A program made the position numbers and the translations under genes. This document shows, in pieces, positions 1 to 44,344 of a stretch of 44,344 bases of DNA (position 1 is the stretch's first letter; each line of letters starts with the position of its first letter). Origin of the DNA: Singulisphaera sp. GP187. Its GTDB lineage: Bacteria > Planctomycetota > GCA-002687715. The notes beneath the pieces were generated by a model. The model made no database searches and was not told where the DNA came from. It saw nothing but the letters and a program-made list of their open reading frames with translations. The DNA lies in assembly GCA_945907755.1 (NCBI GenBank), contig CAMDTN010000019.1, forward strand, positions 1-44,344, in the 5' to 3' direction.

Positions 1-362
1 TCAGGCGGCAGCAAATACAGCACATCCACAATCAGCACGGCATCGAAGGGTTCCTCGGCTTGCACCAGCACGTCGCCGGCAATCACGCGCAGCGGCAGCC
101 CTGCCGCCGCCGCGCTCAGGTGGGCCAACTTCGCTGCATCGATGTCGCCGGCACTAAAGCGTCGCTCAGAGGAATCCAAGCACGCGGCAATTTCCAATGC
201 GCCGTGGCCGCACCCAATCGCAGCGATGTGTCCTGCGCGGGGGAGTGCCGCCAAGATCGGCTCTACCGGAACGGAGCGCAGGCGCCCATAGACATGCAAG
301 CGCGTGCGCAACGGTGTTGCCGCGTAGCGCAGCAACACATCGCGCAAGAGTGTTGGCTTCAC
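1..362 (-). CDS. Class I SAM-dependent methyltransferase, partial (C-terminus beyond window)
   Basis: The reading frame runs from a GTG at 362-360 to the left edge of the window, giving about 120 residues with no stop. The GTG overlaps the stop of the upstream glycosyltransferase gene (GTGA), which implies translational coupling and fixes the start. About residue 50 there is a glycine-rich SAM-binding motif (AAIGCGHGALEIA), followed by an acidic residue ending the second strand (SAGDID) and a later DAVLIVDVLYLLPP segment typical of motif IV of Rossmann-fold methyltransferases. The substrate cannot be read from the sequence. The position at the end of a glycosyltransferase operon suggests a lipid or sugar acceptor, which is inference. 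Confidence 0.75.
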   Translation of the reverse strand, partial: MKPTLLRDVLLRYAATPLRTRLHVYGRLRSVPVEPILAALPRAGHIAAIGCGHGALEIAACLDSSERRFSAGDIDAAKLAHLSAAAAGLPLRVIAGDVLVQAEEPFDAVLIVDVLYLLPP

Positions 363-1096
363 GCTCCGGTTCCGTCGCGCGGGCGGCGGCGCACGGTCTC
401 GCCGCGCAAGGAGAGGAATTCGCGCAGGATGCGAAAGATGACGCGGAAGCTGGACAGCTTGCTCACGCCGATGCTGCGAGGGAAATAGTCCACGCCGAAT
501 TGGATGACGCGGTAGCCGCGGTGGATGGTCTTGGCTACGAGCTCGGCATCGATGAACGACCCGCCAGACTTCAGTTCCAAATCCGGAAGGATCGCACGGC
601 GGAAAAGTTTGAACGAGAAGTTGATGTCACGCACGCGCACTTTCAGAAGGATGCGCACTAATGAGTTGTAGAAGAACGAGTACACCGTTCGCAACACGCC
701 TTCTTCAGTGCGTGTGAAGCGATAGGCCACCACAAGGTCCGCCTCTTGAAAGCGCAGCAAGCGCACAGCCTTTTCCACCAAACCGAGATCGAAAGGCAGG
801 TCGGCATCGGTGTAGAACACGAGATCTTTGGTGGCTGCGCCGAAACCGTGGCGCAGTGTGCCGCCAAGGGTCAGGTTGATGTCATTGCGCACGCAGCGCA
901 CGCGCGGTTCGTGCTGCGAGTAGGCGCGCACAAGGTCGCCGGTGCCGTCGTTGCTGGCGTCGTCCACCACCACCACTTCGAAGTCTGGCGTCAGCGCCGC
1001 CAACGCGGCAGTAACGGCGTCTAAGCAACGCGGCACATACGGCGCCTCGTTGTGCATGGGGATCACGGCAGAAATGGATGGATAGGCGTCGGCCAT
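359..1096 (-). CDS. GT2-family glycosyltransferase (DPM1/polyprenyl-phosphate sugar transferase-like)
   Basis: This 245-residue soluble protein has the GT-A fold layout of dolichyl/undecaprenyl-phosphate glycosyltransferases. An N-terminal SAVIPMHNEA strand is followed by VVVVDDASNDGT (about residues 41-52) and the metal-binding DXD motif TDADLP (D97, D99). There is no C-terminal membrane anchor, unlike many DPM1 homologues. Family members move a sugar from a nucleotide donor to a lipid phosphate on the cytoplasmic side of the membrane, and GT-C enzymes then use the lipid-linked sugar outside. A GT-C protein is encoded directly upstream, which fits that pairing. The gene follows the GT-C gene after a ~120 bp spacer holding a 24-bp tandem repeat and is coupled to the methyltransferase gene downstream. 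Confidence 0.88.
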   Translation of the reverse strand: MADAYPSISAVIPMHNEAPYVPRCLDAVTAALAALTPDFEVVVVDDASNDGTGDLVRAYSQHEPRVRCVRNDINLTLGGTLRHGFGAATKDLVFYTDADLPFDLGLVEKAVRLLRFQEADLVVAYRFTRTEEGVLRTVYSFFYNSLVRILLKVRVRDINFSFKLFRRAILPDLELKSGGSFIDAELVAKTIHRGYRVIQFGVDYFPRSIGVSKLSSFRVIFRILREFLSLRGETVRRRPRDGTGA

Positions 1097-1156
1097 GGCT
1101 TGTTGGCGGAATCCTATCCTGCGGATGTCATCGCGCGCGGCAACGCGTCAGCGCGC

Positions 1157-1228
1157 GCGCATGACCAAGCGTCACCGGACGCGCACGACCAAGCGTCAGC
1201 GGACGCGCACGACCAAGCGTCAGCGGAC
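1157..1228. repeat. Three tandem copies of a 24-bp unit
   Basis: Three head-to-tail copies (1157-1180, 1181-1204, 1205-1228) plus a partial fourth (1229-1236) fill most of the spacer between the GT-C and GT2 genes. Copies 2 and 3 are identical and copy 1 differs at a few bases. The unit begins GCGCACGACC on the plus strand. Read on the minus strand, the third copy holds the stop codon of the GT-C gene and the other copies repeat its last codons and stop, so the array looks like local duplication of a gene 3' end. Confidence 0.9.
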
Positions 1229-2836
1229 GCGCACGAAAACGCGCCAGCCTTGCGGCGCTGCGGAGGATTCGCTGAATCCGGGCAGCATCAACGCTGTTTC
1301 TTGCGCGAAGGAGCCGGGGCGTTGCGCGCTGGCAGCCTTGTCTGCCGACCAAAGCAGCGCGGCTGCGCCGCAATGTTCCGCATGAATCATCAGAGCCTGT
1401 GGAGAGGGTGCAGCAGGCAAAGGCAGCCAGTCACGCCCGCAAGCGAAGGGCACGCGCGCATCTGTGCACAGCAACGGGCCCGGGGGCAGTGGCAGAGCGC
1501 GTAGCGCATGGCCGATTCTTGTGGAAGTGTCGTCGCGGCCTTCGGCAAATTCTTGGAGGCGTTCTGGAACGCCGCTCAATGTGGTCAGCACGCCTAAGAG
1601 CATCAGCGCGCTCACCAGCAAGCGCGGGCGCGCGCTGTGCGCGGCGAAACTCGCGGCGCCAACAGCAGCTAACAGCCACAGCAACATCCCTGCTGTGGCG
1701 CTGTAACGCAGCACGGGTTTGTACAGACACCCGAGCAGCACCACCGCAATCACCATCAGCAGCAAGAGGGTCGCCAGCGCGGGATGTGCATGCCTCCGCC
1801 GCAGCGCACGCCAGCCCCAGAGCGAGCCCAGCACGACTAATGCCGAGCTCAATATGTGCCCGCTCAGCATCCACCAACCGGTGCGTTTTAAGTTGCCGGT
1901 CCAGTAGCTCAGCACTTCACGAGGGTGATCAGCCAGCACCGCCATCAATCCGCGGGGGCTTGGGTCTGCAGGAGTGCCGGACCAAGGAACATCGGGGCGC
2001 AACCACGGCCCGAGGGCGTTGCCTTGCGCATCCAACGCATAATTCGAGCTGGCGTAGTCGTGCCCCAGTGCGAAGCGCTCCACAGTGGCGGCCACTCGGG
2101 CGCTCTTCGCTTCAATGCGCCAAGCCCCTGTGGCGCTGCGCAAGTGTGCAGCCCAAGGCAGCAAGAAGAGCGCGCAGACCAGTGCACACAGCGCGGCGTT
2201 GCGGACGCGGAGCGCAGTGCGTCCACCCATTGCGGCAGCAGGTGCTGCTGCGGCGCGCGGCAGCAGCATCCAGAACACCGCGAGCGCTGCTAGCACCACA
2301 CTTTCGATGCGCGTGAGGGCAGCGAGGCCGAACAAGGCCCCGGCCAAACATGCCGAGCGCATGTGCTGCGCCGTCAGCGTCGCGTGCAGTGCGATCAACG
2401 CCCCAAGCAGCAACGCGAGTTGCAGCGCTTCAGCGAAGGTGCTGCTGCCTGCAAGCACGAAGAGAGGCGCGAATGCCAGCGCGGTGGCGGCTGCCAGCGC
2501 AGCGCTGGAACCCGCCATGCGTTGCGCCAGCCACCACGCCAACGCGATGGAAGCCAGCGAAGCCAGCAATGACACGACGCGCGCGGCCAGCACGCTGTCG
2601 CCGCCGCACAGCGGCATTGCTGCTGCGATGGTGAATGGATACAGCGACGGCATCATGGTGGCGGGGCCGGGCAACATGCCGTGCAGAGGTTGGCCAGCGG
2701 CGATGCTCTCGGCGATGCGGCAGTACTCCGCGCCGTCGATTTCAACAGATGCGCATTCATCCGAAGCGATGCGTGCCACGCGCAGTGCGCCGCCGACAAG
2801 CAACAACAACAGCAGCGGCCAAGTTTTCAGCAGCAC
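1220..2836 (-). CDS. GT-C fold membrane glycosyltransferase (PMT/ArnT-like, family 39-like)
   Basis: This 538-residue polytopic membrane protein begins with a strongly hydrophobic segment (KTWPLLLLLLVGG). A short external loop follows with VEIDGAEY, placed like the catalytic acidic residue after the first helix of PMT/ArnT-type transferases. About ten further hydrophobic segments and a ~100-residue soluble C-terminus complete it. Such enzymes transfer a sugar from a polyprenyl-phosphate carrier to a protein or lipid on the outer face of the membrane. The frame stays open upstream to 3259, but that stretch lies inside the deacetylase gene and has no sensible composition. The GTG at 2836-2834, ten bases inside the deacetylase 3' end, is the likely start. 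The stop lies in a 24-bp tandem repeat. The acceptor is unknown. Confidence 0.8.
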   Translation of the reverse strand: MLLKTWPLLLLLLVGGALRVARIASDECASVEIDGAEYCRIAESIAAGQPLHGMLPGPATMMPSLYPFTIAAAMPLCGGDSVLAARVVSLLASLASIALAWWLAQRMAGSSAALAAATALAFAPLFVLAGSSTFAEALQLALLLGALIALHATLTAQHMRSACLAGALFGLAALTRIESVVLAALAVFWMLLPRAAAAPAAAMGGRTALRVRNAALCALVCALFLLPWAAHLRSATGAWRIEAKSARVAATVERFALGHDYASSNYALDAQGNALGPWLRPDVPWSGTPADPSPRGLMAVLADHPREVLSYWTGNLKRTGWWMLSGHILSSALVVLGSLWGWRALRRRHAHPALATLLLLMVIAVVLLGCLYKPVLRYSATAGMLLWLLAAVGAASFAAHSARPRLLVSALMLLGVLTTLSGVPERLQEFAEGRDDTSTRIGHALRALPLPPGPLLCTDARVPFACGRDWLPLPAAPSPQALMIHAEHCGAAALLWSADKAASAQRPGSFAQETALMLPGFSESSAAPQGWRVFVRVR

Positions 2837-3666
2837 CCGCAGGCTTCCTTCATGTCGTGGCCGCGTTCGCGCAGCAACGCGCTGATGGTGCGTGGTTGCT
2901 GGCCTTGGTCGTTGCTCCAGGCCAACACGCGGGCCACAAGATCCAGAAACTGCGGGCCGCTGCGCCGCAGCGACAACTTGCCCTTCAACGGCAGCCCCGC
3001 GATGGGTGCGTGGTCGGAAAACTCCCACGGATGCACATACAAATGCAAATAGCCCGTGCCAGCGCTGGCGCGGCGGGCGCACGCGCGGAACCAACTCCAG
3101 CCAAAGTTGCGCAACCAAAACCACGACAAAGGCAGGCGCATGATTGGCGTGACGGAAATGGGGACTTCCAACAAGCCTTGCTGGCTGTGAATTGTGCGCG
3201 GCGCGCGAAAGTTGTTGTAGGAACCAGGCACCCAAGTGGGGTGCAAGTTGCTGGTCCATTGCAAACCGATGTCGCGCAGCACGCTGCGCGGGGGCGAGCG
3301 GAAGCGGTTGGCGCGATAGCCGCGCACGGTGACAGAGAAGTTGGCCTCAAGATGCCGCTTGGCTTGGCTCAGCCGCGCCGCTGCGGCTTCAGGCGTCATC
3401 GCCGCGCAATCATCCCGGTGCGACCATGCGTGCAAGGCAAGTTCATGGTCGCGCACTAATGCTTCGCGGATGGGGCCAGCGGCAGCATCGGCAAACAGCG
3501 CCGTGGTGAAATGCGTCGCCACCACTTTGCGCTCATAGAGCAGACCAAGCAGACGCTCATAGCCCACACGGCTCACCGCGCAGTCGCTGCCCGGAGCCTG
3601 CGCGATGCCGTATTCAGCCGGAAGATCGAACTCTTCCGCATCCACGGTGAAAAGCAGCGCCGTCAT
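2827..3666 (-). CDS. Polysaccharide deacetylase (NodB-like, CE4)
   Basis: This 279-residue protein carries NodB-type motifs. TVDAEEFD at the N-terminus (D9 as metal/catalytic base candidate) is followed by HAWSH (H79, H83), which is the H-x3-H metal site. A C-terminal LHLYVHPWEF segment supplies another expected histidine, the HPWEF form being common in polysaccharide-biosynthesis deacetylases. There is no signal peptide, so action is probably cytoplasmic on a lipid-linked or nascent glycan. The gene overlaps the start of the downstream GT-C gene and ends in KEACGCC. The neighbours (GT-C, GT2, methyltransferase, ATP-grasp) point to synthesis of a decorated envelope glycan. The exact substrate is not inferable. 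Confidence 0.85.
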   Translation of the reverse strand: MTALLFTVDAEEFDLPAEYGIAQAPGSDCAVSRVGYERLLGLLYERKVVATHFTTALFADAAAGPIREALVRDHELALHAWSHRDDCAAMTPEAAAARLSQAKRHLEANFSVTVRGYRANRFRSPPRSVLRDIGLQWTSNLHPTWVPGSYNNFRAPRTIHSQQGLLEVPISVTPIMRLPLSWFWLRNFGWSWFRACARRASAGTGYLHLYVHPWEFSDHAPIAGLPLKGKLSLRRSGPQFLDLVARVLAWSNDQGQQPRTISALLRERGHDMKEACGCC

Positions 3667-3722
3667 GCTGCGAGCGTATCACCCGCAGCGCGGCGCAATC
3701 AGCGCGGCTCTACGAGGCGCCA

Positions 3723-5069
3723 TCAGTGCGGCTCCACAACAAACACCGGCACAGCAGAGCCGCCGCCGGCGGTGACATTCAGCAACTCGCCTGGGGCAAG
3801 GCGCGCGCCAAAGCCCTCGACGTTTGTGCCGTTCCACACATACGGATCGACATCGGTGTAGAACAGCGCACGCCGTTGCGGCGTTTCGATCAAAGGGAAT
3901 TCTTCGCGCGGTAAAGTGACGCGCTGCTGCACGATGTGGGGCGCATCGAAGGCGCGGAGCAACGCTTGCTGCCACGCGGCGTCGTCAACGGTCCAGCCCA
4001 AGACCACGCCAGACCCGCCGTAGTCATCGGTCGGTTTCAGCACTAATTGCTCGCGCGCGTGCACCACCCACGGCGCTAACGCGCTGCCGTCGGGAGCTAG
4101 CGCATCCTTGGTCACGAAGGACGACCAGGGCACATGCGCCTCCACTGCTGCGCGTTCGGAGTCATTCAATTGTGCGGCGAAAGACGGGTCGTGCAGCATG
4201 GCGAACAGTTCTTTGCGGAACAAGATGTGCACGCCGAAACCACTGGCGCAGGTGACTGCCCCTGCGGCCACCGCTTGCGCCAATGGGTGCGCGGCGCCAC
4301 CGAGTTTCAACAGATCCTTCACCAGTGCGCGCTTGTAAACAATGTCGGGCTTGAAGCCGTCCCCATGCAGCACGCCGTTTTCGAAGCGCAGCGTGCGCAC
4401 ATCCAGCACGCGCGAGGGGCACCCCGCCGCTGTGAAAACTTCTGCGCACAATTCGAATTCGCGCACCGTGGGCACATCAAGCCGATCGACGATGGCGATG
4501 GAGGGGTGCGCTGTTGCGCGCTCGCCCAAACGGGTTTTGTGCGCAGCCAGCAGCGCTTGCAGCGTGCGCGGCAGGCCGTGGAATGTTTGCACCTTCCAGT
4601 GTTCGCGGAAGCGCTCCATCACGGGCAGTGCTTCGAACAGCGTGGCCAAGCGGTCGCCAAAGCCGATGCCGCCCGGGCTTTCCGCGTTGTATTCCACCAC
4701 TCGGAATGCGCCACCAGCCAAGAAGCCGTCCATGCGGCCGACCACATCGGGCTCGAAACACTGCTTGTCGGCGGCCAGGATGGCTTCCTCTTCGGCGCTC
4801 AATTGCAGCCACGAACGCAGCGCGCTGTCGGATTGCAGTGCCGCCCGCAATTTGCGGTAGGCACTCATCAGCACGGTGACACCCTGAGTCAGCGCGCGTG
4901 CGTCTTGCGGCGCAAGGAACAAAGGCCGCAGCACTTTGCAGATGGGGCGGTCACCAAACACCAAGCGCTCGCGGATCTGCGCGTCGCGGAATTGAGTGGC
5001 AGAACGAGCATCGCTCTCTGCCGCTAATAAATCGTTCCAGCGCGTGGCCGCCGCAAGGGTCGAGTGCAT
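3723..5069 (-). CDS. ATP-grasp family protein (circularly permuted / glutathionylspermidine-synthase-like)
   Basis: This 448-residue protein shows ATP-grasp hallmarks. EYNAESPGGIGFGD near residue 130 resembles the substrate-binding segment of permuted ATP-grasp ligases. LVLKPTDDYGGSGVVLGW near residue 335 matches the lysine plus glycine-rich nucleotide-binding loop. LFYTDVDPYVW and the C-terminal LNVTAGGGS complete the ATP/metal half. ATP-grasp enzymes join a carboxylate to an amine or thiol through an acyl-phosphate. Whether this one makes a peptide, a polyamine conjugate or a glycan modification cannot be told. It sits 56 bp upstream of the deacetylase gene and just downstream of the 731-residue envelope protein gene on the same strand, so co-transcription is likely. 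Confidence 0.7.
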   Translation of the reverse strand: MHSTLAAATRWNDLLAAESDARSATQFRDAQIRERLVFGDRPICKVLRPLFLAPQDARALTQGVTVLMSAYRKLRAALQSDSALRSWLQLSAEEEAILAADKQCFEPDVVGRMDGFLAGGAFRVVEYNAESPGGIGFGDRLATLFEALPVMERFREHWKVQTFHGLPRTLQALLAAHKTRLGERATAHPSIAIVDRLDVPTVREFELCAEVFTAAGCPSRVLDVRTLRFENGVLHGDGFKPDIVYKRALVKDLLKLGGAAHPLAQAVAAGAVTCASGFGVHILFRKELFAMLHDPSFAAQLNDSERAAVEAHVPWSSFVTKDALAPDGSALAPWVVHAREQLVLKPTDDYGGSGVVLGWTVDDAAWQQALLRAFDAPHIVQQRVTLPREEFPLIETPQRRALFYTDVDPYVWNGTNVEGFGARLAPGELLNVTAGGGSAVPVFVVEPH

Positions 5070-5087
5070 GTTCGAGTACGCACCCGC

Positions 5088-7283
5088 CTAACGGGTCGTG
5101 AGGCTCCAAGAGAATCCATTGCGCTCGGCGAAGAGTTTTCCGGGCATGGACAGTTGCAATATCTGTCCGTCGCGCAGCACCATCATGGGCACTTCCGCTT
5201 TGCCGCCGACGAAGCGCATGGCGACTTCGAGGTCGTTGCCGTTAGTGAATTCGCGCCCGTCCACACCCACGATCAGATCGCCAGTCTTGAAGCCCTTCTC
5301 GGTGAGTGTGTTGTCATTGCCATGCAGTTGGAGGCGCATGGCGCGCAACACATCCAAGTCGATTTGGATCTCTGCTGTGGGCACCGTGATGAGGATGCTG
5401 CCGTTGCGGCCGCCGCTGTAAAAATTAAGCGTGTAGCGCCCCGCCGGCACATTTTCGAATTTGGCAAGGCCGTCTTTGTCTATCTGCGCGCCAGCAGAGA
5501 ATGGCATCGCGTCCTTCGCGTCGGGCGGCAGGATTAGTTGCATGTGGCCGGTTGCTGCCTCGCCACCGTTCTTCATGCGCACGCTGATCATGTGCAACAC
5601 CGGAGCCGCGATGCTGGCCTGGTTTTCGCCGGAGTGGATTTCGAGCCTGCGCTCGGCCACGGATTGGCCGCCATACCAGCCACCACTGTTCATGCTGAGG
5701 CGCAGCATATAGGTGCCCGGTTGCAGCGGTGAAAAAGTGACGCTGTTCGATTCGTCCGCTGGGCTGCTGCCGATCCAAGAATCGTGATCGCGGCTGGCGC
5801 CAAGCAACTGCAGCGACGCGGATAGTTTTTGGCGGCTCGCCGAAGAGTCACCGGATAGCTGCGCTTTCAAGAAACCCGGCGCTTGCATGCGCACTTCAGC
5901 AGTTGCGGCGGCGCGAGGCAGCGTGAGTGCCGTGTGGCCCCATTGGCCGGAACGCACAGTCAGTTGCAGCGGCTCTCCCGCAGGTTCGTCAAGCACATTG
6001 CGTGGCACAGTGCCGTGCCACGCGCCTTCGAGGTCGCGGCACCAATTGTTGCCGTTGCCCATCCAGAAGCTGGTGTCAAAGGCTGCGTCGTCCACTGCGG
6101 CGCCGGTTGGGTCGAGCACTTTCACCACCCACTCGGCGCTCTTGCTTGCAGTAACCTGCAGATCTTGCACCACTAACTTGTCTGCGAGGGTGACGGTGGC
6201 CAGCACCGGAGGGTGTTCAATCTCGCCATCACTGACGGCGAGGCGATAGACGCCGGGCTCCAAGTCTTCGAACTGAAAGCCCGTGGTGGCGAAGGTGCGC
6301 GCTTGATCTGAGGTGTTGGTGGCCTCCCAGACATTGTCGGTAGCGGGGTCCTGATCCTGGTTCCAAGCGATGACGGTGTATTGCTTCGACGGAGGTGGGC
6401 CATCGAAGATCAAGCGCCCACGGATGAGCGGGCGTTCAGCCAATTCCAAGATCACGGATGTTGGCGCGCCGCCTTCGGTGACCTCGACTAACTGCTCTTT
6501 CGAACGGAACATGCACATGTCGCCGCCGCGAGCTTGCAGCGTCCACATTCCAGGTTGCAGCGGAACGACACGGTCCTCAGGTGTCCATTGCCATGTTTCG
6601 TTGCTGTTCGTGCGCCGCGTAGAAAGTTCTGCGGTTGCCGGCACGCTGCCGTCCGGCAAACGCACTTCCACTTCAAGTCGACTCAGTGGTAACGCACGCA
6701 GTTGCACCACATCACCGGGCCAGCGCCCGTTGAACGCGTCGTGTCCTTCCATTCCAACCAGCAAATGATTTGGCAGATAGGACTCGATGTTGTAGGCGAG
6801 ATTCTCGAGGCCGTTGAGCGCGAAGTCGCCGTTAGTGTCGCTTAACGCGGTGACCTCCAACGACGGGTTGCGCTCGATGCGTTCGCGCAGCATTGCAATC
6901 AAATCTTCGGGGCCTAGGACCGAATCGGGCACTTGCCCCGGGCGGTTGAGGAAGCGGGGATCGGAAAAGTTGCTGCGCCGGGCCTTGAACAGCGCACCGC
7001 CGACGCCCCGTCCAGTCTTGTCGACCACACGGCCTTTGATGACACCGACAGCCTTGGGCTTCTGCGTGGCGGCCACTACTTGTTCTTCAGTGGTTAGCGC
7101 GCGCGGCGCGATGCGGGCGCCTTCGTTGGCGACAGGTGCTTTGCTGCTGGCCGCAGCAGGAGTGTCGCCCATGAGGTTGGCAGCATCATGGCGCACATCG
7201 TCTATTTGCTGGAATGCGAAAAAGTAGCCGATGGCGGCGCCTCCGCAGAGGCAGAACACGGCCGTGAGGATGACGCGCAGCAT
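5088..7283 (-). CDS. Membrane-anchored protein with carboxypeptidase-regulatory-like and C-terminal PDZ domains
   Basis: This 731-residue protein begins with one hydrophobic segment (residues ~3-24) that acts as signal anchor, followed by a low-complexity Ala/Ser linker. From about residue 80, VIKGRVVDKTGRGVGGALF is the signature of a carboxypeptidase-regulatory-like (CarboxypepD_reg) beta-sandwich. Several more beta-rich stretches follow, with phrases such as GNYxL-like DFALNGLENLAY and VPAGRYTLNFYSG. The last ~90 residues form a PDZ-like domain (KTGDLIVGVDGREFTNGNDL). No protease triad is visible. It is probably periplasmic or surface-exposed with a binding or scaffolding role. It heads the minus-strand cluster, and its start lies 117 bp from the divergent M14 gene, so the promoter region is shared. 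Confidence 0.75.
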   Translation of the reverse strand: MLRVILTAVFCLCGGAAIGYFFAFQQIDDVRHDAANLMGDTPAAASSKAPVANEGARIAPRALTTEEQVVAATQKPKAVGVIKGRVVDKTGRGVGGALFKARRSNFSDPRFLNRPGQVPDSVLGPEDLIAMLRERIERNPSLEVTALSDTNGDFALNGLENLAYNIESYLPNHLLVGMEGHDAFNGRWPGDVVQLRALPLSRLEVEVRLPDGSVPATAELSTRRTNSNETWQWTPEDRVVPLQPGMWTLQARGGDMCMFRSKEQLVEVTEGGAPTSVILELAERPLIRGRLIFDGPPPSKQYTVIAWNQDQDPATDNVWEATNTSDQARTFATTGFQFEDLEPGVYRLAVSDGEIEHPPVLATVTLADKLVVQDLQVTASKSAEWVVKVLDPTGAAVDDAAFDTSFWMGNGNNWCRDLEGAWHGTVPRNVLDEPAGEPLQLTVRSGQWGHTALTLPRAAATAEVRMQAPGFLKAQLSGDSSASRQKLSASLQLLGASRDHDSWIGSSPADESNSVTFSPLQPGTYMLRLSMNSGGWYGGQSVAERRLEIHSGENQASIAAPVLHMISVRMKNGGEAATGHMQLILPPDAKDAMPFSAGAQIDKDGLAKFENVPAGRYTLNFYSGGRNGSILITVPTAEIQIDLDVLRAMRLQLHGNDNTLTEKGFKTGDLIVGVDGREFTNGNDLEVAMRFVGGKAEVPMMVLRDGQILQLSMPGKLFAERNGFSWSLTTR

Positions 7284-7400
7284 GGCAGTAGTTTAGCCGC
7301 AGGTTCAAGGCCCCGGGAGGGCAGGCCACGCGCAAACTTTTGGGGCGCCGCCTTCTGCTGCCCGGGGTAAGGTGCGCACCCCCGCGGAGACTTTGCGCCT

Positions 7401-9020
7401 ATGTGCTCATTCAATCGGTGGATGGTTTTGCTGCTGCTTCCCGCAGCACTGGTGGCCCAAACGGACCGCGATTTGCCTTTGGTGCAAGGCGTTCTGCAAG
7501 CGCTGCAGCGCCCGCACGAAGGCGCGATACTGCTGCCTGTGCGTGCTGGCGTGGACGGCGTGCTGGTGGCCTTGCCTGGTGAAGTGCCGGCAACCGAGCG
7601 GCCATGCGTGCTGGTGGTGGCTGGATTGAACCCCGATCATCGTGTCGGGGTGCAGGTGGCTGCGCAGTTGCCGCAAGCACTGTTAGCCGCAGCGAAGGAA
7701 GACCCTGCGTTAGCGGAGTGCCTGGCCCGCTGTGCAGTGGAAGTGATCGCAGTGCCTGCTCCAGACGCGCTGGAATGGGCCGCGCGCGGGGCGTTGCGCG
7801 AAGCACGCGCGGTGCCTGCGCCGATGGATGACGACAACGATGGTTTGGTGGATGAAGACGGGCCTGAAGACATGAACGGCGATGGCATTATCGCCAGCAT
7901 GCGCGCGCCTGACGACGACGGTGTGTGGCGCATCAGCGACGAAGACCCACGCTTGTTGGTCAAGGCTGACGCCAGCAAGGGCGAGCGCGGCGCTTGGAAG
8001 CTGACCACCGAAGGCATCGACAATGATGGCGACGGGCTGATCAACGAAGACGGGCCCGGTGGTGTGGACTTAGACCGCAATTTTGCCCATGGCTGGAAAG
8101 AGGGCGAGCGCGAAGTGGGCAGCAGTTGCCCGTCGGAGGTCGCAAGCCGCGCATTGATCGAGCATGTATTGCAGCGGCGCAGCGTGGCCGCCGTCTTGGT
8201 GCTTGGCTGGCGCGACAATATTGCGCAATTGCCGCGCACGAATGACGCTGCTGGCAAGCGCGCTCCCAATGGGCTGCACACGGAAGATGTGGCTTGGGCC
8301 AAGCCGCTCACAGCGAGTCTCGCCAAAGTGCTCGGCGCGACGGACGGTGTTGAAGACACGGCGGATGGCGGCTTCCATCAGTGGGCCTATGCCCAGCACG
8401 GCCTGCCGGCATTCGCATCGCGCGTGGCCTATCGCCTTGAATTGCCCGCGGATTCGAAGCTGCCCTCGGGCAAGGCTCCTGAGAGCCTCGAAGCCAAGTG
8501 GTTGTTGCAATCAGACGCGGCAGTGGCGCAAGGCTTCATGCCGTGGAGTCCTTGCGAGCACCCAACTTGGAAGGGCGCAGAACTGGGCGGATTCGCGCCA
8601 CTGTGGAAGGTGCACTTGGACGCAGCGCAATTGGCCGCCGCAGTGAAGGCTCAAGTTCTGGCCGTTGCGGCGATTGCACAAGCACTGCCGCGAGTGGGTG
8701 TGGGAAAATTGGCCAGCAAAGACCTCGGCGCAGGGCTCTACGAAATCACCGCAGATATCCACTGCCGCGGGCTCCTGCCCATGGCCACCGCGCAAGCGCG
8801 CGCAACGCGCACAGCGCGGCCTTTGTTGGTGCGCTTCGTCTGCGGCACTGGCTCGCTCGTGGATGGCGAAGTGTTGACGCGCTTGGAACGACTGGGCACT
8901 AATGGCCACGAGCGCTTGCGTTGGCTGGTGCAGACCAACGGCACATTGGATGTGACGGTGAGCACGAATTCGGATCGCTGCGGCAATTCTTCGGCACAAC
9001 TGAAAGTGGAGGTGCGCTGA
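7401..9020 (+). CDS. Secreted M14-like pseudopeptidase with aspartate-rich loops
   Basis: This 539-residue protein has a signal peptide (residues 1-20 ending ALVAQ). It parallels the zinc carboxypeptidase encoded next: two Asp-rich loops (about 142-163 and 206-217) and a DLDRNF segment (223-228) matching DMNRNW of the partner. The zinc-binding HxxE is replaced (N77 and H80 where H96 and E99 occur in the partner). The third zinc ligand region reads LGWRDN (W270), and the FTNE segment holding the presumed catalytic glutamate reads FASR. All zinc ligands and the catalytic acid appear lost, so it should not hydrolyse peptides. The gap to the next gene is one base (TGACATG), implying coupled expression. 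It may bind substrate or regulate the active partner, which is inference. A GGAG lies upstream of the ATG. Confidence 0.75.
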   Translation: MCSFNRWMVLLLLPAALVAQTDRDLPLVQGVLQALQRPHEGAILLPVRAGVDGVLVALPGEVPATERPCVLVVAGLNPDHRVGVQVAAQLPQALLAAAKEDPALAECLARCAVEVIAVPAPDALEWAARGALREARAVPAPMDDDNDGLVDEDGPEDMNGDGIIASMRAPDDDGVWRISDEDPRLLVKADASKGERGAWKLTTEGIDNDGDGLINEDGPGGVDLDRNFAHGWKEGEREVGSSCPSEVASRALIEHVLQRRSVAAVLVLGWRDNIAQLPRTNDAAGKRAPNGLHTEDVAWAKPLTASLAKVLGATDGVEDTADGGFHQWAYAQHGLPAFASRVAYRLELPADSKLPSGKAPESLEAKWLLQSDAAVAQGFMPWSPCEHPTWKGAELGGFAPLWKVHLDAAQLAAAVKAQVLAVAAIAQALPRVGVGKLASKDLGAGLYEITADIHCRGLLPMATAQARATRTARPLLVRFVCGTGSLVDGEVLTRLERLGTNGHERLRWLVQTNGTLDVTVSTNSDRCGNSSAQLKVEVR

Positions 9021-9021
9021 C

Positions 9022-10752
9022 ATGAGCAGAATCGCACTGATGGTGTTGCTTGCGGCCAGCGCGCTGCTTGCTCAACAAGTGCCGCCGACACCGGCGGCGC
9101 AGTTGAAGTTGGAGTGGAATCACTTTTACGACTATTCGGAAATGACCAGCGTGCTGCGCAGCATGGAAGCTGCCTATGGCGGCTGGGTGCAAGTGCGCAG
9201 CATCGGCAAGAGTGTTGAAGGGCGCGACATGTGGCTGGCCACGGTGAATGACCCAGCAGGCCCTGCGGCAGATTCCAAGCCTGCCATGTGGATCGACGCC
9301 AACATTCATGGCAACGAAACGCAAGGCACCGAAGTGTGTCTGTACACGCTGTGGTACTTGATGGAAAACCGCGAGCGCTTGCCCAAAGTGCGCGAATTGC
9401 TGAGCCGCTGCGCCTTCTATGTATTGCCCACGATGAACCCCGACGGCCGCGAGCATTGGTTCCACGCCGCTAATACATCGTCCAGTTCGCGTACCGGCAA
9501 AGGTGCCACCGATAACGACCGCGACGGTTTCGCGGATGAGGATGGGCCAGACGATTTGGATGGCGACGGTTCTATTACGCAAATGCGCATGCGCGTCGCC
9601 ACTGGCGGCACGCACATCATCGACCCGGACGATGCGCGACTGATGAAACGCGTGAAGGCTGGCAAAGAAGGCACGCACATCCTGATGGGGCAGGAAGGCA
9701 TCGACAACGACGGCGATGGCGCGGTGAACGAGGACGGCCCTGGTGGCTACGACATGAATCGCAATTGGCCGTGCGACTGGCAGCCAGACTGGCTGCAATT
9801 CGGCGCGGGGCCATACCCCTTCTGTTTTCCAGAAACGCGCTGCGTCGCTGATTTTTTGATGGCGCATCCCAACATCGCAGCATTGCAGAGTTACCACAAC
9901 AGTGGCGGCATGATCTTGCGGGGGCCAGGTGCTGAATCGACGCCGGAATACCCCGCGCAAGATGTTGCGGTGTATGACGAGCTGGGCCGCGCCGGTGAAA
10001 AGATGTTGCCGCACTATCGCTACATGATCATCTGGAAAGACCTCTACACAGTGCACGGGGGCAGCATCACCTGGGCCTTCGAAAACCTCGGCATCTTTGG
10101 CTTCACCAACGAACTGTGGGCCGACGCGCAATATGGTGGCGATGCGGGAGACCCGGACGACGCGCAGAAGGCACGCATCGAATGGGACGAGCGCATGGAG
10201 CTGGGGCGCAACTTGCGGCCGTGGAAGGCGCTGCGGCATCCGCAATACGGCACTATTGAAGTGGGCGGCATGGCCAAGACATCTTCACGCGTGCCACCGC
10301 CTTTCATGTTGGAAGAACTGTGCCACCGCAATACGGTATTCACGCTGCACCATGCAGGCGAGATGCCGCAATTGGATGTGCCTTCACTCAGCGTCACCAA
10401 AGCGGGTGAGGGCCTGTGGAAGGTGCGTGCCGAAGTGCGCAACGCGAAGTTGATTCCCACCATTGCAGCGCTCGCGCGCAAACGCGCTGTAGTGCGCCCG
10501 GACATGGCCACGCTTGCAGGGGAACTGCGCGTGGTGGCTGCCGGAATCATTACTGGCCCCGTTCACGACCAGAAGTTGGAGCGCCAAGAACATCGTCCAG
10601 AACGCCTGCTGCTGCCCGGTGGCGTTCCGGGCAAGGGCCGCGTCATCCTCGAATGGTGGGTGACCACTTCCGACGGCCTCGCGCCGCGTGGTCAATTCAC
10701 CTTCGACGCGTTGAAGGGCGGGCGCCTGACGCAAGCACTGCCGGGGCAGTGA
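9022..10752 (+). CDS. Secreted M14-family zinc carboxypeptidase with calcium-type Asp-rich insertions
   Basis: This 576-residue protein carries a signal peptide (about residues 1-18, ALLAQ). M14 landmarks are intact: IDANIHGNETQG gives zinc ligands H96 and E99, TMNPDGRE lies at 138-144, DMNRNW at 244-249 carries the substrate-binding Asn-Arg, and LQSYHNSGG gives zinc ligand H292. FTNELW (E364) is the candidate catalytic glutamate. Between these lie two insertions rich in D-x-D-x-D-G (about 163-186 and 228-240), resembling EF-hand or thrombospondin-type-3 calcium loops. It is expected to act outside the cytoplasm, trimming peptides from their C-terminus or cleaving an amide in a cell-wall or peptide substrate. 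It is the second gene of a tandem pair; the first copy is a dead paralogue. Confidence 0.88.
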   Translation: MSRIALMVLLAASALLAQQVPPTPAAQLKLEWNHFYDYSEMTSVLRSMEAAYGGWVQVRSIGKSVEGRDMWLATVNDPAGPAADSKPAMWIDANIHGNETQGTEVCLYTLWYLMENRERLPKVRELLSRCAFYVLPTMNPDGREHWFHAANTSSSSRTGKGATDNDRDGFADEDGPDDLDGDGSITQMRMRVATGGTHIIDPDDARLMKRVKAGKEGTHILMGQEGIDNDGDGAVNEDGPGGYDMNRNWPCDWQPDWLQFGAGPYPFCFPETRCVADFLMAHPNIAALQSYHNSGGMILRGPGAESTPEYPAQDVAVYDELGRAGEKMLPHYRYMIIWKDLYTVHGGSITWAFENLGIFGFTNELWADAQYGGDAGDPDDAQKARIEWDERMELGRNLRPWKALRHPQYGTIEVGGMAKTSSRVPPPFMLEELCHRNTVFTLHHAGEMPQLDVPSLSVTKAGEGLWKVRAEVRNAKLIPTIAALARKRAVVRPDMATLAGELRVVAAGIITGPVHDQKLERQEHRPERLLLPGGVPGKGRVILEWWVTTSDGLAPRGQFTFDALKGGRLTQALPGQ

Positions 10753-10793
10753 AGCCGCACGCGAGGGCGCCGCTATCTCAACGGAAGAAACTT

Positions 10794-11621
10794 TCAGCGG
10801 TGGCGGCGGCGCGGGATGGGGGGCGGGGCCAGTTCGATCAGCACGGGGCAGTGGTCCGAGCCTTTCACACGGCGGTCGATCCAAGCGCGCTTCACGCGCG
10901 GCGCCAACGAGGCAGAGACAAGGAAAAAATCGATGCGCCAGCCCACATTGCGCGCGCGCGCCCCTTGGCGTTGGCTCCACCACGAATAGTGCCCTTCTTC
11001 GCCTTTGTGGGCGTCGCGGAAGACATCGCGAAAGCCTGCGTGCAGCCACATGTCCACGCTGGCGCGCTCTTCGGGCATGAAGCCTGATGATGCGGCATTT
11101 GCTTTCGCATTCTTCAGATCAATAGCGGTATGTGCCGTGTTGAAATCGCCAGCCACGATGACATGGCGCCCTTCTCGCAGCAGTTTGCGAGCCAAGTCGC
11201 GCAGCGCAATGTCGAAAGCCAACTTGAAGGGCACGCGGCTGTTGTCGCGATTGGTGCCCGAGCCCTTCGGGAAATATGCGTTGATGAACACGAACTCGCC
11301 AAAGTCCGCCACTTGCACGCGGCCTTCGCGGTCGTAGCGCGGGATATCCAATTTGGTCAGTCGCTTCGGTTCGGCCTGTGAAAACACAGCGGTGCCGGAA
11401 TAGCCCGGCTTGACTGCTGGGTTGAATGCGCACATGTAGCCCATGGAGGCGTAGTCCCCGACGGGCAATGCTTCAGGAAAGGCGCGCACTTCTTGCAACC
11501 CAAGAATGTCGGGGTGGGCGCGCGCCAACCACTTCGCAAAGCCCTTCGCTTGGCACGAGCGCAATCCATTCACATTCCAAATAGCAACGCGCGTGCGCTT
11601 GCGCGCGGGTGCCGCACTCAC
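10794..11621 (-). CDS. xthA: Exodeoxyribonuclease III (AP endonuclease, Xth family)
   Basis: This 275-residue endonuclease/exonuclease/phosphatase-fold protein opens with RVAIWNVNGLRS, then LGLQEV (metal-binding Glu ~44), INAYFPKG, AGDFNTAH (catalytic Asp-x-Asn), VGWRIDFFLVS and GSDHCPV (catalytic Asp-His). These are the ordered motifs of ExoIII/AP endonuclease, which nicks abasic sites and removes 3' blocking groups in base-excision repair. The frame is open upstream to 11930, but that part overlaps DoxX and is arginine-rich noise. The GTG at 11621-11619 overlaps the DoxX stop (GTGA) and places the first beta strand at residue 11, as in the family. The gene converges on the M14 peptidase gene with a 41-bp gap. 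Confidence 0.9.
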   Translation of the reverse strand: MSAAPARKRTRVAIWNVNGLRSCQAKGFAKWLARAHPDILGLQEVRAFPEALPVGDYASMGYMCAFNPAVKPGYSGTAVFSQAEPKRLTKLDIPRYDREGRVQVADFGEFVFINAYFPKGSGTNRDNSRVPFKLAFDIALRDLARKLLREGRHVIVAGDFNTAHTAIDLKNAKANAASSGFMPEERASVDMWLHAGFRDVFRDAHKGEEGHYSWWSQRQGARARNVGWRIDFFLVSASLAPRVKRAWIDRRVKGSDHCPVLIELAPPPIPRRRHR

Positions 11622-12034
11622 TTGAACAGCCGCATCAAGGTGATGTTGCCAGGCCCCGTGAACAGCAGGCCCACCAACACGACACACAGTGTCAGCGGGT
11701 ATTCGGCCCCACCTTGGCCGCTGAAATGATCGAGGTGCAGTTTCCAAACGGCGACGCCCATAGTGACGGCCATGGGTAGCGCCGGCCAACGCCCAGCAAT
11801 ACCCAGCAGCAACAACAACCCGCCGATGCACTCTGAAACCGCAGCGGCATAAGCCATGATGCGCGACTCCGGCAAGCCCAGCGTGCCGACGAAGCGCGCG
11901 AAGGGCTCGAACCCGTCGCCGCCGAACCAACCGAAGAGTTTCTGCGAGCCGTGATAGATGAGAACCACCGACACCATCGTTCGAATGAGCAGTAATCCGG
12001 AATCCTGCAGACTCGACTTAGAGTTTTCGCTCAT
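11618..12034 (-). CDS. DoxX family membrane protein
   Basis: This 138-residue protein has four hydrophobic segments and the DoxX-type opening: a first helix (LLLIRTMVSVVLIYHGSQKLF), then GGDGFEPFARFVGTLGLPES and a second helix with ECIGGLLLLLG. Relatives are small inner-membrane proteins linked to redox balance or quinone/terminal-oxidase function in some species, but no uniform biochemical role is known. The ATG overlaps the stop of the EamA transporter gene (ATGA) and its own stop overlaps the exonuclease III start (GTGA), so the three genes form a tight operon. The functional link with a DNA-repair nuclease is unclear. Confidence 0.85.
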   Translation of the reverse strand: MSENSKSSLQDSGLLLIRTMVSVVLIYHGSQKLFGWFGGDGFEPFARFVGTLGLPESRIMAYAAAVSECIGGLLLLLGIAGRWPALPMAVTMGVAVWKLHLDHFSGQGGAEYPLTLCVVLVGLLFTGPGNITLMRLFK

Positions 12035-12888
12035 GCTTTCCCCTGTGCAGTGCGTGCGACCCGTGCCGAGATAGCAGCGTCCGCAAGCGTGGTGGCGAGG
12101 ATGATAGCGCCTCCGAGCATCACTTGATCATGCGGGCGCTCATCGTGCGCGATCCATGCCCACATGGGGTTCAGCACTGGCTCGATCAGCATCAGCATGG
12201 CTGCTTGCAGAGCCGGCACCTTGGCCAGCCCGCGCACCAACAGCACATAGGCGAGGCCGATCTGCACTGCCCCTAACCAAAATATGCCCAACCAAGACGC
12301 GGTGCTTTCAGCTTCGAGCGGAAAGGTGAATGGCGCGAAGTAAATAATCGCTGCCACATTGCCCATCAAGATCACGGGGCCGGTGGGAATGCCGTTTTTC
12401 GCGCGGCGGCGTAGGCCCATCAGCGTGATGGCCCAGCAAAGCCCTGAGGCGATGGCCACGATGTTGCCGAGTGATGGGTCAGGTGCGTGCAGGCCTGCGC
12501 TGGCCTCCGCTGAGAACAAGAGATACAGCCCCGAGGCCATTACCAGCAGCAAGAATGGGTCGCGACGGCGCATGGGTTCGTGCAGCACCAGCGGGCCGAG
12601 CAGTAGCAACCACAGTGGCGCGGTGGACTGCAAGAAGATGGCGTTGGCGGCATAGGTCAGGCGCGTGGCCACTACGAACAATGCCATGCAGGCGCCATAA
12701 ACCAGCGCTAAAACTACGGCCCCGCGGTCTGGTCGTCGCCGGGTTTCCGGCACCAGCAGCAGCAATGTCAGCACCGCGACCACGGCGCGCAGGCACCCGA
12801 TTTGCGCGGTACTGAAACCGTTCCCTTTCACAGCCACGCCAGCGGTGGAAAACAGCAGGGCAGCAGCGAGGAGGTACAGGCGCGGCAT
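12031..12888 (-). CDS. EamA/DMT-superfamily transporter
   Basis: This 285-residue protein shows ten predicted membrane helices arranged as two repeats of five, typical of drug/metabolite transporters (for example LYLLAAALLFSTAGVAVK first and LAYVLLVRGLAKVPALQAA in the second half, with the LMLIEPVLNPMWAWI motif before the last helix). The cargo cannot be deduced; relatives export amino acids, nucleosides or other metabolites. The frame is open further upstream, but only the ATG at 12888 or the one five codons earlier (12903) avoids overlapping the divergent acyltransferase gene. The gene is first in a three-gene operon with DoxX and exonuclease III. Confidence 0.85.
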   Translation of the reverse strand: MPRLYLLAAALLFSTAGVAVKGNGFSTAQIGCLRAVVAVLTLLLLVPETRRRPDRGAVVLALVYGACMALFVVATRLTYAANAIFLQSTAPLWLLLLGPLVLHEPMRRRDPFLLLVMASGLYLLFSAEASAGLHAPDPSLGNIVAIASGLCWAITLMGLRRRAKNGIPTGPVILMGNVAAIIYFAPFTFPLEAESTASWLGIFWLGAVQIGLAYVLLVRGLAKVPALQAAMLMLIEPVLNPMWAWIAHDERPHDQVMLGGAIILATTLADAAISARVARTAQGKA

Positions 12889-12929
12889 AGCGGCGCGCAC
12901 CATACCGCAGGCTGTGTTATCACGCTGCC

Positions 12930-13637
12930 ATGCACATCTGGCCGCTGCTCTGGCGCGTGTGCGAAGCCCCGTCGCGCTGGTATTGGCGGCTGCGCTTGGC
13001 ACTTGAAGTGCGCGGCAGCCAACACTTGGAAACGGGCCCGCTTTTGCTGTGCGCAAAACACGCCAGCGCCTTCGACATTTTGTTGATTGGGCACATATGC
13101 CGCACGCGCCGTCGCTGCTTGCCGCATTTCCAGATGGGGTCCTTCATCGGCTACCGCTGGCTCGGGCCCGTCAGCCCGTTGCTGCGCCGCTTGGGCGGCT
13201 TCCCCGTGATGCGCCCCAAAGAAGTGCGCCGCTTGGCCGAGCGCACCGGCGACCGCGCCGCTGCGCTGGAAACTATGCGTCAAGTGAATGACGCGGCGGA
13301 AGCCACACGCCAAGCCGTGTTGCGCAGCGGCGGCGTGCTGGTGGTGTTTCCCGAAGGCACACGCGACCCAGCCGAGCTGCGCGCTTTGAAAGCCACGCTG
13401 GAAGTGGAGAGCGGTTTGGCGGTGATCGCGGCGGGCACGCCGGTGCGCGTGGTGCCGGTGGCCATTTCGTATGCTGCTGCGCGCCCATTGCGGCGCCGCG
13501 TGGTGGTGGAGTTTTGCGCCGGCTTCGTGCCGGAAGCGGGCGCCACCGCAACAGAAGTGCTCGCGCGCGTGCGAGCCGCGTTGGAAGCGCGTTGGGTTGC
13601 GCCTGGTGCGCTGCCGAGAAAAGAGACCAAACCATGA
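12930..13637 (+). CDS. plsC: 1-acyl-sn-glycerol-3-phosphate acyltransferase (PlsC family)
   Basis: This 235-residue protein carries the acyltransferase catalytic motif HASAFD (H44-x4-D49) and the glycerophosphate-binding motif FPEGTR (residues 140-145) in family order. Family enzymes acylate lysophosphatidic acid at the membrane to make phosphatidic acid for phospholipid synthesis; some paralogues acylate other lysolipids. A helical stretch (~95-130, rich in Arg/Ala/Glu) separates the motifs. The gene is divergent from the EamA transporter gene with a gap of about 40 bp. Its stop overlaps the fumarase start (ATGA), so the two are co-translated. Confidence 0.9.
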   Translation: MHIWPLLWRVCEAPSRWYWRLRLALEVRGSQHLETGPLLLCAKHASAFDILLIGHICRTRRRCLPHFQMGSFIGYRWLGPVSPLLRRLGGFPVMRPKEVRRLAERTGDRAAALETMRQVNDAAEATRQAVLRSGGVLVVFPEGTRDPAELRALKATLEVESGLAVIAAGTPVRVVPVAISYAAARPLRRRVVVEFCAGFVPEAGATATEVLARVRAALEARWVAPGALPRKETKP

Positions 13638-15040
13638 GCCAGACGAGAATTGAAAAAGACAGCATGGGCGAGATGGCGGTACCGATGGATGCCTACTGGG
13701 CGGCGTCCACGCAGCGCGCACACCTCAATTTTCAGGGCATTTCTGGGCGGCGTTTTCCGCGTTCGTTCATTCGTGCTTTGGGTTTGATCAAAGCCTGCGC
13801 CGCGCAAACCAACCTCGAACTGGGGCGACTTGAAGAGCGCCGCAGCGCACTGGTGGTCCGTGCTGCGGATGAAGTGGCCGAAGGCGCGTTGGACGCGCAG
13901 TTCATCTTGGATGTGTTTCAAACCGGATCTGGCACCAGCACCAACATGAATGTGAACGAGGTCATCGCCACTCGTGCCAACGAGCTCGCTGGCTTGCGCA
14001 CGGCTCCGGCGAAAGAGCGCCTCGTGCACCAGAACGACCATGTGAATATGGGGCAGTCCAGCAACGATGTCATCCCCACGGCCAGCCATGTGGCCGCGGC
14101 ACTGCGCATTCAAGAGGCGCTGCTGCCCGCGCTGGAAACACTGGAAGCCACGCTGCGCGCTAAGTCGCAGAAGTTTGAAACAGTGATGAAGATCGGCCGC
14201 ACGCATTTACAAGATGCGACGCCTGTCACTGTGGGCCAAGAATTCGCCGGGTGGGCCATGCAGATTGCGCGCGGGCGCCAGCGTCTGGCCGCTGCGATGC
14301 CTCGGCTGTGCGAACTGGCACTCGGCGGCACGGCGGTGGGCACGGGTATCAACACGCACAAAGATTTCGCGCGCCTCACCATCGCACGCATCTCCAAGCG
14401 CACCGGCTTGCATTTCACCGAGGCCGAAAACCACTTTGAAGCTCAAGGCTCGCGCGACGCCATGGTGGAAATGAGCGGCACGCTGAAAGTGGTGGCGGTG
14501 TCGCTGATGAAGATCTCGAACGACTTGCGCTGGTTGTCGTCGGGGCCGCGCTGCGGCATCGGCGAACTGGCCTTGCCAGCAACACAGCCTGGTTCGTCCA
14601 TCATGCCGGGCAAGGTGAATCCTGTGATCGCGGAAGCCATGACCATGGTTTGCGCGCAAGTCATGGGCAACGATGTGGCCGTCACTGTCGGAGGGCAGAG
14701 CGGTGTGTTCGAGCTAAACGTCATGATCCCCGTGATGGCGGTGAACTTGCTCGACAGCGTCGAGCTTCTCAGCGGTGGCATCACTGCGCTGGAAGAGAAG
14801 TGCGTGCGTGGCATTGAAGTCGATGTCGAGCGCTGCGAAGGGCTGATCGAAGGCTCGTTGGCTATGTGCACCAGCCTCGCGCCGCTGATCGGTTACGAAG
14901 CCGCCGCGGATATCGCCAAGGAAGCGTGGAAGACGCGTCGCACCGTGCGCGAAGTGGCATTGGCGCGGGGTGTATTGCCTGCGGAACAACTCGCCAAGGT
15001 GCTGGACCCACGCAACATGATTCACCCCGATCAGGCCTGA
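13634..15040 (+). CDS. fumC: Fumarate hydratase class II
   Basis: This 468-residue protein matches the length and order of class II fumarases. TRIEKDSMGEMAVP leads, QTGSGTSTNMNVNEV lies near residue 96, HVNMGQSSNDVIPT and the GRTHLQDATPVTVGQEF block follow, and the family signature GSSIMPGKVNP is present near residue 318. It catalyses reversible hydration of fumarate to malate in the TCA cycle and needs no iron-sulfur cluster, unlike class I enzymes. The ATG at 13634 overlaps the acyltransferase stop; the longer open frame upstream lies inside that gene. The yqgE homologue follows after three bases. Confidence 0.96.
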   Translation: MSQTRIEKDSMGEMAVPMDAYWAASTQRAHLNFQGISGRRFPRSFIRALGLIKACAAQTNLELGRLEERRSALVVRAADEVAEGALDAQFILDVFQTGSGTSTNMNVNEVIATRANELAGLRTAPAKERLVHQNDHVNMGQSSNDVIPTASHVAAALRIQEALLPALETLEATLRAKSQKFETVMKIGRTHLQDATPVTVGQEFAGWAMQIARGRQRLAAAMPRLCELALGGTAVGTGINTHKDFARLTIARISKRTGLHFTEAENHFEAQGSRDAMVEMSGTLKVVAVSLMKISNDLRWLSSGPRCGIGELALPATQPGSSIMPGKVNPVIAEAMTMVCAQVMGNDVAVTVGGQSGVFELNVMIPVMAVNLLDSVELLSGGITALEEKCVRGIEVDVERCEGLIEGSLAMCTSLAPLIGYEAAADIAKEAWKTRRTVREVALARGVLPAEQLAKVLDPRNMIHPDQA

Positions 15041-15043
15041 TTC

Positions 15044-15607
15044 ATGGCTATCTCGCCGGCATGTGGACGATTGCTCGTAGCCACACGAGAACTCGTCGAT
15101 CCGAACTTCAGCCGCACCGTGGTGCTGATCTGTCGGCATTCGGAGGAAGCGGGGACTTTCGGATTGGTGCTGAATCGCCCCACCAAGATGCGCCTGCGCA
15201 AAGCGCTGCCCGTGCTGTCCGAGGGGCGCGCGGAGCGGTTGTGGGCCGGCGGGCCAGTGGAAGGCGAAACGCTGTGGATGCTGCACCGCTTGCGAGCGTT
15301 GGAGCAGGTGTCCGAGCAAGTGATGGATGGCCTGTGGTTTGCGGGCGGTGCGGAATTCACTCACCGTTTGGTGGAAGCTGCTGGACCCGATATCGATGGC
15401 GATGTGTACCGTTGCTACGCAGGCTTCGCCGGGTGGGGCACAGCGCAACTGGATGCCGAAATCGCGGAAGGCTCGTGGGTCGTGGTGGCTGCGGGCCCGC
15501 AAGCGCCTTTCGGCACGGACCACGATCTGTGGGCCGAAATGTCGATTCGCGCGTTACTGCCCGGAGGCAGGGACGCGGATTTCATCGAGCGTGCTCGGAA
15601 GAACTGA
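15044..15607 (+). CDS. yqgE: YqgE/AlgH family protein
   Basis: This 187-residue protein shows the DUF179 pattern: GRLLVATRELVDPNFSRTVV at the start, GTFGLVLNRPT, then WAGGPVEGETLWMLHR, and a C-terminal half with CYAGFAGWGTAQLDAEIAEGSWVV. The family is widespread in Gram-negative bacteria. Its role is poorly defined, although AlgH has been linked to alginate regulation and YqgE is often encoded beside the Holliday-junction resolvase YqgF, which is absent here. The ATG lies four bases after the fumarase stop, so it belongs to the same transcript. Confidence 0.92.
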   Translation: MAISPACGRLLVATRELVDPNFSRTVVLICRHSEEAGTFGLVLNRPTKMRLRKALPVLSEGRAERLWAGGPVEGETLWMLHRLRALEQVSEQVMDGLWFAGGAEFTHRLVEAAGPDIDGDVYRCYAGFAGWGTAQLDAEIAEGSWVVVAAGPQAPFGTDHDLWAEMSIRALLPGGRDADFIERARKN

Positions 15608-15610
15608 AGC

Positions 15611-16183
15611 ATGGATGCGCACCTGCTACCGGGTTTTTTTTCTGAAGGCCCTGCGGCGTGGTTGACGCGGCTACAAAGCGGTGCGGGCGCGTTGCGCATC
15701 GAGGGCCTGCAGGCTGGCACCGAGCCGGAAGTCGTGCAGTGGCTGGCCCAAGTGCCGCAAGGCACAACGCGGCGCGCTGAAGGCAAAGCGCGTGTGCCCG
15801 GCAGTCGCGCGCTGGCGCTGTCGTGTGAGTGTTTTGGCGCCACCGCTGGCCGCGTGCTGGTGGGGTTGTCTTGTGCCGATCCCAAAAGCGACGGCACCGA
15901 AACCACTTTCAAAGATGTCGAAATGGCGCTGATGGGCGTGGCTTGCGCGGCCCTCGCGCATGAAGCGCAAGGCGCAGTCATCATCGGCGACGCACTAGGG
16001 CCTGTGGGCGCTGGCCTTGCTCACGGCACTCTGGCGGAGCAGACACAACTTGCGCTGGACCTACTGGGCGAGCAGGTGACTATGGTCATCGCGGCACCCG
16101 ACACGGCAGTCAGCCTTGGTGTCCTCGCAGGCTTCAGCGCGGGGGCGCTGGGCAACCTCACTTGTTGGACGCGCACGCCTTAG
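15611..16183 (+). CDS. Uncharacterised protein, 190 residues
   Basis: I do not recognise this protein. It begins three bases after the yqgE stop and is in the same operon. It has no signal peptide and no clear membrane helix, although its C-terminal third is rich in Ala, Gly, Leu and Val. There is a segment VLVGLSCADPKSDGTETTFKDVEMALMG in the middle and AVIIGDALGPVGAGLAHG near residue 125. Codon use resembles the neighbours, and the tight spacing on both sides (nine bases to the convergent membrane-protein gene) argues that it is real. Confidence 0.7.
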   Translation: MDAHLLPGFFSEGPAAWLTRLQSGAGALRIEGLQAGTEPEVVQWLAQVPQGTTRRAEGKARVPGSRALALSCECFGATAGRVLVGLSCADPKSDGTETTFKDVEMALMGVACAALAHEAQGAVIIGDALGPVGAGLAHGTLAEQTQLALDLLGEQVTMVIAAPDTAVSLGVLAGFSAGALGNLTCWTRTP

Positions 16184-16192
16184 AAACTGCGC

Positions 16193-17185
16193 TTACGAGG
16201 CTTCCCGCGCGATTTCTGCTTCATCGAGGCCATCGATGTCGCGGCGCAGGATTAAGAACAGTGCCGTGCCGCCGCCGAAGCAGAAGCTGAGCAGCAGACC
16301 ACGCACAAGCAGATCGTAGACGCGTAACACGAGGTTGTGCACAGAGGCGCAGAACCACTCGAAGCCTTGCAGCGATTCCGCCTGCCCTTGCAAGATGGCC
16401 TTGTAGGTTTGGTTTTCCCAGAAGGGCACCGCTGTGAACTGCAAAACCTGCTCTACCACCCGTTGGCCGAGGAACAGTTCGTTCAGTAGCCACACCAAGG
16501 CAAACACGAGCAGCGCATTGGCCAGCACCACGGTGGGACGCGCAAGGATGTAATTGAACGACTTGCCGATGGAGTCATAGGTGCCGCGGCGTTCCACCGC
16601 GATGGCTGCGGGGACCATGGCCAACGACAGAAACCCGCCGAGTCCGATCAGCACTAACAGGATGGATGACAACAGCACCAGCGGCAGCAGCACCGCACTG
16701 AGCAGCCAACCCACCCATGGAATCTGGAACACGAGCCCAGCGAGCGCGTTGAATCCAGCGAGCAGCAACGCGGGCAATGCGATGGCCATGGGAAACAAGA
16801 TCCCCGTGCGCCGCACGCGCCACGAATAGCGCAGCGCCCCACCCATGTCGCAGTATTCGTCGCGGCAAATGCGCAGCGCCAACACGCGGCACATGGCCAC
16901 GCCGAACAGCGACCACAACGCAAACCCGAGCAGCGTTTGCAAAAGGAAGATGCCGCTGGGAGTGTCGACGGGCAGTCCGCGCAGCAGCACCACGCTGATC
17001 ACCGTCGCCGGAAATGATTCTGTGAAACGCCCTGCGTCGGCGGTGTCTGCGAACAGCGCGCACGACAGCATGGTGCCCAAGTGAAAGAGCACGATGGACG
17101 CAGCGCCTAAGAGGATTGCGTTCACCGATAAGGGGAACCACAACACCCTGAAGAGCTTGAAATGGCTGGAAGAATCGGCGATCAA
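16193..17185 (-). CDS. Polytopic membrane protein of unknown function
   Basis: This 330-residue protein has about six hydrophobic segments: near residues 15-40, 60-75, 80-105, 130-155, 160-190 and a final one near 300 that ends in CFGGGTALFLILRR. Between helices four and five it has GGFLSLAMVPAAIAVERRGTYDSIGKSFNYI, a pattern seen in bacterial integral membrane proteins where an amphipathic segment precedes paired helices. No catalytic motif is seen. It converges on the 190-residue unknown gene and is divergent from the ThiF/MoeB gene, with 72 bp between the starts. No function is proposed. Confidence 0.75.
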   Translation of the reverse strand: MIADSSSHFKLFRVLWFPLSVNAILLGAASIVLFHLGTMLSCALFADTADAGRFTESFPATVISVVLLRGLPVDTPSGIFLLQTLLGFALWSLFGVAMCRVLALRICRDEYCDMGGALRYSWRVRRTGILFPMAIALPALLLAGFNALAGLVFQIPWVGWLLSAVLLPLVLLSSILLVLIGLGGFLSLAMVPAAIAVERRGTYDSIGKSFNYILARPTVVLANALLVFALVWLLNELFLGQRVVEQVLQFTAVPFWENQTYKAILQGQAESLQGFEWFCASVHNLVLRVYDLLVRGLLLSFCFGGGTALFLILRRDIDGLDEAEIAREAS

Positions 17186-17257
17186 GCAGCGACCTCACTT
17201 CGCGCCTGCGCTCCGCAGGCGGGGGCATGGTACGGTGCGACCGCAGATTCCTCCACC

Positions 17258-18301
17258 ATGGACAGCGCCTCGTTTTCGCCTCGCTACTCGCGCCAGATCC
17301 GATTCCCCAAAGTCGGGAACGAAGGCCAGCGCAAATTGCAGGCTGCTCGCGTCACCCTCGTTGGTTGCGGCGCCTTGGGCGCCAGCCTCGCCGAAATGAT
17401 GGTGCGCTCTGGCACCGGGCACCTGTTGCTCGTCGACCGCGACATAGTGGATGCGTCCAATCTGGGGCGGCAAGCGACCTACACCACCCGCGACGCTGAA
17501 CTGGCCTTGCCCAAAGCAGCAGCACTGGCCGAGCACTTGCGCAGCTTCAATCCTGAAGTGTCCATAGAAGCGCATGTGGCGGATTTCGACGCCACCACTG
17601 CTCCGGCACTGTTGCAAGGTTGCGACTTGGTCTTGGACGGCAGCGATAACTTGGAAACGCGCTACCTGTTGAACGATCTGTGCGTGCGCGCAGGGATCCC
17701 ATGGATCTACGGTGCTTGTGTAGGCGCCACCGGCATGACCGCCGTGGTCCTGCCGGGCGAAACGCCGTGCCTACGCTGCCTCTTCCCTGATCCGCCGCCA
17801 CCTGGGTCCCTCGAAACTTGCGAGACGGCTGGGATCATCGCGCCCGCGGCAGCCTTGGTGGCATCACTGCAGGCCTTGGAGGCCATAAAAATCTTGTGCG
17901 GCGACCGCGCTTCGGTTCGGCGCACTTTGTTGCGCGTGGAATTGTGGCCGTGGCGCTTGGTGGAGCTTGGCGGTGCCAACGCGGCTCCTCGCGCCGATTG
18001 CCCTGCATGCGGGTTGCGGAAGTTCGAGTTCGCCGAAGGTGCACGTGCAGCGAAGGCTGCTGTCCTCTGCGGGCGCAATTCCGTGCAGTTGCGTGCGGCC
18101 GGCACGGCGCAAGACATCGACCTTCATGCGTTGGCGACGCGCCTGCAGCAACACTACGAGGTGGCGCACAATGGTTGGGTGCTGCGCGTGCGTGCGGAAG
18201 GCTTGGACCTAACGCTCTTCGACGATGGCCGCGCGCTGGTGTCTGGCACAGGCGATCCGCTCCTCGCACGCAGCGTGTTCGATCGCGTCGTGGGCACCTG
18301 A
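17258..18301 (+). CDS. ThiF/MoeB-type E1-like adenylyltransferase
   Basis: This 347-residue protein contains the E1-superfamily core. SRQIRFPKVGNEGQ leads, VTLVGCGALGASLAEMMVR is the ATP-binding glycine loop (near residue 30), SNLGRQ carries the conserved Arg, and GSDNLETRYLLND lies in the middle. A thiol-bearing GSLETCETAGIIAP segment follows. Two Cys pairs (CLRC and CPAC) form the usual zinc site. A ~75-residue C-terminal domain (CGRNSVQLR to LTLFDDGRALVSGTGDP) is also found on MoeB/ThiF proteins of Bacillus type. These enzymes adenylate the C-terminal glycine of a ThiS/MoaD-like carrier in thiamine or molybdopterin synthesis. No carrier gene is nearby, so ThiF versus MoeB cannot be decided. 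The ATG at 17258 is chosen because upstream codons precede the conserved start. Confidence 0.88.
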   Translation: MDSASFSPRYSRQIRFPKVGNEGQRKLQAARVTLVGCGALGASLAEMMVRSGTGHLLLVDRDIVDASNLGRQATYTTRDAELALPKAAALAEHLRSFNPEVSIEAHVADFDATTAPALLQGCDLVLDGSDNLETRYLLNDLCVRAGIPWIYGACVGATGMTAVVLPGETPCLRCLFPDPPPPGSLETCETAGIIAPAAALVASLQALEAIKILCGDRASVRRTLLRVELWPWRLVELGGANAAPRADCPACGLRKFEFAEGARAAKAAVLCGRNSVQLRAAGTAQDIDLHALATRLQQHYEVAHNGWVLRVRAEGLDLTLFDDGRALVSGTGDPLLARSVFDRVVGT

Positions 18302-18302
18302 A

Positions 18303-18327
18303 GCGCAGTGCCCGAAGGGCACTGCGC
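18303..18327. terminator. Bidirectional hairpin between convergent genes
   Basis: A perfect 11-bp inverted repeat (GCGCAGTGCCC) with a GAA loop starts two bases after the ThiF/MoeB stop and ends 13 bases before the stop of the convergent lipoprotein gene. No U-tract follows on either strand, so termination would rely on the strong stem or on other factors. Confidence 0.75.
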
Positions 18328-18340
18328 GAAGTGACTTAGC

Positions 18341-21055
18341 TCAGGGGCAAGGCGTGTTGAATGCGATGCTGATGAGGCTGACGCTCGGGAGCGTCGGTGG
18401 CACTGGCAACAACAATGCTGCAGTGCTGTAGGCGATGGTCGCAGTGAAGCGAATGAAGCGGTAGCCATCAAGCAAATTGAAGTTCGCCGCGGTGACCGGT
18501 GCGGACAGCGTGGCCGGGTCGGCCCCGCCGCCGGACAACGCTTCGAAGGCCCCTTGGAATGTGATGGTGACCACCGCGCCAGGGGCGTTGCCAATGCTGA
18601 AGTTGGTGGTGATGCCAGTGACATCAGGCGAGCCATAGCCGAGGTCGAAGAAGTTCGACACCGCTGTACCGCTCACATTGGCACTGAACGGGAAGGTGAC
18701 GGCTGAGATGTTGCCGTTCGCGGTACTGCCACCGATGAACGAGGTGTTGACGATGCCGTCCGAATCTTCAAACTGGTACACCCCGCGACCGCCTACGCCC
18801 GACGATTGATCACCGCAAGTGCTCGCAGCGCCGCCAGCGTTCACTGTCATGTTGGCGCTGTTCGCAACGATGATCTGGCTGAAAGATTGCAGCCAGATTT
18901 CGCCGCCCGAGCCGCCGCCGCCAGCACCGCCGAAGAAGCTGCTCCCTGCAGAGCCACTCGCGCCGTTCATAGCGATGATGCCGGTTGCACCTACCGTGAT
19001 GTCACCGACTGCGCTGATGCGCACCCCGCCCCCACCACCGCCACCGCCACCGCCTTGGTCATCTTGAGTGACACCAGCGACTTCCCAGCGATCGCCGCCG
19101 CCGCCGCCGCCAGAACCACCGGACTGTGTGGTGATCGGAGTCGTGAAGGCTGAGGGTTGACCGGACGAAGGTGCCGCCACGTAGCCGGGTAATGGCGATG
19201 TAGGAACGAATGGCGTGCAACCGGTGAGCAAGGTTGATGTCGGGCCGCCGTTGCCACCGGGCTGGAAGGCTGATCCGCCTGCGCCGCCGAGGCCTCCGAG
19301 GTCGCCAGGAACGCCTGCACCTGGGTTGCGGAAATTGCTCTTGCCACCGCCGCCGCCACCGAAGTTGGGGTTGGCACCCGCGGGCCCGACATTCTGCACA
19401 CCCAACTCGGGGGCTCCGTAGCCACCTTCGCCGCGGTCGGTGCGCACGGCGCCACTTTGTGATGCGCGTCCGCCTTCACCGGCACCAGGGCCGCCAGTGC
19501 CGCCGGCGATGATGTTAGGCGTGGTGCCGGAGCCATTGTTGAACTGGCCGAGGCGCGGGCCCTGCTCTGCAGAACCGTAGGCTGCGGTTGTCGCTGCGTT
19601 GGTTCCGGCAGAGCCATTGAACTGACCGTTGATGATGACGGCACCGCGGCAACGGATGTGCGCTGGGTACTTGTTGGCCAGCGGGCCGCGCGCGATGGTG
19701 ATGGGCAAACCGCCTTGGGTCCAGCCTAGTGGGGCGGTTGTCGGACTACCTGTGCCTGTGCCGATCATGCGCACCACGGCGCCGGCATTGACAGTGACTG
19801 TGGTCGTGTTCCACGCGCCCTGAGCAAAGCCTGCGCTCGCGGCGAGCCCGGTGTCGAGGGTATGCGAACCCGCGGCAAAACTCATCGCGCCGAAGAGGCC
19901 ACTTCCGACATATTCGGTGGGCAGAATCGCCGAGAGAGTTGCGCCTACGCCACCATTCCACTGCACCACGCCCGTCACGCTGAAACGGTTGGTGGTGGTG
20001 CTGAAATCTTCGATGATAGTAGGCTGCGGGCAGAACGGCACGGCGACAGTTGTGAAGAAGCGGCGCCCGCTCGGTGGTGCCGTAGCTGGTGAATAAAGTG
20101 TGGTGGGGTTGTTGCCGAAGTCGCGCACGCCGTTCGAGATCACCAGCTCGTATGTGCTGCTGGAAAGCAGCTCATCGTTGGCCACATAGTCGACACGAGC
20201 ACCACCCGTGCCACCCTGCGCTGCTTGCACAGATCCGGCCTGATAGAAGATCACCGAACCGGGCACCTGCGCGCCGGAAGGTAGGCGCAGGAGGCGCACA
20301 TTAGCGAGGTCCACATTGGCGGGCGCGATGGGCTCGCTGAAGAAGACGCTGACTGTGTTGCTCGCGATGCTGTTCGGCAGAATCGCAGCGGGGGATGGGT
20401 CGGCTGAATTGGGCGTGGTGCTGACCACATGCGGCGGACCTGCGACGGGGTCCGTAAAGCACTGGTTGGGATTGCCCGGTGGAGGATTGCAAGTGAAGAA
20501 GCAACTCGATGCGCTGGCAGCGAGCGGTAGCCCGCTCACTTGCACAGAAGATCCGGCTGAGGCGCCGCCAAACACTTGTACGGAGTAGTTGCTATTGGTC
20601 AGGAACCCCGCAACCGTGGGGTTGTTGGGGTCCGTTGGCGGTGTCGGCACGAACAACACGCGGCGCAGGTTCCCAGGAGCAACAGAGGGGTCATCCTGCA
20701 CAGAGAACGTGCCTTGGGCTGGCACGGTGTTGGTTGTGATGACATTGATGGAACCAAGGGCAATGCCAGCTTGCGGCAGTGAGGAGGCGCTCACTGGCCC
20801 GCTGAAGGTGAACACCAGCGTGGCGTTCAGGGCGACAGGAGCGGCGCAACCCGCTGATGGTCCAGTACCGTATTCCCACAGCGGCGCAGGAATGCCTGCT
20901 GCTTCGATGCGCAACAGCGAGTTGGGGCCCGCTGGCGGGATGCCGGGGCCAGCGCTGCCACCGCCACCGCAACCCGACAAAGAAATCGCAATAGAGGCCA
21001 CTGCCAAGACAGCAACAACCGCGGCGCAAGCGCGCGGTGCAAAGTTCTTCTTCAT
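18341..21055 (-). CDS. Large glycine-rich surface lipoprotein with bacterial Ig-like domain
   Basis: This 904-residue protein starts with a lipoprotein signal (MKKNFAPRAC..., lipobox LSGC with Cys29) followed by a run of glycines. Around residues 60-300 are Ig-like folds of the Big_5/SbsA type (VVSTTPNSADPSP, VSVFFSEPIAPANVDLANVRLL). The centre (~470-800) is extremely rich in Gly/Ser/Asn, with strings such as NFGGGGGGKSNF and GGAGGGGSGGEIWLQS and beta-strand-like inserts (VRISAVGDITVGATGIIAMNG). It resembles AgmC-type adhesin or gliding proteins of other bacteria, although that link is by composition. It is likely an outer-membrane adhesin or matrix protein. The longer open frame upstream lacks a signal; a GGAG lies about 11 bases before the chosen ATG at 21055. 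Confidence 0.82.
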   Translation of the reverse strand: MKKNFAPRACAAVVAVLAVASIAISLSGCGGGGSAGPGIPPAGPNSLLRIEAAGIPAPLWEYGTGPSAGCAAPVALNATLVFTFSGPVSASSLPQAGIALGSINVITTNTVPAQGTFSVQDDPSVAPGNLRRVLFVPTPPTDPNNPTVAGFLTNSNYSVQVFGGASAGSSVQVSGLPLAASASSCFFTCNPPPGNPNQCFTDPVAGPPHVVSTTPNSADPSPAAILPNSIASNTVSVFFSEPIAPANVDLANVRLLRLPSGAQVPGSVIFYQAGSVQAAQGGTGGARVDYVANDELLSSSTYELVISNGVRDFGNNPTTLYSPATAPPSGRRFFTTVAVPFCPQPTIIEDFSTTTNRFSVTGVVQWNGGVGATLSAILPTEYVGSGLFGAMSFAAGSHTLDTGLAASAGFAQGAWNTTTVTVNAGAVVRMIGTGTGSPTTAPLGWTQGGLPITIARGPLANKYPAHIRCRGAVIINGQFNGSAGTNAATTAAYGSAEQGPRLGQFNNGSGTTPNIIAGGTGGPGAGEGGRASQSGAVRTDRGEGGYGAPELGVQNVGPAGANPNFGGGGGGKSNFRNPGAGVPGDLGGLGGAGGSAFQPGGNGGPTSTLLTGCTPFVPTSPLPGYVAAPSSGQPSAFTTPITTQSGGSGGGGGGDRWEVAGVTQDDQGGGGGGGGGGVRISAVGDITVGATGIIAMNGASGSAGSSFFGGAGGGGSGGEIWLQSFSQIIVANSANMTVNAGGAASTCGDQSSGVGGRGVYQFEDSDGIVNTSFIGGSTANGNISAVTFPFSANVSGTAVSNFFDLGYGSPDVTGITTNFSIGNAPGAVVTITFQGAFEALSGGGADPATLSAPVTAANFNLLDGYRFIRFTATIAYSTAALLLPVPPTLPSVSLISIAFNTPCP

Positions 21056-21461
21056 TTGACCCGGAACTCCATCTATCAGAGCTATCACGCGCGGGTGCGC
21101 GACAGCAACCAGACTCATACTTCCAGCAGGACACCTACAGAACCGCAAACGCGGTGCCATGACCGCCAAAAAGCAGTCCGTGCGGATCCCCTTGTCAGCA
21201 CACGGTTTCTGCACGGCGTCAACAAGCTACATAAACGCACAGCGTGAAGCAGTGCGACTCCGCTCATGACACCATGCCAACCTTGGCTTCCGCGAACTCG
21301 GAACAGCCCCTTGGCGGGGCGCGGATTGTAGGGGGGTACATGGGGAGGGTCAACCACGCCCGTTGGGCAACTTTCGCCTGCAACGCCGTGTGGCTATCTT
21401 GGGCGCGTCCCGGACCGAATCAGCCCTGATAGCGCCTTCCACATCGACTTGCGAGCCTGCC
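21056..21461. other. Divergent intergenic region, 406 bp
   Basis: This is the longest gene-free stretch of the GC-rich part. It lies between the divergent lipoprotein and queD genes and must hold both promoters. I found no convincing -35/-10 pair, no tRNA and no recognisable riboswitch, including no clear preQ1-type leader before queD. The plus-strand frame 21363-21461 is open in phase with queD but has no start context, and its translation does not resemble the gene. Confidence 0.5.
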
Positions 21462-22157
21462 GTGTCCAACTCCGAACCCTGTTCTCAGCAAAACCCAGAA
21501 CTTGTTGCGCTGCATCATGTTGGTGCTGAATCGACCGCTTTGCTGCAGCGCATCGCCGCCGCCTCGGGTTGCCGCTTGTATTCCACTGCCGAACCGGGAC
21601 ACCATGTTCTGGCAGGTTGGCCAGACAATCTGGTGCGGGCGCGCACAGCGTTGTTGGGCGAACCGGCCTTGACCAGCGTGCGCGAAAGCGTTGAATGCGC
21701 CTTGCGTCGTTTAGACGCCGAGCTTCCGTTGCAAGCGACAGACGAATCGCGGGTGAAGCTCACCACTGTCGCGCGCGAGATGAGCGTGCCAACGGGCACC
21801 ACCATGTTGGTGTCGCGCGAGTTCAGTTTCGACGCCGCCCACAACCTGCCGCGCTACCACGGCAAATGCGAGCGCTTGCACGGGCACACTTTCAAAGTGC
21901 GCATCACGGTGAAGGCGCCGCTGGATGCTTGGAGCGGCATGGCCTTCGATTTCCACCATTTGAAGGGGCCGGTAGAGGAGCGCGTGGTCAAGGTGCTGGA
22001 CCACACCTACATCAACGAGACCATCGCCAACCCCAGCGCAGAGTTCATGGCCGCGTGGATCTGGGAACAGCTCAAGGACCTTCCGCTGCACGAAGTGACG
22101 GTTTGGGAAACCCCCACCTGCTCGGTCACCTACAACGGCCCCTGCAAGTCTGTCTGA
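21462..22157 (+). CDS. queD: 6-carboxytetrahydropterin synthase (QueD) with an N-terminal extension
   Basis: The C-terminal ~116 residues (from MLVSREFSFDAAHN) are a QueD/PTPS domain with zinc histidines H127, H140 and H142 (HGH), the catalytic Cys136 (KCERLHGH), the LDHTYIN motif (D180, H181) and E216 in TVWETPT. The enzyme makes 6-carboxy-tetrahydropterin from dihydroneopterin triphosphate in queuosine/7-deazaguanine synthesis. Before it lie ~105 additional residues (about 14-85 appear folded: helix TALLQRIAAASG, strands CRLYST and HHVLAGW, helix DNLVRARTALLG) that ordinary QueD proteins lack and that I cannot assign. The GTG at 21462 is a plausible start; an internal ATG at residue 115 could give the plain enzyme. 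No other queuosine genes are visible nearby. Confidence 0.85.
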   Translation: MSNSEPCSQQNPELVALHHVGAESTALLQRIAAASGCRLYSTAEPGHHVLAGWPDNLVRARTALLGEPALTSVRESVECALRRLDAELPLQATDESRVKLTTVAREMSVPTGTTMLVSREFSFDAAHNLPRYHGKCERLHGHTFKVRITVKAPLDAWSGMAFDFHHLKGPVEERVVKVLDHTYINETIANPSAEFMAAWIWEQLKDLPLHEVTVWETPTCSVTYNGPCKSV

Positions 22158-22239
22158 GTGTGCGCGTCGCCCGCAGCGCAATGCGCCCGCAGGCTTGACC
22201 ACAACGGTGCGCACCTTAGGGTGACGCCCGAGCGCCCGC

Positions 22240-24804
22240 ATGATCACGCCCATGATGCAGCAGTATTTCGCGGCCAAAGCCGCGCACCCGGAAGGGCTGC
22301 TGTTTTTTCGTATGGGCGATTTTTATGAGCTGTTTCACGCGGATGCAGAACGCGCGGCCGCGCTTCTCAGTTTGACGCTGACATCCCGCGCCAAAGGTGA
22401 AGGCGCCATTCCTATGGCCGGCGTGCCGGTGCGTGCGATGGATGGGTACATCAATCGGTTGGTGCGCATGGGCGAGAAAGTGGTCATCTGCGATCAGACG
22501 CAAGACGCAGCTGAGGCGAAGGGTTTGGTAGAGCGCGCGGTGACGCGCGTGATCACGCCAGGCACCGTGGTGGAAGAAGGCGGGTTGGATGCGCGCGACG
22601 CCAGCCACTTGTGTGCGTTGGCTTTGGTTGGCGATGTTGTAGGTATCGCCACCGCAGATTTATCCACTGGCGAATTTCGGGTCGAAGAATGCGCGGCTGC
22701 ATCTGCGATGGATGCACTTCGCCGTTTGGAGCCGCGAGAGTTGTTGCTGCCGGATTCCGTGCGTGATGCGAGCGACGCCTTGGCCACACTGCTGGCGGGC
22801 GGCGATGCGCCGCGCACCACGCTGCCGGAATGGCGCTTCGATGCCGACGCTGGCCAGCGTTTGCTGCTGGAACACTTCGGTGTGGCGCGCCTCGAAGGCT
22901 TGGGGTTGGCCGGCTTGCATGCTGCGCTGGGCGCAACGGGCGCATTGCTTTTCTATCTGCGCGAAACGCAGAAGGGCGCGGTGGCGCATTTGAAGCCACC
23001 GCGGCGCGTGGTGCACGGCGATCAATTGGTGCTGGACCGCGAAGCGGTGCAGGCGCTGGAGTTGGTGGCCACGCGGCGCGAAGGCGAGCGCAAGGGTTCG
23101 CTGTTGGCACTGATCGACGAAACCCGCACGCCTGCCGGTGCGCGCCTACTCAAGCGCTGGATGCTGGAGCCGTTGGCGCAGTGCGAAGCCATCCGGGAAC
23201 GCCAGAGCGGCGTTGCAGAACTGGTGGCGGAAGATCGTTCGCGCGAGGTGCTGCGCCAGATTCTGGGTGGCGTGCAAGACATGGAGCGCTTGATCGGGCG
23301 TTTGGCTCTGGGCCGCGCTGGCCCACGCGAAATGGTGGCGCTGCGCTGCAGTTTGGGCATGATGCCGAAATTACGCGGCGAATTGGCCGAGGCCTATTCC
23401 ACGCCGCTGCGCGCAGCCGCTGAAGAACTCCCAGATTTGAGTGCTTTGGCTGCGCTGTTGATCAAGGCGCTGCAAGAAGAAGTTCCGCCGACCACGCGCG
23501 ACGGCGGTTTTATTTGCACAGGCTATGACCCCGAATTGGATGAATTGCGCGCCATCGGCGGCAACAGCCGCGACTGGATGCTGGCGTACCAGGCCACCGA
23601 GCAAGAGCGCACGGGCATCCCGTCGTTGAAAGTGGCCTACAACTCGGTGTTCGGTTTTTACATTGAAGTCACCCATGTGCATTCTGCGCGTGTGCCCGCG
23701 GAGTATGTGCGCAAGCAAACGGTGAAAAATGCCGAGCGCTACATCACGGCGGAACTGAAGCGCGAAGAAGAGCGCGTGCTGGGTGCGGAAGAGCGCATCC
23801 TCGAACGCGAATTGGAACACTTCGCACGATTGCGCGAACGCTGCTTGGAAGCGCTGCCGCAGATTCAGCAGGCCGCAGCAGTGGTTGCGCGGGTGGATGC
23901 GTTGCAGTCGCTGGCTGAATGCGCGCGCAAGCGCCGCTGGTGCCGCCCCGAAGTGGACGACTCGCGCGATTTGGATTTGCGTGAAGCACGGCACCCGGTG
24001 GTGGAAGCCCTCGGTGGCGCAGCCTTTGTGCCCAACGACTTGAAGTTGCTGGCGGGGACTCGCGAGCTCGCTTTGATCACCGGCCCAAACATGGCCGGCA
24101 AATCAACCTTCATTCGGCAGACGGCACTACTCGTGGTGCTGGCGCAGATGGGCTCCTATGTGCCCGCTGCTGCGGCGCGCGTGGGTGTGGTTGACCGTGT
24201 GTTCACACGCATTGGTGCCAGCGACGAATTGGCCCGCGGCAATTCAACTTTCATGGTGGAGATGATCGAAACCGCAGCGATTTTGAACAGCGCTACGGCG
24301 CGCAGTCTTGTCATTCTGGACGAAGTGGGCCGTGGCACCAGCACCTTCGATGGCCTCGCCATCGCGTGGGCCATCACCGAGCACCTGGCCAACACGGTGC
24401 ACGCGCGCACGCTGTTCGCTACGCACTACCACCACTTGATCGATGTGGCCGCGGCGCTGCCGAATGCTTGCAACCTGAATGTCGCGGTGCGCGAGTGGCG
24501 CGATGAAATCGTATTCCTCCATCGCATCATCGAGGGCGGGTCCGACCGTTCCTATGGCATCCATGTGGCGCGCCTCGCAGGTGTGCCACGCAGTGTGGTG
24601 CAACGTTCAAAGGTACTGCTGGACGAATTGGAACGCGAACACGCGAGCCCCGCACAGCCAACAGGGACTGGAACGCAGTTGGGATTGTTTGCCCCAGCGG
24701 AAGACGTGATGCGCCGCGACCTGAAAGCGTTGGACATCGATCGCCTCACGCCACTGCAGGCGTTGCAGGAATTGCAGCGCCTGAAGGATTTGGCGAACGC
24801 ATGA
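22240..24804 (+). CDS. mutS: DNA mismatch repair protein MutS
   Basis: This 854-residue protein has the usual MutS length and order. The mismatch-contacting FRMGDFYELF lies at residues ~23-32, and connector, lever (RRMLKRWM-like LLKRWMLEPL) and clamp regions follow. The ATPase has Walker A GPNMAGKST near residue 612, the signature around GNSTFMVEM, Walker B LVILDEVGRGTSTFDG and THYHHL. The dimer recognises mispaired bases and small loops and starts mismatch repair. A C-terminal tail (LGLFAPAEDVMRRDLKALDIDRLTPLQAL) matches the tetramer/beta-clamp region of MutS. It begins 82 bp after queD and overlaps the next gene by four bases (ATGA). Confidence 0.97.
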   Translation: MITPMMQQYFAAKAAHPEGLLFFRMGDFYELFHADAERAAALLSLTLTSRAKGEGAIPMAGVPVRAMDGYINRLVRMGEKVVICDQTQDAAEAKGLVERAVTRVITPGTVVEEGGLDARDASHLCALALVGDVVGIATADLSTGEFRVEECAAASAMDALRRLEPRELLLPDSVRDASDALATLLAGGDAPRTTLPEWRFDADAGQRLLLEHFGVARLEGLGLAGLHAALGATGALLFYLRETQKGAVAHLKPPRRVVHGDQLVLDREAVQALELVATRREGERKGSLLALIDETRTPAGARLLKRWMLEPLAQCEAIRERQSGVAELVAEDRSREVLRQILGGVQDMERLIGRLALGRAGPREMVALRCSLGMMPKLRGELAEAYSTPLRAAAEELPDLSALAALLIKALQEEVPPTTRDGGFICTGYDPELDELRAIGGNSRDWMLAYQATEQERTGIPSLKVAYNSVFGFYIEVTHVHSARVPAEYVRKQTVKNAERYITAELKREEERVLGAEERILERELEHFARLRERCLEALPQIQQAAAVVARVDALQSLAECARKRRWCRPEVDDSRDLDLREARHPVVEALGGAAFVPNDLKLLAGTRELALITGPNMAGKSTFIRQTALLVVLAQMGSYVPAAAARVGVVDRVFTRIGASDELARGNSTFMVEMIETAAILNSATARSLVILDEVGRGTSTFDGLAIAWAITEHLANTVHARTLFATHYHHLIDVAAALPNACNLNVAVREWRDEIVFLHRIIEGGSDRSYGIHVARLAGVPRSVVQRSKVLLDELEREHASPAQPTGTGTQLGLFAPAEDVMRRDLKALDIDRLTPLQALQELQRLKDLANA

Positions 24805-26273
24805 GTCGGGCCGCGCTGGCGGTGCTTGCACTGGCCTGCGTTACAGGCGCTTTGCTGCGCATGGACCATTGCACCGCCGCTGTTGAAAACGGCGGGCGCG
24901 GCATCAACACCAGTTGGTACGCGGGCCAAATGGTGAAGCACTTCCGCGAGTATGGCTTTGTTGCCACCGGCGGCGTGCCCGTGGCTCAGAGCTGGCCAGG
25001 CACGCTGCAAGAATCGGTGCGCTATGTCAGTCACCCCGCGCCCATGACATGGTTGTGGTGGTTGGGTGCTTCAGTGCCAGCGATCCCGGAAGAATTGGGC
25101 CTGCGCTTGGTGCCATTACTGGCCAATCTGCTGACACTGCCGCTGTGCTTCTTCGCCTTGCGCCGCCAAGCATCTGCTTTGGCTGCTGCTGTGGGCACTT
25201 TGGTGTGGGCCACGCTACCGATGAGCGCTTACTACGGGTCCATTCCCAGTGGTGAAGCGTTGTTGTTGCCGTGGCTGCTGTTGCTGTGGGTGCTGCACGC
25301 GCGCTGGCGCGCTGGTGTTGGTTCGGCAGCATTGTTGGCCACGGTGTTCGGGCTGGGCTGCTGCATCGACTGGGCCTTTTATTGGGCAGCGCCGGCGCTG
25401 GGCGTTGCCGCTTTGCTGCAAGGGAGTTTTCGCGCGCAGTTCAAGCTGTTGTTGACGCTGTTGTTGAGCGGCGTTGCTGCATTCGGTTTGTATGTGCTGC
25501 ACATGAGCTTGGTGGCGGGCGGCTTCGAGCAGTTCACGCAACAGTTGCAGAGCGCACTGGGAGTTGAGCGTGCGGTGCAGGCGGACCTCGTTGGATTCCT
25601 TGAAGCGCAATGGAGTTTCCTGAGAGCGCTCTATGGCGTGCCTGCGTTGGCGCTTCTGGCACTCGGGCTACTTGCAGTGAGCACGCAACGAGGACGCCGC
25701 TTCGCTCCATTCGCCGCGTTCGGCGCCACGGTGGCATTGCTGCATGTTGGGCTGTTTCACCGGCATGCGTTCGATCACGATTTCTGGAGCATTCCGTTGT
25801 GCTTGTGCGTGGCCATGGCTGGCGCGGCGTTAGTGGATGTGGTGTTGGAGCGGCATCGGCTTGCTGTGGCCATGTTGGTCGCGCTCGCTGTTGCACTGCC
25901 CGGGGCCTTCGCAACCCATGCGCTGACTCGCGCGCGCAGCACCGCTGCCTTCCGTGACGAAGTGGCTGCACTGCCTCGCTTGCACGATGAGAACACCGTG
26001 GCGTTGGTGGCGCCCTTCTGGATTCAGCAGGTGTTCTATGCCCGCGCGCATGTGTTCCCCACGGTGGACACCGTGGAGAAAGCGCAGGCCATGGCGGCCA
26101 CTTACGCTCGCGTTTATGCGCAAACGGCGAAACGTCCGGCGCTCATGGCCTTGACGCCCGTCGGCGAAACTCAGAATGCCGAGTTGCAACGCCTGCGAGG
26201 GTGGTATGCGTCCCTTGGCATTCAGCCGCAGATCTACGGGGCGTTCGAAGTCTGGTACTTGCCCGGCGGGTGA
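24801..26273 (+). CDS. GT-C-like polytopic membrane protein (glycosyltransferase 39 family-like)
   Basis: This 490-residue protein has about ten hydrophobic segments, a first luminal loop with GGRGINTSWYAGQMVKHF, and the YVSHPAPMTWLWWLGA segment typical of PMT_2-like membrane glycosyltransferases, in which a His-Pro motif precedes the third helix. The C-terminal ~110 residues are soluble. The usual acidic pair in the first loop is not obvious, so activity is uncertain. The start codon overlaps the mutS stop; relatives sharing a mutS operon are unknown to me. It converges on yqeY with nine bases between the stops. Confidence 0.65.
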   Translation: MSRAALAVLALACVTGALLRMDHCTAAVENGGRGINTSWYAGQMVKHFREYGFVATGGVPVAQSWPGTLQESVRYVSHPAPMTWLWWLGASVPAIPEELGLRLVPLLANLLTLPLCFFALRRQASALAAAVGTLVWATLPMSAYYGSIPSGEALLLPWLLLLWVLHARWRAGVGSAALLATVFGLGCCIDWAFYWAAPALGVAALLQGSFRAQFKLLLTLLLSGVAAFGLYVLHMSLVAGGFEQFTQQLQSALGVERAVQADLVGFLEAQWSFLRALYGVPALALLALGLLAVSTQRGRRFAPFAAFGATVALLHVGLFHRHAFDHDFWSIPLCLCVAMAGAALVDVVLERHRLAVAMLVALAVALPGAFATHALTRARSTAAFRDEVAALPRLHDENTVALVAPFWIQQVFYARAHVFPTVDTVEKAQAMAATYARVYAQTAKRPALMALTPVGETQNAELQRLRGWYASLGIQPQIYGAFEVWYLPGG

Positions 26274-26280
26274 ACCGGGC
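26261..26280. terminator. Inverted repeat spanning the stop of a gene and the convergent spacer
   Basis: GCCCGG at 26261-26266 pairs with CCGGGC at 26275-26280 across an eight-base loop. The repeat contains the last codons and stop of the GT-C gene and ends three bases before the yqeY stop, so it could end transcription from both sides. There is no U-tract. Confidence 0.4.
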
Positions 26281-26282
26281 CG

Positions 26283-26729
26283 TTACTTCAGGCGCTCGGA
26301 CACCAACTTCGCCGCCAGTTTGCCATCGGCCACCCCTGCAATGCGCGGCATCAACAGGGCCATCACCTTGCCTTGTTCTTTGCGCAAGACCGCACCGCTT
26401 TCGCTGATGCAGGCTTCCACCACCGCCAGCAGTTCGGCATCCGTCATCTGCTGGGGCAGGAAGCGCTGCAGCACCTCGCGCTGAGCGCGTTCGGGGGCGG
26501 CCACATCTTCGCGCCCCGCAGCCACCGCAGCGTCGATGGTCTCGTTCATGCGCTTGATGCCCTTCTGAATATTCTGAACCACCTCCACCTCTTCTAAGGT
26601 GCGGCGTTCATCGACCTCGATCCTGCGCAGGGCCGCATTCATGAAGCGCAGCGTGTCTACAGTCAGGCTGTCACGGGCCTTCATGGCCGTCTTCAGTGCG
26701 TCTTCGAGGTTTTTGCGAGTGCTGGACAT
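26283..26729 (-). CDS. yqeY: GatB/YqeY domain-containing protein
   Basis: This 148-residue helical protein matches stand-alone YqeY in length and pattern: LKTAMKARDSLTVDTLRFMNAALRRIEVDER, then a middle IQKGIKRMNETIDAAVAAGRED, then EVLQRFLPQQMTDAELLAVVE and a C-terminal GKVMALLMPRIAGVADGKLAAKLVSERLK. The domain is also the tail of GatB in tRNA-dependent amidotransferases and binds tRNA there; the free protein's role is not settled. A GGAGG lies eight bases before the ATG at 26729, which favours it over the in-frame ATG five codons upstream. The gene is divergent from the thioredoxin-like gene, with 86 bp between the starts. Confidence 0.93.
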   Translation of the reverse strand: MSSTRKNLEDALKTAMKARDSLTVDTLRFMNAALRRIEVDERRTLEEVEVVQNIQKGIKRMNETIDAAVAAGREDVAAPERAQREVLQRFLPQQMTDAELLAVVEACISESGAVLRKEQGKVMALLMPRIAGVADGKLAAKLVSERLK

Positions 26730-26815
26730 TTTTTGGGCCTCCATGTCTTAGGATCTGGGCACAAACCAAGGTTAGGGCCCTGCGCGCTGTTGCGGAAGGG
26801 CCCGAGGAGAAGCCG

Positions 26816-27466
26816 ATGCTCAGAAGTATTTTTTTCCTGTTCGTGTGCGCCGTAGCGTGCGTGGCACAAGAGCCGGCGAAGCCGGTTGATGTCACGCAGC
26901 CTGCAGCGAAACCCGTTGTTGACGCAGTGAAGCCGGCGGAGGAGGCGAAGCCCGTGAAGCTCGCGGCTGGCGACGCCATGCCCGAGTTCACACTGAAGGA
27001 CCTCGCTGGCACCGCACGCGTTGCGAAAGATCTGCTCAAAGACAAAAAGGTGTTGGTGATTGACTTCTGGTCGGCCTCTTGCCCCACTTGCAAAATGAAC
27101 GAAGTGCGCTTCACGAACTACGAGAAAGCCTGGGCCGATAAGGGCGTTGTCTTTATCCACATCGCCAGCAACCGCGGCGAAGTCGGCGACGAGAAAGGTC
27201 TCGAGCGCGTGCGTGCAGCGGTGACGGCCGAAGGCATCAAGCTGCCGATACTCGTGGACACGGGCAATGTGGTGGCCGATCAGTTTGGTGCTGCGGTCAC
27301 GCCCACGACCTATGTCATTGATGCGACCGGCAAGATCCGCTACTGCGGAGCGCTCACGGATGATTCACGCAACCGCAAGGTCACCGTGGACTACATTGGT
27401 GACGCCATCAGCGCGCTGGTGGCGGGCAAGGATCCTGAGATCACTTCGTCGCGCCCCGAGGGATGA
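26816..27466 (+). CDS. Secreted thioredoxin-like (TlpA/ResA type) protein
   Basis: This 216-residue protein has a signal peptide (about residues 1-17, ACVAQ), a Pro/Ala/Lys-rich linker (18-48) and a peroxiredoxin/thioredoxin domain from FTLKDLAG onward. The redox motif is CPTC (C89-C92) in VIDFWSASCPTCKMNEVRF, and the cis-proline loop is VTPTTYVIDATGKI. Such proteins act in the periplasm as disulfide reductases or in cytochrome c maturation. A GAGGAGA lies just upstream of the ATG at 26816; the longer open frame upstream runs through the divergent yqeY 5' end and is not used. Confidence 0.92.
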   Translation: MLRSIFFLFVCAVACVAQEPAKPVDVTQPAAKPVVDAVKPAEEAKPVKLAAGDAMPEFTLKDLAGTARVAKDLLKDKKVLVIDFWSASCPTCKMNEVRFTNYEKAWADKGVVFIHIASNRGEVGDEKGLERVRAAVTAEGIKLPILVDTGNVVADQFGAAVTPTTYVIDATGKIRYCGALTDDSRNRKVTVDYIGDAISALVAGKDPEITSSRPEG

Positions 27467-27701
27467 AGCCTCAAGCGCGTCAAGCGTGCCGGTTCCGGCG
27501 CGCCGAAGTGACGCAGATGAGTGCTCTGGGCATGGGCCCAGTTGCTGTGCGAGATCGCCTGAAGAGGCGTAGTAGGGCGAGGCCATGATTCATCAACCCC
27601 ACCACGGTGGTGGGGCTGAGGCTTGAGATTGTGGTGGAGCGGATAGAACGCGGACAGCGACCCCATTTCGGGGGCGCGTGAATCCAAGGGAGAAACGAGT
27701 C
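27467..27701. other. Intergenic/leader region with several small hairpins
   Basis: This is a 235-bp gene-free region before the acidic-protein gene. It contains three short inverted repeats: GCCT/AGGC around a GAAG loop near 27558-27569, the near-palindrome at 27597-27615 (CCCCACCAC with its complement around a single G), and a CCCC/GGGG hairpin near 27651-27663. It could be a terminator for the thioredoxin gene followed by a structured 5' leader, or a small RNA. No known RNA family was recognised. Confidence 0.35.
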
Positions 27702-27989
27702 ATGGTGGTTGGTTCGTGGGAAGACAGCTTGGACTTGGACCTGCTCGCAGGACGCCGCAAGGCGGGTGGAGCAGATGAAGAGGAAACTCCCGCCGCAGCC
27801 GATGATGACGCTGCAGGCGACGACGAGGACGATGACAAGGAGGACGAGGACGAAGATGATGTCGATCTCGACTCCGCTGACGCCGACTCGGACGAAGATG
27901 ACGACGAGGATGACGACGACGATGATGACGACGAGGATGATGATGACGACGACGACGATGAGGAAGAAGAAGACGACGACGAAGAGTGA
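27702..27989 (+). CDS. Small, extremely acidic protein
   Basis: This 95-residue protein begins with a short conserved-looking head (MVVGSWEDSLDLDLLAGRRKAGG) and then consists almost entirely of Asp and Glu with scattered Ala and Ser. The predicted charge is strongly negative, so it should be disordered and could bind cations or basic proteins. An AAGGGAG precedes the ATG at 27702 by about nine bases and supports this start over the one at 27678. A strong hairpin follows at 28038. The opposite strand is open for a long distance, but only because of the repetitive GAC/GAT codons. The function is unknown. Confidence 0.7.
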   Translation: MVVGSWEDSLDLDLLAGRRKAGGADEEETPAAADDDAAGDDEDDDKEDEDEDDVDLDSADADSDEDDDEDDDDDDDDEDDDDDDDDEEEEDDDEE

Positions 27990-28037
27990 CCTGAGTCGTT
28001 GATGAGACGCCCTGCGGTCTAAGTGCCGCTGTCAGTC

Positions 28038-28054
28038 GCGGGACGCAGTCCCGC
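28038..28054 (+). terminator. Perfect hairpin downstream of the acidic-protein gene
   Basis: GCGGGAC and GTCCCGC are separated by a GCA loop, about 50 bases after the stop at 27989. The 7-bp perfect stem with a three-base loop and no U-tract matches the other hairpins of this region (18303, 34158). The following ~150 bp to the next gene show nothing else recognisable. Confidence 0.55.
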
Positions 28055-28209
28055 AGGCTGGCCGGGCCCCCCGTCCCAAGGAAGGCCGGGAAAAACTTTC
28101 CTCGAAATGCGCAGGTTGGGGTCGGTTCTGGCCGATAGGTGCTCCGAAGGGCGACTATGTCCTCTGCTTTGGCAGTGGACATTCCGTCAGCCGCCCGCGG
28201 AGCCCCACC

Positions 28210-29802
28210 ATGCACGTCCTGATCCTCACCGTCTTTTGTGCAGCGTTTGCTCTCTCCGGGTTGCAGGCCCAAGAGCGTCCAGCCAACCCACTGAAGGCCG
28301 ACGAACTTGTTGCGCTGCACAGCGCTGGGCTGCCAGCGGCAGATCTCGTGGCCATGTTGGACAAGAATGGCTGCGCCGTCACTGACGCTGCCGGCATCCA
28401 ACAACTGCGCAGCGCAGGATTGCCAGAGCCTGTGTTGCAGTGGCTGGAAGCGCGGCTGCCAAAGCCTGCGAAGGTGGGCATCACCGTGGACGAGGTGAAG
28501 AACCTCTTGAAGGCTGGGTTGCCGGAAGCCGATGTGCTTGCCTTGATCACTGGATCCAATAGTCGCTTCGACATCACTGCAGAAGGCATGATTGCGCTCA
28601 TCCGCGAAGGCGTGCCTCCGACGATATTGAAAGCCATGCGTGAAAGCGGCGCCACCAGTGCGCTCGTAGCCGCAGCGGCGAAGCCAGTGTCTGTCGAAGA
28701 CTTGCTGAGCATGACCGCAGGCGGCATCAGCGCCGAAGAAATGGTGCGCCGGATCAAAGCGGCCGATGGGCGTTTCGACATTGATGTCGATGGGCTTTTG
28801 CGTCTGACGCGCAACAATGTGCCCAAGGATGTGGTGCGCGAAGTGTGGGCGCGGCGCAACAGCGCTGCAACCACTGTGCCTGCGGCAACGAACAGCCAGG
28901 GCACAGCGACCGCACCAACTGGTGTGGCAGGCACGGCTGCGCCAGCCGATGGGCAAGCGGGAGCCAACGCACCTGCCGCCACGGCGGCGAATCACGAACT
29001 CACGCTGCACCGCGAGGCGGAAGGCGGCTACAGCATCATGGTGCCGCGCGGCTGGTTCTTGCACCGCGAGCGCGCCGGCGCGAATGGACTAGTGTCTTTC
29101 ACCGACACCGAAGCCCCCGGGCCTTGCGGCCTCGCAGATGCGGAACTCCAAGTATTCCGTTCGCGCGCTGCGAACCCCGAGCGTTTGACCGAAACCAACC
29201 TCGAACCGATCGCAGCCAACTTCTTGAACCGCCTGCAAGCCAGCTTCGCCGGCCGCAAGGTGAGCTTCTCGTTTGGGTCGCCCGCCAACACACGCAGCAG
29301 CGGGCGCGCCGCCGTGATCTACAAAGTGGCGAGCGCCGCCGCCGATGGCACCACTCACGAAGGTGAAGTCGTGGTCATGCTGCGCGACGACCAAGTGTTC
29401 GTCATCTCGTGGGCGCTGCGTGCGGACCAACTTGCAACGCGCGGCGCGCGCATGGCGGCGTGTGCCCAGAGCTTCGACATCGCTTCCGACCCTGGTGTGG
29501 AAGCAGTGCGCGGCAAAGACGAAGACCAAATCACATCGGTGTTCGGTGTGTGGCGCACAGCGTTGTTGTCATCGGATTGGTCACTCGCGCTGAAGGTGCT
29601 GCCCGACGGCGCAGACACCGTGGTGGCGCGTGCGCAGTTCGCAGAGCTGACGCGCAAGTGCGTGCAGCCTGGCGCCAGCCTCGCGCTGGGCGGCATCCGC
29701 TGCGAAGGCGACAAGGCCAGCGCGCAGTGCACCTTGAATGGTGCCGACCCGCTGACCTTGGCTTTCACTCGCGACCCCAAGGGCTGGCGCATCCAGCCCT
29801 GA
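28210..29802 (+). CDS. Secreted protein with three helical repeats and a C-terminal beta-rich domain
   Basis: This 530-residue protein has a signal peptide (1-20, SGLQAQ). Residues 28-82, 91-145 and 160-216 are three related modules. Each is a pair of helical units of the form V-[DE]-[DE]-L-x(4)-AGLP-x-[AD]-V-L followed by FDI-x(3)-G-x(2)-L-x(3)-GVP, as in AGLPEADVLALI and REGVPPTILKAM. Similar units occur at the N-terminus of secreted proteins of Acidobacteria-like bacteria. A Thr/Ala/Gly-rich linker (~217-265) leads to a C-terminal region starting YSIMVPRGWFLHRE, with predicted beta strands. No catalytic residues are seen; the repeats suggest protein-protein contact. It converges on the transglutaminase gene with six bases between the stops. 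Confidence 0.75.
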   Translation: MHVLILTVFCAAFALSGLQAQERPANPLKADELVALHSAGLPAADLVAMLDKNGCAVTDAAGIQQLRSAGLPEPVLQWLEARLPKPAKVGITVDEVKNLLKAGLPEADVLALITGSNSRFDITAEGMIALIREGVPPTILKAMRESGATSALVAAAAKPVSVEDLLSMTAGGISAEEMVRRIKAADGRFDIDVDGLLRLTRNNVPKDVVREVWARRNSAATTVPAATNSQGTATAPTGVAGTAAPADGQAGANAPAATAANHELTLHREAEGGYSIMVPRGWFLHRERAGANGLVSFTDTEAPGPCGLADAELQVFRSRAANPERLTETNLEPIAANFLNRLQASFAGRKVSFSFGSPANTRSSGRAAVIYKVASAAADGTTHEGEVVVMLRDDQVFVISWALRADQLATRGARMAACAQSFDIASDPGVEAVRGKDEDQITSVFGVWRTALLSSDWSLALKVLPDGADTVVARAQFAELTRKCVQPGASLALGGIRCEGDKASAQCTLNGADPLTLAFTRDPKGWRIQP

Positions 29803-29808
29803 CGCGCA

Positions 29809-30831
29809 TTACAGGTCCGTGTAACTCATGCGGCGTTCCGTCTTCAACGGGGCGCCGTCTGCTTCTGCAAGGGCGTAGATGAAAATGTTCTGCGGGCCGG
29901 AGGAGGGCGCGGGCTGTAATACCAAGTCGCGTCCGAGCACGAAGGCGATGCGGTCTTCGGTCAAGTTGCCGAAGTAGTAGTCCGCAAGCTCGGGGTGCTT
30001 ATCTGCTTCGGAAATATCCACGGGTATCCAGCCAATGCCGGGTGCAAAGAACTCGGCCCAGCAGTGGTAGCCACCAACTACGCCGGTGCCATGCGCTTCA
30101 GGAATGGGGAAGCCCATAGTGAAACGCGCAGGCACGCCTTTGGCGCGCACAATGGACATGAACAAGCTGTGGAAGTCCGTGCAGTTGCCGTAACGACTGT
30201 CACAGGCCCAGTTCGAATCACCGCGCCCCCAGCCTTCGCCGTCCTTGCTGTAGCGCATGCGCTCCAGCAAAGTGCGATAGGCCGCGCGCGCGATCTGCAC
30301 CGCGTCGTGAGAACCCGGAGCCACTTCTGCAATCAGCGGGTCTAACTTCGGGCCTCCCAGTGGCACCAATTTGTGGGGGCCCAACTCTGCCGCGAAGGCA
30401 ACCCGTTCGTCTTGATTCAGTGCGCGCACCGCAGCGCTGCTCGGGGCGCGCAACACTTCCTTGCGCTTCGCCGTCAAGCTTTGTGTGACGCTGACAGATG
30501 CCGGCGGATTAGTGACGACCACGGTCCACCAACGATTGGGGCCGGATACGACGAGCGCACTCTTAGACGCCGCCCCGCCAGCATCAACCTTGATGTCGTG
30601 GTCGACAATCTGCTGTGAATCTTCCTGCAGCGGCGCCGGGATCCACAGACGCAATTCCTTGGTGCCTGCAGTGATGTTAGGCACCGTCGTGACGGCGCTG
30701 AAACTCACATGGCGCTCGTCGCCCTTGGCTGCTGGTGCTGCTGCCGCGCTTTCACAGCTACCGCTGGGGCAACTGCAAGCCGCTAAAACGCACAGTGCGC
30801 TGAACAGGACGAGAAGTTTCGCTCGATTCAT
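29809..30831 (-). CDS. Transglutaminase-like lipoprotein
   Basis: This 340-residue protein starts with a lipobox (LAAC, Cys19) and an Ala-rich linker. A beta-sandwich N-terminal domain follows (LRLWIPAPLQEDSQQIVDHDI). The transglutaminase core has the triad Cys217 (YGNCTDFHSLF), His256 (GGYHCWAEFF) and Asp272 (GWIPVDISEADK). Bacterial members act in the envelope, often as papain-like hydrolases rather than cross-linking enzymes, and their substrates are mostly unknown. The gene is divergent from the CDF transporter gene; the 201 bp between them show no clear promoter. Confidence 0.9.
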   Translation of the reverse strand: MNRAKLLVLFSALCVLAACSCPSGSCESAAAAPAAKGDERHVSFSAVTTVPNITAGTKELRLWIPAPLQEDSQQIVDHDIKVDAGGAASKSALVVSGPNRWWTVVVTNPPASVSVTQSLTAKRKEVLRAPSSAAVRALNQDERVAFAAELGPHKLVPLGGPKLDPLIAEVAPGSHDAVQIARAAYRTLLERMRYSKDGEGWGRGDSNWACDSRYGNCTDFHSLFMSIVRAKGVPARFTMGFPIPEAHGTGVVGGYHCWAEFFAPGIGWIPVDISEADKHPELADYYFGNLTEDRIAFVLGRDLVLQPAPSSGPQNIFIYALAEADGAPLKTERRMSYTDL

Positions 30832-31032
30832 GGGGGGCTCTTTTTCGTGCCCGAACCGAGCGGAGGGGATGCAGCTCTACTGAACCAAGCTGCAAGTGGA
30901 TCCGGACCGGACCCATCCGCCAGTGCGGGCGGTTGTAGCGCGTCAGCTAGGGTGCCAGCGGCGCATGGTGGCTTTGGTCCGGTAATTCACGCGCGCAGTA
31001 TACCGAACAGTTTGCGGCGCGCGCAAGCGAAC

Positions 31033-32076
31033 ATGGTTCTGGCGGTGCAGGTCGCGCGCGGTGCCGGGCTGGAGTTTCTGGCGCTTCACGCTGAAGATGC
31101 CGGTGTGGGACACGAGCACGCACATCCGCACGAAGCCGTAGCGGGCACTCCGGCGCACGACGAACGCTGGCGCGCGGCGCGGCGCGTCACCCTCGTAGGA
31201 ATGCTGCTGAAATTCGTTTTATGCGCGGTGGAAGGCAGTATGGGGTGGCTGGGCGGCAGCAGGGCGTTGCTGGCCGATGCGGTGCACACGCTGTCCGATC
31301 TGCTGGGCGATTGCGTGGTGCTGTTGACTTTGCGTTTCGCCGCGCGCCCGGCAGACGCCCGCTTCCCTTGGGGGCGCGGCAAGGTCGAAACGCTGACGGC
31401 CTTGGGGCTGGCCCTCATGCTGACCGCGCTGGCGGTGGGCATCGGCGCAGACGCTGCCAAGGCGTTGCAATCGGGAGTAGCCGGCACGCGTGCGCCGGCG
31501 TGGGTCATCTTCGGAGCGCTGCTGGGCGTCGTGGTGCAAGAAGCGAATTTCCGCATGACTCGCGCCGTGGCGGAGCGCACAGATAACGACGCCTTGATGG
31601 CGAACGCATGGCATCACCGCAGCGACGCGCTGTCGAGTGTGGCAGTGGCTTGCGGTTTGATCGGCGCCTGGCTTTGGGACGCATGGTGGCTGGATTCCGT
31701 GGCGGCTATTGCAGTGGGCGGCATGATTCTGTTAGCCGCGCTGCGCTTGCTGCAGAGCAGTGTGATGAAACTTGTAGATGTGTCGGTGGATGCGACGACG
31801 CTAGCGCAACTGCGCGTGCTGGCGGAAGCTGACGCCGCGGTGGCCGAAGTGCATGACCTGCGCGCGCGTGCTGTGGGGCCGCGCTACTTTGTCGAACTGC
31901 ATGCGGTGGTGCACCCCGACATGAGCGTGCGCGAAGCCTGCACAGTGGCGCACCGCATTGAAGCCGCACTGCGCGCGGCAGTGCCAGCGGTAGCGCGCGT
32001 GCAAGTGCACATGGAGCCCGCACGCGAAGGAGTGATCATTCCGGTGGCACCAAGCGCCGCGAAGGCGAGGCTTTGA
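31033..32076 (+). CDS. Cation diffusion facilitator (CDF) family metal transporter
   Basis: This 347-residue protein has the CDF layout of six membrane helices and a cytoplasmic C-terminal domain. The metal-site pattern in helix 2 (SRALLADAVHTLSDLLGD, with D82, H85 and D89) and in helix 5 (NAWHHRSDALSS, with H194, H195 and D198) is present. A His-rich loop near the N-terminus (GHEHAHPHE) may collect zinc. Proton-coupled export of Zn2+ or related divalent ions is the usual role. The open frame extends upstream to 30847, but only from the ATG at 31033 does the sequence fit, and the preceding codons are Gly/Ser/Ala/Pro-rich. The stop overlaps the next start (TGATG). Confidence 0.88.
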   Translation: MVLAVQVARGAGLEFLALHAEDAGVGHEHAHPHEAVAGTPAHDERWRAARRVTLVGMLLKFVLCAVEGSMGWLGGSRALLADAVHTLSDLLGDCVVLLTLRFAARPADARFPWGRGKVETLTALGLALMLTALAVGIGADAAKALQSGVAGTRAPAWVIFGALLGVVVQEANFRMTRAVAERTDNDALMANAWHHRSDALSSVAVACGLIGAWLWDAWWLDSVAAIAVGGMILLAALRLLQSSVMKLVDVSVDATTLAQLRVLAEADAAVAEVHDLRARAVGPRYFVELHAVVHPDMSVREACTVAHRIEAALRAAVPAVARVQVHMEPAREGVIIPVAPSAAKARL

Positions 32077-32759
32077 TGCGCACCACAGTGGCTGCTGGTC
32101 GTGAACTTCCGGTGGGCAAGATTGTCTGCGTCGGCCGCAACTACGCCGAGCACGCGCGGGAAATGGGCGTGGCGCCGCCAGACAGGTCCTCGACCGGATG
32201 CCCGAGCGAGCCGGTTCTATTCTTGAAACCCTCCACCGCGCTGCTGGTAGAGCCGACCCACATCTACCTACCGAGCTTCAGCACTGAAGTGCATCATGAA
32301 GTGGAATTGGTGGTGCGCGTTGGGCGCCTGTTGTGCCGTGCGACGCCCCAAGAAGCCGCAGCTGCAGTGGACGCGGTGGCCTTGGGGCTGGACCTCACCG
32401 CGCGAGACCTGCAAGCGCAAGCGAAAAAGGCTGGGCTGCCATGGGCTGTGGCCAAGGGCTTCGACGGAGCAGCGCCGTTGTCGGCATTAGTGCCCGTGGA
32501 TGGCGCCGATGCGTTGGCCAGTGCCAGCTTTACCCTCGAAGTGAACGGCGTGATGCGGCAAGCAGGAGCCTGCGCCGAGATGCTGTGGCCCCTGCCCCAG
32601 TTGATTGCGCACATTTCAGCGCGATTCACGCTGGAACCTGGAGACTTGGTGTTCAGCGGAACCCCTGCTGGGGTTGCGGCCTTGCGCGCGGGCGACCAAG
32701 TGCGAGGCACCCTGAACGGAGCGGTGCTGTTAGTGGCCACAGTCCACCAGCGCGAGTGA
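32076..32759 (+). CDS. Fumarylacetoacetate hydrolase family protein
   Basis: This 227-residue protein carries the FAH-fold signatures: GKIVCVGRNYAEHAREMG, PVLFLKPSTALL, the metal-binding VHHEVELVVRVG, AKGFDGAAPLS and GDLVFSGTPAGVAAL. Members cleave or decarboxylate C-C bonds in 2-oxo acid compounds (acylpyruvases, hydratases, oxaloacetate decarboxylases). At this length it resembles YcgM/FAHD1-type acylpyruvases, but the substrate is not certain. The ATG overlaps the transporter stop (TGATG), so it is translated in the same operon, though the functional link is unclear. Confidence 0.9.
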   Translation: MRTTVAAGRELPVGKIVCVGRNYAEHAREMGVAPPDRSSTGCPSEPVLFLKPSTALLVEPTHIYLPSFSTEVHHEVELVVRVGRLLCRATPQEAAAAVDAVALGLDLTARDLQAQAKKAGLPWAVAKGFDGAAPLSALVPVDGADALASASFTLEVNGVMRQAGACAEMLWPLPQLIAHISARFTLEPGDLVFSGTPAGVAALRAGDQVRGTLNGAVLLVATVHQRE

Positions 32760-32830
32760 ATTTCATGCGCGCTCCTTGATCGTGCCCCCTACAATGCGTG
32801 CGATCTCCGTTCCCAAGGGGTTTGGTGGCG

Positions 32831-34147
32831 ATGAGCAAGACAGTCAGCTGCATTCTCTTTCACCTGATGATCGTGGTCGGCGCAACGCGTGGCCAGCCGA
32901 TCTCCGGCGGCGTCACGTTCGGTGTCTCGCAAGTGGGCAGCGCCATCCCGGTGAGCAGCGCCCTCGGCACGCGCATGGCTGTCGACCGCGACGGCAACGC
33001 CTTCATTGTTCAAGATGCGCTGGGTCCGGGCATGGGCACGGTGCTGTTGGTTTATCCCGACGGAACACAAATCGCGTCATTTGTTGCGGGCTTGGGAATC
33101 CTCGGCCAGCCCAGCACACATCCTGGCGATGGGCGCGTGAATGTGGCTGTGTGGCTTCCGGGGCTGCAGCAGTCCACCATCTACAGATTGCAGCCCGGCT
33201 CGCCCGCGCTGCCTGTGCGCACGGTGCCGCTGATCGCGCAGGCCATCGCTTTCGATGGGCAGGGGGCTCTGCTGGTCGGCGCAGCCGGCGGTCCTCAGGG
33301 GGCCGGGGTGTACAAGTGTGTGGGGCTGAATCCGCCGCTGTTCCTAGGCGCGCTTGCAAATTGCCGCGACATCGCAGTGCGCGCCGACGACCAAGTCTTT
33401 GCCTCGGATGGCACCACTCTCTATCTCATTGCGGGCGGTGTGGCCACGCCGCATTGGACGCCGCAGAACAGTTTGCCAGGCACCGTGCCTACCATCGTGT
33501 CGCTGACGCGCGCGCCATGGAATCAAACAGGGATCGGGTTGGTGGCGGCGGTTAACGAGTACATCCCCGCGTGCTTCTGTGTGTTCGCTTACGCGGTGCA
33601 CTTGGATCCGAACGGTGTCAGCAACATGGGCGCTGCGCTGACTTCGCCCGATGTGAATGTGGCCATCGCGGCAGATTGTGCGCGCGGGCTGTACTTCCTG
33701 ACCGACAATGGGCCCGTGGCCAGCATGGTGCGTTCTCTTTGGCGCACTGAGGAGGTCGCTACAGGAGGCGCGCCCGCATCGTTGCAGAGCACTACCGTCG
33801 GCCAAGTGATCACGGCCACCATCGATGGGCAGGTCGGCGTGCCATTCCTGTTGGGGTTCATGCCGAATTTCGGACAGTTGCCGCCGGGTTTCTACGCCGC
33901 TGGCTACGGGTTGGTGGAACTGAATCCGTGGGATGCGATGTACGCCCCAGCGGTGGATGGATTGGGATTGTTCGGTGCGCCGTCGCCCTTCGGAGTCATC
34001 CCGTTTTCTGGCACTGCTGTGCTGCCAGCAACCATTCCTTCCGGCCTCACTGGATTGATGGTGTCGCTGCAAGTGGTGATGCCCGGACTGAACGCTCCGA
34101 ACGGTCTGTACTACGTGTCCAACACGCTCACCATCGCGCTGCCCTGA
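32831..34147 (+). CDS. Secreted protein with probable beta-propeller repeats
   Basis: This 438-residue protein has a signal peptide (SKTVSCILFHLMIVVGATRG). The body shows spaced blade-like units with the RMAVDRDGNAFIVQDAL and AIAFDGQGALLVGAAGGPQG patterns (strand, Asp-x-x-Gly, strand), which resemble NHL/SMP-type propellers. Several Cys residues (CFCVF) and a C-terminal immunoglobulin-like stretch complete it. No enzyme motif is seen; secretion and ligand binding are likely. The upstream open frame to 32798 includes an arginine-rich leader without a start context. Confidence 0.65.
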   Translation: MSKTVSCILFHLMIVVGATRGQPISGGVTFGVSQVGSAIPVSSALGTRMAVDRDGNAFIVQDALGPGMGTVLLVYPDGTQIASFVAGLGILGQPSTHPGDGRVNVAVWLPGLQQSTIYRLQPGSPALPVRTVPLIAQAIAFDGQGALLVGAAGGPQGAGVYKCVGLNPPLFLGALANCRDIAVRADDQVFASDGTTLYLIAGGVATPHWTPQNSLPGTVPTIVSLTRAPWNQTGIGLVAAVNEYIPACFCVFAYAVHLDPNGVSNMGAALTSPDVNVAIAADCARGLYFLTDNGPVASMVRSLWRTEEVATGGAPASLQSTTVGQVITATIDGQVGVPFLLGFMPNFGQLPPGFYAAGYGLVELNPWDAMYAPAVDGLGLFGAPSPFGVIPFSGTAVLPATIPSGLTGLMVSLQVVMPGLNAPNGLYYVSNTLTIALP

Positions 34148-34157
34148 TTGGCTCTGC

Positions 34158-34174
34158 CCGCGCGCTGCGCGCGG
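34158..34174. terminator. Hairpin between the propeller gene and terC
   Basis: CCGCGCG and CGCGCGG flank a CTG loop, ten bases after the stop at 34147 and 16 bases before the TerC start. It is the same small-loop, U-tract-free type seen elsewhere in the window. It may be a terminator for the upstream gene or a leader element of the terC gene. Confidence 0.5.
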
Positions 34175-34189
34175 CTATGATCCGCGCCC

Positions 34190-34945
34190 ATGGACCATCT
34201 CTTCTCCAGTGAAAATCTTGTCGCACTGCTGACGCTGACGTTGCTCGAGATTGTCCTCGGCATCGACAACATTGTTTTCATCTCCATCCTGACGGCAAAA
34301 GTGCCGCAAGAGCAGCGCCAGCGGGCTCGCACTTTCGGGCTGGCATTGGCGATGGGCACGCGCATCCTGTTGCTGTTGGGCATCACATGGGTGATGAAGC
34401 TGACCACCGAATTGTTCAGCGTGGCCGACCACGGTGTCACAGGCAAAGACATGGTGTTGATCGTGGGCGGCGCGTTCCTCGTGGCCAAAGCCACTTGGGA
34501 GATCCATGAGAAACTCGAAGGCGCCGAGCACGGCCCTGGGGCTCAATCCCACGGGCGATTCGTATCAGTGCTCATTCAAATCGCGCTGTTGGACATCGTG
34601 TTCTCCTTGGATTCCGTGATCACTGCAGTGGGCATGGCTAAGCATGTGGAGATCATGGTGCTCGCGGTGGTGATCTCAGTGGTGGTCATGATGCTCTTCA
34701 GCGGTCGCGTGTCGCGCTTCATTGAGCGCCACCCCACCATGAAGATGTTGGCGCTCTCCTTCTTGATCCTCATCGGTGTGATGTTGGTGGCGGAGGGCTT
34801 CGGACAACACATCAACAAGGGCTACATCTATTCGGCCATGGCTTTCTCGCTGCTGGTGGAGATGTTGAACATGCGCTTGCGCCGCAACACCAAGCCGGTG
34901 CAACTGCACAATGTCCCAAGCCCCACGGATGCGAACGGTGCCTGA
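34190..34945 (+). CDS. TerC family integral membrane protein
   Basis: This 251-residue protein has seven predicted helices and the two acidic TerC signatures: GIDN in the first helix (LEIVLGIDNIVFISIL, D26) and SLDS in a mid helix (VFSLDSVITAVGMAKH). Family members take part in metal ion homeostasis, including manganese efflux and tellurite resistance, and some supply metals to exported metalloproteins. No yybP-ykoY riboswitch, often found before such genes, was recognised. The next gene (MFS transporter) overlaps the 3' end. Confidence 0.93.
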   Translation: MDHLFSSENLVALLTLTLLEIVLGIDNIVFISILTAKVPQEQRQRARTFGLALAMGTRILLLLGITWVMKLTTELFSVADHGVTGKDMVLIVGGAFLVAKATWEIHEKLEGAEHGPGAQSHGRFVSVLIQIALLDIVFSLDSVITAVGMAKHVEIMVLAVVISVVVMMLFSGRVSRFIERHPTMKMLALSFLILIGVMLVAEGFGQHINKGYIYSAMAFSLLVEMLNMRLRRNTKPVQLHNVPSPTDANGA

Positions 34946-36194
34946 GCCGGCACACGAGCTGGTGCCGCAATTATTGTTGTCGCAACAGCCGCGCGCGCTG
35001 CCAGTGCACTGGCGCATCGTGGCCCTCGCCCAATTCGGTTGGCTGGGGGCCTTCAGCACGCTGATGGTGACGCTCTTGAATGCGCAGTACTGGAGTGTCG
35101 AACTGCACTTGGACACCGGCGCCACTGCCGCAGTGAAAGCGTGGCTCTTGGGGATGAGCGGGGCCGGCGGTTTCCTTTTCGGCTGGATCGGCGATCTGAC
35201 AGGCCGCAAGCCTGCTATGGCTTGCGCGGCGCTTGTAGGTGCTGTCGGGGCTGTGCTTTTTGCGGCGGCGCAGAGCGAAGCAGAATTAGTGCGCGCGGCC
35301 ATCGTTGCGGGCATCGGCATCGGTGGGCAGTGGGCCGCAGGCCAGACACTGTTGGGCGAAACAGTGCCGGCGCATTTGCGCCAGCGCCTCGGTGCGCTGG
35401 CGCAAAGCGGAGCGCCGGTGGGGCTGATCGTCTCGGCGTTAATCACTGTTTTTTTCAGCCCTCCGGATTCGCTCGGCTGGCGCGGAACGCAACTGCTGCT
35501 GCTGGTCAGCTTGTTGCTGTTACCAGCTTTGGCTTGCGTGCCCGAATCGGATGTGTGGCGTGCCGCGCGGCGGCGCAAGAGCGACCACAGTTTGGTCCTC
35601 GGCTTGTTGGCGCCAAAGGTGCTGCCGCTGTTCCTCGTCGCCTTCTTGGTGACGCTCTTCGCCATGGCGAACTACTGGTGTACCGTCACTTGGTTGCCAG
35701 AGTTCATGCGCAAATCGTGGGGGCTGAGCGTGCCCGGGTCCATCGGCTGGTTCTTGGCATTTGGCGGTGGCTCGCTGTTGGGATATCTGCTTTTTTCTCT
35801 CGTGGCGGCACGCATCGGCCGGAGAGCGGCCATGAGCATTTTCTGCCTGATCATGGCCTCAGGCGCCGGCCTGCTGCTGTTCGCACAGGAGCATGTGCGC
35901 GAACACCAGTGGTTGGTGCTGGTGTTTGCCGGGGTCGCAGGCATCGGCACAGGGGTTTGGAGTTGCTTCGGGCCGTTGTACACCGAGCTTTTCCCAACGC
36001 ACTTGCGCAACACGGCGGGCGGCGTGCTGATGAACGGCACTCGGGCCATCAATCTGCTGGCACCACTGCTGCCGCCACTTTTCGGCGGCAACTTGGGTGC
36101 CGGTGTGGCCATTGGCGGTGTTTTTGGCGTGCTTTGCGCTGCGGCGGCCTGGTTGCTGCCCGGGCGTTCGGGCACTGTTGTGCAGGCCGATTAG
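34911..36194 (+). CDS. MFS family transporter (sugar/metabolite:H+ symporter-like)
   Basis: This 427-residue protein has twelve hydrophobic segments and major-facilitator motifs: GWIGDLTGRKPAMA between helices 2 and 3 (GDxxGRR-like), an ETVPAHLRQRLGAL loop as in the sugar/metabolite porter branch, and TELFPTHLRNTAGGV late in the protein. The substrate cannot be predicted; relatives carry sugars, organic acids or aromatic acids. It overlaps the terC 3' end by 35 bp, so it is co-expressed. A second possible start (ATG 34929) lies six codons downstream. Confidence 0.88.
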   Translation: MSQAPRMRTVPEPAHELVPQLLLSQQPRALPVHWRIVALAQFGWLGAFSTLMVTLLNAQYWSVELHLDTGATAAVKAWLLGMSGAGGFLFGWIGDLTGRKPAMACAALVGAVGAVLFAAAQSEAELVRAAIVAGIGIGGQWAAGQTLLGETVPAHLRQRLGALAQSGAPVGLIVSALITVFFSPPDSLGWRGTQLLLLVSLLLLPALACVPESDVWRAARRRKSDHSLVLGLLAPKVLPLFLVAFLVTLFAMANYWCTVTWLPEFMRKSWGLSVPGSIGWFLAFGGGSLLGYLLFSLVAARIGRRAAMSIFCLIMASGAGLLLFAQEHVREHQWLVLVFAGVAGIGTGVWSCFGPLYTELFPTHLRNTAGGVLMNGTRAINLLAPLLPPLFGGNLGAGVAIGGVFGVLCAAAAWLLPGRSGTVVQAD

Positions 36195-36243
36195 GCCCTC
36201 GTGAGCACGGCGCAAGCTCCGTAGAATCCGCGCGGAGATCACC

Positions 36244-37350
36244 ATGGAAGCTGTTGTTGCCATCATTCTTTCTCTTGCCACCGGTGCGCGCATCGAAGTT
36301 GCTGATTTGATGGGCCAACTGGCCGCGAACGATGTGGTCTTTGTGGGCGAAGAGCACGACAACCGTGCTGGCCACGAGGCAGAGCTTGCTTTGCTGCAGG
36401 GGCTGCACGCCGAACGCAAGGATGTGGTCCTCTCGCTCGAGATGATTGAGCGCGATTGCCAAGGCACCTTGAACGACTGGCTGGCGGGGCGCATCAACGA
36501 CGAGCAGTTGGCCGCCAACGCGCGCTTGTGGCCGAATCATGCAACGGACTACGCGCCGTTGCTGGCCTACGCGAAAGAGCACAAGTTGGATGTGATTGCG
36601 TCCAATGTGCCGCGCCCCATGGCGAAAGTTGTGTCTGAAGCTGGCGCGTCGGCGGTGGCTGGGCTCTTGCACTCGCCACGGCGCACGACGGCGGATGCCG
36701 ACCGTTATCGCGACCGCTTCTTTGAGCAAATGAAAGAGCACATGGGCTCTGCTGGCGACGAACGCTTGCTGCGATTTTATGCGGCGCAGTGTTTGAAGGA
36801 CGACGCCATGGCCGAGAGCATCGCTGATTGGTTGGCGGCACATCCGGCGCGCAAGCCTCTGGTTCTGCACATGGCTGGACGCTTCCATGTGGAAGAAGGT
36901 TTGGGCACGGTGGCGCGCTTGTTGGCGCGGCGGCCGCTGGCGCGCACAGCGGTGGTGTTGCTGCCCAGCGTCGAGAAGCCCGACGCAGCAAAGGCGGAGG
37001 ATTTCACAGGCGCAGCCCACTTCGTCTGGGTTTGCGCGCAGAATCCGCCCAAGGCGGCACCAGTCGAAGAGGAGAAGCCGCGCGCGGGCCTCGGCATCAT
37101 GCCGGACTATGCGGCGGGCGAAGATCCGGGCGTGCTCATCGGCAGCGTGGTGCCCGAGGGCGCCGCAGAAAAGGCCGGCCTGCGTGCCGGAGATCGTTTG
37201 CTCGCGCTGGATGGCAAGCGTTTGGAAAATGTCCGTGGCTATATGGCGGTGCTCGCCGAGTGCAAGCCCGGCCAGCAAGTGAAACTGCTGGTGGAACGCG
37301 AGACTGTTGAACTGACCATCACGGCGACGCTCGGCGTCAGCCGCCGCTGA
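36244..37350 (+). CDS. ChaN/Tiki-like protein fused to a PDZ domain
   Basis: This 368-residue protein starts with a short hydrophobic segment that may act as a signal (VAIILSLATG). The first ~240 residues match the ChaN (DUF399/haem-binding uptake) fold: DVVFVGEEHDNRAGHEAEL (catalytic-type Glu-Glu-His near residue 36), LSLEMIERD, NVPRPMA and LVLHMAGRFHVEEGLG. The last ~90 residues (GLGIMPDYAAGEDPGVLIGSV to EKAGLRAGDRLLALDGKRLE) are a typical PDZ domain. ChaN proteins are linked to iron or haem in some bacteria and are related to Tiki metalloproteases. The PDZ could recruit a substrate. It sits upstream of alaS with a 14-bp gap. Confidence 0.85.
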   Translation: MEAVVAIILSLATGARIEVADLMGQLAANDVVFVGEEHDNRAGHEAELALLQGLHAERKDVVLSLEMIERDCQGTLNDWLAGRINDEQLAANARLWPNHATDYAPLLAYAKEHKLDVIASNVPRPMAKVVSEAGASAVAGLLHSPRRTTADADRYRDRFFEQMKEHMGSAGDERLLRFYAAQCLKDDAMAESIADWLAAHPARKPLVLHMAGRFHVEEGLGTVARLLARRPLARTAVVLLPSVEKPDAAKAEDFTGAAHFVWVCAQNPPKAAPVEEEKPRAGLGIMPDYAAGEDPGVLIGSVVPEGAAEKAGLRAGDRLLALDGKRLENVRGYMAVLAECKPGQQVKLLVERETVELTITATLGVSRR

Positions 37351-37364
37351 AAAGAGGGCGCGTC

Positions 37365-40010
37365 ATGAAGAGTGCGAGCGAAGTGCGGCAGGAGTTTCTT
37401 GATTATTTTCGCAAGCGCGCGCACACGGTGGTGCCCTCTGCGCCAGTGTTCCCACAGGACGATCCGACGCTGCTGTTCACCAACGCAGGGATGAACCAGT
37501 TCAAGGATGTGTTCTTGGGCACAGGCAAGCGCAGCTACACCCGCGCTGCCGACACACAGAAGTGCATTCGCGTTAGTGGAAAACACAACGACTTAGAAGA
37601 GGTGGGGCGCGACACCTATCACCACACTTTTTTCGAGATGCTCGGCAATTGGTCGTTCGGCGATTATTTCAAACGCGACGCCATCATCTGGTCGTGGGAA
37701 CTGCTGACCAAACACTGGGGCATTCCCAAAGAGCGCTTGTGGGTGACAGTCTTCGGTGGCGACGCCAAGGACGGGCTTCCGGCGGATGAAGAAGCCGAGC
37801 GCATGTGGAAAGAGTGCACCGACATCGACCCAACTCATGTCTTGCGTTTTGGGCGCAAAGACAACTTCTGGGAGATGGGCGAGTCGGGCCCCTGCGGGCC
37901 GTGCACCGAAATCCACATCGACCGTGGTGGGCCGGGAACGAATCCGTTGGATGGCGCCGACCGCGCCAACGGAGTGAACGCGGGCAACGAACGCTTCATG
38001 GAAATCTGGAACAACGTGTTCATCCAGTTCAACCGTCGCGCTGATGGCGGGCTAGAAGAGTTGCCGCAGAAGCATGTCGACACGGGGATGGGCTTCGAGC
38101 GCGTGTTGGCTGTTCTGAATGGCCGCAACAGCAACTACGAAACGGACTTGTTTCAGCCGATTTTCCGGCGCATCGAAACGCTGACGGGCAAGCGCTACGA
38201 AGGCGGCAACAGCGAAAGCGATGTGGCCTTCCGCGTCATCGCAGACCATGTCCGCGCGCTCACCGCCGCGCTATCCGACGGTGCTCTGCCTGGTAACGAA
38301 GGCCGCGGCTATGTGCTGCGTCGCTTGTTGCGCCGCGCTGCGCGTTTCGGGCGGCAGCAACTGGGCATGCAGCAGCCGTTCATCCACGCGGTGGTGGGCA
38401 CGGTTGCCGACATTTTGGGCGACGCGTTCCCCGAAATGCGCGCACGGCGCGACCATGTGGCCCACATCATCGAGGCCGAAGAGAAGGCCTTCTTGGCCAC
38501 GCTGGACAAAGGCTTGGTGCTGTTCGAATCCCTCGCAGCAACGGTGCAGCGCGGCAGCAGCAAAGTGATTGCCGGCCAAGCGGCCTACGATTTGTACGCC
38601 ACCTTCGGTTTCCCACGCGACCTTGTCGATCTGATGGCGCGCGAGCGCGGCTTGAGCGTGGATGACACTGGTTGGAACAGCGCCGAAGCAGCGCATCGTG
38701 ATGCGTCGCGCGGCGAAGGCGGCGGCAAGTGGCTGGTGGACCCCGAAGAATTGAAGGGGCTTCCCGCCACACGCGTGTTGGCCCACGGTGCCGATGGTTG
38801 CGACGGGTTCACTGCAAAGGTGCGCCCAGTGAAATTGGTGGCCGGCAAGTTCTTAGTGCTGGACCGCACGCCGTTCTATGCCGAAAGTGGCGGACAACTG
38901 GGCGATCGCGGCATGGTGGCAGCGGCTGGTTTCTGCTTTGAAGTCAGCGATACCAAAAAGTTTGGCGATGTGATTGTGCATGTGGGGCGCGTGGCTCTTG
39001 GCAGCGCGCTGCCAGCGGAAGCCACAGCAAGTGTGGATAGTGCGCGGCGCACAAACATCATGGCGAATCACACCGCCACGCACCTGCTGCACTGGGCGTT
39101 ACGCCGAGTTCTTGGCGAGCATGCAACGCAGCAAGGCTCGTTGGTGGCGCCCGAGCGCTTGCGCTTTGATCTCACGCATCCGAAGGCCATGACGCTGGAA
39201 GAAATCGAGCGCGTGGAAACGCTGGTGAATGAGCGTGTAGCCGAGGCCACCTGCTTGCAGTCCACCGAAGAGGATTTGGAAGCTGCCAAGGCTCGCGGAG
39301 TGACGGCGTTGTTCGGAGAAAAATACGACACTCGTGTGCGCGTGGTCGATGTCGGTGGTTACAGCCGCGAACTTTGCGGCGGCACGCACTGCACCAACAC
39401 CGGACAGATCGGCGCTTTCGTGATCTTGTCCGAATCTGCCGTGCAAGCCGGAGTGCGCCGCATCGAAGCGGTGACGCGTAGCGCGGCAGTCAAGCGCCTG
39501 CAAGAACAGCGTCGCTTGACGCGTGCCTTAGGCAGCACACTGAAAGCCGCTGAAGGCGAATTGGTGGCGCGCGTGGTGGCGCTGCAAGATCAAGTGAAGG
39601 AACTGAAGAAGGGCGGCGCCAAAGTTGGTGCCAGCAACATCGAAGGCACCGTGAAGCGCTTGCTGGATGCCGCCAAGCCGGTGGGCAAGGGGCTGCTGGT
39701 GGCAGAAGTGCTGCAGGATGTGCTTGCAGGCGATGTGGCCGCAATCTGCGACCAGCTGCGCGGAAGCTCGAAGCCCGTGTGTGGTGTGCTCGGGCTGGTG
39801 GATTCAGGCAAAGTGGTGCTGGCCGCGTTTGCAGCGAAGGAACTTGGCCCTGCGGTGCACGCAGGCAATGTGGTGAAGGCTATCGCTGGCATTGTGGGCG
39901 GCGGTGGCGGTGGGCGGCCAGAATTTGCGCAAGCCGGCGGGAAAGACCCAAGCAAGTTGGCGGAAGCGGTCGAGGCCGGCGCCGCGCTTTTGGCGAAGGC
40001 CATGGCCTGA
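37365..40010 (+). CDS. alaS: Alanyl-tRNA synthetase
   Basis: This 881-residue protein is full-length AlaS. It has the class II catalytic core (LLFTNAGMNQFKDVFLG, then CIRVSGKHNDLEEVGRDTYHHTFFEMLGNWSFGDYF), the GSGP-type motif GESGPCGPCTEIH and the GMGFER motif 3. The editing domain has HTATHLLHWALRRV near residue 568 and CGGTHCTNTGQIG near 670, and the C-terminal C-Ala domain carries glycine-rich VGGGGGGRPEFAQAGG. It charges tRNA-Ala and removes mischarged Ser or Gly. The ATG at 37365 lies after AGAGGGCG. The stop overlaps the DUF454 start (TGATG). Confidence 0.98.
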   Translation: MKSASEVRQEFLDYFRKRAHTVVPSAPVFPQDDPTLLFTNAGMNQFKDVFLGTGKRSYTRAADTQKCIRVSGKHNDLEEVGRDTYHHTFFEMLGNWSFGDYFKRDAIIWSWELLTKHWGIPKERLWVTVFGGDAKDGLPADEEAERMWKECTDIDPTHVLRFGRKDNFWEMGESGPCGPCTEIHIDRGGPGTNPLDGADRANGVNAGNERFMEIWNNVFIQFNRRADGGLEELPQKHVDTGMGFERVLAVLNGRNSNYETDLFQPIFRRIETLTGKRYEGGNSESDVAFRVIADHVRALTAALSDGALPGNEGRGYVLRRLLRRAARFGRQQLGMQQPFIHAVVGTVADILGDAFPEMRARRDHVAHIIEAEEKAFLATLDKGLVLFESLAATVQRGSSKVIAGQAAYDLYATFGFPRDLVDLMARERGLSVDDTGWNSAEAAHRDASRGEGGGKWLVDPEELKGLPATRVLAHGADGCDGFTAKVRPVKLVAGKFLVLDRTPFYAESGGQLGDRGMVAAAGFCFEVSDTKKFGDVIVHVGRVALGSALPAEATASVDSARRTNIMANHTATHLLHWALRRVLGEHATQQGSLVAPERLRFDLTHPKAMTLEEIERVETLVNERVAEATCLQSTEEDLEAAKARGVTALFGEKYDTRVRVVDVGGYSRELCGGTHCTNTGQIGAFVILSESAVQAGVRRIEAVTRSAAVKRLQEQRRLTRALGSTLKAAEGELVARVVALQDQVKELKKGGAKVGASNIEGTVKRLLDAAKPVGKGLLVAEVLQDVLAGDVAAICDQLRGSSKPVCGVLGLVDSGKVVLAAFAAKELGPAVHAGNVVKAIAGIVGGGGGGRPEFAQAGGKDPSKLAEAVEAGAALLAKAMA

Positions 40011-40414
40011 TGGAGTCGCGCGGAGCCGAATCTGCTCCGCGCAGCGGCGTACGGCGCGTCTTTCTTCTGGTGCTGGCTGGCGTGTTCTTCGTGCTGGCCA
40101 TCCTTGGCGTGGCTCTTCCGGGTTTGCCCACCACGCCATTCTTGTTGCTGACCAGTTGGTGCCTGCTGCGCTCTTCACCGCGCTTGCATGCGCGCTTGCG
40201 CGCTTCGCCCTTGTTCGGCCCATTGCTGCACGACTGGGCAGTGCATCATGGCGTGCGCATGAGCGTGAAAGTGACTGCACTAACGCTGATGGTGGGCATC
40301 GGTTGCAGCAGCATTTTCTTGCTTGAGGCGGCGTTGCCTTGGCGCATCGCGCTCGGGGCCGTGCTGCTGGTTGGCGTGGTGGTCGTACTCCGCTTGCGTA
40401 CGCTGCGCGCATAA
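40010..40414 (+). CDS. DUF454 (YbaN-like) membrane protein
   Basis: This 134-residue protein has three hydrophobic segments and the DUF454 pattern GVALPGLPTTPFLLLTSWCLLRSSPRLHARL, followed by PLFGPLLHDW and a C-terminal pair of helices. YbaN-type proteins are small inner-membrane proteins of unknown function. The ATG overlaps the alaS stop (TGATG). The mobile-element remnants begin about 100 bp downstream, so this is the last intact gene of the GC-rich host part in the window. Confidence 0.9.
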   Translation: MESRGAESAPRSGVRRVFLLVLAGVFFVLAILGVALPGLPTTPFLLLTSWCLLRSSPRLHARLRASPLFGPLLHDWAVHHGVRMSVKVTALTLMVGIGCSSIFLLEAALPWRIALGAVLLVGVVVVLRLRTLRA

Positions 40415-40420
40415 GTGCCG

Positions 40421-40522
40421 TCACGGGAACATGCGCCAAACCTCGGCCGCAAAGCTGCTGTGGCCTGCTCCGGAAATCGTGTTGCGGGTGATCTGAAGGA
40501 AGCCAAACTGACGCAACGCAAC
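40421..40522 (-). pseudogene. C-terminal remnant of an interrupted host gene (tentative)
   Basis: On the minus strand a frame of 33 codons ends in the stop at 40423-40421. It reads like a genuine protein C-terminus (VALRQFGFLQITRN, then SSFAAEVWRMFP). It converges on the DUF454 gene with six bases between the stops, the same spacing as other convergent pairs here. Upstream of the fragment lies IS91-like transposase sequence, so the rest of the gene is missing at this point. The protein family is not recognised. Confidence 0.35.
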
Positions 40523-40677
40523 CTCTGATGGTCTGCGCTCGGTGCGGAGCCACAATGACCATGGTCGCGGTCATCACCGACGGGCACGTCATCAATCGCA
40601 TCCTCGCGCACATCGCTTGCGGGCGCGGACACAATCCCTTCGAGCCGAGAGCTCCGCCCGCAGAGAAGACCGGCTGA
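40522..40677 (+). pseudogene. IS91-like transposase, C-terminal fragment (copy 1)
   Basis: Fifty-one codons plus a stop code for the end of an IS91-family rolling-circle transposase. A zinc-type pair CARCG is followed by AVITDGHVINRILAH, a CGRGH motif and PFEPRAPPAEKTG before the stop at 40675-40677. The N-terminal HUH-nuclease part is absent, so it is inactive. The same end, at about three quarters identity by eye and then perfectly identical, lies at 44100-44344. Confidence 0.8.
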
Positions 40678-40762
40678 CCCTCCTCGTCCTCCTCACGTTA
40701 CGAAGCCCGAACCGCTCCGGATTCCATCTCCTGTTCAGGGTCATCGTCCGCCGGATGAGCAG
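40634..40762 (+). repeat. 129-bp perfect direct repeat, copy 1
   Basis: Bases 40634-40762 are identical to 44216-44344, which reaches the window's right edge. The repeat spans the last codons and stop of the IS91-like transposase and downstream sequence. Just before it the two copies differ at many positions, so identity changes sharply at 40634. Confidence 0.95.
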
Positions 40763-40984
40763 GGTTGACCGCCCCCACCCTTCAGTCGGCGGCGCTTTTC
40801 GAGAATCCGCTCAGCAAGAAGCCCGCCATGAGCCGCCGAGCCGCCCCATTTTGGCCAGATGAGTTGAAAAACCGGGCTACCGGGCCGCCTCGACCTCGAC
40901 TCCCGCCGGGATAGAATCCTCGAGGCCTTATTTCTGACTCCGATACTTCATTCCATTGCTTCCCCACAAAAGTCGGTGAGCTAG

Positions 40985-41359
40985 GTAGCGTGGACTGGTG
41001 TAGCAACTTGGCTCGTTGGTTTATTTTTTGAATCTGTAGCGGACGAACAACTCAGACGATTCAAATCGAATGCAAATAATAAGGGAGTTTTAATGACTGA
41101 AGGCCTATGGAGTTGGTCCCGGCACCCCAATTATTTTGGTGAGGTCGTACAGTGGTGGGGCATTTGGCTTCTGGTGCTCAATCTACCGTTTGGATGGGCC
41201 ACTGTTGTTTCTCCACTCGGAGTCACCTACCTCATCATGAAAGTGTCAGGTGTCTCAATGCTTGAGGACTTAATGAAAAATCGACCTGGATATGCTGAGT
41301 ATGTGAAGAGAACATCGAAGTTTATTCCCATGCCGCCTTTTTTGGACACGAGGTCTTAA
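40985..41359 (+). pseudogene. DUF1295/isoprenylcysteine methyltransferase-like, 5'-truncated
   Basis: The open frame of 124 codons starts after an in-frame TAG at 40982-40984. It reads ATWLVGLFFESVADEQLRRFK, then GLWSWSRHPNYFGEVVQWWG, a hydrophobic SPLGVTYLIMKVSGVSMLE and RPGYAEYVKRTSKFIPMPPF, exactly the C-terminal half of DUF1295 methyltransferase-like membrane proteins. The first half (about 120-140 residues with three or four helices) is missing. An ATG at 41093 follows AAGGGAG, but homology continues upstream of it, so a product from there would lack part of the domain. The base composition is strongly AT-rich compared with 1-40400. It is the first gene of the imported cassette. Confidence 0.85.
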
Positions 41360-41408
41360 TATCATTAGAGTTTTAAGTGTTATTCTATTTCTTCCGTCAG
41401 GAGCTGCC

Positions 41409-41972
41409 ATGGCAACCGAAGAACCAAAATATACCGTCGAAACAAAGACAGATAACTACGAGATACGGAAGTATGGTGCTTTGCTTGTGGCAGAGACCAA
41501 AATTGACTCTGCGTTTGAAAACGCGGGTAATCAAGCCTTCCGAATTCTTGCGGACTACATCTTTGGCAATAATAAATCAAAAGTAACAATATCAATGACA
41601 GCACCTGTGTCTCAGCAAGTGGCTTCTGAGAAGATCGCATTGACTGCACCTGCGAGTCAAGTCAAAGAAGGCACTGGCTTCTTGGTGCAGTTCACGATGC
41701 CACAAGAATTTACTATGGAAACACTGCCGGAGCCTAATGATCCGAGAGTCCATATTCTCGAGATTTCAGAACGCAAAGTAGCGGTTTATCGTTACAGCGG
41801 AACATGGTCTGAAGAGCGGTATCTTGAAAACTTAAAAAAGTTTGTCTCAGTTTTGGAACAAAGTGGAGTCGTTACAACTGGGGAGCCGCTATTTGCCAGA
41901 TACAATCCACCCTTTATGCCGTGGTTTTTGCGTCGCAACGAAATTTTGTTCGAAGTTGCTGTGGAAAAGTAA
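41409..41972 (+). CDS. SOUL family haem-binding protein
   Basis: This 187-residue protein follows the SOUL/HBP pattern: YTVETKTDNYEIRKYGALLVAET, FRILADYIFGNN, ISMTAPVSQQ, FTMPQEFTMETLPEPND, and VAVYRYSGTWSEERYLENLKKF with a C-terminal RYNPPFMPWFLRRNEI. SOUL proteins bind haem or other tetrapyrroles. In bacteria they recur in light- and singlet-oxygen-induced gene sets, where they may scavenge photosensitising porphyrins. An AGGAG lies six bases before the ATG. The gene is AT-rich and lies 49 bp after the DUF1295 fragment and four bases before the next gene. Confidence 0.95.
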   Translation: MATEEPKYTVETKTDNYEIRKYGALLVAETKIDSAFENAGNQAFRILADYIFGNNKSKVTISMTAPVSQQVASEKIALTAPASQVKEGTGFLVQFTMPQEFTMETLPEPNDPRVHILEISERKVAVYRYSGTWSEERYLENLKKFVSVLEQSGVVTTGEPLFARYNPPFMPWFLRRNEILFEVAVEK

Positions 41973-41976
41973 TCTT

Positions 41977-43380
41977 ATGGGTAAATCCAGGGCTAAAAAA
42001 GGAATTCTCATCACCGGCGCTTCCGGACTTATTGGATCAGAGCTGAGTTTAGCCCTACTCAATAAAGGCTGGAGTCTTGTAATATTAGGGCGCAGACCAG
42101 AGGAATCATTTAGAAATGAATTCACTCTTCCCTGTGAATACTTTCAATGGGCGGACCCCGCGTACTCCGCTCCGCCAGAGGCAGCGCTCAATGTTGACTG
42201 TGCATTGAACCTTATGGGGGAACCCATCGCAGGTCGTCGTTGGTCCAATGAACAAAAAGGCAGATTGCGGGGATCTCGCATTTTATCGACTAGGAACCTT
42301 GTTGACGCACTCAAGAAGTATAATCCGACTTTAAAGACTTTTGTTTCAAGTTCAGCCATTGGCTATTACGGCGAAGGCGGAGATACAATCCTTACTGAAA
42401 GTTCACCAGCGTCAAAGGATTTCTTGGGTTCCCTTTGTAAAGATTGGGAATTAGAAGCACAGAAGGCTCCGGGACGGACCGTGATCATACGTACAGGAAT
42501 TGTATTGTCTAATGATGGTGGCGCTCTGGCAAAGATGCTTCCCGTATTTGAAAGAGGCTTAGGCGGAAGACTTTCCAGCGGAAACCAATGGATGAGTTGG
42601 ATTCACATCAAGGATCTAGTAAATATTGTTTTACGCGCTATTGAAGACCCAAGTTTTCAAGGGCCCTACAATGCAGTTACTCCTGAACCGCTTACTAACA
42701 ATGACTTTACCAATGCCTTAGCTCAGCGTTTGAAGGTCGCTGTTTTTTTGCGTGCGCCTAAGTTTGCGTTGGAATTGGCTATGGGCGAAATGGCACAGAT
42801 TCTACTTTGTAGCCAGCGAGTGAAACCCGAAGCCCTTGAATCTCATAAATTTGATTTTCAATTTCAAACTCTTGAGAGCGCCCTACAAAATCTATTTGCT
42901 TGGAAGGATTCTCGTCATGACAGGCTCTTTCAGGCGTTTCAATGGGTTGCTCAGCCTAGAAAATCTGTTTTCGCATTTTTTTCGGATGTCAAGAATTTAG
43001 AGGCCCTCACGCCACCTTTTCTTGGCTTTAATGTTTTGAGAAAATCTACAGAACAAATTCATTCTGGCACGGAGATCGACTACAAACTGAAGATCCACGG
43101 AGTACCGGTGAAATGGCGATCAAAAATTTGTGATTGGAATCCTGAGATTCAATTTAGGGATGTTCAACTTAGAGGGCCCTATAACAAATGGGATCACACC
43201 CATACGTTTGAAGATTTAGCCGAAGGAACCCTACTCGCAGACAAAGTGATTTACCGTTTGCCTCTTGCCGGCCTCGGAGGGAATCTGGCGGCATCCATTA
43301 TTCTAAATGACATTAAGCGTATATTTAAATTCAGAAAACAAAAAATACGAGAGCTATTTGGAGGGTCGGTTTCACAATGA
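41977..43380 (+). CDS. TIGR01777 family epimerase fused to an SRPBCC domain
   Basis: This 467-residue protein has an N-terminal extended SDR domain (GILITGASGLIGSEL nucleotide loop, residues ~9-23; SSSAIGYYGEGGD with the SDR Tyr; SWIHIKDLV) and a DUF1731-like tail (LRAPKFALELAMGEMAQIL). From about residue 310 it carries an SRPBCC/START-like domain (FQWVAQPRKSVFAFFSDVKNLEALTPP, then YKLKIHGVPVKWRSKI). The stand-alone SDR is common; fusion to SRPBCC occurs in photoprotection clusters of some bacteria. The reaction is unknown, but the SRPBCC pocket suggests a lipid or hydrophobic ligand. The ATG at 41977 is the first one after the SOUL stop; the longer open frame lies inside the SOUL gene. Confidence 0.93.
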   Translation: MGKSRAKKGILITGASGLIGSELSLALLNKGWSLVILGRRPEESFRNEFTLPCEYFQWADPAYSAPPEAALNVDCALNLMGEPIAGRRWSNEQKGRLRGSRILSTRNLVDALKKYNPTLKTFVSSSAIGYYGEGGDTILTESSPASKDFLGSLCKDWELEAQKAPGRTVIIRTGIVLSNDGGALAKMLPVFERGLGGRLSSGNQWMSWIHIKDLVNIVLRAIEDPSFQGPYNAVTPEPLTNNDFTNALAQRLKVAVFLRAPKFALELAMGEMAQILLCSQRVKPEALESHKFDFQFQTLESALQNLFAWKDSRHDRLFQAFQWVAQPRKSVFAFFSDVKNLEALTPPFLGFNVLRKSTEQIHSGTEIDYKLKIHGVPVKWRSKICDWNPEIQFRDVQLRGPYNKWDHTHTFEDLAEGTLLADKVIYRLPLAGLGGNLAASIILNDIKRIFKFRKQKIRELFGGSVSQ

Positions 43381-43808
43381 GGCTGTGGTCACTACATCCA
43401 AAATATTTAGATGCAAAGGGGTTGGTGGCGCTTTGGCGCGAAGGTCTTCTTGCTAAAAATGTTTTAGAAAACAAAACTCGCGGTTACCGCAACCATCCAC
43501 AGTTGGAGCGATTTAAGACGCTTCCGCAACCAAATAGTTACATCAATTCGTATTTACACCATGTCTGTGATGAGGCAGATCATCGGGGCTATCAGTTTGA
43601 CCGCTCAAAACTGCTAAGCCGTAGTATCGACCTACCAAAGGCTACTGTACAAATCGGCCAAATTGCTTTTGAGTGGAACCACCTTATAAAAAAATTGAAA
43701 GTTCGCAGTCATGAAAAGTACGGACTGATTCGAACGATTAAGAAACCCATAGCACATCCAATGTTCAAAGTAGTTCGCGGAGGGGTAGAGTCATGGGAAG
43801 TGATTTGA
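43377..43808 (+). CDS. Pyrimidine-dimer DNA glycosylase (T4 endonuclease V-like, Pyr_excise)
   Basis: This 143-residue protein opens with MRLWSLHPKYLDAKGLVALWREG and continues with YRNHPQLERFK, SYINSYLHHVCDEADHRGY and a C-terminal HPMFKVVRGGVESWEV. This is the bacterial form of the pyrimidine dimer glycosylase/AP lyase family (Pfam Pyr_excise), which starts base-excision repair of UV-induced cyclobutane dimers. The length is typical. Its start overlaps the preceding stop (ATGA), and the next, truncated gene starts inside its 3' end, so the cassette is a true operon. Confidence 0.88.
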   Translation: MRLWSLHPKYLDAKGLVALWREGLLAKNVLENKTRGYRNHPQLERFKTLPQPNSYINSYLHHVCDEADHRGYQFDRSKLLSRSIDLPKATVQIGQIAFEWNHLIKKLKVRSHEKYGLIRTIKKPIAHPMFKVVRGGVESWEVI

Positions 43809-43872
43809 ATCATGTATCACCTACCATAGTTGTTGCTGGTGCCGGCGCCTATATCTGCAAGGCCATTGACCT
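43793..43872 (+). pseudogene. N-terminal stub of a Rossmann-fold (SDR/NmrA-like) gene, truncated
   Basis: An ATG at 43793, preceded by a strong GGAGG about ten bases upstream, opens a frame overlapping the end of the glycosylase gene. It reads MGSDLNHVSPTIVVAGAGAYI and a few more residues, i.e. a short lead followed by a first beta strand and glycine loop like the VVAGATGYIG of SDR/NmrA-type proteins. The sequence then runs into IS91-like transposase DNA near 43865-43872. The overlap and ribosome-binding site show that this was the next operon gene before truncation. Confidence 0.6.
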
Positions 43873-44259
43873 GACCCCCTCGAATGGGTCCAGTCGATCA
43901 CTTCGTAAATCCCCGACGCGCACCAACACTTGACCCGAGCGTACGGTGCCTACGCGAACCGAAACCAGAAGCGCTACCGCTCACCGGACGCCACCGGGAG
44001 CGCGCCGCCACCCGCTCAAGTCCCCGCCGAGGACCAAGACGACGCCTTCACCAAGATCCGCTAGCGGAACTGGGCCCGGCTGCTGCGCAAGATCCTGGAA
44101 TTCGATCCGCTCCTTTGCGCTCGTTGCGGAACCGAAATGGCCGTGGTCGCGGTCATCACCGACCCGCGGATCATCAACCGTATCCTGGCCCATGTGAGTT
44201 GCGGGCGCGGACACGATCCCTTCGAGCCGAGAGCTCCGCCCGCAGAGAAGACCGGCTGA
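43873..44259 (+). pseudogene. IS91-like transposase, C-terminal fragment with two in-frame stops (copy 2)
   Basis: In one frame, 129 codons read DPLEWVQSITS, stop (TAA 43906), IPDAHQHLTRAYGAYANRNQ, a low-similarity linker, stop (TAG 44062), RNWARLLRKILEFDPLLCARCG, then the CGRGH motif and PPAEKTG before the normal stop at 44257. These are the C-terminal landmarks of IS91-family rolling-circle transposases (HIPDxxxHxxxxYGxYANR, WARLLxKIxExDPLxCxxCG). The two internal stops and the missing N-terminal HUH domain make it inactive. Confidence 0.82.
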
Positions 44260-44344
44260 CCCTCCTCGTCCTCCTCACGTTACGAAGCCCGAACCGCTCC
44301 GGATTCCATCTCCTGTTCAGGGTCATCGTCCGCCGGATGAGCAG
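44216..44344 (+). repeat. 129-bp perfect direct repeat, copy 2 (continues past the window)
   Basis: Identical to 40634-40762 up to the last base of the window, so the real repeat is at least this long. It has the same orientation as copy 1 and starts at the same codon of the transposase 3' end. Confidence 0.95.

Follow-up and report, generated by a model that had tools for sequence, protein, structure and literature searches.

Bacterial M16B enzymes consist of two subunits encoded by neighbouring genes, one of which carries the zinc motif, and in MPP the inactive half is needed for activity (PMC11266112; PMC12731061; here and below, these sources are cited from the parts accessible to us). 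The described pairs (MPP alpha/beta, SPH2681/SPH2682, TTHA1264/TTHA1265 and AlbF/AlbE) share adjoining genes or paired subunits that are homologous, one active and the other without a zinc motif. By analogy, M16B would be the closest functional parallel to the two genes described here, which we call A and B. The systems differ in that M16B enzymes are inverted zincins with an HxxEH motif, whereas here the arrangement is the HxxE...H of the carboxypeptidase fold, and in that the M16B complex has been solved, whereas the A-B pair is known from genes, sequences and weak models.

For the M14 family itself, the accessible part of a 2024 review names as pseudopeptidases domain III of CPD, AEBP1/ACLP, CPXM1, CPXM2 and Ecm14, all of them eukaryotic, and reports that CPD domain III keeps H69 while other sites are changed (PMC11266112, Table 2). 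AEBP1/ACLP, CPXM1, CPXM2 and Ecm14 resemble A in being inactive M14 domains, several of them secreted, and the same part of the review describes no tandem active sister for any of them (PMC11266112). Carboxypeptidase D likewise contains active (I, II) and inactive (III) M14 units that belong together; these are domains of a single eukaryotic polypeptide, whereas here two bacterial genes with Asp-rich loops are involved. Of the two subunits of the metformin hydrolase MetCaCb, one is active and the other inactive. MetCaCb is also a bacterial heteromeric metal hydrolase, for which the accessible part of the paper speaks of a pseudoenzyme, but it is an unrelated nickel enzyme of the ureohydrolase superfamily. 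Among the matches listed in a search of open-licence PubMed Central by title and start of the abstract, none was on point for a bacterial or planctomycete M14 pseudopeptidase or M14 pair.

The window analysed here is the whole stretch of 44,344 nucleotides from Singulisphaera sp. GP187, in which A lies directly upstream of B (Table 1). What we observe at this locus and its relatives strongly supports a conserved dead partner for a live M14 peptidase.

Family assignment and catalytic residues of A and B

The preliminary description had recognized two secreted M14 genes one base apart, and its coordinates, strand and one-base gap are all correct. Gene B matches the Pfam Peptidase_M14 family at E=1.1e-46 (160.2 bits), and gene A at E=5.2e-5 (23.4 bits), which is weak, yet above the curated cut-off of 21.6 bits; across the family, 29 of 30 scanned A proteins match PF00246 at E<=0.01. 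The two proteins align with each other over 428 columns at 28% identity (E=2e-27), and by these comparisons they are homologous M14-type proteins. At E up to 1, neither has a family in NCBIfam or an M16 family in Pfam, and the HGNE motif of B is that of M14. Sequence comparison places B closest, among solved structures, to carboxypeptidases such as D, T and A. As a single sequence A has no solved relative at E up to 1, and a profile of 30 A proteins does match solved carboxypeptidases. A six-frame search of the source genome (G000, 94 contigs; E<=0.01) gave nine Pfam M14 matches, two of them within gene B and none in gene A. AlphaFold2 with 8-row alignments produced weak models of both A (pLDDT 67, pTM 0.68) and B (pLDDT 54, pTM 0.53), the latter too weak for a fold search; with the weak A model, Foldseek returned mostly M14 structures, their rmsd lying above 10 Å.

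Table 1. Features of the A-B locus, in positions of the window
Feature	Position	Strand	Basis
Gene A, M14 pseudopeptidase, 539 aa	7401..9020	+	ORF; Pfam M14 E=5.2e-5; dead at catalytic columns
Putative signal-peptide-like start of A, ~20 residues	7401..7460	+	sequence reading, hydropathy
A N77 to H80, columns of B zinc ligands H96/E99	7629..7640	+	
A Asp loop 1 plus following MR, residues 143-168	7827..7904	+	Asp/Glu 98-99% over 87 A rows
A Asp loop 2, residues 204-217	8010..8051	+	Asp/Glu 99% over 87 A rows
A D225-R226, in place of B Asn-Arg	8073..8078	+	
A G269, column of B zinc ligand H292	8205..8207	+	
A R341, column of B catalytic E364	8421..8423	+	
Junction: A stop, one base, B start	9018..9024	+	
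Gene B, M14 peptidase, complete catalytic set, 576 aa	9022..10752	+	ORF; Pfam M14 E=1.1e-46
Putative signal-peptide-like start of B, ~19 residues	9022..9078	+	sequence reading, hydropathy
B HGNE, zinc ligands H96 and E99	9307..9318	+	
B Asp loop 1, residues 164-188	9511..9585	+	
B Asp loop 2, residues 225-238	9694..9735	+	
B N246-R247	9757..9762	+	
B H292, third zinc ligand	9895..9897	+	
B Y342	10045..10047	+	
B E364, general base	10111..10113	+	

Besides the zinc ligands H96, E99 and H292 and the general base E364, B has R157, N246-R247 and Y342. We take R157, N246-R247, Y342 and E364 to be the equivalents of Arg127, Asn144-Arg145, Tyr248 and Glu270 of carboxypeptidase A, in a numbering that partly follows the accessible part of PMC11266112. 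This set of eight residues is identical in all 86 complete B proteins, the 87th being truncated. By its Pfam score and full catalytic residue set, gene B is a predicted M14 metallocarboxypeptidase. At the corresponding columns A has N77, H80 and G269 for the zinc ligands and R341 for the Glu, with D225-R226 in the place of the Asn-Arg motif. The earlier reading that the second protein keeps the zinc ligands and Glu, and that the first has lost them while retaining the Asp loops and an Asn/Asp-Arg motif, agrees with these residues.

The loss in A extends to the whole family. None of 86 distinct A proteins has a Glu at the catalytic column, and all three zinc ligands are missing in 72 of the 86 (two of these being truncated at the first zinc columns), whereas AEBP1/ACLP, CPXM1, CPXM2 and Ecm14 each have at least two, according to the accessible part of the review (PMC11266112). 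Two ligands remain in just three A proteins (L092, L105 and L113), which branch off early on the A side of the tree described below. Judged by its zinc ligands and the Glu270 position, gene A does not qualify as an M14 enzyme. The column of Tyr248 is a gap in 78 of 87 A rows and the Arg127 position is Arg in only 17 of 86, while the residue equivalent to Arg145 is kept in 61 of 87. The residue composition at the former zinc site is nevertheless not random: among the 84 A proteins with this region complete, Asp or Glu occupies the first ligand column in 56, and Arg, His or Lys the second in 58 (both together in 38); the third column is Gly in 64, and in 69 an Asp follows three residues downstream of that column. 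Across A relatives the first and second columns read D/R, D/H, E/R, D/Q or N/H, and we infer that a salt bridge has replaced the metal. An alternative zinc site, which the preliminary description had named as a finding that would speak against it, was looked for. At a conservation of at least 75% of A rows, H387 is the sole His, and it is common to B; no Cys reaches this level. A conserved replacement zinc site in A is thus not seen at this threshold, and the idea was rejected.

Both proteins carry two Asp-rich loops. At the 13 Asp/Glu positions of these loops, conservation is 98-99% among A proteins and 98-100% among B proteins. Going by the DxDxDG spacing alone, the loops of both proteins probably bind calcium and keep the folds rigid outside the cell; none of the curated calcium-loop families of Pfam (EF-hand, thrombospondin type 3-like) was listed for either protein at E up to 1. 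Secretion of both proteins, as claimed, would fit their hydrophobic, signal-peptide-like starts, which pass a simple hydropathy window in 75 of 83 family members for A and in 80 of 84 for B, compared with 23 of 430 random internal stretches used as a control.

Conservation of the pair in Planctomycetota

Both genes were searched over the same sample of 392 evenly drawn Planctomycetota genomes with a completeness of at least 80. B was matched at E<=1e-60 in 96 genomes, of which three (G004, G156 and G289) were left out as they hold only a different, solo M14 type, giving 93 genomes with a pair-type B. The loci of all 93 were read, and A is present in every one. The two were distinguished by their profile or single-sequence scores, combined with position and residues; in six early-branching A proteins (L092, L098, L110, L113, L132 and L135) the single-sequence score is slightly higher to B than to A. 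In 91 of the 93 genomes A lies directly upstream of B on the same strand, a count that includes a few cases with part of A on another contig and one B cut at a contig end (G014). In G104 the two genes sit at matching contig ends, and in G381 (L170) they are ~10 kb apart on opposite strands, with both retained. A single genome, G114 (L133), has A split into two frames, possibly through an assembly error. The preliminary description had proposed conservation of the pair in relatives as a check and frequent loss of A beside a retained B as a refutation; the pair is conserved, and no genome of the 93 is without A.

Spacing between the genes is short. Among the 84 pairs for which a start was identified, B begins at most 30 bases after the A stop or overlaps it in 81, with overlaps of 4 bases in 43 pairs and of 1 base in 26, counts in which short spacing is favoured since the start nearest the A stop was chosen; for two further pairs no B start was found. 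A larger conserved operon was considered and rejected, the most widespread neighbouring family occurring at just 8 of 86 loci (most flanks being 1-2.5 kb). As in the M16B pairs, adjacent homologous genes, one catalytic and one not, are kept together.

One contig is represented twice (L083 is the same as L044). One of the two was omitted from the tree site table and from the neighbour, spacing and catalytic-residue counts, and both are included in the sets used for column conservation and for identity and dN/dS (87 A and 88 B rows). Truncation affects two A rows at the first zinc columns and one B row (L075) beyond these columns.

Origin and divergence of the two genes

A tree was built from 29 A, 29 B, 9 solo and 8 dead-pair proteins and 5 short paralogs, using a quick search with SH-aLRT support only. 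The paralog rows are short (12-26% filled), and paralog L008 had no usable match. A 13-row alignment, A3, was set aside because single A rows landed on the B half. In the tree, B forms one clade (support 99), and all A proteins plus the dead-pair proteins fall on one side of a branch with support 98; since the dead-pair proteins are placed among the A proteins, A by itself does not form a clade. The same four genomes (G236, G155, G072 and G053) branch off early in the A half and in the B half. Two of the A proteins concerned, L105 (G236) and L113 (G053), retain HxxE, and four A proteins have HxxH at the first ligand columns. One old tandem duplication is the most likely origin of A and B, and the tree fits such a single event, after which A would have lost its zinc site step by step.

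Related solo M14 proteins with an intact site exist without any A. In Chloroflexota, the second phylum surveyed beside Planctomycetota, the B profile matches 23 of 201 genomes, 20 of them at E below 1e-100. The ten Chloroflexota loci that were read each have one such gene, with zinc ligands and Glu intact and no A within 1.5 kb on either side; at least seven of the ten proteins start right at the domain, leaving no room for a signal peptide. As solo M14 relatives do without A, the fold itself needs no partner.

Purifying selection on the dead copy, another check that had been proposed, is observed. Over 22 distinct comparisons (27 rows minus three duplicates, one identical pair and one without an estimate), which are not mutually independent, dN/dS (NG86) is 0.07-0.45 for A and 0.05-0.46 for B and is higher in A in 19; in the window's own genus dS is saturated at ~1.7-1.9, so the values there are rough. 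Pseudogene decay of A is ruled out by dN/dS below 1 in all 22 comparisons. A diverges faster and is less constrained than B: its identity is below that of B in 3739 of 3741 locus pairs (duplicate locus included), and 73 of its columns are conserved at 75% or more, compared with 175 in B. The distances of A and B remain correlated when RecA distance is removed (partial r 0.63 over 26 genomes, with none of 5000 permutations as high), a correlation that joint inheritance or transfer of linked genes could also yield without contact. Four of the 30 genomes (G136, G248, G165 and G270) were left out of this comparison, their RecA being truncated or its motif not found.

Possible roles of the non-catalytic protein

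A subunit role is the simplest account of A, given the constant gene order, the near-zero spacing, the lack of A loss, the purifying selection and the catalytic B. We think it probable that A and B make up an obligate heteromeric secreted M14 carboxypeptidase, with B as its engine and A as its structural or substrate-handling half, and we infer that they form a physical complex. By analogy, the best reading is that the pair works like the active/inactive pairs of M16B, built instead from M14. In the proposed mechanism, A and B would be two subunits of one secreted carboxypeptidase derived from one old tandem duplication. B would hydrolyse peptide C-termini by the ordinary M14 zinc mechanism, while A, having lost the zinc, the general base, the Tyr248 loop and mostly also Arg127, would have turned into a partner that is obligate yet non-catalytic and serves to stabilise B, to shape or hold the substrate of B, or both. 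The shared Asp loops would bind calcium and stiffen both folds outside the cell.

Other roles for A can be conceived. The position of A upstream of B in all 91 contiguous cases, at near-zero spacing, would also suit a dedicated foldase or secretion chaperone that is made first, helps B to fold beyond the membrane and then leaves. A transient helper should need less than A retains, however, which is the entire M14 domain with its Asp loops and C-terminal region, and solo relatives fold without A; we regard a chaperone role as unlikely. We give no more credence to A acting on its own as a secreted binder, of peptides or surfaces for example, with no tie to B beyond co-expression. In its favour, the Arg145 residue is kept in most A rows, the genes are unlinked in G381 and both kept, and eukaryotic M14 pseudopeptidases often work through binding, according to the accessible part of PMC11266112. 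Yet none of the 93 genomes loses one gene alone, and the Arg127 position is seldom Arg in A.

The altered residues of the former zinc site might instead mean that A has gained a novel catalytic activity or another kind of metal site, as the recurrent acid, basic and downstream Asp positions and the four HxxH proteins would allow. This we hold to be very improbable, for the residues at the ligand columns vary in a way unusual for an active site, and A has neither a Cys nor, besides the H387 it has in common with B, a His conserved at 75%. Least probable of all, in our estimate, is that A senses inhibitors or serves as a decoy shielding B. The overall likeness in fold means that the same ligands could in principle bind both proteins, but the pocket of A is rebuilt, with zinc, Glu, Tyr loop and mostly Arg127 gone, so M14 inhibitors would hardly bind it, and the flanks of the pair show no recurring family of inhibitor genes (the commonest neighbouring family is the one at 8 of 86 loci). 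Of what the preliminary description had suggested, the conserved dead partner is upheld by the presence of A in 93 of 93 genomes and by purifying selection, and inhibitor sensing found no specific support.

Returning to the heteromeric carboxypeptidase, its fullest form would be a two-subunit bacterial M14 peptidase, independent of M16, that requires an ancient dead twin, in which the zinc site of A was rebuilt stepwise into a metal-free, charged substrate-handling pocket and calcium loops stiffen both halves; taken as a whole, we put this forward tentatively and consider it doubtful. If the complex is real, it would be a peptidase reliant on a dead twin that evolved apart from M16, with intermediate stages persisting in early-branching lineages, and it would permit a direct test of how an active enzyme comes to depend on its pseudoenzyme sister. 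As nearly all scanned A proteins match the Pfam peptidase family, annotation based on such matches will probably call A an active peptidase and miss a partner subunit.

Partial zinc sites and an unlinked pair

In the early-branching gene A proteins of loci L105 and L113, the HxxE motif is still present, and the third zinc ligand and the catalytic Glu are gone. Judging by these residues, both proteins appear to be intermediates in the loss of the zinc site. Genome G381 alone has its A and B genes unlinked, on opposite strands with approximately 10 kb between them; both genes are nevertheless retained, with B intact and A dead.

Related M14 genes outside the pair

A solo M14 type carrying HSxE...H...E was observed at five loci (L117, L140, L148, L152 and L159), at none of which a neighbouring A was found, and it is placed in our tree as the sister to pair-type B. 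M14 relatives in Chloroflexota (L190-L199) are single genes with an intact site; their first Asp loop looks different and shorter, and most are without an obvious signal peptide.

A further tandem M14 locus, in which catalytic residues are missing from both genes, was noted in G264 (L161), G315 (L168), G363 (L156) and G347 (L166), and three of these four genomes additionally contain the normal pair. When the second gene of L168 was used as a query against 294 genomes, a strong match (E=7e-79) was obtained in one other genome, G264, and only weak matches outside it.

Genes flanking the pair

In the 731-aa protein, a carboxypeptidase-regulatory-like match exceeds the cut-off, and PDZ is matched weakly. 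The endonuclease/exonuclease/phosphatase-like gene occupies the same place by the pair in L070, L071 and L073 too.

Coordinates of the unlinked and flanking genes
Feature	Location	Strand	Remark
The two pair genes of G381	L170, 2689-4749 and about 14577-16403	+ and -	unlinked
731-aa protein gene	window, 5088-7283	-	divergent from pair; domain matches
Endonuclease/exonuclease/phosphatase-like gene	window, 10794-11930	-	downstream of pair, facing it
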